A program made the translations under genes and the position numbers. The notes beneath the pieces were generated by a model, which had not been told where the DNA came from, did not search any database, and saw nothing but the letters and a program-made list of their open reading frames with translations. A stretch of DNA of 43,338 nucleotides. It comes from a virus. The stretch covers positions 1-43,338 of the IMG/VR virus record IMGVR_UViG_3300043540_000481. The stretch is one strand, 5' to 3'. Shown in pieces: positions 1 through 43,338 of this stretch (its first letter is position 1; each line of letters opens with the position of its first letter).

Positions 1-1157
1 CCTGCCCCGCCGCCATCTAGCGGAAGAGTCGCCAGGGCAATGTTATTCGTTACTTGATATGTGCCGGTCGAAGCTGACGTGATTGAAGGGTTGTGAATAT
101 AAATTTCACCGCCGCCACCGCCATATAGCTGGTCTTGGAAATCACTATAGAAGGTATTGTTGAAAACATAGATACTCGCCGTCTCGTTCGCATAGGAAGC
201 GTCCTGCGGGAAAGCCTCGAACCCGGCACCGCCGTTCATCCAGACAAGGTTCTGTTCGGCAACGGCCTGATACTTATACCCTACGCCATCGGTCAGGCCC
301 CAACTATCGAAGATGATGCCCTCTCCATCCGAATGCGGGTAACTGCCCCCCGCAACCGTACACTGGTTGGCCCCCGCGCCATTCGAATTTTTATAGACGA
401 AATTACCACCAACAAAGATGTGCGTGCCACTACTCGTATCCGGTCCATTGCTCGGTATTATTGAGATGGCGCTACCGCAAAGATAACCGGATATACTCTG
501 GGCAGCGTTGTAGGAGATCGTCCCGACCACCGCCGTTTGGTCAAAACTTCCGTAATTACCTGTCCATGAGTTCGTGTCGAATCCGGCAAGATCACACCCC
601 GACGCGATGTCGTTAATGAACGCGATGTGATGGAGAACCTGCGTACTCGCCGTGCGCGTCACTTCGGAGTTACCAACATAGCAACCGCCGTTCCCATTTT
701 GGTTCTGCGTCGCAGTAAAACCTTCAATCGCCCAGTTCGATTGGCCGACGCGGAAAGCCTCACCGGCGCCCCCGTTGACTTGGCAACTTGTCATATTTGG
801 ACCGGCACACAGGACTGTAGCGAAATAGATACCGCCAGTCCCGTCAATGCCGCCAGATGAAGACGGACAATTTGAAACCGTCCCCCACGCGTTGGTTCCA
901 AATTGCCCGCTGCTATATGTGCCCGGCGCAACAACAATCACATCTCCGCACTGGACCGAATGGTTTGGCGTTGCCCAAGCCGTCCCGGATGTGAGCCCGT
1001 TATTCGAATCGCTCCCGGTCGTGGAAATATAATAGACGTGGAGCGGCGTATAGGGCCGGTTGCTAATTGGTCCTTGTGAAAGCATAAGGGAGGCGCATTG
1101 CGGCGCCCCCAAACCCGCAAGGAAGAAAAGAATACTTGCGAAGAGCGATCTCAGCAT
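1..1157 (-). CDS. Secreted-type parallel beta-helix protein, probable tailspike or depolymerase (runs off left edge)
   Basis: About 385 residues are visible and the frame is open to the window edge. The start ATG overlaps the stop of the upstream gene (TAATG), so translation is coupled. Residues 1-23 form a Sec signal peptide: Arg3, then the hydrophobic run LFASILFFLAGLGA. Residues 42-55 (VYYISTTGSDSNNG) and 71-84 (GDVIVVAPGTYSSG) are the opening typical of right-handed parallel beta-helix (pectate-lyase-like, DUF1565-type) proteins. The rest is rich in Gly, Asn, Ser, Thr and Cys, as expected for a surface beta-solenoid. Its place at the distal end of the tail-fibre block suggests a receptor-binding or polysaccharide-degrading role, but the catalytic residues cannot be assigned. 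A signal peptide on a virion protein is odd. It could instead be a protein secreted by a lysogen. Confidence 0.75.
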   Translation of the reverse strand, partial: MLRSLFASILFFLAGLGAPQCASLMLSQGPISNRPYTPLHVYYISTTGSDSNNGLTSGTAWATPNHSVQCGDVIVVAPGTYSSGQFGTNAWGTVSNCPSSSGGIDGTGGIYFATVLCAGPNMTSCQVNGGAGEAFRVGQSNWAIEGFTATQNQNGNGGCYVGNSEVTRTASTQVLHHIAFINDIASGCDLAGFDTNSWTGNYGSFDQTAVVGTISYNAAQSISGYLCGSAISIIPSNGPDTSSGTHIFVGGNFVYKNSNGAGANQCTVAGGSYPHSDGEGIIFDSWGLTDGVGYKYQAVAEQNLVWMNGGAGFEAFPQDASYANETASIYVFNNTFYSDFQDQLYGGGGGEIYIHNPSITSASTGTYQVTNNIALATLPLDGGGA

Positions 1158-1840
1158 TATAAGCCAACTCCGAGCAAAGAACGCGTATGAAGGACAGGCG
1201 CAGCAGGAGCGCCGGGGGTAAAATAGGCAGCCGTCACCGCTACATATCCCGTGCCTGTCGTTTTGACGGTGACCTGCAAAGTGGTAGTTGAGGTTGCCGT
1301 GTAGGTGATGGTATAAAGCCCCCACGTATAATTGTAAGTAACTGTATTTACCAGTGAATTATCAGTATAATCCGCCGCGCTGCTATCGTTAAGATGAGCG
1401 GAAAATATCAGGGTATCATTTTGAGACGCCGCATAGATGTAGAGCGTGCGCTGCGTTGTATCGGCTAGAGCCGTGAACGTCATGCCGTCCGAGGCAGCGC
1501 CTCCAGCGTAGGAGAGGCCTTGATCTGCAGTCCCGGCAGCAACCGGAGTTCCGTCGCTCCAGTTCTTCGAAATCTGAGGGGAAGTTCCGTTGCCGATCGT
1601 AGCGCCTCCAACGGCTGATATACTGCTAAGCCCGGTTGCGCCATTCTTGGTCTCGCCGAATGATACACCGCCTGCCGCAGTCGTTTTCCAATCTGACCCC
1701 GCAGCCGATGTAAGTGCGGTTAGATCGAAGGCGGGAACATTGTTTCCCTGACCATAATTCGTCACCGAGCCCGTGAGAGAGCCAGCGAAGGCGGGGGCCG
1801 CGATGAGCAGCCCCAAAAAGAACGCAATAATCCGCCTCAT
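1157..1840 (-). CDS. Small secreted-type beta-rich protein of the fibre block
   Basis: The protein has 227 residues. Residues 1-19 (MRRIIAFFLGLLIAAPAFA) are a textbook Sec signal peptide with an AxA cleavage site before GS. The mature part is rich in Thr, Ser, Gly and Ala and ends in a beta-rich stretch (TYTATSTTTLQVTVKTTGTG). I do not recognise a family. The start is supported by GAGG about 9 nt upstream, and it lies 9 bp after the stop of the upstream gene. It shares the signal-peptide property with both neighbours, so the three may form one cell-surface or fibre module. No catalytic motif is seen. Confidence 0.7.
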   Translation of the reverse strand: MRRIIAFFLGLLIAAPAFAGSLTGSVTNYGQGNNVPAFDLTALTSAAGSDWKTTAAGGVSFGETKNGATGLSSISAVGGATIGNGTSPQISKNWSDGTPVAAGTADQGLSYAGGAASDGMTFTALADTTQRTLYIYAASQNDTLIFSAHLNDSSAADYTDNSLVNTVTYNYTWGLYTITYTATSTTTLQVTVKTTGTGYVAVTAAYFTPGAPAAPVLHTRSLLGVGL

Positions 1841-1849
1841 TGCCGCACC

Positions 1850-3496
1850 TCAGAACTGGGTGTAGGAGACGCTGCCGCTCATCTGGACGGCGGCGGAGGT
1901 CACCGCGCAGAGCGCGTTCCCAGCTGGCACGACGAACACAACGCCAACGCCCGCGCCCCTCGAAAGGCCACTCTGCGCCGTAAGATTGTAGGCGCCCGTG
2001 AGAGCGGTCGTGCCGGTGCCGCAGTTGGTGCCCGTGCCGTATTCGAGCTGGAAATTGCCCGTTCCCCCAGCGACCACATCCCAGCCAGAGACATAAATTT
2101 TCTTGCCTGACACCAGTGCGACAAGCTGTGTCGTCGTCGCGGTCGAGATATTGATCGGCGCCGAGCTATCAGGCTGGATGAGCGGGTTCCAGTTGCCGCT
2201 TCCCTCGCCGCCAACCATCAGGCCGTTCGAGCCTGAAAAAGCGCCGCCAGCCGCAAAGCCGGTGATGCCGCCGGTCCCGATATTCACCGTGCCGATTGCG
2301 TTCGACCCCGCCGGAAGCGGCGAGTTCGGCGAGAGCGCCACGGTCAGGGAAGGATCGGTTGCCGCCGCCGCCGTGGAAGCCGCTTTCACCGCCGCCGTGT
2401 TGCCGCCCTGGCTGATCGAGGCGAGCCATGGCGTCGTGTTGGCCGTGTTGCCCGGCTGGACGGTCCAGGTCCCGGATTGGGTCACGCCGCCAATCACATT
2501 GGAACCGGCGGGGAGCGCCGGAAGGGTCGTGATTGACCCGATGTTCCACGTTCCGCTCTGCGTCACGCCGCCAATCACGTTGGAACCGGCGGGAAGCGCC
2601 GCCGCGAGAACGGTCTTCAGGTTTCCGTTCACGTCGCCCTGGAAGGCGGCCATGTTGCCGGAGGTCAGTGTCGGGGCCGCCGAAAGATATTCGAGACCAG
2701 CCGCCGTGCCGGAAGCCGGGAATGCCGCGCCAAAGGAAGACGCCGTGCCGCCCGTGCCGCCGCCAGAGGCAATATTGACCTTCAGATTGCCGTTCACGTC
2801 CGTCTGGAGAGCAACCATCTGACCGCTTGTCAGCGTCGGCGCGGCGGACAGATACTCGCCGCCGATCGCCGTGCCGGTGCCTGGAAAGGCCGCGTTGAAA
2901 TTCGACGATGTGCCTCCCGTGCCGCCGCCCGCCATGACATTGACGCGAAGGTTGCCCGAAGCATCGAGGCTCAATGGGCTGCTCTGTCCCGCCGTATAGG
3001 ACGGCGCGGCCGCCGTGACGGCGCCGAACATCAGCGAGCCTTTTTGCCCGGACGTCGAGGAGCCCTGAGACAAAATCGAGGACGCGATCGCCGCCAGATT
3101 GCCCCCGGTTTCCTGAGCCGCGTTCGACGGGAGCGGCAGCGCGGCCGCGCTGACGGGCTGCGTGGCGGGGAAATTCGAAACCGTCACGGAGCCGATTGCG
3201 TTCGACCCCGCCGGAAGCGGCGAGTTCGGCGAGAGCGCCACAACCACGGATGGATCCGACGCGACCGCCGCCGTGGACGCCGCCTTGACAGTGGCGCAAT
3301 AAGCGCCGGCAACGCCATCGCAGAGGACATAATTGCTCAGAAGCCAGCTCGAAGCGTCCGTGGTCGCCTGAAAGGTTTGAGAGGCGCCGTTCCCGTCCTT
3401 GACCACCAGGGAGCCGGATCCTGCAAATGACTGATTATCCGCCAGGGCGGCCAATGCCGCTACGGCGAGCAGTAAAGACCTGAGAAGCTTTAGCAT
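1850..3496 (-). CDS. Repetitive fibre-like protein with signal peptide
   Basis: The protein has 548 residues. Residues 1-25 look like a Sec signal peptide (Lys/Arg start, LLLAVAALAALA core, cleavage after SFA). The mature chain is built from repeated modules: 'AVKAAST..ASDP' plus 'ALSPNSPLPAGSNAIG' occurs twice, 'LPAGSNVIGGVTQSGTW' twice, and the 'EYLSAAPTLTSG' module twice. Long runs of Gly, Ser, Thr and Ala and the low Lys content fit a tail-fibre shaft or adhesin. The start has AGGGG 6 nt upstream. The DNA carries an exact 51-bp repeat (2291-2341 and 3191-3241). The family is unknown to me. Fibre identity is inferred from composition and from its place after the baseplate hub gene. Confidence 0.7.
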   Translation of the reverse strand: MLKLLRSLLLAVAALAALADNQSFAGSGSLVVKDGNGASQTFQATTDASSWLLSNYVLCDGVAGAYCATVKAASTAAVASDPSVVVALSPNSPLPAGSNAIGSVTVSNFPATQPVSAAALPLPSNAAQETGGNLAAIASSILSQGSSTSGQKGSLMFGAVTAAAPSYTAGQSSPLSLDASGNLRVNVMAGGGTGGTSSNFNAAFPGTGTAIGGEYLSAAPTLTSGQMVALQTDVNGNLKVNIASGGGTGGTASSFGAAFPASGTAAGLEYLSAAPTLTSGNMAAFQGDVNGNLKTVLAAALPAGSNVIGGVTQSGTWNIGSITTLPALPAGSNVIGGVTQSGTWTVQPGNTANTTPWLASISQGGNTAAVKAASTAAAATDPSLTVALSPNSPLPAGSNAIGTVNIGTGGITGFAAGGAFSGSNGLMVGGEGSGNWNPLIQPDSSAPINISTATTTQLVALVSGKKIYVSGWDVVAGGTGNFQLEYGTGTNCGTGTTALTGAYNLTAQSGLSRGAGVGVVFVVPAGNALCAVTSAAVQMSGSVSYTQF

Positions 3497-3508
3497 TTGA
3501 TTCCCCTG

Positions 3509-4210
3509 TTACGGCGCGACCGGGCCGAGGATGTCCGCGTTTGACGGACTGCTGAAATCGAACTGGCTTCCGGAGCCAGAGCTTTCTGACACGCTCAGCC
3601 CGGACGTCGTGTTCGGGCTGTTCACCGCGCCGGTGAGCGTCTCGACGATGCTGAAGGTGATCGTGCCCGCGGTGCCGGGAGGCGACGGGCCGACCTGAAG
3701 CTGCGTGCCGGAAATCTGAAGCGCCCCGGCGGGGCTGACATTGGTAAGAGAAAGGACCGACCCGGCCGTCGTGTTCTGGATGGTCCCGATGACGGTCCCT
3801 TGCGCGGCCCCGGCGCTAAAGCTGTTTCCGCTCAGGGTGAGCGATTGCAGCACCGGGGCGCCGCCGCCGGAGGCCGCCGCCGCGGCCAGGAGCCAGACGT
3901 TCCCATTGGTGCCTGGCGCAACATTGCTGTTGCGAGCCAGCGCGAGATAGGAAGACCCGCGATAGGTCACGAACTGCATCGGATAGTAGGTGACCGTTGG
4001 GTCCCATGGACCGGCGACCTTGAAGAGCGCGGCGGATATCTGCGCCTGCTGCATATATTGCTGGGCGAGCTGCATCGAGCGGCTGGCCGCCGACGCCAGG
4101 CTCTTCACGGCGGCCAGAACCTCGTTCGCATCAGCTGCGGCGGCAAGAGCCTGCGAGGCATAGGTTTGCGCCGCCGCCGCAGCCGCCTGCGTGGTCGTGA
4201 GATCGCTCAT
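3509..4210 (-). CDS. Tail fibre-associated protein with carbohydrate-binding-like motif
   Basis: The protein has 233 residues. Residues 5-60 are Ala/Gln-rich and helical (coiled-coil-like). Residues 69-108 (WD..VTYYPMQFVTYRGSSYLAL...W) follow the pattern of CBM5/12 chitin-binding-like modules common at phage tail tips. The C-terminal half is Ser/Thr/Gly-rich and beta-like. There is no signal peptide, unlike the three genes downstream. The start (MSDLTTTQ) lies 12 bp after the gpD-like gene, so it belongs to the same transcript. The probable role is a fibre or chaperone-like adaptor, by inference. Confidence 0.65.
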   Translation of the reverse strand: MSDLTTTQAAAAAAQTYASQALAAAADANEVLAAVKSLASAASRSMQLAQQYMQQAQISAALFKVAGPWDPTVTYYPMQFVTYRGSSYLALARNSNVAPGTNGNVWLLAAAAASGGGAPVLQSLTLSGNSFSAGAAQGTVIGTIQNTTAGSVLSLTNVSPAGALQISGTQLQVGPSPPGTAGTITFSIVETLTGAVNSPNTTSGLSVSESSGSGSQFDFSSPSNADILGPVAP

Positions 4211-4222
4211 GTATGATCTTCT

Positions 4223-5290
4223 TTATGAGCCGCTGGAAGATCCGCCGCGGCTGTCGGTCCCGGCGGAGCCCGATGGCTGCTTCAGCTGCAGGTCGGTCAG
4301 ATAGCCGCCATGCCGGGTGAGGCGATGCGTGGCGGTGGAAATCCGGTAGAGCCCGTCGATGCCGGGCCGCACCCCAGCGACGACGCATTGCGCCTCGGAC
4401 TGCGCGGACGGATTTCCGTCGATCGTCACCGTGCCGCCGCCGCGGTCGCGGTCCGCCTCGTCCGAGGCGCTTCCGGCCTGGCCTTTCGCGTTCTGCTGGT
4501 TTGCCGTCTTGTAGCGATGCGTCGATGCAGGCGCCGGGGAATTGCCCGTGACCGTGCCGGGCGTCTTCGCCTGCACGGTCTCGGCCATCCATTTCGCCGC
4601 CTTCGGATCGTACCATCGGGCGATGAATTGCTGATATTCCGGGCGGCTCAGGACCGGCGACAGCGACCACGAGATGAGATTGTCACCCCATGTGGCCGCG
4701 ACCGTGGCGAGCGCCTTGCCGGACGCTGACTGGCCGCTCGACCGCGTGACAAAGACCCCTGTGTCCCCCATGACCTTGAAGGTCGCGCCCAGCTCATGCG
4801 CCATCCGCTGCCCCCAGGCGAGGAAGTGCTCGTTACCCATCGCCCAATAGGCGCGCTGGATCTGGCCCAGCGCCTGATCCACCACGACATTCGAGAGACC
4901 GGCGTCCCGCCCCCATTGCTGAGCGGCGTCCTTGAAGCTCGCCTGGTCCATGTGCTTGGACTCATGCTGCTTCAGCTTGCCGCGCACATCGGCGGATTTC
5001 GCCGTGATGGTGAGAAGATGCCCCTGCCCGCGCGCGCCCGTCGAGGTTACCTCGTCAACGGTGCCCTCGAAGACAACAAAGGAACCGGTATCGTCCCAGC
5101 CGATTGCCGCCTCAATGCTTGCGCCAACGCGCGGCAGCTCGATCCAGCCGCCGGTGTCATCGAGATCGCATTCGAGCGAATCCGCCTTGCCCCCATCGGA
5201 ATCGGTGATCGTCAGCTGGGTCAGCAGCGGCGCGAAATTGCTCGTGACATCGGCGCCATCGACGCTGATGCGGTAGACCGGGCGGCGCAT
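4223..5290 (-). CDS. D: Baseplate hub protein, P2 gpD / late control D family
   Basis: The protein has 355 residues. The opening MRRPVYRISVDGADVTSNFAPLL with following beta-barrel segments (ITDSDGGKADSLECDLDD, IGWDDTG..VFEGTVDEV) is characteristic of the gpD/gp27/VgrG-like hub family. The middle segment HMDQASFKDAAQQWGRDAGL fits the same family. In P2-like tails this trimer links the tube end to the spike. The start ATG overlaps the stop of the gpX gene, as in the P2 X-D order. The C-terminus ends in a Gly/Ser-rich tail. Confidence 0.88.
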   Translation of the reverse strand: MRRPVYRISVDGADVTSNFAPLLTQLTITDSDGGKADSLECDLDDTGGWIELPRVGASIEAAIGWDDTGSFVVFEGTVDEVTSTGARGQGHLLTITAKSADVRGKLKQHESKHMDQASFKDAAQQWGRDAGLSNVVVDQALGQIQRAYWAMGNEHFLAWGQRMAHELGATFKVMGDTGVFVTRSSGQSASGKALATVAATWGDNLISWSLSPVLSRPEYQQFIARWYDPKAAKWMAETVQAKTPGTVTGNSPAPASTHRYKTANQQNAKGQAGSASDEADRDRGGGTVTIDGNPSAQSEAQCVVAGVRPGIDGLYRISTATHRLTRHGGYLTDLQLKQPSGSAGTDSRGGSSSGS

Positions 5291-5520
5291 CAGCTATAGA
5301 GCCTCACCACGGTCTTCGGCGGCTGCGCGCCGGACGGCACGGGCGGCGTGACCGTCACCTGCGTGCCTTGCGGCGGGAAGGGCCCATAGGCCGCCAGAAA
5401 ACGGTTCTGCGCCAGCGTTGCCTCGACGAGGCCGGGAACCTCCTGCTGGAAGCGCCGGAAGAGCAGGAGATCGACCGGACAGTGATCATGCGGGATGGTA
5501 AGGGTTTCGGTCATGGGCAT
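5290..5520 (-). CDS. X: Tail protein X, LysM-like
   Basis: The protein has 76 residues starting at MPMTETL, preceded by AAAAGGG about 7 nt upstream. The pattern TLTIPHDHCPVDLLLFRRF then VPGLVEATLAQN matches the short gpX family of P2-like phages, a LysM-like domain that acts at the baseplate and hub. It lies immediately before the gpD-like gene, with overlapping stop and start, which is the order seen in P2. A 6-bp shorter start (MTETL) is also possible. Confidence 0.8.
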   Translation of the reverse strand: MPMTETLTIPHDHCPVDLLLFRRFQQEVPGLVEATLAQNRFLAAYGPFPPQGTQVTVTPPVPSGAQPPKTVVRLYS

Positions 5521-5564
5521 TGCGGGCCCTTTTGCCAAGCGTAGCCTCAAAATATATGATCGGT

Positions 5565-5690
5565 TTAGCGCCAGCCATCCCTCATCCTGCGGACAAATTC
5601 ATCAGTTTCCAGTTCATCTGTTGCGTCTGGCGCAATCCCACGCAATTCATGAAGGGACGGGAACGGCCTGTAATTCAGCCAAAAATACAC
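5565..5690 (-). CDS. Small ORF in the gpU-gpX gap, in frame with gpU
   Basis: This is a GTG-started frame of 41 residues: YFWLNYRPFPSLHELRG, then an acidic stretch and VRRMRDGW. It fills most of the 189-bp gap between gpU and gpX and has protein-like composition. It is in the same frame as gpU, separated from the gpU TGA (5709-5711) by six sense codons. It could therefore be a separate tiny gene, a readthrough extension of gpU, or the remnant of a larger gene. A competing frame starts with GTG overlapping the gpU stop and encodes only 21 residues. No strong Shine-Dalgarno is visible. I do not recognise a family. Confidence 0.35.
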   Translation of the reverse strand: MYFWLNYRPFPSLHELRGIAPDATDELETDEFVRRMRDGWR

Positions 5691-5708
5691 TAAAATCGAC
5701 GCGCTTCT

Positions 5709-6152
5709 TCACGCCGCGAGGCTGTAAAGCATCGAGAGGAGGCCCGCCGCGGAGCCGGTGATGGGCGATCTGACGAGATGGATCGTATATTCGATGACGC
5801 GGCCGACGCCAGACTCGGAGAGGACCGTGTGGCGCTCGCGGACATGCTCGACGAGCCACCAGCCGAGGTTGACGCCATCGCCGCGCACGAGGATCTGCGG
5901 CTGTCCGGAGGCGCGCATGCCGTCGAGCGTTCCAAGCTGCGCGAGGCCGCTCTGCCCGATGAGCTGCGCGTAGCGGACCGGGAACAAGGTGCCGGTCAGG
6001 ACGAAATGCTCATCCTCCTCGCCCATGAACTCGCGCGGCCGCATCGCGCCGACGATATCCTTCGGGGCGAAGGACGCGCCAGAGTCCCGCTCGGCCTCGT
6101 GCGCCTCGAAGGGGAACGTGTCGATCTGGAGCGGCCCAAGCTGGTAGAGAAT
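5709..6152 (-). CDS. U: Tail protein U (tail terminator/completion), apparent ATT start
   Basis: The protein has 147 residues and begins (M)LYQLGPLQIDTFPFEAHEAE, the usual N-terminus of P2 gpU homologues. It continues with FVLTGTLFPVRYA and the C-terminal VGRVIEYTIHLVR expected of the family. No ATG, GTG or TTG precedes this homologous region: an in-frame TAA lies two codons upstream. The codon at the expected start is ATT (6150-6152), with AGGAG placed 7 nt before it. The next ATG (6044) would remove 36 conserved residues. I therefore annotate a rare ATT start. A mutated ATG in a decaying prophage, or a sequence error, would look the same. Confidence 0.8.
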   Translation of the reverse strand: MLYQLGPLQIDTFPFEAHEAERDSGASFAPKDIVGAMRPREFMGEEDEHFVLTGTLFPVRYAQLIGQSGLAQLGTLDGMRASGQPQILVRGDGVNLGWWLVEHVRERHTVLSESGVGRVIEYTIHLVRSPITGSAAGLLSMLYSLAA

Positions 6153-6302
6153 TTTTTATCTCCTGATTGTAATGGCGCGGGCGAAGGGTTTGCCACGCCC
6201 GGCAAACCCGGATGGTGGTTGCCAGCCTCGCTGTAAAATCCCTTCGCTTTATCCCCTTCGGGCGCGGCGGCATTTTACGGGCGCTCGCCAGCCGCCCGCG
6301 CG
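6153..6302 (-). promoter_or_regulatory. Structured leader between tape measure and gpU
   Basis: This 150-nt intergenic stretch follows the tape-measure stop and contains nested inverted repeats on the transcript strand. GGGTTTGCC pairs with GGCAAACCC around a 6-nt loop. GTAAAAT pairs with ATTTTAC. An outer pair joins CGCGGGCG-type arms at 6174-6183 and 6294-6301. It ends with the AGGAG site before the ATT start of gpU. The two outer parts match a compact 35-bp element at 22098-22132, so this looks like that element carrying about 92 extra bases. No gene is seen here. A translational or transcript-stability role is inferred. Confidence 0.5.
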
Positions 6303-9011
6303 TCAGTCTCCGAGACCCGTCACGCCGGCTGTCGAGAAGCTGCCGCGCTGGATTGGCCCGAGCGCGCCGCGAAGGGCATGCCCGAGGGCGCGTCCATGGT
6401 GATGATGCAGATCATCGAGGTGGCGCTTGGCTTCCTTCACGCGCTCGATGAAGGTATCAACGCCCGTTGTGTCCACCTTGGGAGAGATCGTTCCGCCGAG
6501 CGCGCCAGCGGCCTTGACGGCATCGTTGTGCCTGTTGATCTCCTCGGTGGTCATGACCGGCTTCAAATCGGCGCCGGCCGCCGGATGAAGCGCCCGGTCC
6601 ATGTTCGGGTGGAAGCGCTTGCTCATCCAATGGCCGATACCATGGTCGCTGATGCTAACCCAGGTTGGCGCAAGGGCCCCTGGGTTAAATTCCCCGCTCT
6701 TGAGATCGGCGAGCAAATCGCGGCCGCCAGTGCGTGAGGCATAATCCTCCTTCGCCAGCCGCCATGCCGCCTTGTCCTGGCTTTCGGGGCTGAAATCTTT
6801 CAGCCCCATCTCGCGCTTCATGCGCGCCCAGGTTGACGGCAGGAACTGATACCTTCCCGCAGCACCGCCGCCGGGATGATCGCTGTAATCAGAGAAGCCG
6901 CCGCCGCCATATCTGATTTTGTAATCACCGCCACTCTCGCCGCTCGCGACTGCATCAAGCAGTCCGCGCGCCTCGGCCGGGAGGTCTTTCGATACAGCCG
7001 TGTGCTCCGTCGGGATGCCGCTGACCCCATTATCATTGATCACCGGCCCCGTGGGCACATGGTGGCCATAGCGGATCGAGTTCTCGTGGCCGAGGAAGAT
7101 GTGGGAGACCGGCTTTCCAGCCTTCTCGCCGCCGCCATTGATCAGATTCCAGGCCTCATAAGCCACCGTCGCGGCGGCGGCTAATGCGGTGAGAGCTGTC
7201 GACACAGGTCCCAGCGCGGCAGCCAAACCCGTCAGGCCAATCAGGGAGGCGCCAACTCCAACTGTGCGCAATGTGCCGAAAATGGCAACCAGCGCCACAG
7301 CCTCAGTGGTCAGCCGAAGCACGCTGTCCGGCATTTTGATCAGCGCATTTGTCGCCTCGGTCAGGCCGTGCGTGAAACCCTTTAGCTCGCTATCGAACAG
7401 GCTGCTGATGCGGATTTGCAGCGTCTCGACGGAGCCTTCGAGGTTTTTCACCGCGCCATCAAAGCTGTTCAGCCGCTCGGCCGCGATCCCGGCGGCAAAC
7501 CCCTCCCTTGTATCCGCGAGCTGCTTGATTTTTTCTTGCAGCTCGTCCCAGTTCTTGAGCGCCGCACCCGCACGCGATCCCTGCTGAAAGCCAAAGAAAG
7601 CATTAAGCTGGGCAAGAGTCGCCCCCGACTGCGCGATGGCCTTGATCAGCCCTTCCGCATCGATACCGGACGCGGAAAGATTGTAAAGCGTACCAAGAAC
7701 CTTCGCGAGATCCTTCGCGTCCTTCGCGTTGATCTTGCCGTTCTTCCCCTTGCCGAAAGATTCTTCGAGGATTGGCTGCGCGGCCGTCAGGAACGCTTCG
7801 CGGTCCGTCACAATCTCCGGGTTTTCCATCAGATCGCGCAGCGCGCCGAGCTGGCTTTCGGTCAGCTTCTTCCCGAAATGCCGCTGCATCATCAGATCGG
7901 CGTTCTCCGGGCTAAGGCCGCCTGCCATCTTCGTGAACTGATTATAATCGATGCCCATTGCCGTGAGCGCATCGAGGCCCTTGGATGTCGGGGACACCAT
8001 CTTCGCGGCGATCGCGCGCATCGCGACGCCCGCCTTCTCCCCGCTGATCTGATTGCGCTTCATCAGGGCAGCAATGCCGCCAACCGTCTCATCCGAGAGA
8101 CCCGCCTGCGAGCCCGCGAGGCCGCCATACTCGAAGAAAGCCGAAATCTCGCTATCCGGCAGCCCGGAAATCTTCGACAGATGCGTCGCGTAATCCGTCG
8201 CATGCTGCATGATCTTCCGGGCCTTATCCGGGTCCGTGACGCCCTTAAGCTTGCCCGTCGAGAAGAGATAGGCCTCAAGCGTCTTTACCGCGTCCGGCAG
8301 CGCGACATTCATCGCCGAGGCATAATTCACCGCCTGCTCGACATAGGGCATGATCAAATCTTTGGAGACGCCGCGCTCGCCAAGAAGCTTCTGGGCCTCG
8401 GCGATCTGCGTCGGTGAATAGCGTGTCGAGGTGCCGAGCGCCGTCTGCTGCGCCTTCAGCATGGCCTGCTCGGCCGGAGTCAGATCGAGCACCGGCCGCA
8501 TGATGGCGTTGGTGTCGGTATATTCCTGATATTTCGACAGGCCCTCGTGAGCAAACTGCCCTGCCTTGTAGGTTACAAGGCCGCCAGCCGCAGCCCCTAG
8601 CGCGCCGCCGGAGAAGATGGGCGTTCTCTTGGCCGCCTCGACCGCTTTTTTATTCGCGTCCTCATAGGTCTTTCGCTCGCGGATCACATTGCGGAGCGCC
8701 GCGATGTTCTGGTTCTCCCAGTTCTTGACGTTACGGGCCTCGATCTTCGTCCATTCGCTCGCGTTGGCGGCAAGCCCGGCCTGGCGTGTATAATCCTGCC
8801 AGGCATTGCCGACGGTGCGGATGTCGGCGGCCGTGGCCCCAAGCCGTTTCATGGCCTGCGTCAGCCTGTCGGTGATGCCGGCATCCTTCGCGGCGGCCGT
8901 AAGCGCCTTCGCCTGCGCCTCGGCGGCGCGCAAGGCCTCGGCGACCTTCTTGGCAGGGGCTGAAACGTCGTCAATGAGACGGATGTCCAAGGAGGACGTT
9001 AAATTTGCCAT
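6303..9011 (-). CDS. Tail tape measure protein with embedded muramidase-like domain
   Basis: The protein has 902 residues. It has a long Ala/Lys-rich helical N-terminus (SLDIRLIDDVSAPAKKVAEAL), the core of phage TP901-type tape measures (FFEYGGLAGSQAGLSDETVG, MKRNQISGEKAG), and a hydrophobic stretch (VALVAIFGTLRTVGVGASLIGL). Roughly residues 680-815 form a lysozyme-like domain: ASGESGGDY, then AAGRYQFLPSTW and ISDHGIGHW. This is typical of domains that open peptidoglycan during DNA entry. A His-rich patch (LDDLHHHHGRALGH) lies near the C-terminus. It is the longest tail gene and follows the frameshifted chaperone, as expected. The start MANLTSS is chosen because a GCGNN repeat array lies directly upstream. 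Confidence 0.92.
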   Translation of the reverse strand: MANLTSSLDIRLIDDVSAPAKKVAEALRAAEAQAKALTAAAKDAGITDRLTQAMKRLGATAADIRTVGNAWQDYTRQAGLAANASEWTKIEARNVKNWENQNIAALRNVIRERKTYEDANKKAVEAAKRTPIFSGGALGAAAGGLVTYKAGQFAHEGLSKYQEYTDTNAIMRPVLDLTPAEQAMLKAQQTALGTSTRYSPTQIAEAQKLLGERGVSKDLIMPYVEQAVNYASAMNVALPDAVKTLEAYLFSTGKLKGVTDPDKARKIMQHATDYATHLSKISGLPDSEISAFFEYGGLAGSQAGLSDETVGGIAALMKRNQISGEKAGVAMRAIAAKMVSPTSKGLDALTAMGIDYNQFTKMAGGLSPENADLMMQRHFGKKLTESQLGALRDLMENPEIVTDREAFLTAAQPILEESFGKGKNGKINAKDAKDLAKVLGTLYNLSASGIDAEGLIKAIAQSGATLAQLNAFFGFQQGSRAGAALKNWDELQEKIKQLADTREGFAAGIAAERLNSFDGAVKNLEGSVETLQIRISSLFDSELKGFTHGLTEATNALIKMPDSVLRLTTEAVALVAIFGTLRTVGVGASLIGLTGLAAALGPVSTALTALAAAATVAYEAWNLINGGGEKAGKPVSHIFLGHENSIRYGHHVPTGPVINDNGVSGIPTEHTAVSKDLPAEARGLLDAVASGESGGDYKIRYGGGGFSDYSDHPGGGAAGRYQFLPSTWARMKREMGLKDFSPESQDKAAWRLAKEDYASRTGGRDLLADLKSGEFNPGALAPTWVSISDHGIGHWMSKRFHPNMDRALHPAAGADLKPVMTTEEINRHNDAVKAAGALGGTISPKVDTTGVDTFIERVKEAKRHLDDLHHHHGRALGHALRGALGPIQRGSFSTAGVTGLGD

Positions 9012-9043
9012 CAGCCGAATTCTACCTTATCGATGTTCGCCGT

Positions 9044-9098
9044 GACGCACCGCACCGCTCCGCTTCGCACCGCACCGCACCGCACCGCTGCGCAACGC
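9044..9098 (-). repeat. GCGNN pentamer array 1 (11 units)
   Basis: There are eleven uninterrupted 5-bp units. They read NNCGC on the plus strand and GCGNN on the minus strand; the unit ACCGC predominates. The array ends 32 bp before the tape-measure start codon. Relative to its downstream gene, this array is inverted compared with the other four arrays in the window. Confidence 0.85.
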
Positions 9099-9099
9099 T

Positions 9100-9120
9100 G
9101 ATGGCTTCGAAGAAGCCATC
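9100..9120 (-). other. Perfect 9-bp hairpin at the end of the tail chaperone frame
   Basis: GATGGCTTC and GAAGCCATC form a perfect 9-bp stem around a GAA loop. The hairpin overlaps the stop codon of the frameshifted chaperone product and abuts the GCGNN array. There is no T-run, so it is not a standard intrinsic terminator. It may protect the transcript 3' end or separate translation of the chaperone and tape measure. Confidence 0.6.
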
Positions 9121-9633
9121 AGCTCAATTCCTCCCGAAGCCGCAGAGCAGCCGACAATTCTTCGGCAAACTCATCCCAATACATCTGCATGAGCTCGGCC
9201 CGCGTCCCGCCGGTCAATTTGATGATCAAGGCGCGGCAGTAGACGATGCTGGCTGGGTAGATTCGGGCGTCCGCGCCGCCGCCACGAATCTCCGGGGCAA
9301 AAAATCGAGAGCGGCCTCCTGAAGCATAGTGTCGTCGTCAGGATCCAGCGCATCGAGAACTTCTTCTGGAATTGGCGCGCCTTCCGCATCGACAAAGATC
9401 GGCCAGCGCGGCGGCGGCGTTCCTTCCGGCAGCGCGCGCAGCGCATCGGCGAGGTCCTTGACCTCCTGCGCCGTCAGCCGCTTGATGGTGATCTCGCGGT
9501 ATTCCCGGCCGTCATATTCGAGAGGCCATTCGAGTTGCACGGCCTTCCGCCGCGGCTTATCTGTCAGGAAGCGGGCGGCCGGTTTTGAAGCCGTCACCTC
9601 GTCAACCGTGCTTTTATCGTGAGATTTTGCCAT
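9119..9633 (-). CDS. Tail assembly chaperone, -1 frameshift extended product
   Basis: Slipping back one base at the heptamer T TTT TTG (9298-9304) joins the zero frame to a second frame. This second frame continues FAPEIRGGGADARIYPASI..., through KLTGGTRAELMQMYWDEFA, and ends at 9119. The full product is about 171 residues. Extended chaperones made by -1 slippage are standard in P2 (E/E+E'), lambda (G/GT) and Mu-like tails. The extension has protein-like composition, and its stop lies just before the tape-measure region. The hairpin at 9100-9120 is too far downstream to be the stimulator. Confidence 0.8.
9226..9633 (-). CDS. Tail assembly chaperone, zero-frame product (gpE / Mu gp41-like)
   Basis: The protein has 135 residues from MAKSHDKS. 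The segment VQLEWPLEYDGREYREITIKRLTAQEVKDL is the signature of the Mu gp41 / P2 gpE-type tail assembly protein that binds the tape measure before tube polymerisation. The C-terminal region LDALDPDDDTMLQEAALDFLPRRF leads into the slippery site. Gene order (tube, chaperone, tape measure) supports the role. An alternative start 51 bp upstream (9684) lacks a better ribosome site and would run into the antisense membrane-protein frame. No strong Shine-Dalgarno is seen for either start. Confidence 0.85.
   Translation of the reverse strand: MAKSHDKSTVDEVTASKPAARFLTDKPRRKAVQLEWPLEYDGREYREITIKRLTAQEVKDLADALRALPEGTPPPRWPIFVDAEGAPIPEEVLDALDPDDDTMLQEAALDFLPRRFVAAARTPESTQPASSTAAP
9298..9304 (-). other. 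Programmed -1 frameshift slippery heptamer
   Basis: On the transcript strand the sequence is T TTT TTG in phase with the chaperone reading frame (GAT TTT TTG). This is the X XXY YYZ form, and both tRNAs can re-pair in the -1 frame as TTT TTT. Confidence 0.8.
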
Positions 9634-9790
9634 GCTGATTACCGTTTTATTAATCCTGATTTTACTGGCTGTGATCTGGCCCAAGCTGGTTGCTTACATC
9701 TTGATTATCGGCGTGCAGCTCGTCTGCGCCGCCGTGATACTTTTCGTCGCCGTGGCCATGTTGCACGACGTTGGAATCATTAACTATTAG
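9632..9790 (+). CDS. Antisense small membrane protein in the tube-chaperone gap
   Basis: This 52-residue frame is on the strand opposite to all neighbours: MLITVLLILILLAVIWPKLV, then AYILIIGVQLVCAAVILFVAVAML and a short polar tail. It has two clear membrane segments. It fills almost exactly the non-coding gap between the tail tube and the chaperone: its stop overlaps the tube stop, and its ATG overlaps the chaperone ATG within CATG. The stretch is visibly richer in A/T than its surroundings. The opposite strand there encodes nothing protein-like. The ribosome site is weak and no promoter is obvious. It could be a lysogenic-conversion or anti-phage small protein, a holin-like peptide, or chance. 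Confidence 0.45.
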   Translation: MLITVLLILILLAVIWPKLVAYILIIGVQLVCAAVILFVAVAMLHDVGIINY

Positions 9791-10320
9791 CCCGCCACGC
9801 GCAGGATCGCGTTCACATCGGCGCGCTGATCGGTTCCATCGACGCGCCAGGTGCGGGCGAAGAAGTCGAAATAGAACTTCTCCTGCTTGTTGAAGTAGAG
9901 CTCGTAATGGAGCATCTCGCGCGTCTCGAAGGTAGTGCCGTAGAGGTCGCCCGCCTTGAACTCGTCGCCCTCGGCCTTGGTCATCGCGGCGATCATCACG
10001 GCCTTGACCTCGACGGCCGCCGCGCCGTTCTTGTTGCGCACCGCGCCATAGGCCGTGTAATGCACCGGCGCGGCGCCGTTGAGGCCGAACTGGCTCATCG
10101 ACTGCGGATCCCAGCCCTTGACCTTGAAGCTCGCCATCAAAGGCTTGATGCCGAGGCCGCGAATCTCGATCGCGTTGAACGAGCCGCCCGGCTGGAACTC
10201 CTGGGTCTTTTCCTCAAGCCCCGGCAGCTTGAGGCTCTCGATGATGAGGCCTTTATCATTGTCCGGGCCATTATCGCCGACAAACAGCGAAGCCGCCTCG
10301 AGGACGTATAAATAAGCCAT
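9787..10320 (-). CDS. FII: Major tail tube protein, P2 gpFII family
   Basis: The protein has 177 residues. Segments SLKLPGLEEKTQEFQPGGSFNAIEIRGLG, LMASFKVKGWDP and the C-terminal FARTWRVDGTDQRADVNAILRV match the contractile-tail tube family. The tube forms the inner channel around the tape measure. It lies directly after the sheath gene, as in P2 (FI-FII). The upstream sequence GAAGGAGCTTCTGCC gives a good ribosome site for the MAYLYV start. Confidence 0.9.
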   Translation of the reverse strand: MAYLYVLEAASLFVGDNGPDNDKGLIIESLKLPGLEEKTQEFQPGGSFNAIEIRGLGIKPLMASFKVKGWDPQSMSQFGLNGAAPVHYTAYGAVRNKNGAAAVEVKAVMIAAMTKAEGDEFKAGDLYGTTFETREMLHYELYFNKQEKFYFDFFARTWRVDGTDQRADVNAILRVAG

Positions 10321-10345
10321 GGCAGAAGCTCCTTAAACGGCCTGA

Positions 10346-12064
10346 TCAGCCCGTGATGGTGGTGGCCTGGGTGGAAAGCGCCGCGATCTCCGCGACGAGC
10401 GCATCGGGATAGAGGCCGCTCTCGACGGTGACCTGCAGTATTGGCGCGGGCTGCTGGGCATTGAAATCGACGGTGAAGGCGCCCGCCGCCAGCCCGGCGG
10501 CGCTGTTCAAAGTGGGGTCGAAGCCGATCGAGAAGCCGATCACGCATTCGCGCGCCTTGAGGTCGTTGGCGATGACCGCCATCGCGTTGAGGACGGCCTG
10601 CACGCTGTGCGGCGTGACGTTCGACGAGCCGAGGAAGGCGCGGATCGACTTCAGGAGCGCGAGGTGGATGAAATCGCGGCCGCGCTGCTCATTGTATAAA
10701 GTCCAGAACGGGTCCGTCGAGGCGTTCCTGTAGCTGACGTGCTGCCAGCCGCTGTCGGTCAGCGAGGTGTCCGACGGATTGCCGCGCACCGTCACGCCGA
10801 TCCCGGCCGCCAGCAGCTCCTGCGAGGTGGTCGCGCCATCGGTCAGCGAGAAGGTATCGATGCGCTTGGTGCCGAGAATGCCCTGCACCGGCTGGTTGGC
10901 GAAGGACCAGAAGGGATAGCCGCCGTGCTGGAAATCAACCCGCACCCCGATGCCGAGGACCTGCGCCGCGCCATCCTGATAGGCGGTGCCCGCGCCCTGC
11001 TGGATGATGTGCCAGTTATCCACCGGGATGAGGCGCTTCGAGTTCAGCGTCTGCTGCCAGCTCATCGCGGCCTGCGGCGTCGTGCCGGGGCCGCCGACGA
11101 TGGCATGGGCGAAGAGCGCGTCGCAGACCGCCGGTAGCGCGGCGCAGACCGGATTGGCCAGCTCCTCGGACTGCACGGTGAATGTTGCCGTGACGCCGCC
11201 GCCGCCGGGAGCGGCGATGGTGCCCGTGATGGCGGTTCCGGGCGCGTAATTGCCGGGGTTGGTGAGGGTGACCGACAGCACCTGGCCGGAGGGCGGAGGA
11301 TCAATGGCGACCGCTGGCGCGCTGGTATAGCCGGTGCCCGCCGCCGTGACGGTGATGCCAGTCACCTCGCCGTTGAGGATCGCGGCGGTGGCCGTGGCGC
11401 CGGTGCCGCCGCCGCCGGTCAGGGTCACATTCGGCGCGGTGACATAGCCCGTGCCCTGGTTGACCACATTGACGGCGCCGACGCCGCCGCCGCTGAGCAC
11501 CGCCGTGCCGGTCGCGGTCACATAGAGGTTGCCGACGGCCGCCACCGCCGCCGCGCCGGAGGGCGTGAAGGTGATGGCCGGGGGGCTCGACGGATTATAG
11601 CCGGAGCCGGGGTTGGTGACGAGCGGGTTGGCGGCGCCGAAGGTGGTCTGGCCGGTGTAGCCCGGCGCGCCGATGAGCCTCGGCGTCACGCCAAGCAGCG
11701 AGGGCGCGGTGAGGAGCGCGTAAAGGCCCGTCTGCAGCGCGGGGTCGCCCACGATGTTGGCGATGGTGTGCGTGTCGTCGGCGCCGGTTGGGACGCGCAC
11801 CACGACCGCGCGGGCCGAGACCTGAAGGTCCGCGAGCTGATTGTTGATCGCCACAAGAGTCTGGTAGAGCGGTCCCGTGCCGATGTTCGCGAGCACCGTT
11901 GGGTCGCCCGTGTTGACCGCGACCGGCGTGTTGAGCGGGAAGCTCGTCACATCGGCGTCATCGGAAGGGAGGACCAGCCCGATGACCGAGAAATCGCCAT
12001 AGGCGGGCGGCAGCACGCCATTGTCGAGCTGATTAAAGACAATGCCAAAGGCTGGCTGGGTCAA
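10346..12064 (-). CDS. FI: Tail sheath protein with glycine-rich inserted beta domain; TTG start
   Basis: The protein has 572 residues and starts at a TTG codon with GGAG 7 nt upstream. Residues 1-140 (ending LIGAPGYTGQ) and 300-572 (NPVCAALPAVCDALFAHAI, WQTLNSKRLIPVDNW, SFWSFANQPVQGILG, TVESGLYPDALVAEIAAL) give the canonical contractile sheath. Residues about 140-298 are an insertion built from repeats around G-[ST]-G-Y, such as GSGYNPSSPPAITFTPSGAA, GTGYVTAPNVTLTGGGGTGA and GTGYTSAPAVAI. Sheath proteins of P2-like phages lack it. The insertion site corresponds to an exposed loop of the sheath fold, so it probably decorates the tail surface. Confidence 0.9.
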   Translation of the reverse strand: MTQPAFGIVFNQLDNGVLPPAYGDFSVIGLVLPSDDADVTSFPLNTPVAVNTGDPTVLANIGTGPLYQTLVAINNQLADLQVSARAVVVRVPTGADDTHTIANIVGDPALQTGLYALLTAPSLLGVTPRLIGAPGYTGQTTFGAANPLVTNPGSGYNPSSPPAITFTPSGAAAVAAVGNLYVTATGTAVLSGGGVGAVNVVNQGTGYVTAPNVTLTGGGGTGATATAAILNGEVTGITVTAAGTGYTSAPAVAIDPPPSGQVLSVTLTNPGNYAPGTAITGTIAAPGGGGVTATFTVQSEELANPVCAALPAVCDALFAHAIVGGPGTTPQAAMSWQQTLNSKRLIPVDNWHIIQQGAGTAYQDGAAQVLGIGVRVDFQHGGYPFWSFANQPVQGILGTKRIDTFSLTDGATTSQELLAAGIGVTVRGNPSDTSLTDSGWQHVSYRNASTDPFWTLYNEQRGRDFIHLALLKSIRAFLGSSNVTPHSVQAVLNAMAVIANDLKARECVIGFSIGFDPTLNSAAGLAAGAFTVDFNAQQPAPILQVTVESGLYPDALVAEIAALSTQATTITG

Positions 12065-12081
12065 CGGAGGTCTCCATCAAT

Positions 12082-12106
12082 AAAAAGGCCCGCGCGGGGC
12101 GGGCCT
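12082..12106 (-). terminator. Intrinsic terminator-like hairpin just before the sheath start
   Basis: On the transcript strand AAGGCCCGC..GCGGGCCTT is followed by TTTATTG. It has the form of a rho-independent terminator but ends only 18 nt before the sheath TTG start, leaving no room for a promoter. Partial termination or an mRNA-processing barrier is more likely than a true operon end. Confidence 0.7.
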
Positions 12107-12129
12107 TGGGTGGCGGCGAGGGGTTGCTT

Positions 12130-12363
12130 TCAGAACGTGAGCGTGGGTGTTGTCAGCTCGATGTTGGCCAGCGTCTGCGACTTGATGCGCACCTCGAGGA
12201 CCGGCGGCCCGTTCGTGCCGTTCGGCTCGCCGAAGATGCGGATCGAGCGCACGAAGGTGCCCGTCGATGTCCCGTCGTCCACGGCGGCGGTGACCACCAC
12301 GGAATCGACACTATCGATCTCGACGGTCTGGTTGAGGATCGTGACGGTGGATGCCGTTGTCAT
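12130..12363 (-). CDS. Small conserved-type tail protein of unknown function
   Basis: The protein has 77 residues from MTTASTVTILNQTV, with AGGA 7 nt before the ATG. It is acidic and beta-rich (VVVTAAVDDGTSTGTFVRSIRIFGEPNG, then VLEVRIKSQ). There is no signal peptide or membrane segment. It lies between the fibre gene and the sheath, separated from the sheath by the terminator-like hairpin. I do not recognise the family. Its position suggests a virion or assembly protein. Confidence 0.65.
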   Translation of the reverse strand: MTTASTVTILNQTVEIDSVDSVVVTAAVDDGTSTGTFVRSIRIFGEPNGTNGPPVLEVRIKSQTLANIELTTPTLTF

Positions 12364-12383
12364 TTGTTTTCCTGGCGGGCCGG

Positions 12384-14012
12384 TCAGCGCCCGTAGACGA
12401 GGATGGATGTGCCGGAGGTAAATGTTCCGGAGGAGAGCGAGATCTTGATCGCGTTGAGCTGGCCGCTCATCGGAACAGCAGTCTGAACGCCTGAGCCGAT
12501 CGAGAAGCCCATGAGCGCCACCGGCGTCCCGCACCCGGAAACCTTAACCACCACGGTGATACCATTGCTCGCCTGGAAGACGACCCCACCGGGATAGGAC
12601 CCGCCATTGTCCGCGCTGAGAAAAATAGTGCCCGTCGATGTGGCGGAAACATCCAGCGGGTCCAGCACGATGTAATATTCGCCATAGGCGGCGAGGCCGG
12701 CCGCCGCGATCGAGGAAACGCCGGAGGGCGTCAGGGTGGCGAGGAGCGTGTAGCCGCCAGCAATGCCGATCGCGCTTTGCGCCGCCGCCTGCGAGGCGGC
12801 GGTGAGCAGCGCATTGCCAACTGCGGTCGCGCCAAGCGCGGCGCGCGCGGCCGCCTGATCCGCCGCCGTGATGAGCGCCTGCCCGGTCCCCGTCGCGCCG
12901 AGCGATGACTGCGCCGCCGCCTGATTTGATGCCGTCAGAAGCGCGCGGCCGGTGGCCGTCGAGTCGAGGATGTCCGTCGATTTGACGGCGCTGCCAATGA
13001 TCCGCTCCCAATGCGCGCCGTCGAAGACCGCGTAATCGCCCGCATTCCACGCGCCGATGCCGTCGAGCGTGGTGGTGCCCCCCGAGACGACCTTATAGGC
13101 CCAGCCCGTGGTGCCGATGCCCGATGTCAGCGCGGGCGTGTTCGTGGCCGCGTTCCACGAGCCCTGAAACTGCAGGCAGCCCTGCACCGAGGCGGGAAGC
13201 TGCGACAGCGGCACCTTGCCGCTACCATCGAGCCCCGCGACGCCGCTGGCCAGCGCGACCGGGAGCTGCGAGGACGGCACATGACCGGAGCCATCGAGCC
13301 CGGCATAGCCGTTCGCGGCACCCTTGTGCGCCGTCACCTCGACGCCGGTCACCGCGCCGGAGACGCCATTGACGGAAACGACGCCCGCGCCGGCCGCGAT
13401 GGTCTGGATGGCGGTATAATCGGCCGCGACCGCCGCCGCCTTGGCGTCAACGTCGGCCTGCGCGGCCAGCACGTCGGTCCTGGCCGAGAGCACCTGCGCG
13501 GCGGCATCGATCGCCGCCAGCGCGCCGCCCGGGCAGCCGATGACCGTCACATCGGTGTATGTGCCGGAGACGCCCGCCTGATTGGTGATGGTGAGTAACA
13601 GGCCGCCCGTCGCGGAATTCCAGCCCGTGACCTGCGCGATGCAATAATCCGTCGCATTCGCCGCGCGCACCAGCACGACCCAGGGCGGCGGCTGAAAATA
13701 CTGCTTGTATCCCGCCGAGATGGTGACCGCCGTCGCGCCGGGCGCAAAGACCGCGTTCGAGCCCGCCGCGATGGGGGCCGAGAGGAACCCCATCTGCTGG
13801 ATTTCGAGGAGCTGGTTGAACGCGGGCAGCAGCGCCGCGTTGATGCGGTCGAGGCCAAGCGTGACAAGGTTGTTGATCGCGTCATTGAGCGAGGACTGCG
13901 CCTGCTCGAGCGTGCCGAGGCGGCTGTCGATGTCGAAAACGCGCAGATTGAGATTATCGGCATTGAGCGGCGTCACGCCATCGACGAAGCGGTAAATGTC
14001 CTGCCTGTTCAT
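12384..14012 (-). CDS. Tail fibre protein
   Basis: The protein has 542 residues. The helical N-terminus (MNRQDIYRFVDGVTPLNADNL) is that of baseplate-attached fibres. The middle carries tandem fibre repeats AGLDGSGHVPSSQLPVALAS and AGLDGSGKVPLSQLPASV, a motif widespread in phage tail fibres. This is followed by three ALLTA(S/A)(N/D)QAAA(Q/R)(S/A) repeats and a beta-rich C-terminal head (residues about 425-542), the likely receptor-binding part. It lies downstream of the gpI/J baseplate genes, as expected of gpH-type fibres. No chaperone of the gpG type is recognisable nearby. Confidence 0.85.
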   Translation of the reverse strand: MNRQDIYRFVDGVTPLNADNLNLRVFDIDSRLGTLEQAQSSLNDAINNLVTLGLDRINAALLPAFNQLLEIQQMGFLSAPIAAGSNAVFAPGATAVTISAGYKQYFQPPPWVVLVRAANATDYCIAQVTGWNSATGGLLLTITNQAGVSGTYTDVTVIGCPGGALAAIDAAAQVLSARTDVLAAQADVDAKAAAVAADYTAIQTIAAGAGVVSVNGVSGAVTGVEVTAHKGAANGYAGLDGSGHVPSSQLPVALASGVAGLDGSGKVPLSQLPASVQGCLQFQGSWNAATNTPALTSGIGTTGWAYKVVSGGTTTLDGIGAWNAGDYAVFDGAHWERIIGSAVKSTDILDSTATGRALLTASNQAAAQSSLGATGTGQALITAADQAAARAALGATAVGNALLTAASQAAAQSAIGIAGGYTLLATLTPSGVSSIAAAGLAAYGEYYIVLDPLDVSATSTGTIFLSADNGGSYPGGVVFQASNGITVVVKVSGCGTPVALMGFSIGSGVQTAVPMSGQLNAIKISLSSGTFTSGTSILVYGR

Positions 14013-14056
14013 TCATGCCCTCATGAGAGCGCGCCGGCCAGCCGCCCGCGCCACCG

Positions 14057-14254
14057 TCAAACTTCCGAGTATTTGCCGATGGCGCTTGGGTTCGAGGCGA
14101 GGAGCTGCTTCAGCGCCGAACCGAGAATGATGGCGGCGCGGCCCTTGATGAGGGTCGCGGGGCCAACGGCCAGCGTCTCCAGCATCTGGACGTTGTATTG
14201 CTTCGCGGCGTCGATCGGCGGCGCGGAGGGCGCGGGTGAGGGTGTGTCCGCCAT
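14057..14254 (-). CDS. Small tail-region protein of unknown function
   Basis: The protein has 65 residues from MADTPSPAPSAPPIDAAKQY. AGGA is placed 7 nt before the ATG; an ATC codon and an upstream TTG in the same frame are less likely starts. It has a proline-rich N-terminus, then a helical segment (TLIKGRAAIILGSALKQLLA). It is sandwiched between two fibre-type genes. I do not recognise the family. The neighbouring 42-residue frame ends 2 bp before its start, which suggests translational coupling. Confidence 0.6.
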   Translation of the reverse strand: MADTPSPAPSAPPIDAAKQYNVQMLETLAVGPATLIKGRAAIILGSALKQLLASNPSAIGKYSEV

Positions 14255-14256
14255 GA

Positions 14257-14385
14257 TCAATTCCTGTGAAAGGTATGTTTGCGCTCAAGACTCCGGATCG
14301 TGACAGACTGGACGAGCCCGGCAATCAACCCCCGCCATATCCAGGCATCGGCATACGAGGAAACAGCAATGTATTCGAATGGCAT
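14257..14385 (-). CDS. Tiny ORF upstream of the 65-residue gene
   Basis: This 42-residue frame is MPFEYIAVSSYADAWIWRGL with a hydrophobic middle (IAGLVQSVTI) and a basic tail. A GGTGAG ribosome site lies 3 nt upstream. It ends 2 bp before the next start and fills the gap after the 840-residue gene. It has no recognised family. It may be a real coupling peptide or small membrane-associated protein, or chance. Confidence 0.4.
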   Translation of the reverse strand: MPFEYIAVSSYADAWIWRGLIAGLVQSVTIRSLERKHTFHRN

Positions 14386-14400
14386 TTCTCACCCCGCCAG

Positions 14401-16923
14401 TCAGTAGGCAAAATCGAAGCACGCGGTCATCACGGGATAGCCCTGCCCGGCCGTCGCGGTCGCTATAAGCTCGTAGGAAAAGATGCTGGTCGAGGCGACC
14501 GTGAAGGACCATTCGCGCCTGATCGTCGTCGGCACCTGCGGGTCGGGTGTGTCCACGGTTGTCGAGGCCGTGTAGGTGGTGTCGCCGACATGCACCTTCG
14601 CGGCATAGGTGTCATGCGCGGCATCCCAGTTCTCGATTATACCGTCGATCTTGATCGATGTCGTGCTGGCGCCGAGCGTCCGCGCGGCGCTGAAATAATC
14701 GAGGCTCGTTGCCGTCGAATAGACATCGAGCTCGGCCTGGGTGAGATCGATGCCGGGCATCACATCGCCCGTGCCGGTGAAGAGCACACGGAGCGGCACG
14801 AGCGCCGGATTTGACGCGAAGGCCGTGATATTGTCCGGATCGAGCGGGATCCATTCGCCCGAGATCTGCGCCTGCCAGGAGAGCGACGTGCCCGCGGGGA
14901 TATGCGCCGACGCCGTGATGCGCGCCGAGGAGATGCCGCCCGCGAGGCTGGCGGCGGCGAGCTGCAGCGCATATTGCGTCTGGCGGAACTGCGCGAAGTA
15001 GAACTGGAGGAAGAGCGGCGTCTGCGTCTGCGCGATGACCCAGCGCGTGCCGTCATGATAATAAATCACCCCCGGCACCGCGCCGTAGGCCGCCAGCTCC
15101 GTCGCGCCCACGCAAAAGAACGAGTGATTGCCCGGCGTATGAATGATGATCGCGTATTTGGTGCCGCCCTTGAGATAGACCGGCGTGAGGTTCACCAGCG
15201 TGCCGGTGAGGCCGCCCGCGAGGCTCGCAACGGGCACGGTGGTGTGCGAGAGCACATTGGTGTGGTCCGGCGCGCCGGAGGCATCGAGCTCGCAGATATG
15301 GATCTGCACGTCGCCGGACGGCCCGATGCTCGCCGGGAAGAGCCGCAGCTGCGTCATCCAGCCATTGGTCTGGTTGAGGAAGACATGGCTGAGCGTCGAG
15401 CCGGAATAGGAGCCGTTCGAGGTGACGGCGTTCCAGTAGGGATCGTCGTAATAATCGATCCAGCAGCCGTTCTCGCGCTCGCTGACGAGGAAGTTGGGGT
15501 TGTCCTCCTGCCAGAAGGTGAGCCAGCTCAGCGTGTAGGGCTCGCCGCCCGCGCGGTTGCACTGGTAATAGGCGAGGTCAGGGCGGCGCGCCGCCTCGGC
15601 GAGGCCCGCCGCCGAGGACTGGTTGGCGACGGCGCTCGCCGCGTTGGCGATCGCGAGGAGCGAGGTCAGCGGCTGCGCCGCGATCGCGCTGGTGAAGCGG
15701 TCGCCATAGCGCACCACCGTCCGCGCGAGATATTTGAGGGTCCAGTTGAGCGTGACGACGGGGAAGGCCGAGACGAAGACCGAGAACGCCCCGGCTGGCA
15801 CGAGCGCGGCGTAATAGCTGAAGGAATAAAGCGTGCCCTGGTTCTGGGTTGTCGCGGTGATATTGAAGGCCGTCGGATAGGCCGCGTACACCGCCGCGAT
15901 GGACGGGAAACCGGTGAGACTGACCTGCTTGACGATGGCGGCCACGGGAATGACGCCGTAGCGCAGCACATTGTCGTAGGCGGGCAGCGTCACGTTGCCC
16001 GTGGTCATCACGCCCGCATCGAGCGGGTTGAGCAGACTGATCCCCGTCTGCGAGGACGCGCCTTTCGGGAAGCGCAATCCGTCCTGGATGGACGCCGCAT
16101 AGCCGGATGCCCCCGTGTTGGCGTCCGCCGTGTTCACGAACCGGTTGACGCCTGTCCAGAAGGGCGCCGAAGACGAGGAAATCTGCGCCAGCCGGTTGAG
16201 GATCGTCTGGATCTGACTGGCGAGCGCCGAGAGGGTGCCCTGAAGATTCGCCGGGATCTGGCTCGCGAGGATCGAATAATCGGTCAGGAGCGTGTTGATC
16301 TGCTGGCTGACCTTCGTCTGCCAGGCCGCGATCAAGGCGAGCGCGCTGGTGCTGGCGGCGACGGACCCAAGCTCATAGGTGGGGTCCATGGCGATCGAGA
16401 CGATGCCCGACGGCGAGAGAAGGATGTCGCAGACCGGGATGACGCCGGACGAGATGCTCCCGCGCGCCGGGGCCGCGCTCTCCGCGCCATATACGAGATT
16501 GAGCTGCACCTGCCATTGCGATTGCACCGTCACGATCTGCGGCTGGAACGGCTGCGACTGGCCGGGCTGGGGATTGGCGTTGATGAGATAGGCGCGCGGC
16601 TGCGGATTGACCTGCGTGTTGACGCCCCACGCCACGAGCGTCGCGATCTTCTGGGTGACGACGGGGAGCTGCGCCTGAACGCTCAAGGCCACCGATGAGG
16701 TGTTCACATAGATCTGGCCGCCCGCGTAATAGCGGCCGGTGCCGACCGAGATGCCCGTCGGGCCGTTCTGGGTGACATTGAGCCCCGCGTATTTTTGGCC
16801 GGGATCGATCGCATCGGCGATGAGATCGATGAAGGTCTGCGAGGTATAGTTCTCGATGTTGTTGAGGTCGTCGGTGACATATTGCTGATTCTTGCGGAAG
16901 ATAACCTGGTTCTCGCCAGCCAT
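14401..16923 (-). CDS. Large baseplate or fibre-base protein
   Basis: The protein has 840 residues. The N-terminus (MAGENQVIFRKNQQYVTDDLNNIENYTSQTFIDLIADAI) is helical. It is followed by AGLNVTQNGPTGISVGTGRYYAGGQIY, a beta domain typical of phage baseplate-to-fibre adaptor proteins. The central and C-terminal thirds contain beta-sandwich-like segments (VQIHICELDASGAPDHTNVL, GGTKYAIIIHTPGNHSFF). It follows the gpI gene and precedes the fibre gene, the place of a gpH-type fibre base. I cannot name the family with certainty. Confidence 0.7.
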   Translation of the reverse strand: MAGENQVIFRKNQQYVTDDLNNIENYTSQTFIDLIADAIDPGQKYAGLNVTQNGPTGISVGTGRYYAGGQIYVNTSSVALSVQAQLPVVTQKIATLVAWGVNTQVNPQPRAYLINANPQPGQSQPFQPQIVTVQSQWQVQLNLVYGAESAAPARGSISSGVIPVCDILLSPSGIVSIAMDPTYELGSVAASTSALALIAAWQTKVSQQINTLLTDYSILASQIPANLQGTLSALASQIQTILNRLAQISSSSAPFWTGVNRFVNTADANTGASGYAASIQDGLRFPKGASSQTGISLLNPLDAGVMTTGNVTLPAYDNVLRYGVIPVAAIVKQVSLTGFPSIAAVYAAYPTAFNITATTQNQGTLYSFSYYAALVPAGAFSVFVSAFPVVTLNWTLKYLARTVVRYGDRFTSAIAAQPLTSLLAIANAASAVANQSSAAGLAEAARRPDLAYYQCNRAGGEPYTLSWLTFWQEDNPNFLVSERENGCWIDYYDDPYWNAVTSNGSYSGSTLSHVFLNQTNGWMTQLRLFPASIGPSGDVQIHICELDASGAPDHTNVLSHTTVPVASLAGGLTGTLVNLTPVYLKGGTKYAIIIHTPGNHSFFCVGATELAAYGAVPGVIYYHDGTRWVIAQTQTPLFLQFYFAQFRQTQYALQLAAASLAGGISSARITASAHIPAGTSLSWQAQISGEWIPLDPDNITAFASNPALVPLRVLFTGTGDVMPGIDLTQAELDVYSTATSLDYFSAARTLGASTTSIKIDGIIENWDAAHDTYAAKVHVGDTTYTASTTVDTPDPQVPTTIRREWSFTVASTSIFSYELIATATAGQGYPVMTACFDFAY

Positions 16924-16936
16924 TTTTCTACGGTCC

Positions 16937-18400
16937 TTAATTCCGGATTTGGACGATATCGCCGCAGGTGATCGAGCCGCACAAAAGAGAGTTGTCCGGC
17001 ACGGCCTCGCTGTATGTCGTGGTGTTCACGAGAATGAGGTCGCGGGCCGAGACCGAGGCGCGGACCGCGTTCAGCATGTTCCACATGAAGGTCATGTCGG
17101 GATCGGCGAGAAATCCGTCGCCATACCATCCGGCAAAGGAGGCTGGCGATAGCTCGCCAAACATCTCGACGGTGACCTGCGCGGTGTATGGCGGGAAATC
17201 GAGCCAGTCGTTTCCAACGAAGGACCGCGCGCCTTGCGGCATGGCCGGCGGCGCCGCGCCGGGCGCCGGATTGTAGAGATAGATCTGCTGATAGATGTAT
17301 TGCGGCGAGCGGTCTTCCGGCAGGAACCGGCCCCACTCACCGTCGATGACCGGCGCGGAAGCGGGCACGAGATCCGGATAGCAGTCATACGGAAAGACCG
17401 GCCCCTGCTGAAACACCATCTCCGGTTTGACGGTCAGCGGCGAAAGGCCAGGCGAGACCGGCGTGCTGGTGAAGACCCAGTTATCCGAGCCATAATCAAC
17501 CTGGTCCTCGAGCGTCGTGACCGTTCGCACCGCGATGAGATCAATATCCACCGCGAACCAGGCCAGCTCGCCGTCATAGACGAGCGGATAGCCGTTCGCA
17601 TCGGTCTGCACGTTGTCCGCGAAGGCAACCCCCGATAGGCTGCCGGGCAGAACGGCCTGGTTGTAGGAGGTCATCACGCCGTCCGCGCCAGGAAGAACGG
17701 TGGTGAACACATCGACCGGCGTCTCGACTCCGTTTTGGACGAGCGCCGTGCGGCCGCCGATGTATTGCGTCAGATCCGGCTCATAGAGGACCGCCGTGCC
17801 ATAGACCGGGTAGAAAGCCGAGGTCGAGAACGGCGCGCCGGCCGGCGTGCCGGGAAGGCCGCCGCTGTAATCGTCCGAACCGTCGAGGACCGCGATCTCA
17901 AGATCCGGCGCGAACGAGATAAATGGCGAATTGCCTTCGAGCGCATATTGATAGGACCGCAGCCGCGGGAACTGCGAGAGCCATTCCGCCATCTGGTCCG
18001 CGTCGAGCGGCCCGTCGGGAGCGGCGATCTCCGGCGGCGCGGCGATCTTCGTCACCGTGCCGCCCATCACCCGGACATATTCCTTGATGCCGGCCGCCGT
18101 GCCTTTCATCTTCTGCATCGCGATGGCGCGCGATGTCACATAGCGCTTTTTTGCGAGGTCCCAGCCATCGTCCCAGAGATCCGTCGAGCGCTCCCAGGCC
18201 AGCACCGGCAGGATGGCCTCGGGGCACTCGTTCGGGTCCTTGCAGCGGATCACATCCCCGGCGGCCAGCGGATAGCGCGCCGCGTCCGCCATCTCGAGCG
18301 CGGTTTCCAGCACCGTCGCATTATCGGGCAGCAGCGATTGCGCCGGGCCCCACAGCTCCTCGATGCTATCGATGTCCCCGAGACTGTCGATTCCGGTCAC
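16937..18400 (-). CDS. I: Baseplate protein, P2 gpI family
   Basis: The protein has 487 residues, much longer than P2 gpI. Residues 15-130 (LLPDNATVLETALEMADAAR, ILPVLAWERSTDLWDD, YVTSRAIAMQKMKGTAAGIKEYVRVMGG) match the tail protein I family. Downstream residues (about 190-487) are an extra beta-rich region. The start ATG overlaps the gpJ stop (ATGA), the usual J-I coupling. gpI forms part of the baseplate wedge at the fibre attachment point. The C-terminal extension may dock the large fibre-base protein encoded next. Confidence 0.85.
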   Translation of the reverse strand: MTGIDSLGDIDSIEELWGPAQSLLPDNATVLETALEMADAARYPLAAGDVIRCKDPNECPEAILPVLAWERSTDLWDDGWDLAKKRYVTSRAIAMQKMKGTAAGIKEYVRVMGGTVTKIAAPPEIAAPDGPLDADQMAEWLSQFPRLRSYQYALEGNSPFISFAPDLEIAVLDGSDDYSGGLPGTPAGAPFSTSAFYPVYGTAVLYEPDLTQYIGGRTALVQNGVETPVDVFTTVLPGADGVMTSYNQAVLPGSLSGVAFADNVQTDANGYPLVYDGELAWFAVDIDLIAVRTVTTLEDQVDYGSDNWVFTSTPVSPGLSPLTVKPEMVFQQGPVFPYDCYPDLVPASAPVIDGEWGRFLPEDRSPQYIYQQIYLYNPAPGAAPPAMPQGARSFVGNDWLDFPPYTAQVTVEMFGELSPASFAGWYGDGFLADPDMTFMWNMLNAVRASVSARDLILVNTTTYSEAVPDNSLLCGSITCGDIVQIRN

Positions 18401-19494
18401 GTGTTGTAGGATCCCGCTTCGGTTTGCGGGAAGGGCGTCTCCAGCCGGTTGACGCTGACCGCTATGCTGGTGAGCGAGCCGAACTGGTTGTAGCCGGTCT
18501 GCACATCGGCCGCCGGAGAGATGAGATTGACGCTATCGACGCCGGGCACGCTGAGCGCGGCGATGATGGCGCTGCGCGGGACGCCGAGCGACAGCCGGAT
18601 GTAGTTCGCGCCAGCGCCGTTTGCCTGGATACTCGCGATGGCCGCCGCGATGATGGGCAGGCCGCTTGGCGGGGTCAGAGGGTTGCTCTGGACCGATTGC
18701 AGATAGGTGATGGCATCGTTCGTGCTGTAGAACTGCCGGGCGATGGCCGCCTGCGCGTTCGCCAGCACGATGCCGGTGTCAGGACCGGGAAGAACGTTCA
18801 GGATGGCGTTGATCTGGTAGGGAGCCGGAACCGCCGGGTTGATGGCGATCGTGTCCGTCAGCAGCTTCACGCCCTCGGCATAGACGGCATTATAGACATT
18901 GTTCAGGACCGGCTGGCTGGGGACGTTGCCAGGCTCGCTGGAAAGCACCGTCAGGGCCACCATGACCGATGGAAGGCCCTGATTGAGCACGGCGCAGCCG
19001 CAATCCAGGACCCGCGTGTCGGCCCCCATCGCGTGATAGATGTAGCCGCCTGGCGTTCCCGTGGCCGGATAGGCCTCGGGGGCGAGCTGGATGCGCCCCC
19101 GGTAGCGGGCATCGCTCTCCATCACCGCCGGGGTGACGATGTTGCCGCTGCCGTCCGTCACGGCGGGGGTGACCACCATGCGGGCGGTGCCCTGATCGTC
19201 GCCGAGGCGGTCGAGGAACGGGCCTTGCGCGAAGGCGAGCAGGACGGAGAGCTGCGCGTCCTGGATCGTCTGATCCGTCAGGAGCTCGCGGTAGGCCCCC
19301 GTTTCCATCAGATAGATGGCCGGGTCGGATTCCAGCGCCTGGACATTATATGTAAAGCCGGCCGCGTTGAGCCGCGCGATCAGATCATTGATGCGCGCCG
19401 TCCGGATGCTCTCGAAGGAGAGCGGCGGGAAGAGCGACGACGGCGCGAGCGCCGTGAGGTCGAGGCCTGAGGCGGTGAAACGGGTCGCGGTCAT
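18397..19494 (-). CDS. J: Baseplate wedge protein, P2 gpJ family
   Basis: The protein has 365 residues. Hallmarks are SFESIRTARINDLIARLNAAGFTYN, ESDPAIYLMETGAYRELL, LDRLGDDQGTAR and the later GTPGGYIYHAMGADTRVLD. These are typical of baseplate J-like (gp6-like) wedge proteins. It sits between the gp25-like wedge gene (4 bp upstream) and gpI. The rare-codon usage and composition are like the neighbours. Confidence 0.92.
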   Translation of the reverse strand: MTATRFTASGLDLTALAPSSLFPPLSFESIRTARINDLIARLNAAGFTYNVQALESDPAIYLMETGAYRELLTDQTIQDAQLSVLLAFAQGPFLDRLGDDQGTARMVVTPAVTDGSGNIVTPAVMESDARYRGRIQLAPEAYPATGTPGGYIYHAMGADTRVLDCGCAVLNQGLPSVMVALTVLSSEPGNVPSQPVLNNVYNAVYAEGVKLLTDTIAINPAVPAPYQINAILNVLPGPDTGIVLANAQAAIARQFYSTNDAITYLQSVQSNPLTPPSGLPIIAAAIASIQANGAGANYIRLSLGVPRSAIIAALSVPGVDSVNLISPAADVQTGYNQFGSLTSIAVSVNRLETPFPQTEAGSYNT

Positions 19495-19498
19495 GCGA

Positions 19499-19888
19499 TC
19501 AGCCGCCGAATGTCAGGGTTTGCGGGACCGGCGAAACCGTGAAATCGCCCTGCAGCGCGTCCGGCATGTAATTCTGCACCACCTGGAACGAGAGCTGCCC
19601 CGCCGCCATCGTCGAGGCGCTGTTCGGCGGCCGCGGATAATCGATGTTCGTCACGCGGGTGCGCGGCTCCCAGAGGTCGATGGCGGCGCAGATCGCGGTC
19701 CAGAACTTCAGCATGGTCGATGGCACGAGGTTCTTGCCGAGGATGCCGGGAACCGCCGAGCCGAATGTCCGGCGCATGACCCGCGAGCCGATGCGCGTCG
19801 TGAAGATGACCTGCTCGCACTGCTCGACATGCGCCCAGTCCGAGAGCGGCGTTCCGTCGTTGCGGTTGAGGCCGGTGGAAGAGGTCAC
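19499..19888 (-). CDS. W: Baseplate wedge protein, P2 gpW / T4 gp25 family
   Basis: The protein has 129 residues. IFTTRIGSRVMRRTFGSAVPGILG is the gp25-like core, and LWEPRTRVTNIDY follows as expected in the family. The start overlaps the gpV stop (19885-19888), giving the classical V-W-J-I order of P2-like baseplates. Confidence 0.9.
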   Translation of the reverse strand: MTSSTGLNRNDGTPLSDWAHVEQCEQVIFTTRIGSRVMRRTFGSAVPGILGKNLVPSTMLKFWTAICAAIDLWEPRTRVTNIDYPRPPNSASTMAAGQLSFQVVQNYMPDALQGDFTVSPVPQTLTFGG

Positions 19889-20877
19889 GCGAGGCGCACC
19901 ATCACGGCATTGCCAGTGCGGTAGAGCTGGCCAATCGCAATCCCCCCGGCGGCGGCCGCGGCGTCATTCGCGAAATTCTCCAATTGCAGCGAGATTGGCC
20001 CCGCCGCCGAAAATCCCATCGTCGCCTGCACGAGGCCGCCCTCGCCGTCCGGCGCGACTTCGAGCGCGCCGGTCGAAAGACCGCCGGGGGCGGAAAGGCC
20101 GCCATTCGCGGTGAGCAGCTGCGAGACGTTCAGCGTGCCGGCTATGTTCGTCGGACCATCGTGCAGAATTGATTGCGCCGTGTCGGTGATCGTCTGCTGG
20201 GCGGACCGGCTGATCGAGGCCTGCGTCTGCTCGGTGATGCCGTTCGACGGATCGATGGTGATCTTGTGCGCGCCGTTCTTGACGCTGTGGGTGATGCCCT
20301 TTTGCAAATCGATATCGGTGTAATGAACCGTATCGTTCTGGCTCTGCTGCCGCGGATTCTGCTCCTGCTGGAGGGGATCGGTTCCGTCGCGGCTGTCGCC
20401 AACCCGGTGATGCACGTTGCCCTTGGTGAGCGCCCAGCTCGATTTCTCAACCTGCTGCTGGACATTCCCGTCCGTCTGAATCCAGACCGACTTGCCCCGC
20501 TGATCGACGTCCTTGTTTGGGTCCTGCGAGGGCGACGGATTCTGGTCAGACCAGGTGAAGGGAATGGCCTTCGCCTGCTCGAAATCGCCATCCACGGCGA
20601 TGAGCAGCATCTGCTGGCCCTGCGAGGGCACCGAATGCTGCTTGCGCGCTCCCGCGATCTGCGAATAGGGCGACCATGCCGATTTGTGCGGCGTCTTGCC
20701 GTCCGGGCCAACGCCGATCTGCATGCGGATGAGATGGTTCTTGCCATCGACATCCGTGACCGTGCCGAAGCGCAGCGTGCGGTCCATGCGGGACTCGATG
20801 TGAGTCACGCGGTCGTTGACCGCGATCGTATGGGCGATCAATTCGCGGAGGGTCGCGGCCAGCGCCTCGATGCTCAT
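19885..20877 (-). CDS. V: Baseplate spike protein, P2 gpV family
   Basis: The protein has 330 residues from MSIEALAATLRELIAHTIAV. An OB-fold-like segment (RFGTVTDVDGKNHLIRMQIG, then SAWSPYSQIAGA, GQQMLLIAVDGDFEQA) identifies the gpV/gp45 spike that pierces the outer membrane. A repetitive beta-helical shaft follows (VHYTDIDLQKGITHSVKNGAHKITIDPSNG), then an apical Gly-rich region. It is longer than P2 gpV, with a C-terminal extension of about 120 residues. The start overlaps the stop of the preceding gene by one base. Confidence 0.88.
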   Translation of the reverse strand: MSIEALAATLRELIAHTIAVNDRVTHIESRMDRTLRFGTVTDVDGKNHLIRMQIGVGPDGKTPHKSAWSPYSQIAGARKQHSVPSQGQQMLLIAVDGDFEQAKAIPFTWSDQNPSPSQDPNKDVDQRGKSVWIQTDGNVQQQVEKSSWALTKGNVHHRVGDSRDGTDPLQQEQNPRQQSQNDTVHYTDIDLQKGITHSVKNGAHKITIDPSNGITEQTQASISRSAQQTITDTAQSILHDGPTNIAGTLNVSQLLTANGGLSAPGGLSTGALEVAPDGEGGLVQATMGFSAAGPISLQLENFANDAAAAAGGIAIGQLYRTGNAVMVRLA

Positions 20878-21683
20878 CAGACGGGCCCGCTCGCCGGCAC
20901 ATTGAGGACAAGGGTCTCGCCGCGCTGCGGATCGCCGCTCGCGATGTCCGTATCCTCGAGCGTGACCTGTTGCGCGGCCGCCGGATCGGCGGCGATCGAA
21001 AGATCCATTGGGCCATCGCCGATGTGCATCAGCTCGTCCTGCGTGACGCCGAGCTGCGCGGCGAGGATCCGCCATTGCGGGGCGCCGGATGGCGCGGCGA
21101 GCTCGGCGGCGATGAACGATCCAAGCGTCTGCGTCTCGGCGGTCGATGTGCCCATGGCGTCCAGAAGCTCGCTCCAGGCGTCCTCCGGCGCGCTCGCGAA
21201 GGACGGCTCATTCAGAATGGCGCAGGTGAGCTCGATGACGCGGGCGACGACCTTGGTGCCATCCTCCTTCTTGAAGATGTCCGACTGCCAGACCATCCGC
21301 GTGAAGCCAAGGCAGAACCGGCGGAAAAGCGCCGGCCAGGTGTCCTGCTCGAACAGAAAGGCCCGCAGGCACTGGAACCACCAGAGTCCTAGCATGCTCT
21401 CGGCGGAATCGGCCTGCGTGAAGGTCAGCGTTGCCGCGCCGTTCACCGCCGTGAACTGCTCGGGCGCGAACAGCTCGATGCGCAGGGTCAGGTCTCCGTC
21501 CGCCGCCTGCAGATCGCGGCCCCGCGGCTTCGCCTCGCCATGCGAGGCATAGACGCAGATCGTCGGCGACGCGATCTCGATCTCGCCGCGCGGCGACATC
21601 AGCACATTGTTGCCGGCATAGGTCTTTCCGCGCAGCGCCCGTGTCGCGGTGAGCAGCGCGGCGTAACCGGCGAGGCCTGCCAT
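20877..21683 (-). CDS. Virion protein of unknown function (head-tail/baseplate region)
   Basis: The protein has 268 residues from MAGLAGYAALLTATRALRGK. It has beta-rich N-terminal segments (IEIASPTICVYASHGEAKPRGRDL, LTLRIELFAPEQFT), then aromatic helices (WWFQCLRAFLFEQDTWPALFRRFCLGFTRMVW) and an acidic C-terminus. It lies between a connector-type gene and the spike gene, where tail completion or terminator proteins occur in P2-like and lambda-like phages. I do not recognise the family. The tight packing of stop and start with both neighbours supports translation. Confidence 0.7.
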   Translation of the reverse strand: MAGLAGYAALLTATRALRGKTYAGNNVLMSPRGEIEIASPTICVYASHGEAKPRGRDLQAADGDLTLRIELFAPEQFTAVNGAATLTFTQADSAESMLGLWWFQCLRAFLFEQDTWPALFRRFCLGFTRMVWQSDIFKKEDGTKVVARVIELTCAILNEPSFASAPEDAWSELLDAMGTSTAETQTLGSFIAAELAAPSGAPQWRILAAQLGVTQDELMHIGDGPMDLSIAADPAAAQQVTLEDTDIASGDPQRGETLVLNVPASGPV

Positions 21684-22082
21684 TCAGGCGATCTTCTTGA
21701 GCTCGAAGGTGACGCGGCCGAGGCCGTCGAATTTTGGCGGCGAGGTCACCGCGAAGGTGATGTTTGGCGCGCGGTCCATGGCGATCATCAGCCAGCCTGG
21801 CTGCGGCGTGCGGCCGCCGCCGAAGAGGCTGGCGTCGAAGTCGATGGCCGCGTCTCCGGGGAGGATGTCGGAACGGCCGCCGTGCACATCGATAACGCTG
21901 GCGGGATGCCGGGCCTCGTCCGGATTGGTGAGGATGCCCCGCACCGTGAACACCGGGTTATTGGGATCGGGAGTGCCCGCCGAGAATTCTCCGGGGATCA
22001 TCGGGTGCACCTCGATGGTCTCGGCGAACGCGCCATCCAGAACGGGAAAGGCGTTCTGATAGATGGTCTGGAAGACGCTCAT
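21684..22082 (-). CDS. Head-tail joining protein, FII-like candidate
   Basis: The protein has 132 residues. Its length and pattern (MSVFQTIYQNAFPVLDGAFAETIEVHPM, VRGILTNPDEARHPASVIDVHGGRSDI, PGWLMIAMDRAPN) fit the lambda gpFII / gifsy-2-like head-tail attachment proteins. These seal the portal end and bind the tail. It follows two small connector-type genes and precedes the baseplate operon. AGAGGAA lies just before the ATG. The upstream spacer forms a GC-rich hairpin (22098-22132). Confidence 0.6.
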   Translation of the reverse strand: MSVFQTIYQNAFPVLDGAFAETIEVHPMIPGEFSAGTPDPNNPVFTVRGILTNPDEARHPASVIDVHGGRSDILPGDAAIDFDASLFGGGRTPQPGWLMIAMDRAPNITFAVTSPPKFDGLGRVTFELKKIA

Positions 22083-22097
22083 TTCCTCTTTTCCATT

Positions 22098-22132
22098 GGC
22101 GCGGGCGAAGGGTTGCCAGCCAGCCGCCCGCG
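22098..22132 (-). repeat. Compact post-stop hairpin element
   Basis: CGCGGGCG and CGCCCGCG arms enclose a 17-nt loop just downstream of the stop of the preceding gene. Its two halves (GGCGCGGGCGAAGGGTT and GCCAGCCGCCCGCG) recur split apart at 6174-6190 and 6287-6300. The second half also occurs at 14037-14050. Confidence 0.65.
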
Positions 22133-22474
22133 TTAACGGACGTTCACCTGAAACGAGCGGGTGAGAACGGTGCCGTCGTTGAAAGTTGCCGTGAGCGAGA
22201 CGATCGAATAGGCGCGGAAGCTGCCGCCGGAGAGCGTGACGCCGTGCTGCATCCCCGTCACGCCATTGTCGGCGGCGATGACGCCTGCCGTGCCGATGGA
22301 CACGAAATCGGCATCGCCGAAGCCAGGATCATCGGTCAGCTCGCTATCGGCCGCGACGGAATGCGCCGTGATCGACGTGGCGTTCTGGGTGAGCGCGAGA
22401 AATGGCGTCCAGTCCAGACTGACGGTCAGCACATCGCCGGGTGTCTTCTCGACGGGAGGCCAGCCAATGATCAC
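22133..22474 (-). CDS. Small beta-rich virion protein of unknown function
   Basis: The protein has 113 residues: MIIGWPPVEKTPGDVLTVSLDWTPFL and GVTLSGGSFRAYSIVSLTATFNDGTVLTRSFQVNV. The C-terminal half reads like an Ig-like sandwich, as in phage head-stabilisation or fibre-tail adaptor proteins. The start overlaps the previous stop (ATGA). The family is not recognised with confidence. Its position between capsid and connector suggests a role in completing the head. Confidence 0.65.
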   Translation of the reverse strand: MIIGWPPVEKTPGDVLTVSLDWTPFLALTQNATSITAHSVAADSELTDDPGFGDADFVSIGTAGVIAADNGVTGMQHGVTLSGGSFRAYSIVSLTATFNDGTVLTRSFQVNVR

Positions 22475-22719
22475 GCGGCGCGGCCCTTCGGCGCGCGCGC
22501 GGCATACGCGTCATCCGTCTCCCAATCCTCGCGGAGATGGGTGATGGACGCCGGATTGACCTTGCCGGGGCCCTTGCCCGCATCGTGCGGCTCCGCGAAG
22601 CCTTGCGCGATGAGCTTTTTGGCGACGTGCGGCTCGAAGCCGGCAATGTCTCCGGGCGCGTAACAGCCTTGCGGGCCGCGATCGGGGCGGATGAATTTGA
22701 CGAGAGTGAGTTCAGCCAT
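22471..22719 (-). CDS. Small protein downstream of the capsid block
   Basis: The protein has 82 residues from MAELTLVKFIRPDRGPQGCY, with GAGGAA before the ATG. Its pattern (YAPGDIAGFEPHVAKKLIAQGFAEPH) is that of small phage proteins found between capsid and connector genes. A longer reading frame upstream of this start runs through the GCGNN array and hairpin, so it is not coding. The stop overlaps the next start. Function unknown. Confidence 0.75.
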   Translation of the reverse strand: MAELTLVKFIRPDRGPQGCYAPGDIAGFEPHVAKKLIAQGFAEPHDAGKGPGKVNPASITHLREDWETDDAYAARAPKGRAA

Positions 22720-22740
22720 GAATTCCTCATTCTGGGCAAT

Positions 22741-22769
22741 AAAAACCCGGCCTCGAAAGACCGGTTTTT
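22741..22769 (-). terminator. Terminator-like hairpin before the 82-residue gene
   Basis: On the transcript strand AAAACCGG..CCGGGTTTTT forms a stem with a T-run, 22 nt before the next start codon. It is nearly identical to the hairpin at 23318-23347, and both are joined to GCGNN arrays. Confidence 0.7.
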
Positions 22770-22864
22770 GCGTTGCGGCGCGGTCCGAGGCGTTGCGAAG
22801 CGGGGCGGAGCGGGGCGGAGCGAAGCGAAGCGTTGCGGGGCGCGGCGATGCGGAGCGGCGCGAG
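22770..22864 (-). repeat. GCGNN pentamer array 2 (19 units)
   Basis: There are nineteen 5-bp units reading GCGNN on the plus strand, with one variant unit (CCGAG at 22785-22789). The array lies between the stop of the upstream gene and a terminator-like hairpin, just 5' of the 82-residue gene. Units TT, GG, GA and AA predominate as the variable pair. Confidence 0.85.
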
Positions 22865-22870
22865 GAGAGC

Positions 22871-23302
22871 TCAGATCGCCGGATGCTCGGATGTGCCGCC
22901 GAGGACGACCCAGCTGTTGACCGGGATCGCCGGGCTCGTTCCGCCGGTGAAGGTTGGCGTGACCGCCACGCGGACATATTGAAGCGCGCCCTGCAGGTTC
23001 ACGTTCATCGTGGCCTGTGTCGAGGCCGTGGTGAGCGTCAGGGCGCCATTGCCCTGCGGATCGGTGTAGTTCGTCCAGCCGGTCGAGCCGTCCGCCGACT
23101 GCTGCACCTGCGCGGTGACGGAAATGGCCGACGGCGAGCCGGTCGCGGCGCCGATGTAGAGGCCGATCTGGCCGCTCCTGTATTGATAGCCGGGGCCAAT
23201 GAGATTGATGGCGGCGCCGTTGACCGCCGCCGTGGCCGCATTGTTCAGCACGGTCATGAAGGACTTGAGATAAGCCCCGATGTTCGTGAAAAATGGGTGC
23301 AT
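22871..23302 (-). CDS. Probable capsid accessory or decoration-type protein
   Basis: The protein has 143 residues: MHPFFTNIGAYLKSFMTVLNNAATAAVNG followed by a beta-sandwich-like region (GQIGLYIGAATGSPSAISVTAQVQQSADG, WTNYTDPQGNG, LQGALQYVRVAVTPTF). Its place directly after the major capsid gene and its beta-rich composition suggest a head decoration or completion protein, by inference. AGGAA lies 9 nt before the ATG. It is flanked on both sides by terminator-like hairpins and GCGNN arrays, so it is a separately bounded unit. Confidence 0.65.
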   Translation of the reverse strand: MHPFFTNIGAYLKSFMTVLNNAATAAVNGAAINLIGPGYQYRSGQIGLYIGAATGSPSAISVTAQVQQSADGSTGWTNYTDPQGNGALTLTTASTQATMNVNLQGALQYVRVAVTPTFTGGTSPAIPVNSWVVLGGTSEHPAI

Positions 23303-23317
23303 TTTGGGTTCCTCGAT

Positions 23318-23347
23318 AAAAAACCCGGCCTCGAAAGACCGGGTTTT
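23318..23347 (-). terminator. Terminator-like hairpin between capsid gene and accessory gene
   Basis: On the transcript strand AAAACCCGG..CCGGGTTTTTT has a strong stem and T-run. It lies 16 nt before the start of the 143-residue gene and 128 bp after the capsid stop, with a GCGNN array in between. Confidence 0.75.
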
Positions 23348-23437
23348 ACGTTGCGTTGCGGGGCGCGGCGATGCGGAGCGAAGCGAAGCGTTGCGGGGCG
23401 GAGCGCTGCGTTGCGGAGCGGCGCGAGGCGGAGCGGC
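23348..23437 (-). repeat. GCGNN pentamer array 3 (18 units)
   Basis: One variant unit (ACGTT) is followed by seventeen perfect GCGNN units on the plus strand, between the capsid stop and the terminator-like hairpin. A 25-bp run at 23353-23377 also occurs within array 2 (22830-22854), so the arrays share blocks in shuffled order. Confidence 0.85.
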
Positions 23438-23474
23438 GCCTTATATCACGCTGCCATCGCGGCGGAAAGATCAA

Positions 23475-24842
23475 TCAGTTGCCGTAGGGCACCCCCGTCA
23501 GGATGCAGGCCGAGGCGGTATGCTTGATGTTGCAGTCATGCTCGGCGATGATCCGGATCACCGTCTCGTCGCGGTCGAAGGCGCTGTTGGTGAGCGTCGA
23601 TCCGTCGCTCGAATAGCTGGCCTCCTGCGAGGCGTCGATCATCAGGCCGGGAACGTCGCCGATGATGAATTCATCCATGTCAATCAGGTAAATTTCGCTC
23701 TGGTTCGCCGAGCCGCCAAGATTGCTCGGAATATTCTGGGTCCAGCTGAATGGAATCCCGCGGAACATGCCGCGGTCCATTTCGTCCCGGAACAGAAAGC
23801 CGCCGACGGAATCCCGCGCATCGTAAAGATAGTTGTGAGTCTTCGGCGACCAGAACCAATGCGGATTGGTCATTGGAATATAGGCGTTCTGCAGCGCGAC
23901 AACCATGCCCTGCAGGTCCGCGATCACGGTCGAGACATTGTAGGAAAGCGTCGCGGCGAGCACGTTGGAGGAGGTCGCGAGATAGCGCATGCCCTTCGGG
24001 GCGAAGGCGGAGCCAACGCCGCGCAGGAAGTTTTGATCCTCGAGGACGGCAAGCTGGCGCACGAGATCGTCGCGGACGACCATATCCGCCGAGCTTTGCG
24101 CGAAACGGATGAGATCGTTGGAGATCGGAACGATCGCCTTGGCCTTGCGGGCCTGCAGGGTGATCTCGCCCATCGATTCCTGCGTGTAGGCGGTGCTCTG
24201 GCCCTCGCCGACGTAGCCAACCGTGGCGCCGGTGTTCTGGCGGCCGATGGTGAGGTTTCCGCGCGGGAGCGAAATCTCCCTGCCCGCCGGCATCGCCTTC
24301 CGCACGACGGTCCTCGGGCGCAAGAATTCGATGATCTCCGTGGAAAGCTCGACGGGAATCATGAATCCGCCGGTGCTTCCAACGCTGGCCTGCAACGCGC
24401 GGACGGCAGCGGGGATGATATCGCGCCTTGCGCGGGCGATATCCAGCGGCGAGACGCCCATGCGGCGGCCGGCCGCCACGGCCATGACCATCTGGGCGGC
24501 GGCCTGCCCTGGCTCAGGGGTGCGGCGCGCGGACGGGGGAAGAATCTCCGGCATCCCAAAATCCCGGCCTTCCCAGCCATCGCCGGTGACGCCAAGGGGG
24601 CCAGCGGAGGCTTCGGACGTGGCCTTCTCGTCGATGGCCAGCGCCCGGAAGTCGTCGAGCCGGGTTTTCGCGTCGATGTGCTTCCTGGCGAAGTCATCGG
24701 GGAGGCCAAGCTTTCTGGCAATCGCCGTGATGGCGTCGCGGCGGTCGAACTCGGCCTTCACCAGCGCATCGGCGCGGGCCTGGATCTCGGCTTCGGTGGC
24801 GGCGGCGCTATTACCCTCCGCCTGGGCAGGTTTGGTCATCAT
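23475..24842 (-). CDS. Nested in-frame start giving capsid part alone
   Basis: Inside the fused gene, AAGGAG (24846-24851) lies 3 nt before one ATG and 6 nt before a second ATG (codons 315 and 316). Translation from there would give a product of about 454 residues beginning MMTKPAQAEGNSAAATEAEIQ: a delta-like scaffold region plus capsid, without the protease. This matches the need for many more capsid subunits than protease. It is inferred only from the ribosome site. Confidence 0.5.
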   Translation of the reverse strand: MMTKPAQAEGNSAAATEAEIQARADALVKAEFDRRDAITAIARKLGLPDDFARKHIDAKTRLDDFRALAIDEKATSEASAGPLGVTGDGWEGRDFGMPEILPPSARRTPEPGQAAAQMVMAVAAGRRMGVSPLDIARARRDIIPAAVRALQASVGSTGGFMIPVELSTEIIEFLRPRTVVRKAMPAGREISLPRGNLTIGRQNTGATVGYVGEGQSTAYTQESMGEITLQARKAKAIVPISNDLIRFAQSSADMVVRDDLVRQLAVLEDQNFLRGVGSAFAPKGMRYLATSSNVLAATLSYNVSTVIADLQGMVVALQNAYIPMTNPHWFWSPKTHNYLYDARDSVGGFLFRDEMDRGMFRGIPFSWTQNIPSNLGGSANQSEIYLIDMDEFIIGDVPGLMIDASQEASYSSDGSTLTNSAFDRDETVIRIIAEHDCNIKHTASACILTGVPYGN

Positions 24843-25784
24843 ATGCTCCTTATGAGCGGTGGGTGAAGAGTCCATGCCGCGGAAGCCCGCGCGCGGATCG
24901 GCCGGGATGGCAACGGCGCTGACTTCGTGCGGCTCCCAATCGACCGCGGTGCGCGTTTCCGGATCCGTCGTCCTGTCCACCTCCGAGCGGTGGGTCAGAT
25001 AGCCGACCGAGACATTCCGCAAAACGCCATCGCGCATGTCCTGAAAGGCGCGATCGCCGTCCGGCGAGCGGGAGAAGCGGACGCGTGCCCGGAGGCGGCC
25101 ATCCTCGACGCGGGCGGTGCCCGGCACGACGGCGCCGAGAATGGCGCGCGTGCCGCTAAAATAATCGTGGCTGTCCAGGAGCGGCGCGCCGCGGTTGAGG
25201 CGGCCGAGGCGAATCGCGGAAGGCTCCATGGAGAGCTCTTCCATGTAGTCGCGGCCCGTCTCCCAGTCGGTGCGGCGGACGGGGCTTCCGGCGGAGACAT
25301 CGACATCGACCTCGCGGCTGTCCTCGTCGAGCGTGTCCGGCATCATTCTGACCGGCGACTGAAGCCTCCTCACCTCGATGGCCGGGGCCGCGGCGGGGTG
25401 AGCCGGGGAGGCGGAAGCGCGCGGCTCGTCCGGAGGCTTCTTGCCTTCCTTTTTGTCGAGCTCCCCGAGAAGACGCTTCGCGGCGTCCTGGATTTCGGTT
25501 GCGCCCTGCTGGCCGGCGCGGGAATCGGCGGCGCGCAGGGCCGAGGCGTACACCTTTCCGTCCTTGATCACGGGATATTTCCAGCGCTCTTTCGTGTTCC
25601 CGGAAGCGCTCGTGTCCTCGCCGAGATGGGCGTCCGCGTAGGCCTGCCAGTCATCGCCGTTCTCGCCGAGCAGCTTATCGCCGTCCCCGGCCGAGAAGGA
25701 CCAGGCGGCGTCCGCGTCATATTCGCCACCACGGATCAGCGCGCGGGCGCGGCTCTCACCGGCCTTATGCAGGATCACATCCAT
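23475..25784 (-). CDS. Fused prohead protease and HK97-type major capsid protein
   Basis: The protein has 769 residues with three parts. Residues 1-115 are an N-terminal domain (AWSFSAGDGDKLLGENGDDW). Residues 140-305 are an S78 (HK97 gp4) prohead protease with probable catalytic His206 (LLDSHDYF) and Ser259 (LRNVSVGYL). After a charged linker, residues about 400-769 are the HK97-fold capsid subunit (TGGFMIPVELSTEIIEFL, YVGEGQSTAYT, KAIVPISNDLI, then the C-terminal domain). Such fusions of protease and capsid occur in siphovirus-type heads. A strong internal ribosome site suggests that capsid is also made alone. AGGAA precedes the main start. Confidence 0.92.
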   Translation of the reverse strand: MDVILHKAGESRARALIRGGEYDADAAWSFSAGDGDKLLGENGDDWQAYADAHLGEDTSASGNTKERWKYPVIKDGKVYASALRAADSRAGQQGATEIQDAAKRLLGELDKKEGKKPPDEPRASASPAHPAAAPAIEVRRLQSPVRMMPDTLDEDSREVDVDVSAGSPVRRTDWETGRDYMEELSMEPSAIRLGRLNRGAPLLDSHDYFSGTRAILGAVVPGTARVEDGRLRARVRFSRSPDGDRAFQDMRDGVLRNVSVGYLTHRSEVDRTTDPETRTAVDWEPHEVSAVAIPADPRAGFRGMDSSPTAHKEHMMTKPAQAEGNSAAATEAEIQARADALVKAEFDRRDAITAIARKLGLPDDFARKHIDAKTRLDDFRALAIDEKATSEASAGPLGVTGDGWEGRDFGMPEILPPSARRTPEPGQAAAQMVMAVAAGRRMGVSPLDIARARRDIIPAAVRALQASVGSTGGFMIPVELSTEIIEFLRPRTVVRKAMPAGREISLPRGNLTIGRQNTGATVGYVGEGQSTAYTQESMGEITLQARKAKAIVPISNDLIRFAQSSADMVVRDDLVRQLAVLEDQNFLRGVGSAFAPKGMRYLATSSNVLAATLSYNVSTVIADLQGMVVALQNAYIPMTNPHWFWSPKTHNYLYDARDSVGGFLFRDEMDRGMFRGIPFSWTQNIPSNLGGSANQSEIYLIDMDEFIIGDVPGLMIDASQEASYSSDGSTLTNSAFDRDETVIRIIAEHDCNIKHTASACILTGVPYGN

Positions 25785-25794
25785 GACAGGTTCC

Positions 25795-25872
25795 TCATTG
25801 AGCCAAATCCATCCAGAAGCGCCAGAATGCGTAGAGGGCCACGGCCGGCCAGAGCATGAGACCAGGCATCAT
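25795..25872 (-). CDS. Possible 25-residue membrane peptide between portal and capsid
   Basis: The frame MMPGLMLWPAVALYAFWRFW plus five residues lies in the 142-bp portal-capsid gap and ends just before the capsid ribosome site. It is hydrophobic with aromatic residues. No strong ribosome site is seen. A 17-residue frame overlaps its start. It may be chance. Confidence 0.25.
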   Translation of the reverse strand: MMPGLMLWPAVALYAFWRFWMDLAQ

Positions 25873-25926
25873 CTGAGCATAAGCAGCCAGCCTTGGACAT
25901 CCACAACGATGCGCCGGGCCATGGTC

Positions 25927-27450
25927 CTATTGGTCCTTCGTGGCGCCGGGGGGCGGTGCGTCCGCCGCCGCGCCGGGCCTGGCCTGGAGCCCCGCATCCG
26001 CGTCGGAGACAAGGCCCGCCTTCGTCAGGGCGTCGTGCCACGCCTTGAAATCGGCGAGCACCACGTCGGGATCGTAGCCGCGGCGGCGGATCGCCTCCTG
26101 CGGCGGCATCAGCAGCGCGCGGACCGCCGCGATGTCGCCGTCCGTCTCCTTGACCGGATCGACGGCCTCGAACTTCGGCGTCGTGAACTCGGCGCTGTAC
26201 GGCGTGCCCTGCGGCAGCTTTCCGGCGATGACCGCGCGGTCGATGAAGTTCTTCCAGATTGGCTTCATCATCATCGGGACGATTGTCAGCCATTGCAGGG
26301 TCTCGATCGAGCGCCGGAACTCGTTGATGCCCGCCTTGATCGAGGAATAATTGACACGGGAAAGATCGCCGGTCAGCAGCTCATAGGTGAGGCCCCAGGC
26401 CGCCGAAAGAGCCTGAAGATCCGTCCGCATGGCCTCCGGATAGGTGTTATTCGAGGCGGGCTGCGTGAATTTGATGTCCTTCGAGCCCCTGGCGATCGCG
26501 ATCAGCCCTGGCTCGAACTGCTCGATCCTGTTGCCCGCATAATCGGTGACGAGCGGCGCGATTGGCTCCTGCGACTCGTCGTCGGCGCCCATGACGATCG
26601 CCGCGACGCAGGCCTCGATGCGCTTCCTGACCCGTTCCGCCTCCTGGTATGTCTTGATGTTGCGAGCATCGACGATGCCGGAGGAAAACCACGGCACGCC
26701 GCGCGCCTGGCCGATGCGCAGAGGCTCATAAACGTGCAGAACCTCGCGCGCGGGCACGCGGTCCGAGATGTAGGACATCGGCTCCGTATAGATCATCTCG
26801 CCGGGGTGCATGCGGAAAAGCCAATAGGCGGCCCTTTTGCCTTCGCCGTCGAACTCTATGCCGAGATGGACGTTCCCCTTGCCGTCAATCGTGCCGTTCT
26901 TGCGGTGATCGATGTAGTCCCCCTCCAGAAGCTGCAGCTGGAGGGGGACCGCGCGCTCTCCCGGAGTGACGCTGGAGGTGCGCAGCCGGATGACCGTCTC
27001 GCCGCCTTCGAGAAGGCTGCGGACGGCGAGCCTTTGGAGGCCATAGAGGTCAAACTGGCCGCCAAAATCGCATTCGTCGCAGAATTCCGCCCAAAGATCG
27101 TTGATCCTGGCGTTGACGCGGGCGTTTTTGGTCCGCGCGACCGCCGTGATGCCCGTTCCGACCGCGTTATCGGCCAGGACGCGCAGCGCCTTGGTGGCAA
27201 AGCCGTTGTTGCGCACGAGATCGCGCGAGCGGTTGCGTAGATTGACGAAACCGCCATAGATTTCGGCGTTGGCCGAGGTGGAACCGGCCATCCACCCCCA
27301 TGTGTCGCGGCTCGTGCGGCCCGCGTCATACCAGCGCTGCTCCAGATCTTCCCGGATCTGGCGCGAGAGAAGCGCCTGGACCTCGGCGAGGCCGCTCCGC
27401 GCGGCGGCGCGGCTCGAAAAGAGACCCGCGATGCGGTCGAAAAGGCCCAT
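25927..27450 (-). CDS. Portal protein, lambda gpB family
   Basis: The protein has 507 residues. Lambda-family portal features are SRDTWGWMAGSTSANAEIYG, LRNRSRDLVRNNGFATKALRVLADNAVG, HPGEMIYTEPMSYISDRVPAREVLHVYEP and LSRVNYSSIKAGINEFRRSIETLQ. The portal dodecamer is the DNA entry channel and nucleates the head. It follows gpW, as in lambda (W-B). The C-terminus is Pro/Ala-rich. A terminator-like hairpin ends 10 nt before the start codon. Confidence 0.93.
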   Translation of the reverse strand: MGLFDRIAGLFSSRAAARSGLAEVQALLSRQIREDLEQRWYDAGRTSRDTWGWMAGSTSANAEIYGGFVNLRNRSRDLVRNNGFATKALRVLADNAVGTGITAVARTKNARVNARINDLWAEFCDECDFGGQFDLYGLQRLAVRSLLEGGETVIRLRTSSVTPGERAVPLQLQLLEGDYIDHRKNGTIDGKGNVHLGIEFDGEGKRAAYWLFRMHPGEMIYTEPMSYISDRVPAREVLHVYEPLRIGQARGVPWFSSGIVDARNIKTYQEAERVRKRIEACVAAIVMGADDESQEPIAPLVTDYAGNRIEQFEPGLIAIARGSKDIKFTQPASNNTYPEAMRTDLQALSAAWGLTYELLTGDLSRVNYSSIKAGINEFRRSIETLQWLTIVPMMMKPIWKNFIDRAVIAGKLPQGTPYSAEFTTPKFEAVDPVKETDGDIAAVRALLMPPQEAIRRRGYDPDVVLADFKAWHDALTKAGLVSDADAGLQARPGAAADAPPPGATKDQ

Positions 27451-27460
27451 TTTTCCCCTT

Positions 27461-27497
27461 AAAAAGGCGCGCGCTGGCTGCTATCCAGCCGCGCGCG
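27461..27497 (-). terminator. Terminator-like hairpin before the portal start
   Basis: On the transcript strand GCGCGCGGCTGG pairs (one bulge) with CCAGCGCGCGCC and is followed by TTTTT. Only 10 nt separate the T-run from the portal ATG. Confidence 0.7.
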
Positions 27498-27509
27498 ATC
27501 CGGCGGCGG

Positions 27510-27719
27510 TCACCGGTGCAGGAAGACCGAAAAATGGGCGACCGGGCGCGCAATGTTCGGCGGCTGGTTCTGCAGATCGTTCATCATGCGGTCGCGCAGT
27601 GCCAGCATGTCCTTCACCGAGCGGTAGGTGACGCGCCGGCCTTGATATTCGACGGTCGTCGCGCCCTGCGCGATGGCCGCGGTCAGCGCATCGAGCTGGG
27701 CCTGGGTGAAGCTGGACAT
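27510..27719 (-). CDS. W: Head-tail joining protein gpW
   Basis: The protein has 69 residues: FTQAQLDALTAAIAQGATTV, then EYQGRRVTYRSVKDMLALRD. This is the hallmark length and pattern of lambda gpW-like head completion proteins (two helices and a beta hairpin). It lies between terminase large subunit and portal, exactly as in lambda. The symbol refers to lambda W, not to the P2 W baseplate gene elsewhere in this window. Confidence 0.92.
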   Translation of the reverse strand: MSSFTQAQLDALTAAIAQGATTVEYQGRRVTYRSVKDMLALRDRMMNDLQNQPPNIARPVAHFSVFLHR

Positions 27720-27772
27720 GGAGAGCCTGACGGTTAGGTTTTGACTGTGTTCGCGGCGGCGCGCGGCGGCGG

Positions 27773-29761
27773 TTAGAGCCAGCCCCTGCGACGGCCGCCA
27801 AGGAAGGGCTGGCGCGGGCCGTCTGGGGACGGCGGCGGCTCATCCTTCGAGACGCTGCTTCGCAGCTCCTCAGGATGAGGGACGCTTTCCTCATGCCGCG
27901 GGGCGAGCATCAGGTCTTCCAGATCCATCTGCGGCGCCTCGGGCGCGCGCCAGCGTTCGGCCTCCAGCCGGTCCCACGCCCCCGGCGGCATGTCGCGGAC
28001 GCCGAACTTGATCGCCGCCGCCTCCGCCTGGCACATGGTGTCGAGCGCCTCGTTGCGCTGATCGCCGTCCTTGACCCAGACGAAGCGCGAGAAGCCGGAC
28101 TTGTCCTTCTTCTCGATGCGCCGTTCCGCCGTCAGCTCGCGGAAATACTCGTCGCCAAGGCCTCTTGGCAGGCCGACATAGCCGAGCGCCAGCATGTCGG
28201 TCTTCGGCAGATTGCGGTAGAGCGCCCATTTCAGGATGCTCGTCGCGAAATTGTAGAACCGGCGCTGGTACTTCAGGAGCTTGCCGGTCTTGCGGTGTCT
28301 CTCGCGGCTGACCCGCGCGATGAGCGGCTTGTCGTCGCCGTCGACGCCGCGCACCATGATGACCTTCGAGGACGGATGGCGGCGCGACCAGCCCCAGACA
28401 TCCTCGGTCCAGGCGTTCCCGTCGATCGCCAGCAAATCGATGCCGAGCTCGTTGCCGGACTCGTACTTCCACCTGGATGCGAGCAGCGTGTCGAGCCGCG
28501 CATGCGTCGCGGGATCGCCGATCTGGCCCTCGATGCGGCCATAATCGACGACATGGCGGCGCCCGTCGCGCGTCCAGGCGACGGCCTGCCAGGCGAGCCA
28601 GCCGTCCTGCACGTCGACGCCGCAGGTCAGCACGAGGCCGGACGCCGGGATAACGCGGCGGGCGTGGCCGGCAAGCTCGGCGCGGTTGCGCAGCTCCTCC
28701 CATGGGGGGGCCTCGCCAGCGACCTGATAGGCCTTCCCGGCGGTGTCGTTGTAGAAAACGCGCTCCTTGTCGGGCGCGCCGCGCGCCGCCAGCCATTCGC
28801 GGGCGATGCGCTCGAAGCTCTGGAGGCGGCTGTAGGCCGACCAGATGTGGAAGGACCGGTGGTCTCTGAGGGCCTTGGGGTTGCGGGCCACCCAGCGGCC
28901 AGCGCGGAGCATTTCCGGGCGGTGGTGCTCCTCGATGAGGCCGCCGCACTCGATGCAGTGAAAGCAGCTCTTCTCCGGCTCGTCCTCGTCGATGTGCGAA
29001 ATAAAGTTCTCGATATCGAGCGTCTGCTCATGGCCGCAGTGCGGGCACGGGACGTGAAAATATTCCTGGCTGCCTTCCTCGAAGTTGCGCGTGATCCGGC
29101 AGCCGGGCAGCACCAGCGGCGTGCTGATCTTGAAAATCTTGGCGAACTCGAAGGCGCGCGAGCGCGAGTTGGCCTGGTCCTCTGGGTCTCCGGCGGCGTT
29201 GGTCTCCCATTTCGAGAGGTCGTCCTGCACCTGGCGGCGCATCGAGACCTGCGACAGCGACGCCGGCGAGTTGGCGCCGGAGATCAGGATCGAGCCTCGC
29301 CCGTCGGCGCGCTCCTTGAAGAGCACCGAGTCGGACGAGTCGCGGCTCTTCGCCGGGAACACCTCGCGGAGACGCGGCGAAGAACGAAGCATCGAGGCGA
29401 GCTTCATCTTCGACCAGCGCCTGGCGTTTTCGTCGGTTGGGTGCACGTACAGAAAATCGCACGGGTCGAGGTCCTGCGAGCCGAGCGTGAAGGCGGTAGC
29501 GATCGTCGTCTTTCCGACCTGCGCCGAGGCGGCGAGGGTCACCGTGCGGCAAGGATCGTCGGGGCCAAGCGCCTGGTAGACCTCCGAGAAATACGGGAAG
29601 AGGTCCGGGTTGAAGGGGCCTCGGAATGGAGATTCGCGGTCCGAGAAGGAGATGTTGCGGATCGCCCAGGCTTCGTAGTCCACGAGAGGCGGCGGCTGCA
29701 TGACAGCCGCGATGGCCTCGTAGGCGAGACGGCGCGGATTGGCGAGATGGATGCCAGTCAA
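27773..29761 (-). CDS. Terminase large subunit, lambda GpA family
   Basis: The protein has 662 residues. An ATPase domain has the Walker A-like SAQVGKTT near residue 85 and ARRWSKMKLASMLRSSPRLR. A zinc-binding stretch has CPHCGHE and CFHCIECGG. The nuclease half contains LTCGVDVQDGWLAWQAVAW and LLAIDGNAWTEDVWGW. GpA-type enzymes cut at cos and pump DNA into the prohead. The last about 30 residues (HPEELRSSVSKDE and beyond) are encoded by a host-type palindromic repeat, so the natural C-terminus has been replaced or extended. A GCGNN array lies just upstream of the start. Confidence 0.95.
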   Translation of the reverse strand: MTGIHLANPRRLAYEAIAAVMQPPPLVDYEAWAIRNISFSDRESPFRGPFNPDLFPYFSEVYQALGPDDPCRTVTLAASAQVGKTTIATAFTLGSQDLDPCDFLYVHPTDENARRWSKMKLASMLRSSPRLREVFPAKSRDSSDSVLFKERADGRGSILISGANSPASLSQVSMRRQVQDDLSKWETNAAGDPEDQANSRSRAFEFAKIFKISTPLVLPGCRITRNFEEGSQEYFHVPCPHCGHEQTLDIENFISHIDEDEPEKSCFHCIECGGLIEEHHRPEMLRAGRWVARNPKALRDHRSFHIWSAYSRLQSFERIAREWLAARGAPDKERVFYNDTAGKAYQVAGEAPPWEELRNRAELAGHARRVIPASGLVLTCGVDVQDGWLAWQAVAWTRDGRRHVVDYGRIEGQIGDPATHARLDTLLASRWKYESGNELGIDLLAIDGNAWTEDVWGWSRRHPSSKVIMVRGVDGDDKPLIARVSRERHRKTGKLLKYQRRFYNFATSILKWALYRNLPKTDMLALGYVGLPRGLGDEYFRELTAERRIEKKDKSGFSRFVWVKDGDQRNEALDTMCQAEAAAIKFGVRDMPPGAWDRLEAERWRAPEAPQMDLEDLMLAPRHEESVPHPEELRSSVSKDEPPPSPDGPRQPFLGGRRRGWL
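27839..27880 (-). repeat. 42-bp palindromic dispersed repeat, copy 1 (inside terminase 3' end)
   Basis: CTCATCCT and AGGATGAG arms enclose a second stem GACGCTGC-TTC-GCAGCTC. It is coding here and supplies the terminase C-terminal tail. A second 42-bp copy, in opposite orientation, is at 39948-39989. Sequences of this form are common between genes in Rhizobiales chromosomes. Confidence 0.75.
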
Positions 29762-29783
29762 TCCGCGCCGTCAAATTTTCGTT

Positions 29784-29848
29784 GCGTTGCGTGGCGGTGC
29801 GAAGCGGCGCGGTGCGCTGCGACGCGAGGCGTAGCGCTGCGAGGCGTC
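29784..29848 (-). repeat. GCGNN pentamer array 4 (13 units)
   Basis: Thirteen perfect GCGNN units on the plus strand fill most of the gap between the two terminase genes. The array ends 22 bp before the large-subunit start codon. The variable pairs here are TT, TG, GT, AA, GC, CT, AC, AG and TA. Confidence 0.85.
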
Positions 29849-29877
29849 CACCCTTTTCGGAGATCCGTGCTCGCAAG

Positions 29878-30552
29878 TCAAGAACGGACCTCATCGTAGT
29901 TCGCTTCGTCAGCGAGTGTCACGGGCTCTGCTTCGGCGAGGAAGCCGTATTCGGCGGCGAGGCGCTCGCGGAACTTGCGCTCGACCTTGCGCAGGAGATG
30001 GAGCGAATCTCGGGCCGGGATCTTGAATTGGGCGGCGAAGGCGGCGGCGAAATCGGGCATCGCGCCATCGAAGGCGTCGAGGAGCCTGGCGGCGATGCGT
30101 GTCATCTCGTCGCGGGCATCCTTGGCATTGACGTAGACGCCGCGGGACAGGCGGTCCTGCTCCTCGGCGCGGCGTGTGGTCAGCTCGGCCTGGCGCAGCT
30201 TCTCGGCCTTGATACGGGCCTCGACGGTATCCACGGGCGGCGGCGCGGGCGGCAGCTGGAAGCTGCGCTGGGGCGCGAGGTGCTCCGGCAGCGGGGCGGC
30301 ATGCACGGAAGCCGCTAGCGGCTCGTCCAGACGCGTCGCGATGCCGTTTAGGCCAAAGCGCTGGCTCGGGTCGAGGCGCTCGCGCAGATGCTCATTCGCG
30401 ATAGCGACGCGGATGCGGGCGTAACGGCCGTCGCCGATCAGAGCTTCAGGACCAATCTTGCCTTCCGCGATCCATTGCGAGACGCGCCCGGCGGACACAT
30501 TACGGAGGGCGGCAAACTCGCCTTTACGAACGATTTGCTCTGCTTCCGGCAT
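29878..30552 (-). CDS. Terminase small subunit, Nu1-like
   Basis: The protein has 224 residues. Residues 8-36 (RKGEFAALRNVSAGRVSQWIAEGKI) form the winged helix-turn-helix of Nu1-type DNA-recognition subunits. After a Pro-rich linker, residues 107-180 are a charged helical region (IKAEKLRQAELTTRRAEEQDRL) typical of the family's oligomerisation part. It precedes the large subunit. It recognises the packaging site, which is probably nearby but not identifiable by eye. Confidence 0.88.
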   Translation of the reverse strand: MPEAEQIVRKGEFAALRNVSAGRVSQWIAEGKIGPEALIGDGRYARIRVAIANEHLRERLDPSQRFGLNGIATRLDEPLAASVHAAPLPEHLAPQRSFQLPPAPPPVDTVEARIKAEKLRQAELTTRRAEEQDRLSRGVYVNAKDARDEMTRIAARLLDAFDGAMPDFAAAFAAQFKIPARDSLHLLRKVERKFRERLAAEYGFLAEAEPVTLADEANYDEVRS

Positions 30553-30707
30553 GTCTTGAGGCTCTATTTAGACTGATTTACCGCCGTCTTTAGGCTCGAA
30601 AAATCACTAAAACTGGCGTTTCCCCGCACTGCTTTGCGTGCGCGGGCGGTGGGGTGGCCTGGAAGGACCCATAAGATACGCTTGAAGTAAGGAACTTACC
30701 GCGCGGC

Positions 30708-31253
30708 CTAGCGAGGAAGCAGCTTAGCGAGTTGCGTCATGATCATCGGCTCGACGAGGGCTCGCGCAGCCTCGTTGAAGCCTTCCGCAGCCTTGTCCTT
30801 CAGCAGCTCTTTTGCCGGAGATGGACCGCGTAGCGAGCGGATTGGCATCCGTTCCTTCCCGCGACGCGCCCGGAGCGCCCCTCTGATGCTCGTCATGAAC
30901 GACCGCGCAAAGGTCCGCTCGACGCCCCATGGAGCAGCACTCACCGGGGCGCCTTTGGATGCCTGGAAAAGAAAGTCCTGGATTGGAAGCCCGGCTCCGG
31001 TCCCAATGATCCTGTAGGTCATCACCTGCCCTGGACGGGACTGCGATGTTTTGGTGTTCGCCAAAATCGTTTGATAGGGCTGATGAACGAGACCCATCTG
31101 GCCAACCATGCGCCGCCTGACGATCGTTGCCGTCTTATCGCCAGCCGCGGTCAGCGCCCGCGACATCTCCAGCTGTGTCAGGCTCGACATCCCCTTCAGC
31201 TTCGTAGCATAGGCGCCAAGGCCCATTCCTTTCGCTGAAAGCTCGACCTGCAT
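30708..31253 (-). CDS. Minor tail protein Z-like
   Basis: The protein has 181 residues. The basic, helical chain with TKLKGMSSLTQLEMSRALTAAGDKTATIVRRR and RTFARSFMTSIRGALRARRGKERMPIRSLRGPS, ending AALVEPMIMTQLAKLL-like, fits the lambda gpZ / prophage minor tail protein Z family that completes the tail tip. Its position upstream of the terminase genes, far from the other tail genes, is unusual. A strong terminator-like hairpin lies 23 nt before the start. Confidence 0.7.
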   Translation of the reverse strand: MQVELSAKGMGLGAYATKLKGMSSLTQLEMSRALTAAGDKTATIVRRRMVGQMGLVHQPYQTILANTKTSQSRPGQVMTYRIIGTGAGLPIQDFLFQASKGAPVSAAPWGVERTFARSFMTSIRGALRARRGKERMPIRSLRGPSPAKELLKDKAAEGFNEAARALVEPMIMTQLAKLLPR

Positions 31254-31276
31254 CGATGCGATCCTTTTCAGGCCCC

Positions 31277-31304
31277 AAAAAAGCCCAGCACCTCAGCGCC
31301 GGGC
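31277..31304 (-). terminator. Terminator-like hairpin before the gpZ-like gene
   Basis: On the transcript strand GCCCGGCGC-TGAG-GTGCTGGGC forms a 9-bp stem (two G-T pairs) followed by TTTTTT. It has an ideal intrinsic terminator form for the upstream 292-residue gene, but it lies inside the leader of the next gene. Confidence 0.75.
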
Positions 31305-31332
31305 CCTATCAACATATCATTCCGTGCTTGCA

Positions 31333-31360
31333 TGCATAGCAAATTCTGATCGCATGTCAA
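31333..31360 (-). promoter_or_regulatory. Candidate late promoter upstream of the packaging genes
   Basis: A perfect TTGACA (-35) is followed after 16 bp by TATGCA preceded by TGC (extended -10). It lies upstream of the terminator-like hairpin at 31277-31304. The -10 is weak. This is the only good promoter pattern I see before the packaging and structural block. Confidence 0.4.
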
Positions 31361-31405
31361 TTCTTCCCACTCATCAGCCATTCGGCAACCCCGCGAAAAC
31401 AAAAC

Positions 31406-32284
31406 TCAAGCCTTTGACAAATCACGCAAAACGATACCACGGCGACGGTTGTGGATATCGTCTTCCCACGGCCGGTCCGGTAATTCGCACCACTCAACCT
31501 CTAACGAATCAAGCTTCCCAGCCAGCTCGTCAGCCAGAATATCGACGGCGGCGCGCCAAATCTCATATTCGCCGCGCGCGATCCCGGCCTCAAGCGGGTC
31601 AGGATCGAGATAGGTCTTCCGGTAAGCGCCATAGACCGGCCGTTTATTCGTGGCCGACATCCCGTCCGCCTCGATCTCGACCGTCACGCCATCGACCACC
31701 ACCCTCCGGCGGACAAACCACTTCGGCCGGCCGTTCCCGCCACAGACGAATTTCACCTCCGGTTTGTCCGCCACGCAATCAGGCACGCAAAGCACGGCAC
31801 ACCGGAAGACCAGCTCGGAGACCGGATTCCGCAAGCGCGGCTTTCCATCCGCATCCTGCACGCATAGCCGGTCGACAACCGCCGCGATCGCGGACGCCTT
31901 ATGGCCGCCCATCTCGCCCAAATCGCCGAATGGGTCCCATCCGTCTGGCAAAACAAATTCCAGCTGATCCAGCGCCGCGACAGCCTCGAATACGAGCACG
32001 GCATCAGGATGCGGCTCAGACTGCGCTAGCAAATCCGAAACAACCCCATAGCGGTTCACCCAGCTCTGCTCCAGAGAGCTGCTTGCCGTCACCACGAACC
32101 CGGCCGCCGCAGAATACCCCGCCGGACCTTTCCGTTCTGGAGGCTGCGCCTTCGGCAGTTCTTCCCGGTAGGCCCAGCGCAGCAGCGCATCGATCCCGAT
32201 CCGTTTCTTCACAGCCGGGGGCGGCACCGCCGCCGCGCCAAACCTCCGCGCCAAACCAATCACTTTCGCCCGCCGTTCCAGCAT
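31406..32284 (-). CDS. Hypothetical phage protein between origin and packaging genes
   Basis: The protein has 292 residues from MLERRAKVIGLARRFG. GGAG lies 6 nt before this ATG, so I prefer it to the upstream TTG and ATG. The middle and C-terminal parts are globular (VFEAVAALDQLEFVLPDGWDPF, WFVRRRVVVDGVTVEIEADGM, VYGAYRKTYLDPDP). No metal-binding or catalytic motif is clear. It is the first gene downstream of the iteron region, so it could be read from a promoter there. The family is not recognised. Confidence 0.7.
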   Translation of the reverse strand: MLERRAKVIGLARRFGAAAVPPPAVKKRIGIDALLRWAYREELPKAQPPERKGPAGYSAAAGFVVTASSSLEQSWVNRYGVVSDLLAQSEPHPDAVLVFEAVAALDQLEFVLPDGWDPFGDLGEMGGHKASAIAAVVDRLCVQDADGKPRLRNPVSELVFRCAVLCVPDCVADKPEVKFVCGGNGRPKWFVRRRVVVDGVTVEIEADGMSATNKRPVYGAYRKTYLDPDPLEAGIARGEYEIWRAAVDILADELAGKLDSLEVEWCELPDRPWEDDIHNRRRGIVLRDLSKA

Positions 32285-32320
32285 CTGCATCTCCGGTTGA
32301 GAAAAATACAACTAGAATTG

Positions 32321-32572
32321 TTTTGCGAGGGTTTTGCGAGGGTTTTGCGAGGGTTTGAATTTTCTAATATATTGATTTTATTAGATGTTGCGAGGGTTGC
32401 GAGGGTTGCGAGGGTTTTCCTATTAGCGTAAGAAAAAAAATTTTTTTTTCAGGATACCCCGCAACCATTATTCACACGCGTACGCGTAGGAAAACCCTCG
32501 CAACCCTCGCAAGTCAAATTATTTCAAATACTTAACCCTCGCAAAACCCTCGCAAAACCCTCGCAACCCTCG
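32321..32572. other. Probable replication origin with mirror-image iteron arms
   Basis: Left arm: three 11-bp units TTTTGCGAGGG (32321-32353), an A/T-rich spacer, then three 9-bp units TTGCGAGGG (32388-32414). Right arm, in reverse complement: two 9-bp units (32495-32512), an A/T-rich spacer, then two 11-bp units and one 9-bp unit (32536-32566), plus a partial unit. The 80-bp core holds an A8T9 tract, a perfect DnaA box TTATTCACA (32468-32476), the palindrome ACGCGTACGCGT, and near-repeated ends TTTTCCTA/TAGGAAAA. The neighbouring genes encode SF3 helicase and primase. Iterons plus A/T core plus DnaA box next to replication genes is the classical origin arrangement. Confidence 0.8.
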
Positions 32573-32911
32573 GTGTCATTTTTGCAACAGTTGATTTGAA
32601 GCATGTCAAAAACTCACAAAAACAGGCCGCAAAAAAGGGTTGCGGGAAACGCCCACAGAAAACAGAGAACAAAAATAGAACGCAAATCCCGCAAAGCTTA
32701 TGGCGGACCCCTGGCTTGAACCGCGCCCATTTCATTCACAATGTTGAATTCTTGCGGTCCGCCAGGGGTGTCGGCAATGCCGCCATTCCTTTCATCATCA
32801 TCTAGGCTGGATGCGATATCACGCGAGTTCCTTATATCAAGCACCTGGCGGCGCATCGAGACCTGCACAAAAACTTCTCGCATCAGTCATTCACCTTTTT
32901 CGCGGGTTCCC
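32573..32911. other. Intergenic region between iterons and helicase gene
   Basis: About 340 bp without a convincing gene. It contains a near-match DnaA box (TCATTCACA, 32732-32740) and an ATTCA-N6-TGAAT palindrome around 32734-32749. Inverted copies of GGCGGACC and GCCAGGGGT lie near 32702-32715 and 32756-32769. A 26-bp exact copy of a terminase-gene segment lies at 32841-32866. A 61-residue minus frame crosses it but has poor composition. Confidence 0.5.
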
Positions 32912-34690
32912 CTAATCGGGATTGCGGGGCACGTCCGGCCGCGCGGGCACATCATGCAGACGGCAATCGAGGTAGCGGCGCACACGCTCGTCCGTTCGCT
33001 TCAGCTTCGTCTTCATAACACGCCCAAAACGCGTCTCATGGATTGGCCTTCTGGCATTGGCGAGGCTCCAGGAGACATAGGCATCGTAGACAGCCCTCGC
33101 CGTCTCATGATGACCTTCCGCGGGCTCCAGGCAGTCGCGCATGAAATCCGAGACCGGATCCATCTCGCTCCGGTAATCCGCCGTCGCGGCGATCACCCCC
33201 TCCGGCGAGGGAAGGCCCGTCTCGCAAAACTTTAGCGCGCCCTCGATCAGCCAGTTCAGAATGCCGGAATATTCGCCGGCGAAATACGCGATCATCTCGT
33301 CGAATGGCCGCTGGCGTTCTGGCGGAATCTCGACAGGCCAATGCACGACGGCCATGCGGCGCCAGATGCCATTGTCGGTGCCGTCGATGCGCGGATAGCC
33401 ATTGCCGGACATATGGCACGTGAAGAAGGGCGCGAATTCGAAATAACCCTTAAAGAGCGTCCGCACCGGGATCTTCTCGCCGCCGGTGAGCTTCTTCACG
33501 AGATCCTCGTGAAGCGGCTTGTCGGCGGGAAGCTCGAGCACGCGCAGGCAGCGCACGCCATAGAGCCGCGCGAGATCGGGGGATGCGCCGCCGGCGCTGC
33601 GATTGCCTTCCCCCGTGATGGATTCCGCCGGAAGGCCCGTCGCCAGCGGACCCAGCACCCGCATCAGGGTTTCAAGGAACACGCTCTTGCCATTGGCGCC
33701 AGAGCCATAATGGAAGACCACCTTCTGCACGGTCACGCCAAGCAGCCCAAGACCAGAAAACACCTGCACGAAGGCGCGCACGGAGGCATCCGGCAGGCAT
33801 TCATCGAGGAACGCGCGCCACCTCGGACATCCGGCCTCTGGCTGATACGTCAGATCCAAAAACTTCGTCAGCATGTCCTCGCGCCGGTGACCCTCCTTCG
33901 CCTCGACATGGGCCTTCATGCGAACCGCATCGGGGTCGGGACATTCATCGTCCCGCTCACGGACGAGCCTCAGAGTATGTTCGCGGACAGCAAAGACAAA
34001 AGGATCCGGGTTGAAATCATCCGGATCGACGGCGCAATGCGGTCCGGCGCATATCAGCATCGACGAGATCCGCGCCGAATTCTTCGACGAGACGCCAAAT
34101 TTGCGCCGCGCGATCTTGCGCTTCTGCAGGGCCGCCCGCACCGCCTCACCCGCCTCGACGGTCACGCGCAGGCGCCGCGCCTTTGCCTTCTGCTCATCGG
34201 TCCATTCCGGCATCGATTTTTCGAGAGCGGAGAGCTCGTCAGACGCGCTATAGGCCTCCTCGCAAATCTGCTTCTCGCGAGGCGTCATGGTCAGAAAATC
34301 AGCCTCTAACCCGATCCGATCGCCGACCTTTTGCGCCACGGCATGGGCGTAGAGATTGCCATTGTCCGTGTCCCAATATTTCCCGCGCCACGCGACATAT
34401 GAGGGGGTCTTCGCGCCAGCCTCTTTCAGCACGCGCAGATCATCGCCGAAATGTGCAAGCAGCCGCTTGCCGTTATCCGTGTCGGAATGATCGAGCCCGG
34501 CGCAGAACTGGATGACACGGGGCGGGATATTCCCGTCATCGCCGCCAGACGGGCCGGACTCGTTGGCGTCCTCATCGATCCCATCGTGAGGGATGTGCCC
34601 GCGGGCCGCCGCGGAGTCATTCCGCATTCCGGCATTCGCCGGAAATTGAAGAACCTGAGCCTGCTCAATCGATTCGACGATTTGGCTCAT
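32912..34690 (-). CDS. SF3 helicase / phage primase-helicase, D5-P4 family
   Basis: The protein has 592 residues. The N-terminal about 280 residues include DTDNGKRLLAHFGDDLRV and a D5_N-like region (LTYQPEAGCPRWRAFLDECLPD). The superfamily 3 helicase core has Walker A GSGANGKSVF near residue 330 and the following LELPADKPLHEDLVKKLTGGEKIPVR and FFTCHMSGNGYPRIDGTDNGIWRR, typical of P4 alpha/D5-type enzymes. It unwinds the origin during replication initiation. The start overlaps the primase stop (ATGA). The adjacent iteron region is its likely target. Confidence 0.92.
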   Translation of the reverse strand: MSQIVESIEQAQVLQFPANAGMRNDSAAARGHIPHDGIDEDANESGPSGGDDGNIPPRVIQFCAGLDHSDTDNGKRLLAHFGDDLRVLKEAGAKTPSYVAWRGKYWDTDNGNLYAHAVAQKVGDRIGLEADFLTMTPREKQICEEAYSASDELSALEKSMPEWTDEQKAKARRLRVTVEAGEAVRAALQKRKIARRKFGVSSKNSARISSMLICAGPHCAVDPDDFNPDPFVFAVREHTLRLVRERDDECPDPDAVRMKAHVEAKEGHRREDMLTKFLDLTYQPEAGCPRWRAFLDECLPDASVRAFVQVFSGLGLLGVTVQKVVFHYGSGANGKSVFLETLMRVLGPLATGLPAESITGEGNRSAGGASPDLARLYGVRCLRVLELPADKPLHEDLVKKLTGGEKIPVRTLFKGYFEFAPFFTCHMSGNGYPRIDGTDNGIWRRMAVVHWPVEIPPERQRPFDEMIAYFAGEYSGILNWLIEGALKFCETGLPSPEGVIAATADYRSEMDPVSDFMRDCLEPAEGHHETARAVYDAYVSWSLANARRPIHETRFGRVMKTKLKRTDERVRRYLDCRLHDVPARPDVPRNPD

Positions 34691-35952
34691 GCAGCCTCGA
34701 TCTTTTGCGCGCGGCGGTCATCGTTATAGTCATGGCCGCGCGACGGAGAACAGAGCTTGACCGTCAGCCACGGATAGGCATATGCGAACCGCCTCGCCGC
34801 CCGCTCCATCGCCATCCGCGTGAAGAACGGTTCTGAATCGCCATCGCCGAGAAGAAAGAGCTCGCGCACGCTGTCCGGCACCCGAATGACCGGGAAAGAC
34901 GAATCATCAAGCGGCTCGCCGTCCGGCACGAAGACCGGCCGCTGAACGCCATTCTTCCCTGGCCGCTTTTCAGTGGGGTGCCTCACGCGCCCCGCCGCCT
35001 TTCCCGCGAGATTCCCGAGGCTCAGCGCCGAGCGGAACTCCGCGCCATCGAGCAGCGCATGCCGCGCTTCCAAAAGCTCGCAATAGACCGAAAGCACCGT
35101 CTCGATGCCCTCGCCGAGGAAGAGCCGCGACGGTTCGCCTCCACGGGCCAAAAACACCGTGCCGCCCTTGACCGAACCCCGCACCTTCCTGGCGGGGAAA
35201 ACCTCGCCGGATCCGGGATGGATAATCCGCGCCTTGCCGTCCGGCTGACACAGGTCGATCCATGTCTGGTGCACGCCAGCGAAGCGCCCGTCTGGCCCCT
35301 CGATGGCGGCGAGCATCGCCGGACCTCGATGAATGATCTTGCCGCCCTGAAACTTCGGCCTGTCGAAATAGGCAAGATCCCCATGGCACCGCAGCCTGGC
35401 ATTGACTGGCGCGGCGATCGCGCGGCGATGCAAATATTCCTTTGCCGTCTCCCACGCCGCGGCTGTTGCGCCCTGCCAAATCCGCCATGCGCGCTTGCGC
35501 TCTTCCTCCCGGTAATAGGCTTCCTCTTTCGCCTTAGCCGCCAGCCGCGCTTCACCACCCGCATGCGCGGCCGCCGCGCGTTCCCCGATGGGCCGCCGCT
35601 CGGCTGGTGAAATCCGCGAGCCGCGATCCGGCGGCGGCCTGCCAGTGACAATCTCGACCGCCTTCAGGAAATCGGCGCCATCGATGTGCCGGACAAGCTC
35701 GATCGCATCGCCGCCTGTTCCCGACGCCCGGCAGTTCCAGACGTTCTTGCGCACATTGACGGCAAAGCGGTCACGTCCGCCGCAGCCAGGGCATGGGACG
35801 CCATTATCGCCGTGCATCGCGCGCGACCAGAGCCCCCGCCGCGCGAGCTCGTCCTGCACGCGCACGCGCCTGGCGTCCTCGATCCAGGCCTGAAACGCGG
35901 GGCCGCTCATGCGATACGCCTCCGGCACCGGACGCCATTCAGCCGTTTTCAT
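34687..35952 (-). CDS. Toprim DNA primase with CHC2-like zinc region
   Basis: The protein has 421 residues from MKTAEWRPVPEAYRM. The start overlaps the dCTP deaminase stop by 14 bp; a longer frame upstream is not needed. Zinc region: Cys54, Cys57 and Cys74 (VPCPGCGGRDRF..VWNCRASGTGGDAI), but the fourth ligand expected at residue 77 is Ser. The Toprim part has LGEGIETVLSVY, LLGDGDSEP and HDYNDD. It synthesises primers for phage replication together with the SF3 helicase encoded next. Long extra segments such as RPGKNGVQRPVFVPDGEP separate the Toprim motifs. Confidence 0.88.
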   Translation of the reverse strand: MKTAEWRPVPEAYRMSGPAFQAWIEDARRVRVQDELARRGLWSRAMHGDNGVPCPGCGGRDRFAVNVRKNVWNCRASGTGGDAIELVRHIDGADFLKAVEIVTGRPPPDRGSRISPAERRPIGERAAAAHAGGEARLAAKAKEEAYYREEERKRAWRIWQGATAAAWETAKEYLHRRAIAAPVNARLRCHGDLAYFDRPKFQGGKIIHRGPAMLAAIEGPDGRFAGVHQTWIDLCQPDGKARIIHPGSGEVFPARKVRGSVKGGTVFLARGGEPSRLFLGEGIETVLSVYCELLEARHALLDGAEFRSALSLGNLAGKAAGRVRHPTEKRPGKNGVQRPVFVPDGEPLDDSSFPVIRVPDSVRELFLLGDGDSEPFFTRMAMERAARRFAYAYPWLTVKLCSPSRGHDYNDDRRAQKIEAA

Positions 35953-36412
35953 AAATAGCTCCAACCGGCCAATCAGGTTGGTTCTGGTATTTACCATCCC
36001 CGTAGGGCGCCTCCGTGGGCTCATCGAGGAACTCGAACTTGATCTGGCAGACTGGCGCCCCCGCCTCATAGATCACGGTATCGCGCCCGAGATTGACCAA
36101 TTCGACGGTAAGGTAACCTTCCCACCCCGGATCTAGATGCGTGTTGAACGCCGAGACGAACACCCGCGGGTAGCTCGACTTGTCGAGCACCGAGCCGCAC
36201 AGGTTCGCGGGAAGGCAAAACCGTTCGATCGTCGAAGCCAGCGCCGCGTCACCAGGCCCAAGCCGCAGCCTCCGCGCGATCCGTACGTCATAGCTGCACG
36301 CCGAAAGCCCATAGGACTTTCCATCAAACACCCCGAGATCGCTAAATGGAGCGATCAGCGGCGGCGTCCTGAAGCACAACCGGCGAATCGTCTGCGCGGA
36401 AAGAACGCTCAT
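35939..36412 (-). CDS. dcd: dCTP deaminase / dUTPase family
   Basis: The protein has 157 residues from MSVLSAQTIRRLC; its ATG overlaps the previous stop. Key motifs are GSVLDKSSYPR (the family's RSS-like motif, here KSS), THLDPGWEGYLTVELVN and the C-terminal YGDGKYQNQ that closes over the nucleotide. The enzyme makes dUMP precursors from dCTP or dUTP, shaping the nucleotide pool for replication. It is shorter than E. coli Dcd (193 residues). Whether it deaminates, hydrolyses or does both cannot be read from the sequence. Confidence 0.88.
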   Translation of the reverse strand: MSVLSAQTIRRLCFRTPPLIAPFSDLGVFDGKSYGLSACSYDVRIARRLRLGPGDAALASTIERFCLPANLCGSVLDKSSYPRVFVSAFNTHLDPGWEGYLTVELVNLGRDTVIYEAGAPVCQIKFEFLDEPTEAPYGDGKYQNQPDWPVGAIYENG

Positions 36413-36705
36413 CAAACGGACTCCTGGATCTTGGCGCAGATGCGCGTGAAAACATCTATCGAGGTTGGCTTGCATGGCTTGAACCGCCGCGCGGCGAAGG
36501 TCCATTCGCGCCCGCTCAGGGGATTCCGGGGCAGAACGATCTCTTCCAGTCTAAGGCCAATTTCACAGATGGAATAATCGACGATATCGCGGACCGTGTA
36601 GACATGGCCTTCGCACAGCCGGTCGAGGAATTGATTATTGCATTCCGGAATCGGCTTGCCGTTGATGCAGACGACATTCTGGCCGGGATGGAAGAGCGTG
36701 CTCAC
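36412..36705 (-). CDS. Small phage protein of unknown function; GTG start
   Basis: The protein has 97 residues. It starts at GTG sharing one base with the TAG of the methyltransferase gene and ends overlapping the next ATG. The pattern FHPGQNVVCINGKPIPE, GHVYTVRDIVDYS, LRLEEIVLP and EWTFAARRFKP is that of a widespread small phage protein resembling an SH3-like barrel. I know no function. Its tight place inside the replication operon suggests it acts with DNA metabolism. Confidence 0.75.
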   Translation of the reverse strand: MSTLFHPGQNVVCINGKPIPECNNQFLDRLCEGHVYTVRDIVDYSICEIGLRLEEIVLPRNPLSGREWTFAARRFKPCKPTSIDVFTRICAKIQESV

Positions 36706-37343
36706 TACGCGGCCTCCGGATTTGTTACATCAAACTTCCCGGCCTCATTGCCAAAAGCATCCCACCCGGCACGCGTCTCGCGCGAGAAGAGCTCGGCATA
36801 GGGCCCCTCGCAGTAGCGCTCGACGCGCGCATACATCTCATCGGGCTTTCGCGAATGCTCGCGCACAGGCTCCATGATGATCTCGCGCACGTCCTTCGCC
36901 GCGCGCCTGCAGTTGCCGCGACGGCCGAGCAGGACGAATTCCGCGTTCTTGCGCGTCGTCAGCCCGAGCCCGACATGCAGATCGCTTTCATCGATGCCAC
37001 CGATGAGCCTGAACTGATCCACCGCAAAAGACCGCCGCAGCTTCACCCATGTGAAAGCCACGGAGGAATATTTGAAGCCCCACGCCTCCATCACAGCAAA
37101 GGCATCGCGAAGACATGGCCCTGTCGCCCACAAAAAAAGATGGCTGCCGCCAGGATGCGCCAGCTCACGCACCGGGAGCGCCGCGATCGCATCAAGGCTC
37201 ATCACTTCATAATGTTTTCCGGCGTCGCGGCGGCTGCTCCAGTTCTCCACTTGCAGCGCCGTGTAGGATTTGAAATGCCACGGCGGATCCGCGCAGATCG
37301 CGCGGTACGCATGCGGCTTAAGACCTCCGAATGGCCAGGTCAT
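36705..37343 (-). CDS. MT-A70-type adenine-N6 DNA methyltransferase
   Basis: The protein has 212 residues from MTWPFGGLKPHAYRAICADPPW. DPPW at residues 19-22 is the catalytic motif of the MT-A70/beta-class amino-methyltransferases. GGSHLFLWATGPCLRDAFAVMEAWGF and KNAEFVLLGRRG..., followed by REHSRKPDEMY, are the other family blocks. No restriction endonuclease is nearby, so it is an orphan enzyme. Its start overlaps the stop of a GcrA-like gene (ATGA). GcrA proteins act with adenine methylation in Alphaproteobacteria, so a functional pair is likely. The target sequence is unknown. Confidence 0.92.
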   Translation of the reverse strand: MTWPFGGLKPHAYRAICADPPWHFKSYTALQVENWSSRRDAGKHYEVMSLDAIAALPVRELAHPGGSHLFLWATGPCLRDAFAVMEAWGFKYSSVAFTWVKLRRSFAVDQFRLIGGIDESDLHVGLGLTTRKNAEFVLLGRRGNCRRAAKDVREIIMEPVREHSRKPDEMYARVERYCEGPYAELFSRETRAGWDAFGNEAGKFDVTNPEAA

Positions 37344-38083
37344 CCCGCGCGCTCCATTTCCCGCTTGAGCGCACGAATGTGCGATGCCGCTTTGAACTCT
37401 CCAAATTCCTTCGCCGTATCGATAAATTCGCTCATGAGATCCGCGTTCCGGCCGCCGCCCGAAAAGACCGTCTTGTAATACGCAGCCTTCCAGTGGCAGG
37501 CACAATAAGGCTTCTTATCGAGCGCCGGGGCGGCACAAAACCTCATCTCCTCGCCATCGCCTTTGGGATAGCGGCACTGTCCGGAAGAAAGCAGCGCGAA
37601 GGGCAGCCACAAGGCCCCGTCCGCGTTGATCATGCGCTCCTTCACAGGCTGGCGCGCCAAGGATCCTTCCGGTTTCCGGAGACTCGAAAGCCGCGAGAGG
37701 AACGAAGCCCCCCTGGCGCGCCTCACCGCCTTCCATTCGAGCCCCAACTCCCGCGCCCGGTTCAGGGCCGCCGGCGCCGTGATGCCCCCGCCAATCCGTT
37801 CCGCCGCCTCGCGCGAGTTGAACCCAGCCTCGATGCAATAAGCAAGCAGCGCGTCGCGCTCTTGCGTCCAGACCTTGCCGCGGCATGTGCGGCCGTCTTT
37901 TTTGTACGGCCCTCTCGCGCCGCCATTCTTCCAGGAAATTTCAAGCCGCGCCGCCCGGCCGATCACTGCCGCCCGCGTCTTTCTCGAAAACTCCCGCGCG
38001 GCCTGCTCGCAGGTCATTCCAGCCGCCGCGCACCGCCGCAGGAGCGAGTCTTCTTCCTCTGTCCAGGCGCGGCTCAGGGGCAT
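37340..38083 (-). CDS. GcrA-like transcription regulator with duplicated DNA-binding domain
   Basis: The protein has 247 residues. Residues 5-49 (WTEEEDSLLRRCAAAGMTCE..TRAAVIGRAARL) are the GcrA helix-turn-helix. Residues 70-115 (VWTQERDALLAYCIEAGFNS..APAALNRARELGL) are a second, diverged copy. The C-terminus has the GcrA Cys/His cluster: Cys170 (GQCRYPKGD), Cys183 (FCAAP) and Cys194/Cys196/His197 (PYCACHWKAAY). GcrA is a sigma70-associated activator that responds to adenine methylation. Host GcrA has one N-terminal domain and is about 170 residues, so this is an enlarged phage version. It overlaps the TSCPD-like gene upstream and the methyltransferase gene downstream. Confidence 0.88.
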   Translation of the reverse strand: MPLSRAWTEEEDSLLRRCAAAGMTCEQAAREFSRKTRAAVIGRAARLEISWKNGGARGPYKKDGRTCRGKVWTQERDALLAYCIEAGFNSREAAERIGGGITAPAALNRARELGLEWKAVRRARGASFLSRLSSLRKPEGSLARQPVKERMINADGALWLPFALLSSGQCRYPKGDGEEMRFCAAPALDKKPYCACHWKAAYYKTVFSGGGRNADLMSEFIDTAKEFGEFKAASHIRALKREMERAG

Positions 38084-38451
38084 GGCAACAACTCCCCCAT
38101 GTCCGGCCCTGGCGCGATTGGGTCAGGCCGCGCAACAGCGGCCGCGCCGCCCTCATCCCCCAGCAGATCGAGCACATCGCCGATGAGGCTGGCCGGCCGG
38201 TTATCGGAGAGCCGCGCCACCGCATGGCGCAAGGTCTCCACGGGCACGCCATATTGGAGCGCGATCGAGATGATGACGGCGGCATCGCGCAGAACGCATT
38301 GCTCGCCATTCTCGGCATGGTCCGAGGAAACGAAAATCTCGGCGGCACGGCCATCCCCGAAGCGCCCGATCGAGACCGCATAGCCGCGGCTTCCACGATT
38401 GAGGCGCAGCGTCTCGCATTCCCGCCGGTTTGGAAGAACATTCCGGCTCAT
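38074..38451 (-). CDS. Stand-alone TSCPD-like domain protein
   Basis: The protein has 125 residues. GYAVSIGRFGDGRAAEIFVSSD, then CVLRDAAVIISIALQYGVPVETL and RLSDNRPASLIGDVLDLL, follow the pattern of the TSCPD domain found at the C-terminus of B12-dependent ribonucleotide reductases. Here it stands alone with no reductase in the window. It overlaps both neighbours (ATGA before, 10 bp after). It may modulate the host reductase or bind nucleic acid or metal; this is inference. Confidence 0.75.
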   Translation of the reverse strand: MSRNVLPNRRECETLRLNRGSRGYAVSIGRFGDGRAAEIFVSSDHAENGEQCVLRDAAVIISIALQYGVPVETLRHAVARLSDNRPASLIGDVLDLLGDEGGAAAVARPDPIAPGPDMGELLPCP

Positions 38452-38876
38452 GCCGCCGCCTCGCAGCCTTCGCGTTTTTCTTGTTTCGCTTCGCGCGCCC
38501 GCACGGGGGCGCCGTCAACGCACAGCCGCCAGCCGCCGCCATAACGGATATTTTCAATCCGCAGACCGAGCGGATTGAGCTTTTGGCGCAGCCGCGTGAA
38601 ATAGACGGAAAGCGCGCGTAGCACATAATCAGGCCCTCCGTCTTCACGATCGCCCCAGAGCTGCTCAATGAGCTGCTCCGCCAGAACAGGGCGATCCGCC
38701 GCCGCCAGCAGAAAGACAATCCGGAATTCGGTGCGGGAAAACCAGCGGACCGTCACGCCGCCATCGATGAAGCGCAGCGCCGCGCGCTCCGGCAAGCTGA
38801 TGATCACGTCCTCCGGACGCACATATACCATCTCGCACGCGCGCCGGGCTCCAAATGTCCCGCAGATCACTGTCAT
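38448..38876 (-). CDS. Single-domain OmpR/PhoB-type winged-helix protein
   Basis: The protein has 142 residues. Residues 40-118 (VRWFSRTEFRIVFLLAAADRPVLAEQLIEQLWGD, ALSVYFTRLRQKLNPLGLRIENIRYGGGWRL) are a complete response-regulator C-terminal DNA-binding domain. There is no receiver domain, so activity is not set by phosphorylation. The short basic tail is Arg/Lys/Glu-rich. Start and stop overlap the neighbours (ATGA). It is a likely regulator of the phage operon. The same architecture is often seen in alphaproteobacterial phages. Confidence 0.85.
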   Translation of the reverse strand: MTVICGTFGARRACEMVYVRPEDVIISLPERAALRFIDGGVTVRWFSRTEFRIVFLLAAADRPVLAEQLIEQLWGDREDGGPDYVLRALSVYFTRLRQKLNPLGLRIENIRYGGGWRLCVDGAPVRAREAKQEKREGCEAAA

Positions 38877-39079
38877 TTCGCGCTCCCGTAGAGATCCGCG
38901 AGCCTGCGCGCCAGCGCGTCCGCCGCGCGCTGGCTCCTCACCGCGAGCCTCGTATGCCGCTGTGCCCGCTCGACATGCGTGAGGGCCGCATATTCAGCCC
39001 TCCCGCGCCGCCAGTCGAGATAGAACGTCCTGCAATTGCGTATGAATGCTTTCAAGTTCGCGGACCAGCGGATCATCAT
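38873..39079 (-). CDS. Small basic protein of unknown function
   Basis: The protein has 68 residues: MMIRWSANLKAFIRNCRTFYLDWRRGRAEY with a basic Ala/Arg-rich helical tail (RSQRAADALARRLADLYG). It overlaps the end of the previous gene by 86 bp in another frame; no shorter ATG start is available. AAGG lies about 4 nt upstream. The stop overlaps the next start, supporting translation. Not recognised. Confidence 0.55.
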   Translation of the reverse strand: MMIRWSANLKAFIRNCRTFYLDWRRGRAEYAALTHVERAQRHTRLAVRSQRAADALARRLADLYGSAK

Positions 39080-39365
39080 GAGGCCTTGTGCTTACAAAGT
39101 GTGAGAGTCTGGCGGTTTGCCGGTTGAGACCTTCCCGCGCCGCCCAGATTCTCTCGGCGAGAGAGCTGCGGGGATCGGTGATTTCGGAATAGAAGATCGC
39201 GCGCGCGGAGCGGCAGGAAATCCCGATTGTCCGGGCCGCCCGCGCGAGCCATGCCTTTTGGTTTTCGCCGCCTCGTTTCGGGCCAGCGATGACAAGAAAA
39301 TCGCTTCGGATACGCTCTACTAAGGTCATTGGTTTTTCCGTTCCGCCGGAAGGCTTTTCCAACAT
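38994..39365 (-). CDS. Putative helix-turn-helix protein, first gene of the replication operon
   Basis: The protein has 123 residues from MLEKPSGGTEKPMTLVERIR. GGAG lies 9 nt before this ATG, making it better than the upstream in-frame ATG at 39395. Residues 43-80 (KAWLARAARTIGISCRSARAIFYSEITDP) look like a DNA-binding helix-turn-helix of the kind common in Rhizobiales prophages. The C-terminus is helical (LVRELESIHTQLQDVLSRLA), possibly for dimerisation. A hairpin-rich leader precedes it (39446-39578). Confidence 0.65.
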   Translation of the reverse strand: MLEKPSGGTEKPMTLVERIRSDFLVIAGPKRGGENQKAWLARAARTIGISCRSARAIFYSEITDPRSSLAERIWAAREGLNRQTARLSHFVSTRPHDDPLVRELESIHTQLQDVLSRLAAREG

Positions 39366-39445
39366 ATTGGAACTCTCCTGCGCGATGCTCTTCACGCACC
39401 CAGGAGGAACCTTGAAATCGCATCAACCAATCAATGCGGGCGTGG

Positions 39446-39578
39446 ATGGCTGGACACAGCCATGCCCAAAATTTCAAAACGCGGCGCGGATGAGGGAGGA
39501 GATCACCCGCGCCGCACAGGGGCGTTCGCAAGAACGCCCGCCACGGAGCACCGGGAAATGGCCGCCTGACACGCGGCC
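39446..39578 (-). ncRNA. Hairpin-rich leader or small RNA candidate
   Basis: Four perfect, non-overlapping inverted repeats lie in 133 bp: ATGGCTG-GACA-CAGCCAT (39446-39463), 9-bp arms GCGGCGCGG/CCGCGCCGC (39481-39515), GGCGTTC-GCAA-GAACGCC (39521-39538) and GGCCGC/GCGGCC (39560-39578). No convincing gene covers them. On the minus strand they would lie in the 5' leader of the replication operon. An RNA switch, attenuator or small RNA is possible. None of the known riboswitch cores is recognised. Confidence 0.35.
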
Positions 39579-39687
39579 GCCCCGTCCTGCTCAAAAGCAA
39601 TCCATCACGCAGGCGGAGATCAGAACGAGTGCGCCTTCAAAAAAGCTCTCCATTTCGAAAAAGTCCGTCCCGCGGACGAGATGAACC

Positions 39688-39945
39688 ATGGCATCGAGAA
39701 AGACATCCATAACCGCCTCCATGCTTGACCCGCTCGATATCTTCGCCGCGCTGATCGGGGATCTTGCCACTCATGGTAAAATCACGGTGGCGGATCACGC
39801 GGCCGCGCTGAGCGCGCTGCGAAAGGAAGGGGCGCGGGCGCATAGCCCGCGCCAGTTGCCCGGCGCAATCAACAGACACCGGGAGGGAGGCCAGCGCGGC
39901 GCCAGCAGGAAGGATGACCGCCGCGCGCCGAGCGGAAGGAAATGA
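39688..39945 (+). CDS. Possible small protein on the plus strand
   Basis: This 85-residue frame has a protein-like middle (MLDPLDIFAALIGDLATHGKITVADHAAALSALRKEGARAHSP) and a basic, disordered tail. It is surrounded by minus-strand genes. An alternative ATG at 39721 forms a CATG with a minus-strand ATG at 39722, which opens a 43-residue frame ending at 39591. Which strand is coding here is not decidable by eye. No strong ribosome site is seen. Low-confidence call. Confidence 0.35.
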   Translation: MASRKTSITASMLDPLDIFAALIGDLATHGKITVADHAAALSALRKEGARAHSPRQLPGAINRHREGGQRGASRKDDRRAPSGRK

Positions 39946-39947
39946 GT

Positions 39948-39989
39948 CCTCATCATGAGGAGGCCCGAAGGGCCGTCTCGAAGGATGAG
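39948..39989 (+). repeat. 42-bp palindromic dispersed repeat, copy 2
   Basis: CCTCATCATGAGGAG-GCCC-GAA-GGGC-CGTCTC and a GAAGGATGAG end. Compared with copy 1 (27839-27880, opposite strand), the inner stem differs at four pairs that all remain complementary (CTGC/GCAG versus GCCC/GGGC). Confidence 0.75.
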
Positions 39990-40034
39990 AAAAGCAATCC
40001 GCTGGATGAATGGCGGAACATGAAGGGCTCGCGC

Positions 40035-40145
40035 TCATCCCCGTCCTCCCATCCAGCGCCAGAGGGCGGCGGCCGCCAATAGGATCAGCACCCAAAGGAC
40101 GGCGAGAATCGCGAGCGCGATCAGCCGCGCGGCCTGGCGTGTCAT
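40035..40145 (-). CDS. 36-residue single-pass membrane protein
   Basis: The chain MTRQAARLIALAILAVLWVL continues ILLAAAALWRWMGGRG: a short basic N-terminus and one membrane helix (residues 8-30), ending in aromatic and basic residues. Its ATG overlaps the stop of the previous gene (ATGA), which strongly suggests translational coupling. Function unknown. Size and topology are compatible with a small holin-like or regulatory membrane peptide. Confidence 0.6.
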   Translation of the reverse strand: MTRQAARLIALAILAVLWVLILLAAAALWRWMGGRG

Positions 40146-40348
40146 GTCCCGCCTCCTTTCTTCGCCGCGCGCATGCGCCGGATCACCGAGGCGAGAGCGA
40201 GCTGCATCTCCTCGGGCTGCTCGATGGTCATGACGAGGCTCGCCGCGCCGATCTCGATATGAACGTCCTCGTCCTCCCCGGCGACCGCGCCGCCGCCGAA
40301 GAACTCCTCGACGATCTCAGGCAAAGGCTCCGGCAGAGGACGAGTCAC
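40142..40348 (-). CDS. Small acidic protein of unknown function
   Basis: The protein has 68 residues: MTRPLPEPLPEIVEEFFGGG, an acidic middle (GEDEDVHIEIGAASLVMTIEQ) and a basic end (SVIRRMRAAKKGGG). Start and stop overlap the neighbours (ATGA on both sides), placing it second in the leftward early operon. The family is not recognised. It could act as a protein inhibitor or adaptor, without evidence. Confidence 0.65.
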   Translation of the reverse strand: MTRPLPEPLPEIVEEFFGGGAVAGEDEDVHIEIGAASLVMTIEQPEEMQLALASVIRRMRAAKKGGGT

Positions 40349-40635
40349 GTCTGTGCCTCCGCCACCGCCGGAAAAGGGGGTGTGGCAATACCTTCCGCTG
40401 CGGGAATGCGCGGCACTGGGCGCTCAACGAGAGGCGGCCATTCCGCATCTTCGGGCCAATTATCGGAAAACCATTGAAGCGCGATTTGCAGGCGCCGGGT
40501 TCCGATATCTCCTCCGCGCCGGAGAATCGCGATGCGTTTCCCATCATTGAAAACGCGTGTCGATATCGTAGCGTCGGCCATCTTGCCGCCGCCGAACGCA
40601 TCGACCACCTTAAGGAGCTTTTGAATTTGATCCAT
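40345..40635 (-). CDS. First gene of the leftward early operon, probable DNA-binding regulator
   Basis: The protein has 96 residues: MDQIQKLLKVVDAFGGGKMADATISTRVFNDGKRIAILRRGGDIGTRRLQIALQWFSDNWPEDAEWPP. The N-terminal 60 residues resemble the helix-turn-helix small phage regulators found in many prophages (ATISTRVFNDGKRI as recognition region). It lies directly downstream of a promoter whose spacer holds the 14-bp operator, so it may be the autoregulator of this region. The expected transcript start falls about 2 nt before the ATG, so the message may be almost leaderless. Confidence 0.7.
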   Translation of the reverse strand: MDQIQKLLKVVDAFGGGKMADATISTRVFNDGKRIAILRRGGDIGTRRLQIALQWFSDNWPEDAEWPPLVERPVPRIPAAEGIATPPFPAVAEAQT

Positions 40636-40643
40636 AAGGGCAA

Positions 40644-40672
40644 GGATAACGGGTTAAAACCCGCTTTGTCAA
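40644..40672 (-). promoter_or_regulatory. Leftward early promoter PL with operator in the spacer
   Basis: On the minus strand TTGACA (40667-40672) and TTATCC (40644-40649) are separated by 17 bp. The palindrome CGGGTTAAAACCCG (40650-40663) lies inside the spacer, so bound repressor would block RNA polymerase directly. Confidence 0.75.
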
Positions 40673-40862
40673 CGGGTCATTACCCGATTTTTTCACGGGC
40701 ATCGGGCGGGTAAAATCCCGTTTATGGCGAACTGCACACCGCAAAACGCGGCGTTGAGATGTCCATGAAGCGTCTCGCTGATATCCTAGAGAACGGTTTT
40801 ATCGCGATGTAATCAAAATCGGGTTTTAACCCGCTTTATCGCTTGACGCGGGTTTTAACCCG
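40650..40862. promoter_or_regulatory. Five related 14-bp operators in the divergent control region
   Basis: O1 40650-40663 (CGGGTTAAAACCCG), O2 40673-40686 (CGGGTCATTACCCG), O3 40707-40720 (CGGGTAAAATCCCG), O4 40820-40833 and O5 40849-40862 (both CGGGTTTTAACCCG). O1, O4 and O5 have perfect 6-bp arms around 2 bp; O2 and O3 keep shorter arms. O1 and O5 sit in promoter spacers. The 99 bp between O3 and O4 contain no gene. The arrangement resembles a phage repressor/anti-repressor switch. Confidence 0.85.
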
Positions 40863-40870
40863 TTTATACT
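40843..40870 (+). promoter_or_regulatory. Rightward early promoter PR with operator in the spacer
   Basis: TTGACG (40843-40848) and TATACT (40865-40870) are separated by 16 bp. Operator O5 (40849-40862) fills the spacer. It drives the rightward small-gene operon beginning at 40899. Confidence 0.8.
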
Positions 40871-40898
40871 CGCTCCATCACAACCGATGGAGCCGCAG

Positions 40899-41204
40899 AT
40901 GTCGGATCAATCCTCAAATCTCCCCGCCGCCGAAAAAGCCGTTGTCGTCACGACCGCCCACCGAGGTGTGTTTTTCGGTTATGCGGCCGACACCTCCGGC
41001 ACAACGATCAAGCTGCGCGATGCGCGCAATTGCGTCTATTGGCCAGCCAAAACCAAAGGGTTTCTTGGCCTCGCGAGCACCGGACCGCTTGAAGGATCCC
41101 GCGTAGGGCCAAAGGCAGACATTGAGCTGCGCGACATCACTTGCGTTGCGTACTGCTCTCCGGCCGCCATTGATGCTTGGGAGCGGGCTCCATGGTCCGA
41201 ATAA
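40899..41204 (+). CDS. DUF6948-like small phage protein
   Basis: The protein has 101 residues from MSDQSSNLPAAEKAVVVTT. GGAG (40889-40892) lies 6 nt before this ATG; the in-frame ATG at 40887 has no ribosome site. The body (VVTTAHRGVFFGYAADTSGT, TIKLRDARNCVYWPA, then TGPLEGSRVG, ITCVAYCSPAAIDAWE) fits the DUF6948 family of phage proteins, whose function is unknown. It is the first gene under PR. Confidence 0.8.
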   Translation: MSDQSSNLPAAEKAVVVTTAHRGVFFGYAADTSGTTIKLRDARNCVYWPAKTKGFLGLASTGPLEGSRVGPKADIELRDITCVAYCSPAAIDAWERAPWSE

Positions 41205-41212
41205 TCAGAGGG

Positions 41213-41506
41213 ATGATCCCGGCATGGATCTCTAGTTGCGGCGGCTACGGCGTCGGCGGCGGTGGATACGGCTTCAGTTTCAGCTTCGGCGACGGTTATG
41301 GCGACAGTGGATACTGTTGCGGCGGCGGCGGCGCCGAAGGCTATGGCAACGGTGGCTATGGCTATTGCTACGGCGATGGCTCCGGCGGCGGCGGTGTCGG
41401 CTACGGTCGCGGCTACAGATCCGGCGGCGGCGATGGCTTCGGCTACGGCAACTACGGTTGCGGCTACAGCTCCGGCTCCGGCGCCGGCTACGGCGGCGGC
41501 GATTGA
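41213..41506 (+). CDS. Glycine/tyrosine-rich low-complexity protein
   Basis: The protein has 97 residues from MIPAWISSCGGYGVGG. AGAGGG lies directly before the ATG; an upstream in-frame ATG at 41192 overlaps the previous gene. After residue 9 nearly every other residue is Gly, alternating with Tyr, Ser, Asp, Phe and Cys (GYGNGGYGYCYGDGSGGGG). In this frame Gly uses GGC, GGT and GGA, Tyr uses TAC and TAT, and Ser uses AGT, AGC and TCC. Synonymous variation of this kind supports selection for the Gly-Tyr frame rather than a simple DNA repeat. The other two frames are Ala/Thr-rich or Arg/Leu-rich. No known domain is seen. Phase-separating or adhesive properties are possible. Confidence 0.7.
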   Translation: MIPAWISSCGGYGVGGGGYGFSFSFGDGYGDSGYCCGGGGAEGYGNGGYGYCYGDGSGGGGVGYGRGYRSGGGDGFGYGNYGCGYSSGSGAGYGGGD

Positions 41507-41520
41507 GATGAGGTCATATC

Positions 41521-41787
41521 ATGCGTCTTCAACCGCACCCAGATTTCTCCCGCCAGCCCAAGGCCTACGCCGCGGCGCTTGGCCGCGCCCGCGCCGCGAA
41601 CGGCGCCATCATCGCCCGCAACGAGGCGGCGTGGATCGAAGCGATCCGTGGGCTTCTCGCCAGGGGGTCCACCGCTCTCGCCGACGAAATGGCCGCCGAT
41701 TTCCTCCACGGCGCGCCTGACCCAAAGACCCTCGGCCGCCGCCGGGCCCTTCTGATGTCGCTCCTGCCAAGGGAGCCAAGGCCATGA
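41521..41787 (+). CDS. Small helical protein of unknown function
   Basis: The protein has 88 residues: MRLQPHPDFSRQPKAYAAAL, a helical middle (RNEAAWIEAIRGLLARGSTALADEMAADF) and a basic end (LGRRRALLMSLL). A TGAGGT element is seen 8 nt upstream. Its stop overlaps the next ATG (ATGA). I do not recognise the family. It is part of the rightward early operon. Confidence 0.65.
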   Translation: MRLQPHPDFSRQPKAYAAALGRARAANGAIIARNEAAWIEAIRGLLARGSTALADEMAADFLHGAPDPKTLGRRRALLMSLLPREPRP

Positions 41788-41993
41788 CCTTCTCGCGCCG
41801 CGCCACCGCGCTGTTCTACGAGGTCATGAGCGAGGAGCAGAAGGACGATGTATTCGCCCGCTTCTGCGCGATCAGCGCCCGCTTCGATGACGTCCGCGAC
41901 GCTCTTCACGAGGCGATCACCGACGTCACCCTTGGCATCCTCGCGGAGCTTCCTCCGGAGCAGCGCGAGGAGCTGACGGCGGTGCTCCAATGA
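41784..41993 (+). CDS. Small acidic helical protein of unknown function
   Basis: The protein has 69 residues: MTFSRRATALFYEVMSEEQKDDVFARFC, followed by SARFDDVRDALHEAITDVTLGILAELPPEQREELTAVLQ. It is acidic and mostly helical. It overlaps both neighbours (ATGA before, ATGA after), showing tight translational coupling. Its function is not known. Small early helical proteins of this kind often act as inhibitors or adaptors, but nothing in the sequence shows this. Confidence 0.65.
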   Translation: MTFSRRATALFYEVMSEEQKDDVFARFCAISARFDDVRDALHEAITDVTLGILAELPPEQREELTAVLQ

Positions 41994-42136
41994 GGCGCCT
42001 CGAACTCTGGCTCGCCGCCGCCTTCATCGCGTGGGGCGCGGCGATTCTCGTATGGGACCGCGCGCACCGCGGCGATCCCGCCGCCGTTGTCGAGCGGATC
42101 GATGTGCGGCCCATCGGAAGGACAGATGCCATATGA
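41990..42136 (+). CDS. 48-residue single-pass membrane protein
   Basis: MRRLELWLAAAFIAWGAAIL starts the chain; residues 5-22 form one membrane segment, followed by a charged C-terminus (WDRAHRGDPAAVVERIDVRP) probably outside. It resembles spanin or holin-class small proteins only in topology. It overlaps both neighbours by ATGA-type junctions, which is strong evidence for translation. Confidence 0.65.
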   Translation: MRRLELWLAAAFIAWGAAILVWDRAHRGDPAAVVERIDVRPIGRTDAI

Positions 42137-42348
42137 CGCCGCGTCACGCCATTCCCGCGCCCTCGGTCAGCCGCCGGACCCTCACGGGCGAGGCCATGCT
42201 CATCCGCATGGAGACCGACATCGCCGAGCTCTTCGCCGAGCGCCGGTACGTCCTCACCACCGACCTCATCGCCCTCGGCTGGTCGCGGCACCAGGTTCAC
42301 CAGTTTCAATCGATTCTGGAAAGAGAAAATCATGCCAGAAATTCATAA
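42133..42348 (+). CDS. Small protein with HTH-like middle
   Basis: The protein has 71 residues from MTPRHAIPAPSVSRRTLTGE; its ATG overlaps the stop of the membrane protein. The second half (AELFAERRYVLTTDLIALGWSRHQVHQFQSIL) resembles a helix-turn-helix with LTTDLIALGWSRHQVHQF as the candidate motif. A longer upstream frame exists, but the ATGA junction favours this start. A DNA-binding role is tentative. Confidence 0.6.
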   Translation: MTPRHAIPAPSVSRRTLTGEAMLIRMETDIAELFAERRYVLTTDLIALGWSRHQVHQFQSILERENHARNS

Positions 42349-42505
42349 TGCCATGGAGGCCCTGGCTGGCCTCCTCATGGCCATCGCCGGGCTGCTCATT
42401 TCCCAGGCCCTCTACATTTCCTTCCGCATCCGCCAGTTCACCCGCGCGCCGGACCGCAAGGATGGCGTCGCCTTCGGCGGCTGGCGCGGCACGTTCTACC
42501 GCTGA
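42332..42505 (+). CDS. 57-residue single-pass membrane protein
   Basis: MPEIHNAMEALAGLLMAIAG begins the chain. Residues 9-31 form a membrane helix (LAGLLMAIAGLLISQALYISF), followed by a basic segment (RIRQFTRAPDRK) and a Gly/Trp-rich end. It overlaps the end of the previous gene. GAAAGAGAA is a weak ribosome site 7 nt upstream. No family is known. The topology is compatible with a small regulator of host membrane functions or a holin. Confidence 0.6.
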   Translation: MPEIHNAMEALAGLLMAIAGLLISQALYISFRIRQFTRAPDRKDGVAFGGWRGTFYR

Positions 42506-42512
42506 GGCCGCC

Positions 42513-42788
42513 ATGTCCGCGAAGATAATCCCCTTCCCCGGCGGATGGCATTACCGCCGCGATAACCTGGCGGTGAACTACATCGATCCCTCGCCGCCGG
42601 ATCCTTATGACACCGGCGAGGAGGAGGACGGCGATGGCCTGCGCGCGATCCGGCGCGGCATCTTCATCTCCCTCGCGATGTGGGCCATGGCGGCCGTCAT
42701 CCTCCTGAAGGTTCTTCCGCACGGCACCGCGCCCAGCCCGCCGAAGCTGGCGGCGGGTGCCCATGCCGCTAGCTGCGCGGAGAAATAA
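42513..42788 (+). CDS. 91-residue membrane-anchored protein
   Basis: The chain starts MSAKIIPFPGGWHYRRDNLA, has an acidic stretch (DTGEEEDGDGLR) and one C-terminal membrane helix (ISLAMWAMAAVILLKVL, about residues 53-69), then a short tail. GCTGAGGCCGCC precedes the ATG, and the spacing to the previous stop is 7 bp. It has no signal peptide, so it is probably a C-tail-anchored inner-membrane protein. The family is not recognised. Confidence 0.65.
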   Translation: MSAKIIPFPGGWHYRRDNLAVNYIDPSPPDPYDTGEEEDGDGLRAIRRGIFISLAMWAMAAVILLKVLPHGTAPSPPKLAAGAHAASCAEK

Positions 42789-42790
42789 TC

Positions 42791-42830
42791 ATCGCGCCGC
42801 ACCGCTGCGCTCCGCAACGCTCCGCCACGC
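42791..42830 (+). repeat. GCGNN pentamer array 5 (8 units)
   Basis: Eight perfect NNCGC units (GCGNN on the minus strand) plus one variant lie in the 55-bp gap before the HD-like gene, ending about 13 bp before its ATG. This is the only array on the rightward transcript; its orientation relative to the downstream gene matches arrays 2-4. Confidence 0.85.
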
Positions 42831-42843
42831 AACGAAAGCTCAA

Positions 42844-43338
42844 ATGCCCCATCAAGACATCTTGCATCCATCGCCGGAAGATATTGATTTCCGGCAAATC
42901 GCCGAGCGGCTGGCGCAGATCATCTTATACAATGGCTGCGGCCACAAGCCCGTCTCGGCCGCGCAGCATACGCTGATCCTCTGCGACGCGCTGCTCGATC
43001 CGGCCGCGATGCCCTGGGCGCTTCTCGCCGAGACGCCCCGCGCGGTTATCGGCGATCTCGATGTTTGCGCGCTCGGCGCGCTGCTGACCCGCGCGAAGGA
43101 GCTTTCCGAGCGCGGACGGCGCATCATCCTCAACGAGTGGGATGTCCTGAAGAGCCGCCACATCGGGGCCGCGCGCCTCGCCGCCGGGCTGCCCGAGCCG
43201 GACGAGACCATCACGCGGCACATCTTCCGCGCCGGCCGCGTTGCCATGCTCACCGAGCGGCGCGACTTTCTCTCCAGGACGCCGCGCGGCTGGCCGAAGG
43301 ATCTCGATGTCCTCTCGCCTCTCCCAAGGGTCTACCGG
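42844..43338 (+). CDS. HD-domain-like phosphohydrolase relative lacking the HD pair (runs off right edge)
   Basis: At least 165 residues from MPHQDILHPSPEDIDFRQIA; the frame is open at the edge. The order AERLAQIILYNGCGHKPVSAAQHTLILCDAL, then WALLAETPRAVIGDL, and later AMLTERRDFL follows phage HD-superfamily phosphohydrolases (YfbR-like, 5'-nucleotidase type). In those, AQH supplies a metal-binding His and LLHDAxEAYxGD supplies the HD pair. Here AQH is kept, but the HD pair is replaced (LLAETPRA), so catalysis is doubtful. It may be a nucleotide-binding decoy or a regulator. Confidence 0.65.
   Translation, partial: MPHQDILHPSPEDIDFRQIAERLAQIILYNGCGHKPVSAAQHTLILCDALLDPAAMPWALLAETPRAVIGDLDVCALGALLTRAKELSERGRRIILNEWDVLKSRHIGAARLAAGLPEPDETITRHIFRAGRVAMLTERRDFLSRTPRGWPKDLDVLSPLPRVYR

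Follow-up and report, generated by a model that had tools for sequence, protein, structure and literature searches.

A GcrA-family regulator with tandem DNA-binding domains is translationally coupled to an MT-A70 methyltransferase in a phage replication operon

The window, a virus record of 43,338 bases analyzed at its full length, has a G+C content of 63.7% and contains tailed-phage terminase, portal, capsid, tape-measure, and baseplate genes. On its minus strand, a 247-aa GcrA-like regulator (37340–38083) is followed by a 212-aa MT-A70 adenine methyltransferase (36705–37343). The stop codon of the first gene and the start codon of the second share an ATGA overlap (GGATGACC, 37340–37343, minus strand), with a GGAG located 8 nt upstream, which bore out the translational coupling proposed in an earlier sequence-only reading of this DNA. 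The two genes were included in a longer chain of overlapping minus-strand genes, which extends upstream to a gene encoding a TSCPD-domain protein (38074–38451; PF12637, 1.5e-4, just under the cut-off) that overlaps the GcrA start. Downstream of the methyltransferase, the chain continues through a 97-aa gene without a family match in the Pfam and PHROG scans (36412–36705), a dCTP deaminase-like gene with its likely ATG at 36412 (35939–36412; PF22769, 2.3e-17; PHROG 1663, 5e-40), a primase-like gene (DUF7146/Toprim, 34687–36069; PHROG 510, 8e-63), and a D5-type primase/helicase (32912–34690; PHROG 1156, 7e-120). The GcrA/MT-A70 pair is thus located within a replication operon, and the replication module is the reported place of phage methyltransferases with CcrM-like specificity (PMC5537653). 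The same operon also encodes a small protein (38448–38876, minus strand) whose C-terminal DNA-binding domain is of the OmpR type (PF00486, 1e-7) and in which a receiver domain was not found.

A sigma70-like promoter on the operon strand (40643–40672, minus strand; TTGACA-18-TATCCT, a match to the consensus only) is a possible promoter of the operon. The divergent promoter region at 40636–40886 contains no GANTC site. Five palindromic repeats of CGGGTNNNNACCCG in this region, at 40650, 40673, 40707 (one mismatch), 40820, and 40849, overlie or adjoin two opposed sigma70-like promoters and look like a candidate repressor operator cluster governing the early operon. Within the phage genes, GANTC occurred 48 times against 67.7 expected (z −3.3 under synonymous shuffling) and CTNAG was similar (z −3.0), so that GANTC is mildly low and CTNAG equally so, a Markov expectation exaggerating the depletion.

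The assignment of the regulator to the GcrA family was borne out by a PF07750 match (E 1.2e-18; 68.5 bits, cut-off 26.9) that falls into two stretches, 37928–38068 and 37472–37870. As a side observation, the control genome of Sulfolobus acidocaldarius also gave an above-cut-off match to the GcrA Pfam model. DNA-binding domain 1 (37928–38068, residues about 6–52) is alignable to C. crescentus GcrA (7ye1/5yiu) and is the MYB-like N-terminal domain seen in 5yiv; its HMM i-E of 2e-19 includes the contribution of its own sequence to the HMM seed. The C-terminal domain (37466–37606), of the sigma-interacting type, carries the Cys/His pattern C170-x12-C183-x10-C194-xx-H197 and is alignable to the sigma-interacting domain of C. 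crescentus GcrA. Between them, DNA-binding domain 2 (37730–37873, residues about 71–118) was detected with an i-E of 1e-4 by an HMM whose training excluded it, and it is 37% identical to domain 1 (pairwise E 3e-8). The AlphaFold2 model consists of two three-helix units and one C-terminal unit, with pLDDT above 90 for unit 1 and the sigma-interacting domain and a moderate pLDDT of about 60–77 for unit 2. Unit 1 resembles the GcrA DNA-binding domain on methylated DNA (5yiv; TMt 0.91, rmsd 0.8), and the C-terminal unit resembles the sigma-interacting domain with sigma70 domain 2 (5yix; TMt 0.79, rmsd 1.2). Both structures were among the best PDB matches of the model, with Foldseek E-values that are weak (0.04–0.2) because the units are small. 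The HMM, the alignment to domain 1, and the predicted two-unit model support that the second DNA-binding domain is real, as the sequence-only reading had proposed together with the Cys/His C-terminus. The protein scored 39 bits against the cut-off of 280 for the host GcrA equivalog NF050816.

The recognition helices differ from the TRNAVIG form of the family, reading TRAAVIG in domain 1, without the usual Asn, and TAPAALN in the diverged domain 2. The Asn was kept in all nine DBD-bearing GcrA relatives reached via the methyltransferase search described below; in the GcrA set collected by motif, the TRNAVIG consensus is biased by a search motif that itself contained the Asn. The GcrA of Brevundimonas phage Bajun likewise lacks it, and the Asn is a common feature of the GcrA family rather than a defining one. 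Tandem DNA-binding domains were also found in Bajun and in the viral records L244, L256, L200, L240, and L173, and in every tandem case, the window included, domain 2 is without the TRNAVIG motif. It is therefore doubtful that the protein recognizes two spaced sites of one kind. The second domain of the proposed "duplicated reader" is present, but with its diverged recognition helix, beside a domain 1 without the Asn, it does not appear to be a copy of the reader; we read it as a predicted additional, different DNA contact. The missing Asn in domain 1 and the divergence of domain 2 suggest that the DNA specificity of the protein is possibly altered. In L244, the tandem-domain GcrA is located about 0.4 kb from a diverged MT-A70 gene, which is the design of the window reached with a different enzyme.

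The methyltransferase matched PF05063 over the full profile, 1–172 (E 2.1e-22, 80.3 bits against a cut-off of 23.9), and PHROG 359 (3.8e-67), and METTL3 and MTA1 chains are among its solved relatives. Its DPPW catalytic motif (37278–37289, minus strand), a near-invariant column in the MT-A70 alignment, is intact. The listed open reading frame of 266 aa opens at a TTG far upstream, and the ATG at 37343 is the likely start giving the 212-aa product, to which the query protein used in the searches (P0002) adds one N-terminal residue. No PF01555 (CcrM-type) domain was matched within the window. Membership in the known phage GANTC family (PHROG 799) was considered and rejected, as the enzyme is unrelated in sequence to phiLM21_p027 (BLASTP E 0.6). 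No restriction endonuclease was recognized next to the gene, the adjacent 97-aa gene matches no family, and no nuclease family was found among the neighboring open reading frames scanned with Pfam and PHROG. As far as these neighbors reach, the description of the enzyme as an orphan holds.

The sequence-only reading had made its case depend on the co-occurrence of the two genes in other phages, and the pair does recur there. A search based on the MT-A70 protein yielded 80 viral loci, among them 47 whole records, of which 13 hold a GcrA-family match. In 8 of these 13, the gap between the two genes was below 500 bp, compared with 0.57 records expected under random placement. The record L009 encodes an MT-A70 protein 68% identical to that of the window, and its GcrA gene overlaps the MT-A70 start by the same four bases. 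Direct searches of viral contigs with the GcrA protein of the window, or with either of two individual GcrA proteins from phages, gave nothing useful; a reverse search with a degenerate DNA pattern for the GcrA recognition helix gave 50 viral records with GcrA. MT-A70 was present in 8 of the 50, with gaps below 1.2 kb in six (0.41 expected), of 1.3 kb in one, and with the genes at opposite record ends in the last.

Other adenine-type writers were observed beside GcrA in the same 50 records. PF01555 methyltransferases were located within 500 bp of GcrA in 5 of 19 records, and strong matches to PHROG 799, the family of phiLM21_p027, lay less than 103 bp away in 4 of 8 records (0.34 expected below 500 bp); PF05869 (Dam) was near GcrA in none of 4. 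Among the controls for clustering in the early region, cytosine methyltransferases were within 500 bp of GcrA in none of 15 records, and RusA in 1 of 9. The methyltransferases differed from the controls in proximity (Fisher p 0.01, reverse set), p-values here being optimistic because some records are near-copies of one another (such as L183, L184, L205, and L248) and the set is not fully independent. A tree of 134 MT-A70 proteins provides an argument that is not tied to such near-copies in the same way. The 16 proteins that have GcrA nearby are dispersed over it, a distribution that requires 15 changes of this label, and supported branches force at least 10 of these. These surveys show that phages assembled such pairs many times.

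The pair recurs often without being obligatory. None of the seven named phage records carrying GcrA contains MT-A70, which therefore is not a necessary companion. Conversely, MT-A70 relatives at 60–70% identity often adjoin resolvases that we named RusA- or RuvC-like from reading the sequences rather than from a family search, with GcrA absent from the record, and therefore the enzyme does not need GcrA. No GcrA-like domain was found in the fetched flanks of 53 MT-A70 loci in bacterial genomes.

The surveys also uncovered other arrangements of these domains. In L018 (4351–5004), the start of an MT-A70 gene, whose product is 62% identical to that of the window, is overlapped by a gene for a phiLM21-type, PHROG 799-like methyltransferase, placing two unrelated methyltransferases in tandem; the MT-A70 motif may therefore differ from that of the phiLM21-type GANTC family. 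Short open reading frames in L027 (4642–4983), L076 (2279–2569), and L099 (1432–1671) encode the GcrA sigma-interacting domain without a detectable DNA-binding domain, the one in L027 overlapping a methyltransferase start. In L048 (2414–3196) and L055 (4204–4944), a GcrA-type DNA-binding domain without the sigma-interacting domain is located directly upstream of MT-A70. A 650-aa open reading frame in L182 (7126–9075) has the GcrA-type sigma-interacting domain at its C-terminal end and is possibly a fusion to another protein.

Each part is known in phages singly. Earlier papers describe phage-encoded GcrA (PMC3556154, PMC6630229, PMC11309003, PMC12429752) and CcrM-like phage methyltransferases (PMC5537653), a discussion of alphaproteobacterial phages names GcrA and CcrM-like methyltransferases separately (PMC9437464), and we found no account of the linked, coupled pair in the open-licence literature. 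In C. crescentus, the DNA-binding domain of GcrA reads m6A promoters and its sigma-interacting domain binds sigma domain 2 (PMC7403470, PMC3667746). The window resembles this GcrA/CcrM system in combining a GcrA-family regulator with an adenine methyltransferase as writer, but the host writer is of the PF01555 type whereas that of the window is MT-A70, the two genes of the window overlap, and its putative reader has two DNA-binding domains and falls far below the host equivalog score. The phiCbK-like phages also encode GcrA homologs, for which a role in changing the cell cycle of the host has been proposed (PMC3556154); unlike in the window, a tandem DNA-binding domain was not detected in the fetched phiCbK region and there is no MT-A70 in the record. 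The enzyme phiLM21_p027 methylates GANTC (PMC5537653) and, like other GANTC phage enzymes, is an adenine methyltransferase that mimics CcrM and is encoded within or next to the replication module; its family adjoins GcrA in viral contigs as well. It differs from the window enzyme in sequence family and in having no phage GcrA partner in that report. The STEC prophage enzyme M.EcoPA8orf6770P shares the MT-A70 family, the DPPW motif, and a neighboring nucleic-acid-binding partner, PNB-2, which is not described as GcrA, and its preferred substrate is 16S rRNA (PMC10810198).

The best explanation, to which we give an even chance, is that the pair forms a phage-borne reader-writer module. Early in infection, the MT-A70 enzyme would place N6-methyl groups on adenines within a short motif, in the DNA of the phage and perhaps also of the host. 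The co-translated GcrA-like protein would bind promoters bearing the motif via domain 1, its C-terminal domain would recruit or activate the sigma70-RNA polymerase, and domain 2 would most likely add affinity or touch a second, different sequence. The location of the pair in the replication operon would let freshly copied DNA be marked and certain promoters be turned on in step with phage replication. The domain match to C. crescentus GcrA, the ATGA coupling, the proximity counts, the three adenine-type writer families, the scattered tree, and L244 argue for this module; the MT-A70 relatives without GcrA, the seven GcrA phages without MT-A70, the tandem in L018, the loss of the Asn in domain 1, and the GANTC-free region at 40636–40886 argue against it. 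That DNA is the substrate, and that there are a methylated motif, binding to m6A and to sigma70, and promoters that respond, would follow by analogy with C. crescentus. A rather unlikely extension is a private epigenetic code, in which the writer would mark a non-GANTC motif and a reader with an altered helix and a second DNA-binding domain would read only that mark, as an autonomous circuit of methylation-gated transcription, built repeatedly by phages from different writers.

In a possible, though not a probable, account of the same genes, the operon would group two functions that are separate from each other: MT-A70 would serve in anti-restriction, the GcrA-like protein would exploit host CcrM marks at phage or host promoters, and their adjacency would reflect a common need for early expression. 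The existence of each gene without the other is consistent with it, as is the moderate depletion of GANTC in the phage genes, as if host-methylated sites were rationed, although CTNAG is similarly depleted. Cytosine methyltransferases, however, would be equally fit for anti-restriction and are not found beside GcrA (0 of 15 records), RusA adjoins it in 1 of 9, and three adenine-type methyltransferase families do adjoin it. It is improbable that the GcrA-like protein and MT-A70 form a holoenzyme in which the former directs the enzyme to its DNA target, in the manner of the nucleic-acid-binding partners of other MT-A70 enzymes: the E. coli prophage MT-A70 needs neighboring PNB-2 for activity and target choice (PMC10810198), and a protein with only the GcrA-type DNA-binding domain or another HTH protein lies just upstream of MT-A70 in L048, L055, and L006, but the sigma-interacting domain is retained in the window, MT-A70 relatives without GcrA are equal in length, and GcrA is also found beside unrelated methyltransferase families, which would not have an interface in common. 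We consider it very improbable that the enzyme acts on RNA such as rRNA, unconnected with what the GcrA-like protein reads, since despite the preference of a phage MT-A70 with bound partner for 16S rRNA (PMC10810198) and the METTL3 chains among the solved relatives, PHROGs and PADLOC group the enzyme with DNA methyltransferases (by annotation only) and the recurrent adjacency to a DNA-methylation reader points to DNA.

Returning to the reader-writer module, the phage pair might also rewire the host cycle, an outcome that we infer, since the methylation specificity and the binding to m6A and sigma70 are themselves predicted. Among bacterial proteins that convert adenine methylation into transcription, GcrA is the best known. 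If phages own a writer linked to a reader, they could use replication as a timer for their genes, tag their own DNA as distinct from that of the host, or override the cell cycle of the host. A cassette of two genes, found with several unrelated writers, would make it possible to test outside an essential host system how methylation marks acquire their meaning.
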